14,579 nt of DNA from an uncultured Candidatus Saccharibacteria bacterium (lineage in GTDB: Bacteria; Patescibacteriota; Saccharimonadia; Saccharimonadales; Saccharimonadaceae). This document shows positions 1-14,579 of the stretch, one piece after another. Where the stretch lies: assembly GCA_948511255.1 (NCBI GenBank), contig CAOQNC010000008.1:1-14579 (forward strand). Direction: 5' to 3'. A program made the translations under genes and the position numbers. Positions within the stretch are counted from its first letter, which is position 1. The number at the start of each line of letters is the position of its first letter. The notes under the pieces are model-generated. The model was not told where the DNA came from. It ran no database searches and worked only from the letters and a program-made list of their open reading frames with translations.

Positions 1-704
1 CCTTGAGTCTCCTTGGTATTAATGTCGCCCGCCTCGGCGTCGACCTCTTGACTTTGAACGCGGCGAAATGTGGCGGCCCGAAGGGCGTCGGCGCGCTCTA
101 TCTCGCGCATGGCATCACCCTTCATCCGCTTAGCCTCGGTGGCGGTCAAGAGCGCGGTCTTCGCAGCGGCACCGAAAATGTCCCTGGGGTAATAGGTTTC
201 GCAACTGCCGTCAAGGAAGCAAAAGCACACCTCTCCGGCAACCGCAAGAAACACCAAGAAATGGCATCTGTTCTTCGTCAAGAACTAGCACATACCTCTA
301 TTGTAGCACAGAATGAAAAAAATGTCAAGCAAAACCTCAAAACCCCGCAAAATCCTCGAAATCCGCAAAACTCCCAAGAAAGCCTTATAACCGCTCCGAT
401 TTTCCTCGGCAACCTGAAACATCAACTTGCGAATTTCGTTCCAGTTTGTTTCCCGGGGCTTGATGCTGAGCGCTTGATTTATAAACTCGAGCAACAGGAA
501 ATCTACCTCTCGACCGGTGCCGCTTGCGCCGCCAACAAAGGTAGCAAATCGCACGTCCTCGCTGCCATTGGCCTTTCCGACGCGGAAATCGCCGGCTCGC
601 TTCGCATTTCCTTAGGCAGCACGAACGACCTCGACCAGATTCGTGAAGCCGCGGAGAAAATCCGCCAAGCTGTCGAGCAAGAATATCAGCGCCTCGCCAG
701 ATAA
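1..704 (+). CDS. Cysteine desulfurase (NifS/IscS family), C-terminal part, cut by window edge
   Basis: PLP-dependent enzyme that takes sulfur from L-cysteine as a persulfide for tRNA thiolation and Fe-S clusters. The frame is open at the left edge, so the N-terminal part lies outside; about 233 residues are visible. Near the start is DLLTLNAAKCGGPKGVGALY, which matches the family's SxHK-x-GPKG loop; the Lys codon at 66-68 is the probable PLP lysine, and the usual His before it is Ala. GGGQERGLRSGTENV follows, the standard substrate and phosphate-binding stretch. The persulfide Cys is probably the codon at 525-527 in STGAACAANKGSKSHVL. The middle carries an extra Asn/Gln/Pro-rich stretch (about 300-390) absent from standard IscS, which overlaps a perfect promoter on the other strand. 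Its sulfur could serve MnmA, encoded further right. The family is clear; the exact NifS/IscS/SufS subgroup is not. Confidence 0.9.
   Translation, partial: LSLLGINVARLGVDLLTLNAAKCGGPKGVGALYLAHGITLHPLSLGGGQERGLRSGTENVPGVIGFATAVKEAKAHLSGNRKKHQEMASVLRQELAHTSIVAQNEKNVKQNLKTPQNPRNPQNSQESLITAPIFLGNLKHQLANFVPVCFPGLDAERLIYKLEQQEIYLSTGAACAANKGSKSHVLAAIGLSDAEIAGSLRISLGSTNDLDQIREAAEKIRQAVEQEYQRLAR
300..328 (-). promoter_or_regulatory. Near-consensus sigma-70 promoter, antisense inside the cysteine desulfurase gene
   Basis: Read on the minus strand: TTGACA (328-323), 17-base spacer ending TGTGC, TACAAT (305-300). It is almost the same as five intergenic promoters of this window that do have genes downstream. 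Here the only thing downstream within the window is the antisense of the desulfurase gene. The sequence match is certain; activity is inferred. Confidence 0.6.
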
Positions 705-705
705 A

Positions 706-735
706 AATAGGGGCCGCTCCGCAGGGAGCAGCCCC
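706..735 (-). terminator. Intrinsic terminator of the secreted 396-aa gene
   Basis: GGGGCCGCTCC and GGAGCAGCCCC pair over 11 positions with one mismatch around a 4-base loop (710-735). Read on the minus strand the hairpin is followed by a T-rich run (CTATTTTTAT). It lies just past the stop of the minus-strand gene. Downstream on the plus strand there is no T run, so it probably does not end the desulfurase transcript well. Confidence 0.7.
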
Positions 736-752
736 AAAGCCAAGAAGAAAGT

Positions 753-1943
753 TTACCACTCAATCGCCCGCAGGTCATCATCCGTCAGCCAGAAGTTCTG
801 CGCCGCGTTGTAGGCGCGCATGAAATGCTCCGGCCGCGTCAGGCTGTAGAAGCCGAACCCGCTCGCCGTGTTGTCGTTCCGACAGAGGAACTCGAAACGC
901 ACCGAATAGGGTACGGTGTGCGTCCACTTGCCGTAGCGGTTGGCGTAGTCGAAGTAAATCGTGATGTCCGCGGCCGTATTCTCGGTCCGTAGCCGCTCCA
1001 ACGACCGCACCAAGACCTGACTCGTCGTCACGTCTCGCGCCATCACGTCGTCCGTCGACATCCACCAGGAGTTCGGGTCGTAGCTTTGACCCAGCAGGTT
1101 CGTCGGGTATGTCGTCCATCCCTGAGTAATCAGCTCATCCAGCAGCTCCTGACAGAAGGTGACGCAAAGCTCGGCGCCCGCGTCGTCCATCTCGTACCGG
1201 TCATGCCAGTAGTCGAGCTTGAACGTCTTGCCCAGGTTCTGACGGGCATTCACCCAGTCGATGATCATCACCTTCTCCAACGTGACAACCATGCCGTTCC
1301 GGAGATATACCTCAATGGTATAATCATCCAGCTCGCGCACGGCCCAGATACTGCGATAGATGGAAATGCTCGGTATGGTGTCGCCGTAGGTCTGCACGGA
1401 AATCGTGGAGGTCGAGGTCTTGCCATTCCGGTAGGTCAGCGTGTAGCTGACCGTGTCCAGCGTCCGGATCTCGGTCACCGGCTGCCGGAAATAGTTCTTG
1501 ACCAGATACTCCAGTTCCATTGCGCTGCTGCCTGCCGTCGACAGGTGGATGACCTTGTCGCCGTAGGCGAGGGATTTGCCGTCGGCCGCCCGCGTCACCA
1601 GTTTCTCCCGGATCAGCCGGTCGGCTGTCTGTTCCGCCAGCCACGCATAGCCATACTTGGACGTGAATCCCCGGTTGGTCGTCGTCGCGGTGGAGGTGTA
1701 GTCCAGCATGAACTGTTCACTCATCGTCACCACGACCTGGCTGTCCAGGAATACGCGAATCAGGCCCACCTTGTCCTCGACAAGCACCGTGCCGTCGGTC
1801 AGGATGACCGGGTCATAGGGGTTGCCGCCGTAGGTGGTGCCGGGCGTCGGATAGGTCTTGTCGGACGCGGCCGCCGCCGGAATCGCCAGGGAAAAGGCCA
1901 TAATCAAGGACAGGATCAGGGATACAATTTTGGTTCTCTTCAT
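753..1943 (-). CDS. Secreted protein of unknown function, 396 aa, Sec signal peptide
   Basis: A classical signal peptide is visible: MKRT, a hydrophobic core of about 15 residues, then IPAAAA before SDKTYP, with likely cleavage after AAA/A. The start was set at the ATG (codon 1941-1943), since AAAGGAGG lies 9 bases upstream; an in-frame TTG seven codons earlier would swallow that Shine-Dalgarno site. The mature part is rich in Thr, Tyr and Asp, lacks further membrane segments, and has several aromatic, beta-like stretches (for example YSVRFEFLCRND near the C-terminus). No domain is recognised. It has its own promoter (2063-2091), a leader of about 110 bases and a terminator, so it is monocistronic. 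Its Leu codons are mostly CTG (13 of the first 16), unlike the CTC-rich core genes. A surface or host-contact role is only a guess. Confidence 0.85.
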   Translation of the reverse strand: MKRTKIVSLILSLIMAFSLAIPAAAASDKTYPTPGTTYGGNPYDPVILTDGTVLVEDKVGLIRVFLDSQVVVTMSEQFMLDYTSTATTTNRGFTSKYGYAWLAEQTADRLIREKLVTRAADGKSLAYGDKVIHLSTAGSSAMELEYLVKNYFRQPVTEIRTLDTVSYTLTYRNGKTSTSTISVQTYGDTIPSISIYRSIWAVRELDDYTIEVYLRNGMVVTLEKVMIIDWVNARQNLGKTFKLDYWHDRYEMDDAGAELCVTFCQELLDELITQGWTTYPTNLLGQSYDPNSWWMSTDDVMARDVTTSQVLVRSLERLRTENTAADITIYFDYANRYGKWTHTVPYSVRFEFLCRNDNTASGFGFYSLTRPEHFMRAYNAAQNFWLTDDDLRAIEW

Positions 1944-2062
1944 GTCGAGAAACCTCCTTTTCAAGATTGATCGGTCATGCTGCCAGGACTTCGAGCCGGA
2001 ATTATTCCTTCCTTTCTTCTCAAAATTAAAGTCCGAGGGCAGTTTACCGACCTTACCATACC

Positions 2063-2091
2063 ATTATACCACACCTGACGTCAAAAGTCAA
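2063..2091 (-). promoter_or_regulatory. Promoter of the secreted 396-aa gene
   Basis: Minus strand: TTGACT (2091-2086), 17-base spacer ending GTGTGG (extended -10 TGN), TATAAT (2068-2063). The expected start is near 2056, leaving a leader of about 110 bases before the ATG. The leader holds no obvious riboswitch, only the strong Shine-Dalgarno site at its end. Between 2092 and 2197 nothing else was recognised. Confidence 0.8.
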
Positions 2092-2197
2092 GAGAACGAG
2101 CGAAAAATGGCAATGAAATCGCCTTTTTCCGAGTGAACAATTTCCTCTGTGTTATAACCGTCAATAATCTATATAACTCTGCCCCTAAGTCTGCGAC

Positions 2198-2246
2198 AAA
2201 AAAGGAAGCCTCACGCTAAGCACCCAACTGCGCCCTGCGAGGCTTC
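2198..2246 (-). terminator. Intrinsic terminator of the small nuclease gene
   Basis: GAAGCCTC (2205-2212) pairs perfectly with GAGGCTTC (2239-2246). On the minus strand the hairpin is followed by CCTTTTTTG (A-run at 2198-2203). The loop is long (26 bases). It sits 19 bases past the stop of the minus-strand nuclease gene. Confidence 0.75.
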
Positions 2247-2264
2247 ATTTATGCACTAATATTA

Positions 2265-2654
2265 TCATGTCAGCGACATAATGTCAATGATTTTACCTGT
2301 TTTTGTTATCATAAATAAATGTTTGATGCGGCTATTTTTATAGACCTGGCTCACCAGAAAACTCTGAATCTGACGGTCGCGCACTTTCTTCATGCGGGAG
2401 GTATCGATAATGATATGCGGTGACTGTTTGATGGCATCGCGCAATGTGTGCTCAAGCGTATTGGCGTTGAAGCGCTCGGGAGACTTTATCTCAAATTCTA
2501 TTCCATCCAACTTAATGTCGGCAGTAGGCAAATTACCTTCCTCTAAAAACTCCACATAATGTCCGGCAAGTGCTAAAATTTCCGCAACGCGTAGTTCATG
2601 CTCCCAAGGCCTACGCCCTGGCGCAATAAAAATCCCAGTTTTCTTGACAAACAT
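2265..2654 (-). CDS. Small PD-(D/E)XK nuclease-like protein, resembling CdiA C-terminal tRNase domains
   Basis: A 129-aa protein with no signal peptide or membrane segment. It shows the arrangement of a PD-(D/E)XK nuclease: Glu20 in the helix WEHELRVAEILALAG, then TADIKLDGIEFEIKSP with Asp46, Glu55 and Lys57 as the D...ExK catalytic set. The spacing and the following helix plus strand (DAIKQSPHIIIDTSRM) resemble the tRNase domain at the C-terminus of CdiA toxins and the C-terminal domain of some phage head-morphogenesis proteins. Here it stands alone, with no toxin carrier and no visible immunity gene next to it. It is divergent from mnmA across 65 bases. A -10 box ends 6 bases before the ATG, so the message is probably leaderless. 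Its codons (TTA, TTG, CTA, ATA) are more AT-rich than the neighbours', suggesting a different history. The fold call is fairly good; the substrate is unknown. Confidence 0.75.
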   Translation of the reverse strand: MFVKKTGIFIAPGRRPWEHELRVAEILALAGHYVEFLEEGNLPTADIKLDGIEFEIKSPERFNANTLEHTLRDAIKQSPHIIIDTSRMKKVRDRQIQSFLVSQVYKNSRIKHLFMITKTGKIIDIMSLT

Positions 2655-2660
2655 TTACTA

Positions 2661-2669
2661 ATTATATCA
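2661..2669 (-). promoter_or_regulatory. Extended -10 promoter of the nuclease gene (leaderless)
   Basis: Minus strand TGATATAAT, with TATAAT at 2666-2661 and six bases between it and the ATG at 2654. A start at +7 from the -10 would fall on the A of the ATG. No -35 or Shine-Dalgarno site is seen. Confidence 0.65.
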
Positions 2670-2704
2670 CGCCACGCAGCATTCTCGCCAAAACCCACAA
2701 ATTA

Positions 2705-2713
2705 TGCTATAAT
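2705..2713 (+). promoter_or_regulatory. Extended -10 promoter of mnmA (leaderless)
   Basis: TGCTATAAT, with TATAAT at 2708-2713 and six bases to the ATG at 2720. No -35 lies at the right distance and there is no space for a leader. This mirrors the divergent nuclease promoter. Confidence 0.65.
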
Positions 2714-2719
2714 TATCTC

Positions 2720-3964
2720 ATGAACAAGCGCGTTTATCTTGGCATGTCTGGCGGCGTCGACTCCTCGGTTTCGGCGTTGCTTTTGAAGGAGCAGGGCTAT
2801 GACGTCACCGGCGTCTACATGAAAAACTGGTCCGAAGACCTCCCCGGCATGAAGTGCCCCTGGGCGGAGGATCTCGCTGATGCCAAGCGCGTCGCCGTCC
2901 AGCTCGACCTCGACTTTGAGGTCTGGGACTTCGAGAAGGATTATAAAGCCAAAGTTGTCGACTACATGCTCGCCGAATTCAAAAAAGGCCGCACCCCAAA
3001 CCCCGACGTCATGTGTAACGAGCTGATTAAGTTTAAACTCTTCTACGATTGGGCCCTCGAACGCGGTGCCGATTTTATCGCGACCGGCCATTACGCCCAA
3101 ATCGGCTCGGCAAAAAACGACCCCTCCGAAAACGCCGCCCCCGCTAAAGTCGACCTCCTGAAAGCCGTCGACGCTAACAAAGATCAGACCTACTTCCTCT
3201 ATCGAATGAGCGACGCCGCCACCGCGAAGACCCTCTTTCCGATCGGCGCCATGACGAAACCCGAAGTCAAGCAGCTCGCCGCCGCTAAAAAACTCGATGT
3301 TGCCACTAAGAAAGAATCCATGGGCATCTGCTTCGTTGGCGAGGTCGGTATGAAAGACTTCCTCCAGCAGTATCTCGACGCTAAACCTGGCGAAATCCGC
3401 GAGCAGGAAACTGGCGAAGTCCTCGGCTATCACGACGGCGCGATTTTCTACACCATCGGCCAGCGCCACGGTCTCTATCTCGGCGGCGGCCTCCCTTATT
3501 ACGTCGTCGGAAAAGACCTCGCTACGAACATCGTCTACGTCTCGAAAAACCTCAACCACGAAAGCCTCTGGACGACCGAACTGACTCTCGAGAGCCTCCA
3601 CCTTCGCTCTGGTCGCACCCTCACCGACATCGCTAAACTCGCAACCGAACTCTCTAGGAATAATCAGAACCGCCTCCAGGTTCGCCTCCGCCACCGCGCC
3701 CCGCTCATCGACTGCAAAATCGACGGTCTGAGCGAGAGAGAGGTGGCTGAGACCTCGATTTTTCGGGGATCTCCGGAGGTTACGACCGAGGATGAAGATG
3801 CGCGACCCCCGCGACGGCGGGCGGGCGCGACATCGTGCCCCGAAAATCTTGAGGCCTCAGCCGTCATCTCTTTCTCTCAGCCTATCAAGCGCCCCGCCCC
3901 TGGGCAGTCTGCCGTCCTCTATTCCGGCGACATCTGCCTCGGCGGCGGGATTATCGCCGAATAA
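2720..3964 (+). CDS. mnmA: tRNA-specific 2-thiouridylase MnmA, with an in-frame insertion
   Basis: MnmA uses ATP to adenylate U34 of tRNA-Lys, -Glu and -Gln and then places sulfur at C2. Visible signatures are the PP-loop SGGVDSS (residues 10-16), the N-type catalytic Cys99 in RTPNPDVMCNELIKF, GHYAQI, DQTYFLYRM, Cys204 in ESMGICFVGE that forms the persulfide, YTIGQRHGL, and the C-terminal APGQSAVLYSGDICLGGGII of the beta-barrel domain. At 414 aa it is about 45 residues longer than usual. The extra residues, after GLSE and before AVISFSQPI, coincide with a 153-base palindromic DNA element (3728-3880) and are Arg/Glu/Pro-rich. The probable start is leaderless. Sulfur would come from a cysteine desulfurase such as the one at the left edge. 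Both Cys residues are intact, so activity is expected despite the insertion. Confidence 0.95.
   Translation: MNKRVYLGMSGGVDSSVSALLLKEQGYDVTGVYMKNWSEDLPGMKCPWAEDLADAKRVAVQLDLDFEVWDFEKDYKAKVVDYMLAEFKKGRTPNPDVMCNELIKFKLFYDWALERGADFIATGHYAQIGSAKNDPSENAAPAKVDLLKAVDANKDQTYFLYRMSDAATAKTLFPIGAMTKPEVKQLAAAKKLDVATKKESMGICFVGEVGMKDFLQQYLDAKPGEIREQETGEVLGYHDGAIFYTIGQRHGLYLGGGLPYYVVGKDLATNIVYVSKNLNHESLWTTELTLESLHLRSGRTLTDIAKLATELSRNNQNRLQVRLRHRAPLIDCKIDGLSEREVAETSIFRGSPEVTTEDEDARPPRRRAGATSCPENLEASAVISFSQPIKRPAPGQSAVLYSGDICLGGGIIAE
3728..3880 (+). repeat. Palindromic element inserted in frame in mnmA
   Basis: The left arm (3728-3768) and the reverse complement of the right arm (3838-3880) align over about 42 bases with roughly 80% identity and two short gaps; shared blocks include CTGAG, GGCTGAG, CCTC and TTTTCGGGG. 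Between the arms lie about 69 bases that contain smaller palindromes (CTCCGGAG; CCCGCGACGGCGGG). The length is a multiple of three and there is no stop, so the reading frame is kept. The translated part matches the extra loop in the MnmA C-terminal domain. This layout is like Rickettsia palindromic elements. No second copy was found in this window. Confidence 0.7.
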
Positions 3965-4012
3965 AACCATCGGTCCAAAACCTTCGAGACAAAATAATAA
4001 AACCAGAAAAAC

Positions 4013-4041
4013 CGGGCCTTCCTTCCGGAAGACCCGTTTCT
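4013..4041. terminator. Bidirectional terminator between mnmA and the secreted 210-aa gene
   Basis: CGGGCCTTCC (4013-4022) pairs with GGAAGACCCG (4027-4036), with one mismatch and a 4-base loop. On the plus side TTTCTAT follows. On the minus side a T-rich stretch follows (GGTTTTTCTGGTTTTATT). The two genes are convergent here. Confidence 0.75.
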
Positions 4042-4079
4042 ATCACCTACTCTCGTAGAAAATTGTGTCGGTGCAAGCC

Positions 4080-4712
4080 TTACCTGACGGTAATCCCGTT
4101 CCAGAGCGTGCCGTAATTCGGCACCCGGATCGTGACCGAGAAGTTGTCGAGCCAGTCAATCAGCTCTCCGTGGTAAGGCATCGCCGCCTCGCGGAGTTCG
4201 TCATAAACTTCGGCCAACTCCTCAGGGGTATACCTCGCCATCAGGTCGGTGACGCCATTGGCATCATACATTGCCGCTGCGCGGCTCGTAGTAGCGAGAT
4301 AGCGATACAGCTGATTGTTGATGCCGCAGGGAATGGAGATGTCAGAGACCCAGATGTCGCCATTCTCGTCAATCTCGGTCGGGCAGAGCTGGTCTGCGAT
4401 GAAGATGATCTTCGTTGCATCACTCAGCCGCAGGTGGACGATGGTGTCATCCAATGTCCCGTAGACCTCGGCGTAGTCAAACTCCAGCCGTATCTGCTGG
4501 CTCAGCCAGTTAGACACGACACGTGGAGGAATCCCGACCATCTGGTCAGGGCTGGTCTCGGTGTCGGGGGCGGTGTAAATAGGCGCCGTAGCGTCGTCGG
4601 AATACTCCGCGGGGGAATCAGGGGTGACGAAATCATCGGGCGATGCCGCGAAGGCATTCACGCAGAGTGACATCATCAGGGCGGATACGATCAGGGTGGT
4701 CAGCTTTTTCAT
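4080..4712 (-). CDS. Secreted protein of unknown function, 210 aa
   Basis: It starts with a typical Sec signal peptide, MKKLTTLIVSALMMSLCVNAFA, with likely cleavage before ASPDD. The next 35 residues are Asp/Pro/Ser/Thr-rich and probably unstructured (about 24-58). A folded part follows, with two Cys (in DQLCPTE and SIPCGIN) that could form a disulfide outside the cell, and a helix YTPEELAEVYDELREAAM. No domain is recognised. The start ATG has AAAGAGGT 9 bases upstream. Promoter, leader and Shine-Dalgarno site are of the same style as for the secreted 396-aa gene, so the two may be expressed together. It is convergent with mnmA, with which it shares a terminator. Confidence 0.85.
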   Translation of the reverse strand: MKKLTTLIVSALMMSLCVNAFAASPDDFVTPDSPAEYSDDATAPIYTAPDTETSPDQMVGIPPRVVSNWLSQQIRLEFDYAEVYGTLDDTIVHLRLSDATKIIFIADQLCPTEIDENGDIWVSDISIPCGINNQLYRYLATTSRAAAMYDANGVTDLMARYTPEELAEVYDELREAAMPYHGELIDWLDNFSVTIRVPNYGTLWNGITVR

Positions 4713-4789
4713 TTCTCATTACCTCTTTCTATGAAGATATGGGTGGGAAGGAACCAGATGTCAGCGACGAATCGCCTTCACCTACTTTC

Positions 4790-4818
4790 ATTGTAGCACA
4801 CATTCCAAAAAAAGTCAA
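4790..4818 (-). promoter_or_regulatory. Promoter of the secreted 210-aa gene
   Basis: Minus strand: TTGACT (4818-4813), 17-base spacer with a T-run at the start and GTGTGC at the end, TACAAT (4795-4790). A second TTGACT (4850-4845) with a weak TAAAAG at a 17-base distance lies just upstream and may be a secondary promoter. Confidence 0.8.
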
Positions 4819-4871
4819 TACCTTTTATGCTTTATACTTCATAAAGTCAACAGTCATTCCATAAATTACAT

Positions 4872-4902
4872 AAAAAACGCTCCCAGCCGTCAGGCCGGGA
4901 GC
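4872..4902 (-). terminator. Intrinsic terminator of the phosphoribosyltransferase gene
   Basis: GCTCCC-A-GCC (4879-4888), loop GTCA, GGC-C-GGGAGC (4893-4902) form a strong stem. On the minus strand it is followed by CGTTTTTTATG. It lies about 40 bases past the TAG of the gene. Confidence 0.85.
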
Positions 4903-4944
4903 TCCGTAGGATGATAAGGTACAAAAGGGACGTCGACGTGCGCC

Positions 4945-5508
4945 CTAAAACGAGCCAGGAATCCTAATTGTCGAGCGAACCTGGAAGTTGCGCGCTTCCA
5001 ACATCTGCTTTCCGTGTCGCGGCGTCATTTCGACCAACGTCACAATACCGACAACCTTACCGCCCATTTTCTCGACCGCCCGAGCCAAACCCAGCACTGT
5101 CGCGCCACTCGCCAGAACGTCATCGACGATAACGATACGCTGACCAGGTTTAATCATGCCATCCTGGATCCACGGCTGATCAACGCAGCCATTGTCGCGC
5201 TGACAACGCACTTCACAAAAGCTCATGCGCCCACTCTCACCTTCGTCGGACGGCAGCGCCTCCAACTTCAGAGCCGGCACAAAGCCGCTCTGATGTGTCG
5301 TTGCAATCGCCGCGCCGAAAACCAGCCCCAGCCCGTCCGGGCTCAGAATCAGGTCGTAGCCTCCCAACTTCTTGCACAAACTTTCCAAATCACCACACGC
5401 GCTTTTGAACGCCGTGGCGTCTTTCAGTAGTCGCGACACATCGCAGAAAGGTTTGTCTGCCTTCTGTTCTACTACGGTCACCAGCTTTTTCAGTTCTTTT
5501 CGGTTCAA
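4945..5508 (-). CDS. Phosphoribosyltransferase, adenine phosphoribosyltransferase (Apt)-like
   Basis: Type I phosphoribosyltransferases transfer ribose-5-phosphate from PRPP to a base. The PRPP loop is clear: RIVIVDDVLASGATVLGLARAVEKMGGKVVG. Upstream it follows the Apt layout: FCDVSRLLKDATAF (Apt FRDITPLL), ILSPDGLGLVFGAAIA (Apt GIESRGFIFGAPLA), SGFVPALKLEALP (Apt GFVPVRKPGKLP). It has 187 aa, near the Apt length. The Apt signature ESRGF is altered to SPDGL and there is a Cys-containing insertion (CEVRCQRDNGCVDQPW), so the substrate may differ. The start was set at the TTG (codon 5506-5508), because AAAGGA lies 10 bases upstream; a GTG three codons earlier would touch that site. It is divergent from the exported-protein pair, with an inverted repeat between the two promoters. 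Confidence 0.75.
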   Translation of the reverse strand: MNRKELKKLVTVVEQKADKPFCDVSRLLKDATAFKSACGDLESLCKKLGGYDLILSPDGLGLVFGAAIATTHQSGFVPALKLEALPSDEGESGRMSFCEVRCQRDNGCVDQPWIQDGMIKPGQRIVIVDDVLASGATVLGLARAVEKMGGKVVGIVTLVEMTPRHGKQMLEARNFQVRSTIRIPGSF

Positions 5509-5517
5509 GAAAAACAC

Positions 5518-5645
5518 GTCCTTTGATAGTAAATTTCACCTGCCCGAGCCAATTTGTCGCCCTACGACATTAGCAGAATACGACCATCGCGCCGCCTTTC
5601 GCCTTTTCCGATAGGGCATCACAAACCAACCCTCGAACAAGGGAT
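5518..5645 (-). promoter_or_regulatory. 5' leader of the phosphoribosyltransferase message
   Basis: About 130 bases lie between the predicted start (near 5645) and the Shine-Dalgarno site. It begins with a small hairpin (CCCTTGTTCGAGGG). A 27-codon ORF, ATG at 5619 to TGA at 5536, encodes a basic peptide (MPYRKRRKAARWSYSANVVG and 7 more residues). GCCCTA at its start can pair with TAGGGC near its end. This could be an upstream ORF or attenuator, but no known riboswitch class is recognised. Confidence 0.3.
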
Positions 5646-5651
5646 ACTCCT

Positions 5652-5680
5652 ATTCTAGCACACTTTCCGTAAAAAGTCAA
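5652..5680 (-). promoter_or_regulatory. Promoter of the phosphoribosyltransferase gene
   Basis: Minus strand: TTGACT (5680-5675), 17-base spacer ending GTGTGC, TAGAAT (5657-5652). It belongs to the same promoter family as the secreted genes. Confidence 0.75.
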
Positions 5681-5683
5681 GCG

Positions 5684-5707
5684 GTTAAGCAAAAACCTGT
5701 TGCTAAC
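5684..5707. promoter_or_regulatory. Inverted repeat between divergent promoters, candidate operator
   Basis: GTTAAGCAA (5684-5692) and TTGCTAAC (5700-5707) are complementary with one bulged base, around a 7-base centre. The repeat sits between the two outward-facing -35 boxes (5675-5680 and 5719-5724). The position suits a regulator acting on both promoters; no regulator gene is visible. Confidence 0.4.
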
Positions 5708-5718
5708 ACCTCCAACCA

Positions 5719-5747
5719 TTGACAAAAAATGTATTCTGTGCTACAAT
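5719..5747 (+). promoter_or_regulatory. Promoter of the exported-protein pair
   Basis: TTGACA (5719-5724), 17-base spacer ending TGTGC, TACAAT (5742-5747). The expected start is near 5754, giving a leader of about 47 bases before the ATG at 5801. Confidence 0.85.
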
Positions 5748-5800
5748 AAAAACGGCCCTCATTTTTGATGGGTCAAAATCTGTACTTTAGGAGGTCTATC

Positions 5801-6157
5801 ATGAACACCCGAACCCAGAACGCTACCCGCATCTCCATTCTTGTTCGTCCCCGTTTTTCGCTTCTTCGTGCCTTGGCTGTTGCGCTACTTTTGGCAGTGG
5901 TCGTCATCGGTGGGCGCATGCTGAACAAGCAGCCCGTCCCGCCGGCGATGCCCCAGGCAGAGAGCGTTGTCACGCTCGATCCCAGCATGATTGACACCGG
6001 GCCGAACGCCTGGATCGTCAACCCGTTGCGTGTCGCCTGCGCCGAATGGAACAGTGATGACAGCCGCTACGTCTGGCTGACCGGCCCGCTCAAGGAACGC
6101 GGCCTCACGCCATCCGACGTGTTGGAGTTTTGCGAACGCCTGATTGCGGCAGAATAA
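5801..6157 (+). CDS. Small membrane-anchored or exported protein, 118 aa
   Basis: The N-terminus has several Arg residues (MNTRTQNATRISILVRPRF), then one hydrophobic helix at about residues 22-41 (LLRALAVALLLAVVVIGG), then a soluble part. This suggests a single-pass protein with the C-terminal part outside, or an uncleaved signal anchor. The outer domain is short and has two Cys (VACAEW and EFCERL) that could pair. No family is recognised. AGGAGG lies 6 bases before the chosen ATG; in-frame starts further upstream lack such a site. The gene follows a strong promoter and is probably co-transcribed with the next exported protein 81 bases downstream. Confidence 0.8.
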   Translation: MNTRTQNATRISILVRPRFSLLRALAVALLLAVVVIGGRMLNKQPVPPAMPQAESVVTLDPSMIDTGPNAWIVNPLRVACAEWNSDDSRYVWLTGPLKERGLTPSDVLEFCERLIAAE

Positions 6158-6238
6158 CCTGAGCGGCTAAAACTAATCAAAGCAGTCCGAGCCAACCACA
6201 CCTTCCTACCTTAACAATCTGAGAGAAAGGAAAATCCT

Positions 6239-7000
6239 ATGAAACGTCTGAAAACCCTGAATCCTGCACCGGCCGCTGGTCCGCGTAAAATCACCAAAGC
6301 CCAGAGATTCCTTGCCATTGCCGTAATCGCAACTGCCGCATTCTTCTGTCTGGCCTGCGTCGCGGCGTCCCAGGTTCAATCAGCTAACCCCGAGGGCCTG
6401 ATTACTGACGAATCCACTGTCGCCGCTTATGACAGTGAATTCGCCAAGTTTCTCGGCGCCGGACACAGGATCTCCGAGTATAGCTATGTCCGCGCCGCCA
6501 TCAGCGATAATTTCGCCTTTGGCTACGGTCCGCTCTGCGACGTCACCGATTTTCAGGTCATCGTCGGAGAAACTGGCACAGTCGGCGTCGTTGCTCATGG
6601 CAAGTGCAAATTCGGTCAATGGGAAATGAACCCCGTAGAATCCAAAGGAACGAAAACCTTCATATTGGTTTTTGAGGGCTGCGTCGCGCCGCAGGCTTGG
6701 TGGAGTCATCCGGTCACGTCTGCTACGCTCTGCGACGTCCCTCTGACCACGGGCGGTTATTTGTCCGAGCTGATGGTCTGGGTCCCCTGGCCTGACGATC
6801 TGGACTTCGATACTCCTGACATCGGCGCCACCATCTACGCCCATTCCTGGTACTGGGACGGCAGCCAATACGTCCAGTCCAAATTTGTCGACTCTCCTCA
6901 GACCTCAACTTCCACTTCTCCCTCCCAGATTAGCATCAAAGGCGCCCCTCGGGGCGCCTTTCCCCATTTTAAGCAGTTATATGATATAATAAGAGAATGA
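6239..7000 (+). CDS. Exported protein of unknown function, about 253 aa, frame runs through its terminator
   Basis: A long polar N-region (MKRLKTLNPAPAAGPRKITKAQR) precedes a hydrophobic segment (FLAIAVIATAAFFCLACVAA), so it is a signal peptide or membrane anchor. A possible cleavage site is VQSA before NPEG. A lipobox is not convincing. The outer part has several Cys and many aromatic residues (WSWYWDGSQYV region); no domain is known. AGAAAGGA precedes the ATG by about 7 bases. The 3' end is unusual: a strong intrinsic terminator (6938-6961) lies inside the frame, and the stop TGA (6998-7000) overlaps the alaS start as ATGA. Either the message lacks a stop codon, or a recent frameshift lost an earlier stop; a TAG in the next frame sits shortly before the hairpin. 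The true C-terminus is therefore uncertain. Confidence 0.7.
   Translation: MKRLKTLNPAPAAGPRKITKAQRFLAIAVIATAAFFCLACVAASQVQSANPEGLITDESTVAAYDSEFAKFLGAGHRISEYSYVRAAISDNFAFGYGPLCDVTDFQVIVGETGTVGVVAHGKCKFGQWEMNPVESKGTKTFILVFEGCVAPQAWWSHPVTSATLCDVPLTTGGYLSELMVWVPWPDDLDFDTPDIGATIYAHSWYWDGSQYVQSKFVDSPQTSTSTSPSQISIKGAPRGAFPHFKQLYDIIRE
6938..6970 (+). terminator. Strong intrinsic terminator before alaS, inside the upstream reading frame
   Basis: AAAGGCGCCCC (6938-6948) and GGGGCGCCTTT (6951-6961) are perfectly complementary; the loop would open the inner pairs. TTTCCCCATTTT follows. It should end transcription of the exported-protein pair before the stop codon at 6998-7000 and isolate alaS. Confidence 0.8.
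6982..6990 (+). promoter_or_regulatory. Extended -10 promoter of alaS (leaderless)
   Basis: TGATATAAT, with TATAAT at 6985-6990 and six bases to the ATG at 6997. There is no -35 at 17 bases (the sequence there is the terminator tail) and no Shine-Dalgarno site. Confidence 0.65.
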
Positions 7001-8895
7001 ACGCAAACGAAATCCGTAAAAAATACCTAGATTTTCAAGTTAAACATGGGCACAAAGTTATTCCGCCCGCCCCGCTCGTCCTCGAGAACGACCCGACCAC
7101 GCTCTTCACGGGCTCCGGCATGCAGCCGCTCCTCCCCTATCTCCTCGGTCAGCCGCACCCCGAGGGCACCCGCCTGACCGACAGTCAGCCTTCCATGCGC
7201 CTCCAGGATATTGAGGACGTCGGCGACCCGCGCCACACCACGGTTTTCGAAATGCTTGGCAACTGGTCGCTCGGCGACTACTTCAAAAAGGAACAAATCG
7301 AGAATTATTTCGAGTTCCTGACCAAAGAAATCGGGCTCGACCCGGAACGGATTTACGTCACTTGTTTCATCGGCAATGAGAAATACGGTATTCCGAAAGA
7401 CACCGAAGCCGCCGAAATCTGGCAGGAAGTTTTCAAGAAAGCCGGCGTCGAGGCAAAAATTGCCGAAATCGGCTCCGCTAAAGTCGGCGATGAACGGGGA
7501 ATTAAGCCCGGCGAACGCATCTTCTTCTACGACGACAAAGAAAACTGGTGGAGTCGCGGCGGCGGCATCGAAACCACTCCGCTCGGCGACCCTTGCGGTC
7601 CCGACTCCGAGGTCTTCTATGATTTCGGCGAGGATAAGCAAGATGTCGAGAAATATGGCAAAAGCCACCCCGCTTCCGACGGCGCTCGCTTTATGGAAAT
7701 TGGTAATCAGGTTTTCATGCAATATAAGCGCAATGAAGACGGCACTTTCTCTGAGCTAGAGCATAAAAACGTCGACTTCGGCGGTGGTCTTGAGCGTCTC
7801 GCTGCGGCCGCAATCGGCAGCTTCGATGTTTTCAAGATTTCTCTCATGGCGCCGATCATCGAGAAACTTGAGGAAATCTCGCACAAAAAATATGACAACA
7901 ATACCGACGAAATGCGCATTATCGCTGATCATCTCCGCGGCGCTTATCTGCTGGCCGCGCAGGGCCTCACTCCGTCCAACAAAGCTCAAGGCTACGCTCT
8001 CCGTCGCCTTGTTCGCCGCGCTGTCTTAAGAGCTCTCGACCTCGGCATTGGCCAGGGTTTCCTCGAAGAAATCCTCCCGATTATCGCCGAGAATTACGCT
8101 GAGCTTTCCGACGACATTCTCCCGAACCGCGCGAACGTCCTCGAAGTCCTGACTAAAGAAGAGCAGGCTTTCCGTAAAACCATTAACAAAGGCGTCAAGG
8201 AACTCCAAAAACTCGGCGCCGACCAGCTCCTGACTGGCGCCGAACTCTTCAAGCTCCAAGACACCTATGGCTTCCCGCTCGAACTCTCTGTCGAAGAAGC
8301 CTACAAACTCGGCCTCAAGCTCTCCGACGACTATCAAGACGAATTCAATAAGGCTCTCGACGAGCAGCGCGAACGCAGTAAGACTGCTTCGAAAGGCATG
8401 TTCAAAGGCGGCCTCTCTGACACCAGCGACCAGACCGTGAAATATCACACTGCCTGCCACCTCCTCCTCGCCGCCCTCCAGCAGGAAATCGACCCCTCAA
8501 TCGAGCAGAAAGGCAGCAACCTCACTCCTGAGCGTCTCCGCTTCGACTTCAATATCGACCACAAACTCACTCCCGAAGAGCTAGCCAAAGTCGAAGCTCG
8601 CGTGAATGACTGGATCGACCAAGATCTCCCCGTCGTCGTCGCCGAATACGACAAAGATTACGCCTTCGACGACCTCCACGCCCACGGCTCCTTCCGCGAC
8701 CGCTACCCCGACCGCGTCACCGTCTACGCTATCGGCGCTGACCTCGAAACTCCCGCCGACGACAAAGAGAAAGTCTCCGTCGAAATCTGCGGCGGCCCCC
8801 ACGTCACCCGTACCGGCGCCCTCGGCCACTTCAAAATCACCAAAGAAGAATCTTCCAGCGCCGGCGTCCGCCGCATCAAAGCCATCCTTGAATAG
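6997..8895 (+). CDS. alaS: Alanyl-tRNA synthetase, short form (632 aa)
   Basis: Charges tRNA-Ala with alanine in the cytoplasm. The class II catalytic domain is clear: FTGSGMQPLLPYLLGQPHPE (about 38-57), motif 2 region FEMLGNWSLGDYF (84-96), PCGPDSEVFYDF (199-210), and motif 3 FGGGLERLAA (261-270). The tRNA-binding helical domain follows (about 300-430, NKAQGYALRRLVRRAVLRAL; DTYGFPLEL). The metal-binding editing core is kept: HTACH (His484, His488) and CGGPH (Cys598, His602). Standard bacterial AlaRS has about 875 aa; here the beta-barrel with GGQVGD before the editing core, the DHHA1 region and the C-Ala domain are all missing. Such a shortened form fits CPR bacteria. The gene has its own probable leaderless promoter and a terminator. 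Confidence 0.95.
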   Translation: MNANEIRKKYLDFQVKHGHKVIPPAPLVLENDPTTLFTGSGMQPLLPYLLGQPHPEGTRLTDSQPSMRLQDIEDVGDPRHTTVFEMLGNWSLGDYFKKEQIENYFEFLTKEIGLDPERIYVTCFIGNEKYGIPKDTEAAEIWQEVFKKAGVEAKIAEIGSAKVGDERGIKPGERIFFYDDKENWWSRGGGIETTPLGDPCGPDSEVFYDFGEDKQDVEKYGKSHPASDGARFMEIGNQVFMQYKRNEDGTFSELEHKNVDFGGGLERLAAAAIGSFDVFKISLMAPIIEKLEEISHKKYDNNTDEMRIIADHLRGAYLLAAQGLTPSNKAQGYALRRLVRRAVLRALDLGIGQGFLEEILPIIAENYAELSDDILPNRANVLEVLTKEEQAFRKTINKGVKELQKLGADQLLTGAELFKLQDTYGFPLELSVEEAYKLGLKLSDDYQDEFNKALDEQRERSKTASKGMFKGGLSDTSDQTVKYHTACHLLLAALQQEIDPSIEQKGSNLTPERLRFDFNIDHKLTPEELAKVEARVNDWIDQDLPVVVAEYDKDYAFDDLHAHGSFRDRYPDRVTVYAIGADLETPADDKEKVSVEICGGPHVTRTGALGHFKITKEESSSAGVRRIKAILE

Positions 8896-8919
8896 TATTC
8901 TGAAGCGCCGCCCGCCAGC

Positions 8920-8955
8920 AATACTTTCCTCCAAGGAGGGAAGTATTGACTTTTT
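8920..8955 (+). terminator. Terminator of alaS, overlapping the next promoter
   Basis: AATACTTTCCTCC (8920-8932) and GGAGGGAAGTATT (8935-8947) are complementary except for one position. GACTTTTT follows. The end of the right arm and the T-run are also the -35 box and spacer start (TTGACTTTTT) of the next promoter. Confidence 0.75.
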
Positions 8956-8974
8956 CGCTTATGTGTGCTACAAT
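8946..8974 (+). promoter_or_regulatory. Promoter of the 234-aa basic protein gene
   Basis: TTGACT (8946-8951), 17-base spacer ending GTGTGC, TACAAT (8969-8974). It is followed by a leader of about 120 bases with a small hairpin (GTGTA/TACAC near 8987-9004) and a near-perfect Shine-Dalgarno site. Confidence 0.85.
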
Positions 8975-9103
8975 TATAGAATAAGGTGTATCCTTGGTTA
9001 CACTTAACATTTTGACGACTTAATTTTACACAGCAGAAACAAACGCGAAATATTTTATACAACTGTATTCAACTGTCAAAAACAACCTGAGGAGGTGATT
9101 AAA

Positions 9104-9808
9104 ATGGGCAGAAAAACCAGTTGTAGTTCCAAGCATGGCAATCCCGGCAGGCCTAAAGGCCATCGCTATAACCAGAGTGCTCGTGATTCGGCTCGCATGC
9201 GCGGGCACGAAGCTCGCGACGAAATTGCGCTGGTGCGTAAGCGTGCCGTCAAGCTCTCTGGGCTCCACGGCTCGATCAATGCACTGGTCCGCAAGTCCAA
9301 CATTCTGACGGCGGCCAACCAACGCACGACCCATATGAACGTTGATGAGTTTTGCGCTTATGCCGAAGAACTGCTCGACCGACTTTTTCGGCTTGAACAG
9401 CAAATTGTCCAAAACACCAAACGCGATTTCTGGCGCAACGACGAGGATCTGGCTATTATCTCGCGGGCACTCACCCTTGAAAAGCGCGCGAAAGAGTTGA
9501 ATGGCGAGTTCAACCTCCGCCGCACCGGCATCCACTTTACATATCCCAGCGCTTCTGGGCATTTTGCTCTCAACGACAAGGGGGTTAGTGCTTGCGCAAA
9601 GATTATACTTTGTTGCGAAAAAGACGAACTGCGACGACAAGAACAAATCCATAAGTTAGTAGATAGCGGTGAGTGCGACAGTTACAAAACTGCCGAGCAA
9701 CGAGTATGTCAAGCTACTGATGAGGATAATTTTCAGAATCTGTCCAAACGCAGTCCACTATTACCTTCGGAAAAGGAGAGTTCATGGCCCAAAAAGTCGT
9801 CACGATGA
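9104..9808 (+). CDS. Cytoplasmic basic protein of unknown function with AT-hook-like N-terminus, 234 aa
   Basis: There is no signal peptide or membrane segment. The first 40 residues are rich in Gly, Arg, Lys, His and Ser and include NPGRPKGHR, close to the AT-hook core (GRP flanked by basic residues), so minor-groove DNA binding is possible. The rest is mostly helical (EFCAYAEELLDRLFRLEQQIV; ISRALTLEKRAKELNGEF), with Cys in SACAKIILCCEK. The tail is Ser/Lys-rich and probably disordered. The chosen ATG has AGGAGGTGAT, nearly full complementarity to 16S rRNA, at 8 bases; an in-frame GTG inside that site was rejected. It has its own promoter and terminator, and its last bases overlap a candidate 18-aa ORF in another frame. 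No family is recognised. Confidence 0.75.
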   Translation: MGRKTSCSSKHGNPGRPKGHRYNQSARDSARMRGHEARDEIALVRKRAVKLSGLHGSINALVRKSNILTAANQRTTHMNVDEFCAYAEELLDRLFRLEQQIVQNTKRDFWRNDEDLAIISRALTLEKRAKELNGEFNLRRTGIHFTYPSASGHFALNDKGVSACAKIILCCEKDELRRQEQIHKLVDSGECDSYKTAEQRVCQATDEDNFQNLSKRSPLLPSEKESSWPKKSSR

Positions 9809-9840
9809 GTACCTTGGCCGCTCGCGGCGGCCACCCTTAG
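9784..9840 (+). CDS. Candidate small ORF, 18 aa peptide
   Basis: The ATG at 9784 is preceded by AAGGAG with ideal spacing (AAGGAGAGTTCATG). The encoded peptide is MAQKVVTMSTLAARGGHP, ending in TAG directly before the terminator hairpin. It overlaps the last 25 bases of the 234-aa gene in a different frame, so it would be translationally coupled to it. The strong ribosome site plus the stop placed right at the terminator argue for a real small gene. The function is unknown; chance cannot be excluded for so short an ORF. Confidence 0.45.
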   Translation: MAQKVVTMSTLAARGGHP

Positions 9841-9874
9841 CCCCGGCTGGAGTTTTCTGGCCGGGGTGTTTTTT
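9841..9874 (+). terminator. Intrinsic terminator after the basic protein and small ORF
   Basis: CCCCGGC (9841-9847) and GCCGGGG (9860-9866) pair perfectly and are followed by TGTTTTTT. A GC-rich hairpin (GGCCGC/GCGGCC, about 9816-9832) lies just upstream within the small ORF. Confidence 0.9.
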
Positions 9875-9941
9875 GCGCGCCGCTAAAACTGTGTAGCTTC
9901 GCAACAACCACAACTCCGCAGCAACCGTAGCTCTGCGACGA

Positions 9942-9970
9942 TTGCCGTCTCGAACTGCTTATGCTAAAAT
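9942..9970 (+). promoter_or_regulatory. Promoter of the MFS transporter gene (leaderless)
   Basis: TTGCCG (9942-9947), 17-base spacer ending TGC, TAAAAT (9965-9970). Seven bases separate it from the ATG at 9978, so the message would start at or next to the start codon. Confidence 0.6.
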
Positions 9971-9977
9971 AGAAAGA

Positions 9978-11519
9978 ATGGATGGTCGTGTCAAAAATTC
10001 GCAATCAAACAGCGCCCCGACGGCGAACGCTTCTGTGCGCCGCGTAATCGTGCGTAATTCCGAAACCCTCCGCAAAACTGCGAAAGCCAACAAGACCGCG
10101 AAATCCCACGAACCCGCAAAAACTCGCCAAACCGCCGCAAGGCATAAATCAGCGACAACCCGTAACCCTGCCAAAACCCACAAGCCCACCGCATCAAATA
10201 AGTCCCTCCGGAAATCCGCCAGTCAAAACCCGGCCGACAACTCTTCTTGGCAAAACCCCATCATCGGCTACTGGGCTGCCAAACATCCCGCCTGGGCGAA
10301 AAAACACCCGAAACATCTCAAGAAGTACCCAAAGCTTTCTAAACCCAAGCGCCTCGAGTATCAAATTCTCGCCATGCTCGCCTTTTTCAGTATCTCCATT
10401 GGGCTCTGGGAAAACTTCCGCCAGCTCTGGCTCCAAGAAAACGGCTTCTCCGCCACCGACGTCGGCAACATCATCGGCGTCGGTACCATCGCGAGCGCCG
10501 TCGCGCTTCTTCTCGTCGGCAAATACGTCAAAATGTCCCACATCAAACGTTTCACAACCCTCATGCTTACGTTGCGCTGCGTCGACCTGCTCCTTCTCGC
10601 CCTCATCAACGGCACCGGCTGGCGCTGGCTGATTGATGTTTTTGCTATCCTCGACATCGCCTCGAGCGCCGTGATTATCATTAGCATTTATCCGCTCCTC
10701 ACCACCATCATCAAAAGCAATACCGCCTACTCCCGCCGCAAACTTGTCGAGTATCTTTTCCGCGACGTTGGTATTATGATCGGCGGGATTTTTATCGGTC
10801 AGCAAATCGGCGGCGTCCTCATCGACTATAACGCCTGTCTCCTCATCGCCATCGTATTCCTTATCATCGCAAGCATTATCAATGCCCGCCTCGACCTTGT
10901 CTTGACCGAGAAAGCCCCCGACGACGCCAAGTTCTCCGCCCTGCATTACATCACTCACAACAAACTCCAGCGCGGCTACATGGTCTACACATTCCTCGCC
11001 GGCGTCGCCTATAACACCGCTATCGCTTTGAAAATGCTCATGCTCACCGATTCTTTCGGTTTCTCCGCCGGTATTGCGACGAATTATCTCCTCATCGTCG
11101 GCCTTTCCGCGGATTTTATCGGCATCCTCGCGCTCAAATATTTCACCCCGAAGAGCGATTATCTCACCATGTTCCTAAAATTCGGCGTCCGCGGGATTTT
11201 CCTTGCCGTCGCCTTCCTTTCCAATAACAATTTCGTCTGCTTCCTCGCGCTGACCTGGACTTTGCTCAGCTCCACCGCCTACGAAAACGTTAGCGACGGT
11301 TATTACATCAACGCCGTCGACAACCGCCACCAGCTGAAATACAACACCCTCCGCTATGTCGTTCATCATCTCGGCATTGCGCTCGGAACGTTTCTCTGTG
11401 GCCAAATGTTCCAGTTCGGCCCCGGTCCGATTTTCGGTCTCTCCGCCTTCGTGATTATCTTCCAACTCGCCGCTGGTTTTTACCTTATTCATCTTCGTCA
11501 CAGCAAGAAAACTCGCTAA
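9978..11519 (+). CDS. MFS-type transporter with a long cationic N-terminal tail, 513 aa
   Basis: From about residue 129 the protein is a polytopic membrane protein with roughly 12 hydrophobic segments. The first is QILAMLAFFSISIGLWENF; the loop GKYVKMSHIKRF after segment 2 resembles the MFS loop 2-3 motif (Gly, basic, basic). The substrate cannot be read from the sequence. Residues 1-125 are unusual: low-complexity Lys/Thr/Ala/Pro/Ser/Asn (KTAKANKTAKSHEPAKTR and on), then HPAWAKKHPKHLKKYPKL just before the membrane. This tail should stay in the cytoplasm and could bind acidic lipids or nucleic acids. The ATG at 9978 was chosen because a -10 box ends seven bases before it; an in-frame TTG at 9942 would lie in the -35 box. 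CTC-rich leucine codons match the core genes. Confidence 0.85.
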   Translation: MDGRVKNSQSNSAPTANASVRRVIVRNSETLRKTAKANKTAKSHEPAKTRQTAARHKSATTRNPAKTHKPTASNKSLRKSASQNPADNSSWQNPIIGYWAAKHPAWAKKHPKHLKKYPKLSKPKRLEYQILAMLAFFSISIGLWENFRQLWLQENGFSATDVGNIIGVGTIASAVALLLVGKYVKMSHIKRFTTLMLTLRCVDLLLLALINGTGWRWLIDVFAILDIASSAVIIISIYPLLTTIIKSNTAYSRRKLVEYLFRDVGIMIGGIFIGQQIGGVLIDYNACLLIAIVFLIIASIINARLDLVLTEKAPDDAKFSALHYITHNKLQRGYMVYTFLAGVAYNTAIALKMLMLTDSFGFSAGIATNYLLIVGLSADFIGILALKYFTPKSDYLTMFLKFGVRGIFLAVAFLSNNNFVCFLALTWTLLSSTAYENVSDGYYINAVDNRHQLKYNTLRYVVHHLGIALGTFLCGQMFQFGPGPIFGLSAFVIIFQLAAGFYLIHLRHSKKTR

Positions 11520-11563
11520 CTTTCAGCCTTCTACGCCAAGAAACCCGCTAGCACTCCCGCAAC

Positions 11564-11602
11564 GAAGTATAACAAGCGTTATTATATCATTTGTTATACT
11601 TC
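11564..11602. repeat. Perfect 12-bp inverted repeat upstream of uvrD
   Basis: GAAGTATAACAA (11564-11575) and TTGTTATACTTC (11591-11602) are exact reverse complements separated by an AT-rich 15-base centre. No clear T-run follows on either strand. It could be an operator for uvrD or a weak terminator of the MFS gene. Confidence 0.5.
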
Positions 11603-11631
11603 AAATCGCCCCTAAAATCTCGAAAAAGGAG

Positions 11632-11637
11632 TATAAT
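11632..11637 (+). promoter_or_regulatory. -10 box of uvrD (leaderless)
   Basis: TATAAT is followed by exactly six bases and then the ATG at 11644. The TGN extension is absent; AAGGAG stands just before the box, 12 bases from the ATG, which is far for a Shine-Dalgarno site. The spacing matches mnmA, alaS and the nuclease gene. Confidence 0.55.
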
Positions 11638-11643
11638 ATAAAA

Positions 11644-14076
11644 ATGGATTTGATTTTGCGAGGTCTCAACCCGCCTCAGGAGGAAGCAGTCAAAACGCTC
11701 GAGGGCCCGGTTTTGGTTCTCGCTGGTGCTGGCTCCGGCAAAACCAAAGTTCTCACGCATCGCATTGCAAATCTTATCATCCACGGCACTCGCCCCGACC
11801 AGATTCTCGCCGTCACTTTTACGAACAAAGCCGCGAAGGAAATGCGCGACCGCCTTTGGAAACTTCTCCGCACGAGCGACGACCAGCCTCTCGAAGTTCC
11901 TCGCAACTTTATGCCCTACATGGGAACGTTTCACGGCATTTGTGTCCGTATCCTTCATATCGAAGCTGACGCCGCCGGCATTGACCGCAACTTCACAATT
12001 TATGATTCCGAAGACCAGCTCACCCTCATCCGTCGCATCATGCGCGCCATGAATATCGCGAACGATAAAACTCTCACCCCGAAAGCCGCTCACGGCATGA
12101 TCAGCCATTGGCAAAATCTCGGCATGAGCCCTGCCGACGCTCGCCGCGAAGCCTACTACCCGAACCAGAAGCGCGCCACCGAAATCTACGAGCAATACGA
12201 ACGCGAAAAAACCGCCGCTTCCGCCCTGGATTTTGACGACTTGTTGACGAAAACTGCTGAACTTTTTGCGAAAAATCCCGAAGTTCGCGCCAAGTGGCAA
12301 CGCAAGTTCCGCCACATCCTGATCGACGAATATCAGGATACAAACATCGTCCAGTACAAGTTAATTAAGTTGCTCGTGAACGAAGACCGCAACATCTGCG
12401 TTGTCGGCGACGACTGGCAGTCGATTTATTCGTGGCGCGGCGCCGATTTTACAAATATCCTTAACTTCGAGCGCGATTTTCCCGGCGCAAAAGTTATCAA
12501 ACTCGAGCAAAACTATCGCAGCACCGGCAACATTCTCGCCGCTTCGCAAAAAATCATCAACCAGAACAAAACCCGCACCGAGAAGACTTTGTTCACTGAA
12601 TCTGGTCAAGGCGATCCGATTACGATTGAAGGTCTTACTGATGAAACCGCCGAAGCGAATTACGTCGCTCGCCAGATTACCCAGCTGAAATCCGCCGCCC
12701 ACCTTGCCTCTACTCATAATTCCGCCGCAGGGTCCGCAAAAACTTCTCATCGCACCGGCAGCTTCAGCGATTTCGCGATTCTTTACCGCACCAACGCCCA
12801 GTCTTACGCCTTTGAAAAAGCCTTCATCGCCGCCCGCATCCCCTACAAAATCATCGGTGGAGTCCGCTTCTACGACCGCAAAGAAGTCAAAGACGTCCTC
12901 GCCCTTCTCAAACTCATCGTCAATCCGGTCGACCGTGTTAGCTTCGAGCGGGTCGTGAAGAATCTACTTTCCGGCGTCGGCCCCGCTTCGCTTGAGAAAG
13001 TTTTCACTTATCTCGACGAACACTCCGAGGCTAATCTCGCCGACCTCCAGGGCCTCCTCGACACCTCCACCCTTTCTCCGAAGGCTCGTAATTCCGTCGC
13101 TCATGTTTCCAACTTTCTCCACGATATACGAAACGCCGAAGGGAATGACGACGGCGTCGGTCTTGTCCGCGAAACCACCGACCAGCCTACCGACCAATCC
13201 GCCTCCGTCACGACTATCCCTACCCCAGAAATCGTCGAGCGCATTATTAAATATTTTGATCTCCCCACAATTTTTCATAGCGACACGCCCGACGGCGAAG
13301 AGCGTATGCAAAACCTCGAAGTTCTCGCCTCAAACTCCAGTATCTATGAAACTCTCGAAGAGTTTCTCGCCGCCGCCGTGCTCCTCAGCTCTGCCGACGA
13401 AAGTGCAGGGAATGACGTCGTTTCGCTCATGACTCTCCATGCCGCGAAAGGCCTCGAGTTCCCGGTTGTCTTTATGGTCGGCATGGAAGACGGGCTTTTC
13501 CCGAGCAGTCGCTCTGACAACTCCGAAGAAGAACTCGAGGAAGAGCGTCGTCTCGCTTATGTCGGTATGACCCGCGCCATGGAAGACCTCTTCCTGACTT
13601 TCGCGAACTCCCGCTTTAGCTTCGGCGGTCGCAGTTATAATATGCCGTCTCGCTTCTTGCTTGAGCTCGGTTATAATCCTTACGGTTCCGGCGAATTCGG
13701 TGACAGCGGAGTTTTCGGCGTCGACCAGGGTAGCCTTGGCGTCTCGCCCGAGTTCTCCGTTAGCGCTCCGAGCAATTCCAGCTTTGGCAGTCTCGGTATT
13801 CTCGGCGGCGATCCTGACGGCGAGTTCGGCACACCTGCTACGCCCAGCCCCGAACCCAACATCACCGACCCTTATGCTCCGCGCCGTCGCCCGCGCCAGA
13901 CCTTCGCCTCCGACTCTACGCCCCGTCGCGCCGCATCCGCCTCGAAACTCTCCAGCCTCACTCAAAATCGTTTTCCCGAGCAAAATCGCTCCAGCTCCTC
14001 CTCGACCGACGTTTTCGATGATTTCGGCGCAAGTGACATCGACCCCTTCCCAGAAGACGTCCCGGTTTTTGAATAA
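11644..14076 (+). CDS. uvrD: ATP-dependent DNA helicase, UvrD/PcrA type (SF1)
   Basis: 3'-5' helicase of DNA repair and replication restart. All SF1A motifs are visible: Q-motif LNPPQEEAV, Walker A GAGSGKT (residues 28-34), Ia TFTNKAAKEM (58-67), motif II IDEYQDT (227-233), motif III VGDDWQSIYSWRGAD (254-268), motif IV QNYRST (289-294), motif V TLHAAKGLEFPVVF (about 597-610), motif VI RRLAYVGMTRA (about 636-646). It has 810 aa. Compared with UvrD/PcrA there is a Ser/Ala/Thr-rich insert around residues 345-375. The last 130 or so residues are low-complexity Gly/Ser/Pro with a basic patch (APRRRPRQTF) and an acidic end (DVFDDFGASDIDPFPEDVPV). The usual Tudor-like RNA polymerase-binding end is not seen. 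UvrD and PcrA cannot be told apart here. Confidence 0.93.
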   Translation: MDLILRGLNPPQEEAVKTLEGPVLVLAGAGSGKTKVLTHRIANLIIHGTRPDQILAVTFTNKAAKEMRDRLWKLLRTSDDQPLEVPRNFMPYMGTFHGICVRILHIEADAAGIDRNFTIYDSEDQLTLIRRIMRAMNIANDKTLTPKAAHGMISHWQNLGMSPADARREAYYPNQKRATEIYEQYEREKTAASALDFDDLLTKTAELFAKNPEVRAKWQRKFRHILIDEYQDTNIVQYKLIKLLVNEDRNICVVGDDWQSIYSWRGADFTNILNFERDFPGAKVIKLEQNYRSTGNILAASQKIINQNKTRTEKTLFTESGQGDPITIEGLTDETAEANYVARQITQLKSAAHLASTHNSAAGSAKTSHRTGSFSDFAILYRTNAQSYAFEKAFIAARIPYKIIGGVRFYDRKEVKDVLALLKLIVNPVDRVSFERVVKNLLSGVGPASLEKVFTYLDEHSEANLADLQGLLDTSTLSPKARNSVAHVSNFLHDIRNAEGNDDGVGLVRETTDQPTDQSASVTTIPTPEIVERIIKYFDLPTIFHSDTPDGEERMQNLEVLASNSSIYETLEEFLAAAVLLSSADESAGNDVVSLMTLHAAKGLEFPVVFMVGMEDGLFPSSRSDNSEEELEEERRLAYVGMTRAMEDLFLTFANSRFSFGGRSYNMPSRFLLELGYNPYGSGEFGDSGVFGVDQGSLGVSPEFSVSAPSNSSFGSLGILGGDPDGEFGTPATPSPEPNITDPYAPRRRPRQTFASDSTPRRAASASKLSSLTQNRFPEQNRSSSSSTDVFDDFGASDIDPFPEDVPVFE

Positions 14077-14107
14077 TAACCATAATAATTGGAGATCGGG
14101 CACAATA

Positions 14108-14290
14108 AAGGCAGCGAACGGAGAAGCCGTTGTTCCGATTGTTGTTGTTGGACGGACGAATATCGCTGGTGTCGCCGAAGATGAGGTTGTAGGCGTTGCT
14201 GCTGTTAGAGTTTGGCGTAGAAGACCAGTAGTAGCCGTAGTTGCCGGCGTTGTTGAACAGGTTGCTGGTATTCTGATTGACGTTGCCGCC
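14108..14290 (-). other. Asn-codon-rich C-terminal YWSST/NGFSVRC domain segment: candidate DGR template repeat or gene remnant
   Basis: On the minus strand 61 codons are open and contain NNAGNYGYYWSSTPNSN, SSNAYNLIF and NNNNRNNGFSVRCL. This is the C-terminal end of DUF1566/FISUMP-like (C-type-lectin-like) domains. There is no start codon or ribosome site, a TAA lies in frame at 14297-14299, and the usual N-terminal part of the domain is missing. 17 of 61 residues are Asn, 15 of them in the second half of the domain or its first loop and mostly as AAC. An isolated, AAC-rich domain end is what a DGR template repeat looks like. No reverse transcriptase is inside the window; a decayed gene is the main alternative. 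Confidence 0.5.
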
Positions 14291-14313
14291 CCTCGATTAT
14301 TATCGACGGCGGC
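14285..14313. repeat. Stem-loop at the edge of the Asn-rich segment
   Basis: GCCGCC (14285-14290) pairs with GGCGGC (14308-14313), and TCGAT (14293-14297) with ATCGA (14302-14306), leaving a 4-base loop and a small internal bulge. No T-run follows, so it is not a standard terminator. It marks the 5' edge of the Asn-rich segment. Confidence 0.55.
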
Positions 14314-14539
14314 CTAGCTCTGCTACCTATCTTGGCTAGATACTTTTCAGTCTAATCGTAAACGAGCCGAAGAAGCCTCTTTATCTTTCATCTCGCCATA
14401 GCGAGCCAGAAACTCCAGTCTAAGGCCATTGCTATCATGCAGCGCCAAAGAGGACTTCGCGATCTCCAGAAAAGAACTCAATCAAGCCGGAGCTGTCAGC
14501 CCGAGGCGTGACCTCATTCCCGTAGGTTCTTATGCCTAC
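14314..14539 (-). ncRNA. Candidate structured RNA or leader upstream of the Asn-rich segment
   Basis: From the predicted start (near 14539) the minus-strand RNA would begin with a hairpin (GTAGG/CCTAC, 8-base loop), then GAGG/CCTC (14503-14515), and a tetraloop hairpin CTCGC/GCGAG (14392-14405). No open frame longer than about 45 codons exists. A 44-residue helical stretch (TTG at 14481 to TGA at 14347, including SSFLEIAKSSLALHD and EFLARYGEMKDKEASSA) could be a piece of an Avd-like helical protein, or chance. It does not match tmRNA, 6S, RNase P or SRP RNA as far as I can see. Together with the segment at 14108-14290 it could be one transcript. Confidence 0.3.
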
Positions 14540-14545
14540 AAAATC

Positions 14546-14554
14546 ATTATAGCA
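14546..14554 (-). promoter_or_regulatory. Extended -10 box facing the Asn-rich segment
   Basis: Minus strand TGCTATAAT, with TATAAT at 14551-14546 and no -35 at the right distance. The same box style drives the leaderless core genes. Its predicted start falls at the first base of a hairpin. In another minus frame the last ten codons (EEMVRRMLVL) of a possible gene beyond the right edge end in a TAA at 14549-14547. Confidence 0.4.
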
Positions 14555-14579
14555 CTAGCATCCGGCGCACCATCTCCTC

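Follow-up and report, generated by a model that had tools for sequence, protein, structure and literature searches.

A textbook diversity-generating retroelement (DGR) has one template repeat (TR) beside its reverse transcriptase (RT), and the msr-msd RNA of retrons combines a folded 5' part, a 3' template part and paired ends. In the DGR of Bordetella phage BPP-1 (brt, avd, TR and VR), according to the excerpt of PMC12875486, the RT-Avd complex is recruited by a folded RNA, the spacer located 3' of the TR. Systems with several templates are described in the excerpt of PMC6642488, which gives two TRs for the DGR of Stenotrophomonas sp. SKA14 and six for that of Pseudomonas costantinii, the latter being called atypical, with few A-to-N changes. 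For Thiohalocapsa PB-PSB1, the excerpted text of PMC10907252 reports nine DGR loci in four classes, each with one complete locus, and DGRs are described as frequent in CPR bacteria in part of PMC8144416.

We analyzed a stretch of 14,579 nucleotides from an uncultured Candidatus Saccharibacteria bacterium (hereafter the window), the minus strand of which, in our assessment, quite probably carries a template-RNA gene of a trans-acting, multi-template DGR, with a folded domain 5' of the template and paired RNA ends. What is new is that many templates lie unlinked to the RT and that the folded RNA domain is placed on the 5' side of the template. The likeness to BPP-1 lies in the RT, by its best PDB match (8ub7, which we take to be the Bordetella phage DGR RT), in a non-coding template with AAC-rich codons and in mismatches at template adenines among the window's relatives. 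Unlike in BPP-1, the window RNA has a covarying domain 5' of the template, with which the template 3' end can pair, most of the family's many templates lie at a distance from the RT, and the RT is neighbored by a 301-aa gene without family match. The window RNA resembles retron msr-msd RNA in its folded 5' part, 3' template and paired ends, but the associated RT is not retron-like by its best match and the window template encodes a protein end. The window family shares with the multi-TR DGRs of PMC6642488 the presence of more than one TR per system, whereas the excerpt of that paper makes no mention of a dispersed family of template RNA genes that bear promoters and conserve a fold. It shares with PB-PSB1, as excerpted, the many DGR parts per genome, but the window's clade has one RT with at least 8-15 templates, in six genomes. 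Among the titles and abstract openings retrieved from the literature, we found no dispersed template family.

Layout of the predicted RNA gene

The sequence-only reading of the window had singled out a minus-strand stretch at 14108-14290 as a possible template. This stretch is stop-free, its 61 codons translate into the end of a FISUMP-type domain (GGNVNQ...NGFSVRCL), and 17 of them encode asparagine (14 AAC and 3 AAT), as that reading had said; for comparison, the adjoining pcrA-like gene has 40 Asn in 810 codons. The other local features that it had listed are also in place, with an in-frame TAA TAA immediately upstream of the open stretch on the minus strand, no start codon or ribosome site before it as judged by eye, the stem-loop TCGATAATAATCGA at its edge (14293-14306) and a promoter-like TATAAT box at 14546-14551 on the minus strand. 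The feature itself is real and was drawn too narrowly: the cassette spans 14091-14293 and the whole gene 14091-14554. It is more than chance, since 14000-14500 is 97% identical (486/501) to contig C32 of G001, the closest of the genomes compared, and the cassette recurs elsewhere in that genome. G001 is a MAG of Candidatus Saccharibacteria, 75% complete (G034 is the same assembly). This layout points to an RNA gene on the minus strand at 14091-14554, made of a box, a folded 5' domain, a spacer and a 203-nt cassette, with the following features:

14546-14554, minus strand: extended -10 box TGCTATAAT and predicted start of the RNA gene, with a TATAAT-like box at the same place in aligned family members
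14371-14551, minus strand: conserved 5' RNA domain including the box, as covered by covariance model R1
14522-14539, minus strand: first hairpin, GTAGG..CCTAC (helix 1, with 100% of alignment cells paired and 3/4 pairs changed on both sides)
14460-14467, minus strand: GGAGATCG, proposed 5' strand of a closing helix, from the minimum-energy fold and from covariation with the 3' strand between species
14372-14458, minus strand: sub-domain GAAG.. / ..CTTC with an inner hairpin (helix 4, 100% of cells paired, 4/6 pairs changed on both sides; helix 6, 91.9% of cells paired, 7/7 pairs changed on both sides)
14293-14306, minus strand: stem-loop TCGATAATAATCGA, with a similar one in the G001:C32 orthologue only, and unrelated sequence at this place in the other aligned copies
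14091-14293, minus strand: template cassette, AGGGGCGGC ... TGCCCGATCTCC, bounded by the limits of similarity between G001 copies
14105-14293, minus strand: codon-like part, RGGNVNQ..SVRCLY, which contains 14108-14290 and whose non-adenine columns vary mostly at codon position 3
14091-14098, minus strand: CGATCTCC, proposed 3' strand of the closing helix, from the alignment of G001 copies and the minimum-energy fold

From 23 aligned 5' domains, 27 pairs were predicted, of which 22 are changed on both sides, and 93.1% of alignment cells are paired, compared with 72.6% after shuffling. Covariation reached 0.700, against 0.287 for shuffled alignments (0/500 shuffles as high) and a maximum of 0.190 for slid structures; derivation of the structure from the same alignment and the relatedness of the sequences both favor this result, and the gap is large nonetheless. 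All 23 domains have a TATAAT-like box in the same position, though this box had partly served to select them. R1 matched the window at 14371-14551 with 128.8 bits (E-value 2.2e-36), the window being one of the 23 sequences on which R1 was trained.

In the minimum-energy fold of the window, the last 8 nt of the cassette pair with GGAGATCG. The two strands of the putative closing helix change together between species, being GGAGATCG/CGATCTCC in genes of the window type, AAAGATCG/CGATCTTT in G057 and G060 and GGAAGATCG/CGATCTTCC in G014. When 12 TRs were examined for complementarity between 5' and 3' parts, helices of at least 7 bases were found in 5 of them (combined p 1.2e-4, with plain base shuffles, a hand-chosen region 90-230 nt upstream and the borders of L065 and L067 moved by hand). 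Overall, the fold of the window RNA is of ordinary stability (z -1.12, with 16 of 100 shuffles as stable). In Rfam release 15, only tRNAs scored above the gathering score in the 8 sources searched, and the best sub-threshold matches within 14050-14579 had E-values of 4 and 4.5.

The template family and its cassettes

Where a single template had been envisaged, the window copy turned out to be one of a family. G001 holds 8 template genes, located on C32 (the orthologue), C1 (twice), C6, C16, C20, C36 and C40. The seven further non-genic cassettes are 81-88% identical, start with AGGGGCGGC and end with TGCCCGATCTCC, and upstream of each G001 copy we found a TATAAT box, a hairpin, GGAGATCG, the GAAG..CTTC sub-domain and a spacer. 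Ectopic retro-insertion was considered as an origin of the G001 copies and dropped, as each carries its own box and 5' domain. Within genes of G001, the cassette matched the end of one on C31 (79%) and, weakly (69%), a different one on C1.

When named genomes were searched with an exact pattern, 12 stretches were found, in the G001 MAG, in a second Saccharibacteria MAG, CANAUU (where a single contig of 5.6 kb has six of the matches), in bacterium D16-76 and in Acutalibacter sp. 1XD8-33; the same search on viral contigs yielded one match. Using R1 with stricter filters and up to 15 scored candidates per genome, so that copy numbers are lower bounds, we found matches in at least 14 of 174 genomes of the genus: at least 15 copies in G163, 12 in G057, 10 each in G058 and G148, 9 in G041, 8 in G001, 2 in G114 and 1 in each of seven other genomes. 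All of the at least 10 copies of G058 (the CANAUU genome, also G033) lie on two contigs, and the templates of G057, G148 and G163 are scattered over many contigs. Related species carry at least 8-15 template genes, the majority of them not located near the RT of the clade.

We compared 20 distinct window-type cassettes (leaving out L078, which equals L058, and not counting L052). Among their non-adenine columns, codon position 3 is variable in 35 of 57 cases versus 18 of 60 for positions 1 and 2 together (p 6e-4), and the codon part contains only triplet indels that keep the frame, as expected if the cassette is read as protein after being copied into a gene. A codon-like constraint is kept in the cassettes, though they are apparently untranslated; one copy has an in-frame TAG. 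Adenine columns are more variable than others among the cassettes themselves (45/57 versus 53/117), and this higher variation among templates would also fit rewritten copies. Between the window and its G001:C32 orthologue, the cassette differs at 2 of 203 sites and the 5' domain at 6 of 258.

These data bear on whether the cassette is a mere 3' fragment left by the breakage of an ordinary gene of the FISUMP (DUF1566-like) type. It does encode the same protein end as FISUMP genes, and such genes are numerous, 13 of the 22 protein matches in the same assembly (G034) lying in open frames of 267-559 aa; for the 8 non-genic G001 copies, the open frames span 100-209 aa, and an internal stop is present in two. 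Breakage is nevertheless hard to reconcile with eight copies that have identical borders and upstream RNA parts, with the covariation of the 5' domain and with a frame kept by triplet-only indels across the 20 cassettes, and we regard it as highly improbable.

Reverse transcriptase, target gene and proposed cycle

The sequence-only reading had placed an RT beyond the right edge. No RT was found adjoining this copy: the window continues for 25 bases after the promoter box, its orthologue G001:C32 has no RT in the 417 bases by which it extends further, and the only RVT_1 match of G001 is on C31. Given that G001 is 75% complete, an RT further out than 417 bases is possible. The RT on C31 scored 37.1 bits against RVT_1 (cut-off 29.6) and matched the PHROG reverse transcriptase profile with an E-value of 2.9e-75. 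Its best PDB match was 8ub7 (4.9e-24), with retron-type chains at 5e-5, and it reached 34.3 bits against the NCBIfam profile retron_St85_RT, far below the cut-off of 235; we called it DGR-like by this best PDB match, and grouped its relatives by identity. A different retroelement RNA, for instance a retron-like one with captured FISUMP sequence, would explain why a folded 5' part, a 3' template and paired ends resemble retron RNA. We give this explanation very little credence, considering that the RT matches 8ub7 far better than retron-type chains and that TRs whose VRs are A-biased have a related RNA upstream of them.

RVT_1 matches were present in 13 of 30 relatives. Searching 147 genomes with the G001 RT, we identified nine with an RT 66-100% identical over most of its length, four of these having stops within the aligned stretch, perhaps beyond the end of the protein. 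R1 matches are present in eight of these nine genomes, and the ninth, G075, had none among the matches listed. One template lies directly downstream of the RT in G060, G114 and G163. On the RT contigs of G001 and G033, R1 found no template and another gene follows the RT, this gene having an NYN domain in G033. The 301-aa neighbor of the RT had no match in Pfam, NCBIfam or PHROGs and none above chance in the PDB. As a side observation, NYN-domain genes occur on either side of the G033 RT locus (L159, 8487-9140 and 5062-5700), and an NYN-like gene, recognized by eye, is next to the template on an IMG/VR record (L164, 621-1265).

The RT-linked gene on C31, which is cut by the contig end, scored 29.7 against Fib_succ_major, below the cut-off of 33.9. 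Compared with the template consensus, its end (a truncated VR) is changed at 22 of 54 adenines versus 9 of 109 other sites; template copies, each compared with the others, are changed at 4-15 of 52-54 adenines and at 8-13 of 106-111 other sites. By this comparison, the RT-linked FISUMP gene end has lost adenines relative to the copies, and its nine non-adenine differences imply that no known template is its direct parent. We count the loss of adenines, the codon-position bias of the cassettes and the few differences between the window cassette and its orthologue as three signs of use as templates; the missing direct parent and the higher variability of adenine columns among the cassettes speak against it. 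A second copy with mismatches at template adenines only, as the sequence-only reading envisaged, was not found, the RT-linked VR being the closest and cut short by the contig end. The FISUMP genes of G034 (= G001) and G033 (23 loci, 18 ends extracted by pattern) included no adenine-only VR in comparisons with templates from all genomes, beyond those of the same genome, and L139 matched none of the templates.

Within the genus, 22 loci were scanned and 13 TR/VR pairs were used, in which the A-rich side was taken as the TR and 244 of 261 mismatches, summed over pairs, are at TR adenines. We left out the long L037 repeat, the 14 mismatches of which show no adenine bias, as well as those repeats of L054, L057, L061, L063, L064, L066, L067 and L068 that lack such a bias. 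R1 detected the domain upstream of TRs from which it was not built at 3 of the 13 loci, namely L065 (E-value 5e-14; 13/13 VR mismatches at TR adenines), L071 (1e-8; 15/17) and, weakly, L066 (0.0044; 17/20), and did not detect it upstream of the other 10 TRs. The window cassette is very probably a DGR template repeat, because it is AAC-rich, FISUMP-like and apparently untranslated and has the same layout as the TR of a relative with an adenine-only VR. The earlier proposal of a TR is thus borne out for layout, AAC content and apparent lack of translation, and is left without the adjoining RT and the adenine-only partner.

In the cycle that we propose, the RNA would be made from its own promoter and the RT would bind the 5' domain in trans, using it as a handle. 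The closing helix would hold the 3' end of the template where copying starts, the RT would misread adenines while copying the cassette, and the cDNA would replace the variable end of the RT-linked FISUMP surface-protein gene. Several templates may feed this one target, combining template switching with adenine mutation. We see about even chances for a broader picture, a library DGR, in which one RT and 8-15 or more promoter-bearing templates of retron layout per 0.7-1.2 Mb genome can rewrite the same surface-protein end, diversity arises both from switching between stored templates and from mutation at adenines, and conjugative elements of other bacteria also spread templates that have no RT. 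If true, the unlinked template family would add cassette switching, via RNA, to point mutation; other variable surface proteins are switched by silent cassettes. The covarying 5' domain is also a candidate means by which DGR RTs that lack a recognizable Avd locate their template and prime on it. Since cultured Saccharibacteria grow attached to other bacteria, rapid change in a lectin-like surface protein may play a part in how hosts are recognized.

Solo copies and copies on mobile DNA

G014 contains 47 matches to its own TR. Loci L171-L199 of this genome hold dozens of dispersed solo VR-like copies, mostly non-genic, with the common 5' flank TCTCCTATATATC. In the 29 loci read, among which two copies occur twice, TR adenines account for 557 of 696 mismatches, and for all of those in the three best copies. 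Most copies read either have an in-frame stop within about 20 codons upstream or look non-genic, and none shows the RNA domain in the part that was aligned. G057 and G148 also hold solo copies without the 5' domain, sharing the 3' flank CTTAGTACTGTATTAG. When 23 of these were compared with the best template of the same genome, 385 of 1253 mismatches were at adenines, with more than half at adenines in 3 of the 23 copies, a bias so weak that these solo copies are not fresh products of those templates.

The copies of the window family might likewise be recipients, solo variable repeats rewritten by a DGR and not templates. Copies of this kind, changed mostly at TR adenines, abound in G014, and in the window family, too, variation is higher in adenine columns than in the others. 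We consider this reading improbable: the G014 solo copies lack the 5' RNA domain that the window family has, no more than 2 of 203 sites distinguish the window cassette from its orthologue, and it is the C31 gene that is adenine-poor relative to the copies, not vice versa.

Template copies were also found in D16-76 (four plus one) and 1XD8-33 (two), near a tyrosine recombinase and a conjugative coupling protein, the latter below NCBIfam cut-offs in 1XD8-33; the D16-76 contig with the single copy also has hrcA and dnaK. Matches of the G001 RT in these two genomes are weak (at most 35%). There is a slim chance that the templates are a relic or passenger family, spread by mobile elements and no longer used. 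That two isolate genomes with no close RT carry them on DNA resembling conjugative elements would be explained in this way, as would the in-frame TAG in one copy and the lack of an adenine-only VR among the 18 FISUMP ends and the RT-linked end. Disuse fits poorly, however, with diverged copies that keep compensatory changes, the box and the closing helix, with the codon-like constraint on the cassettes and with the co-occurrence of templates with one RT clade. A template-RNA gene serving an RT in trans is the reading that we retain.

Several further loci were noted. RT-free templates lie on conjugative-element-like DNA beside a tyrosine recombinase in L152 (9764-12186, D16-76), L154 (9090-9992, 1XD8-33) and L164 (1-3719, IMG/VR), and the IMG/VR record also has a FISUMP gene. 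L058 (G001:C6) is 99.7% identical over 7 kb to L153, a contig of the D16-76 isolate, so that the G001:C6 copy, one of eight, may be on a misbinned or transferred contig. In L162 (G031:C44) of D16-76, a weak relative of the RT is found among phage baseplate-like genes and perhaps belongs to a prophage DGR. Finally, L277 and L269 of G148 contain clusters of five and four solo VR-like copies, respectively, in both orientations and each then followed by CTTAGTACTGTATTAG; these clusters look like silent-cassette arrays.
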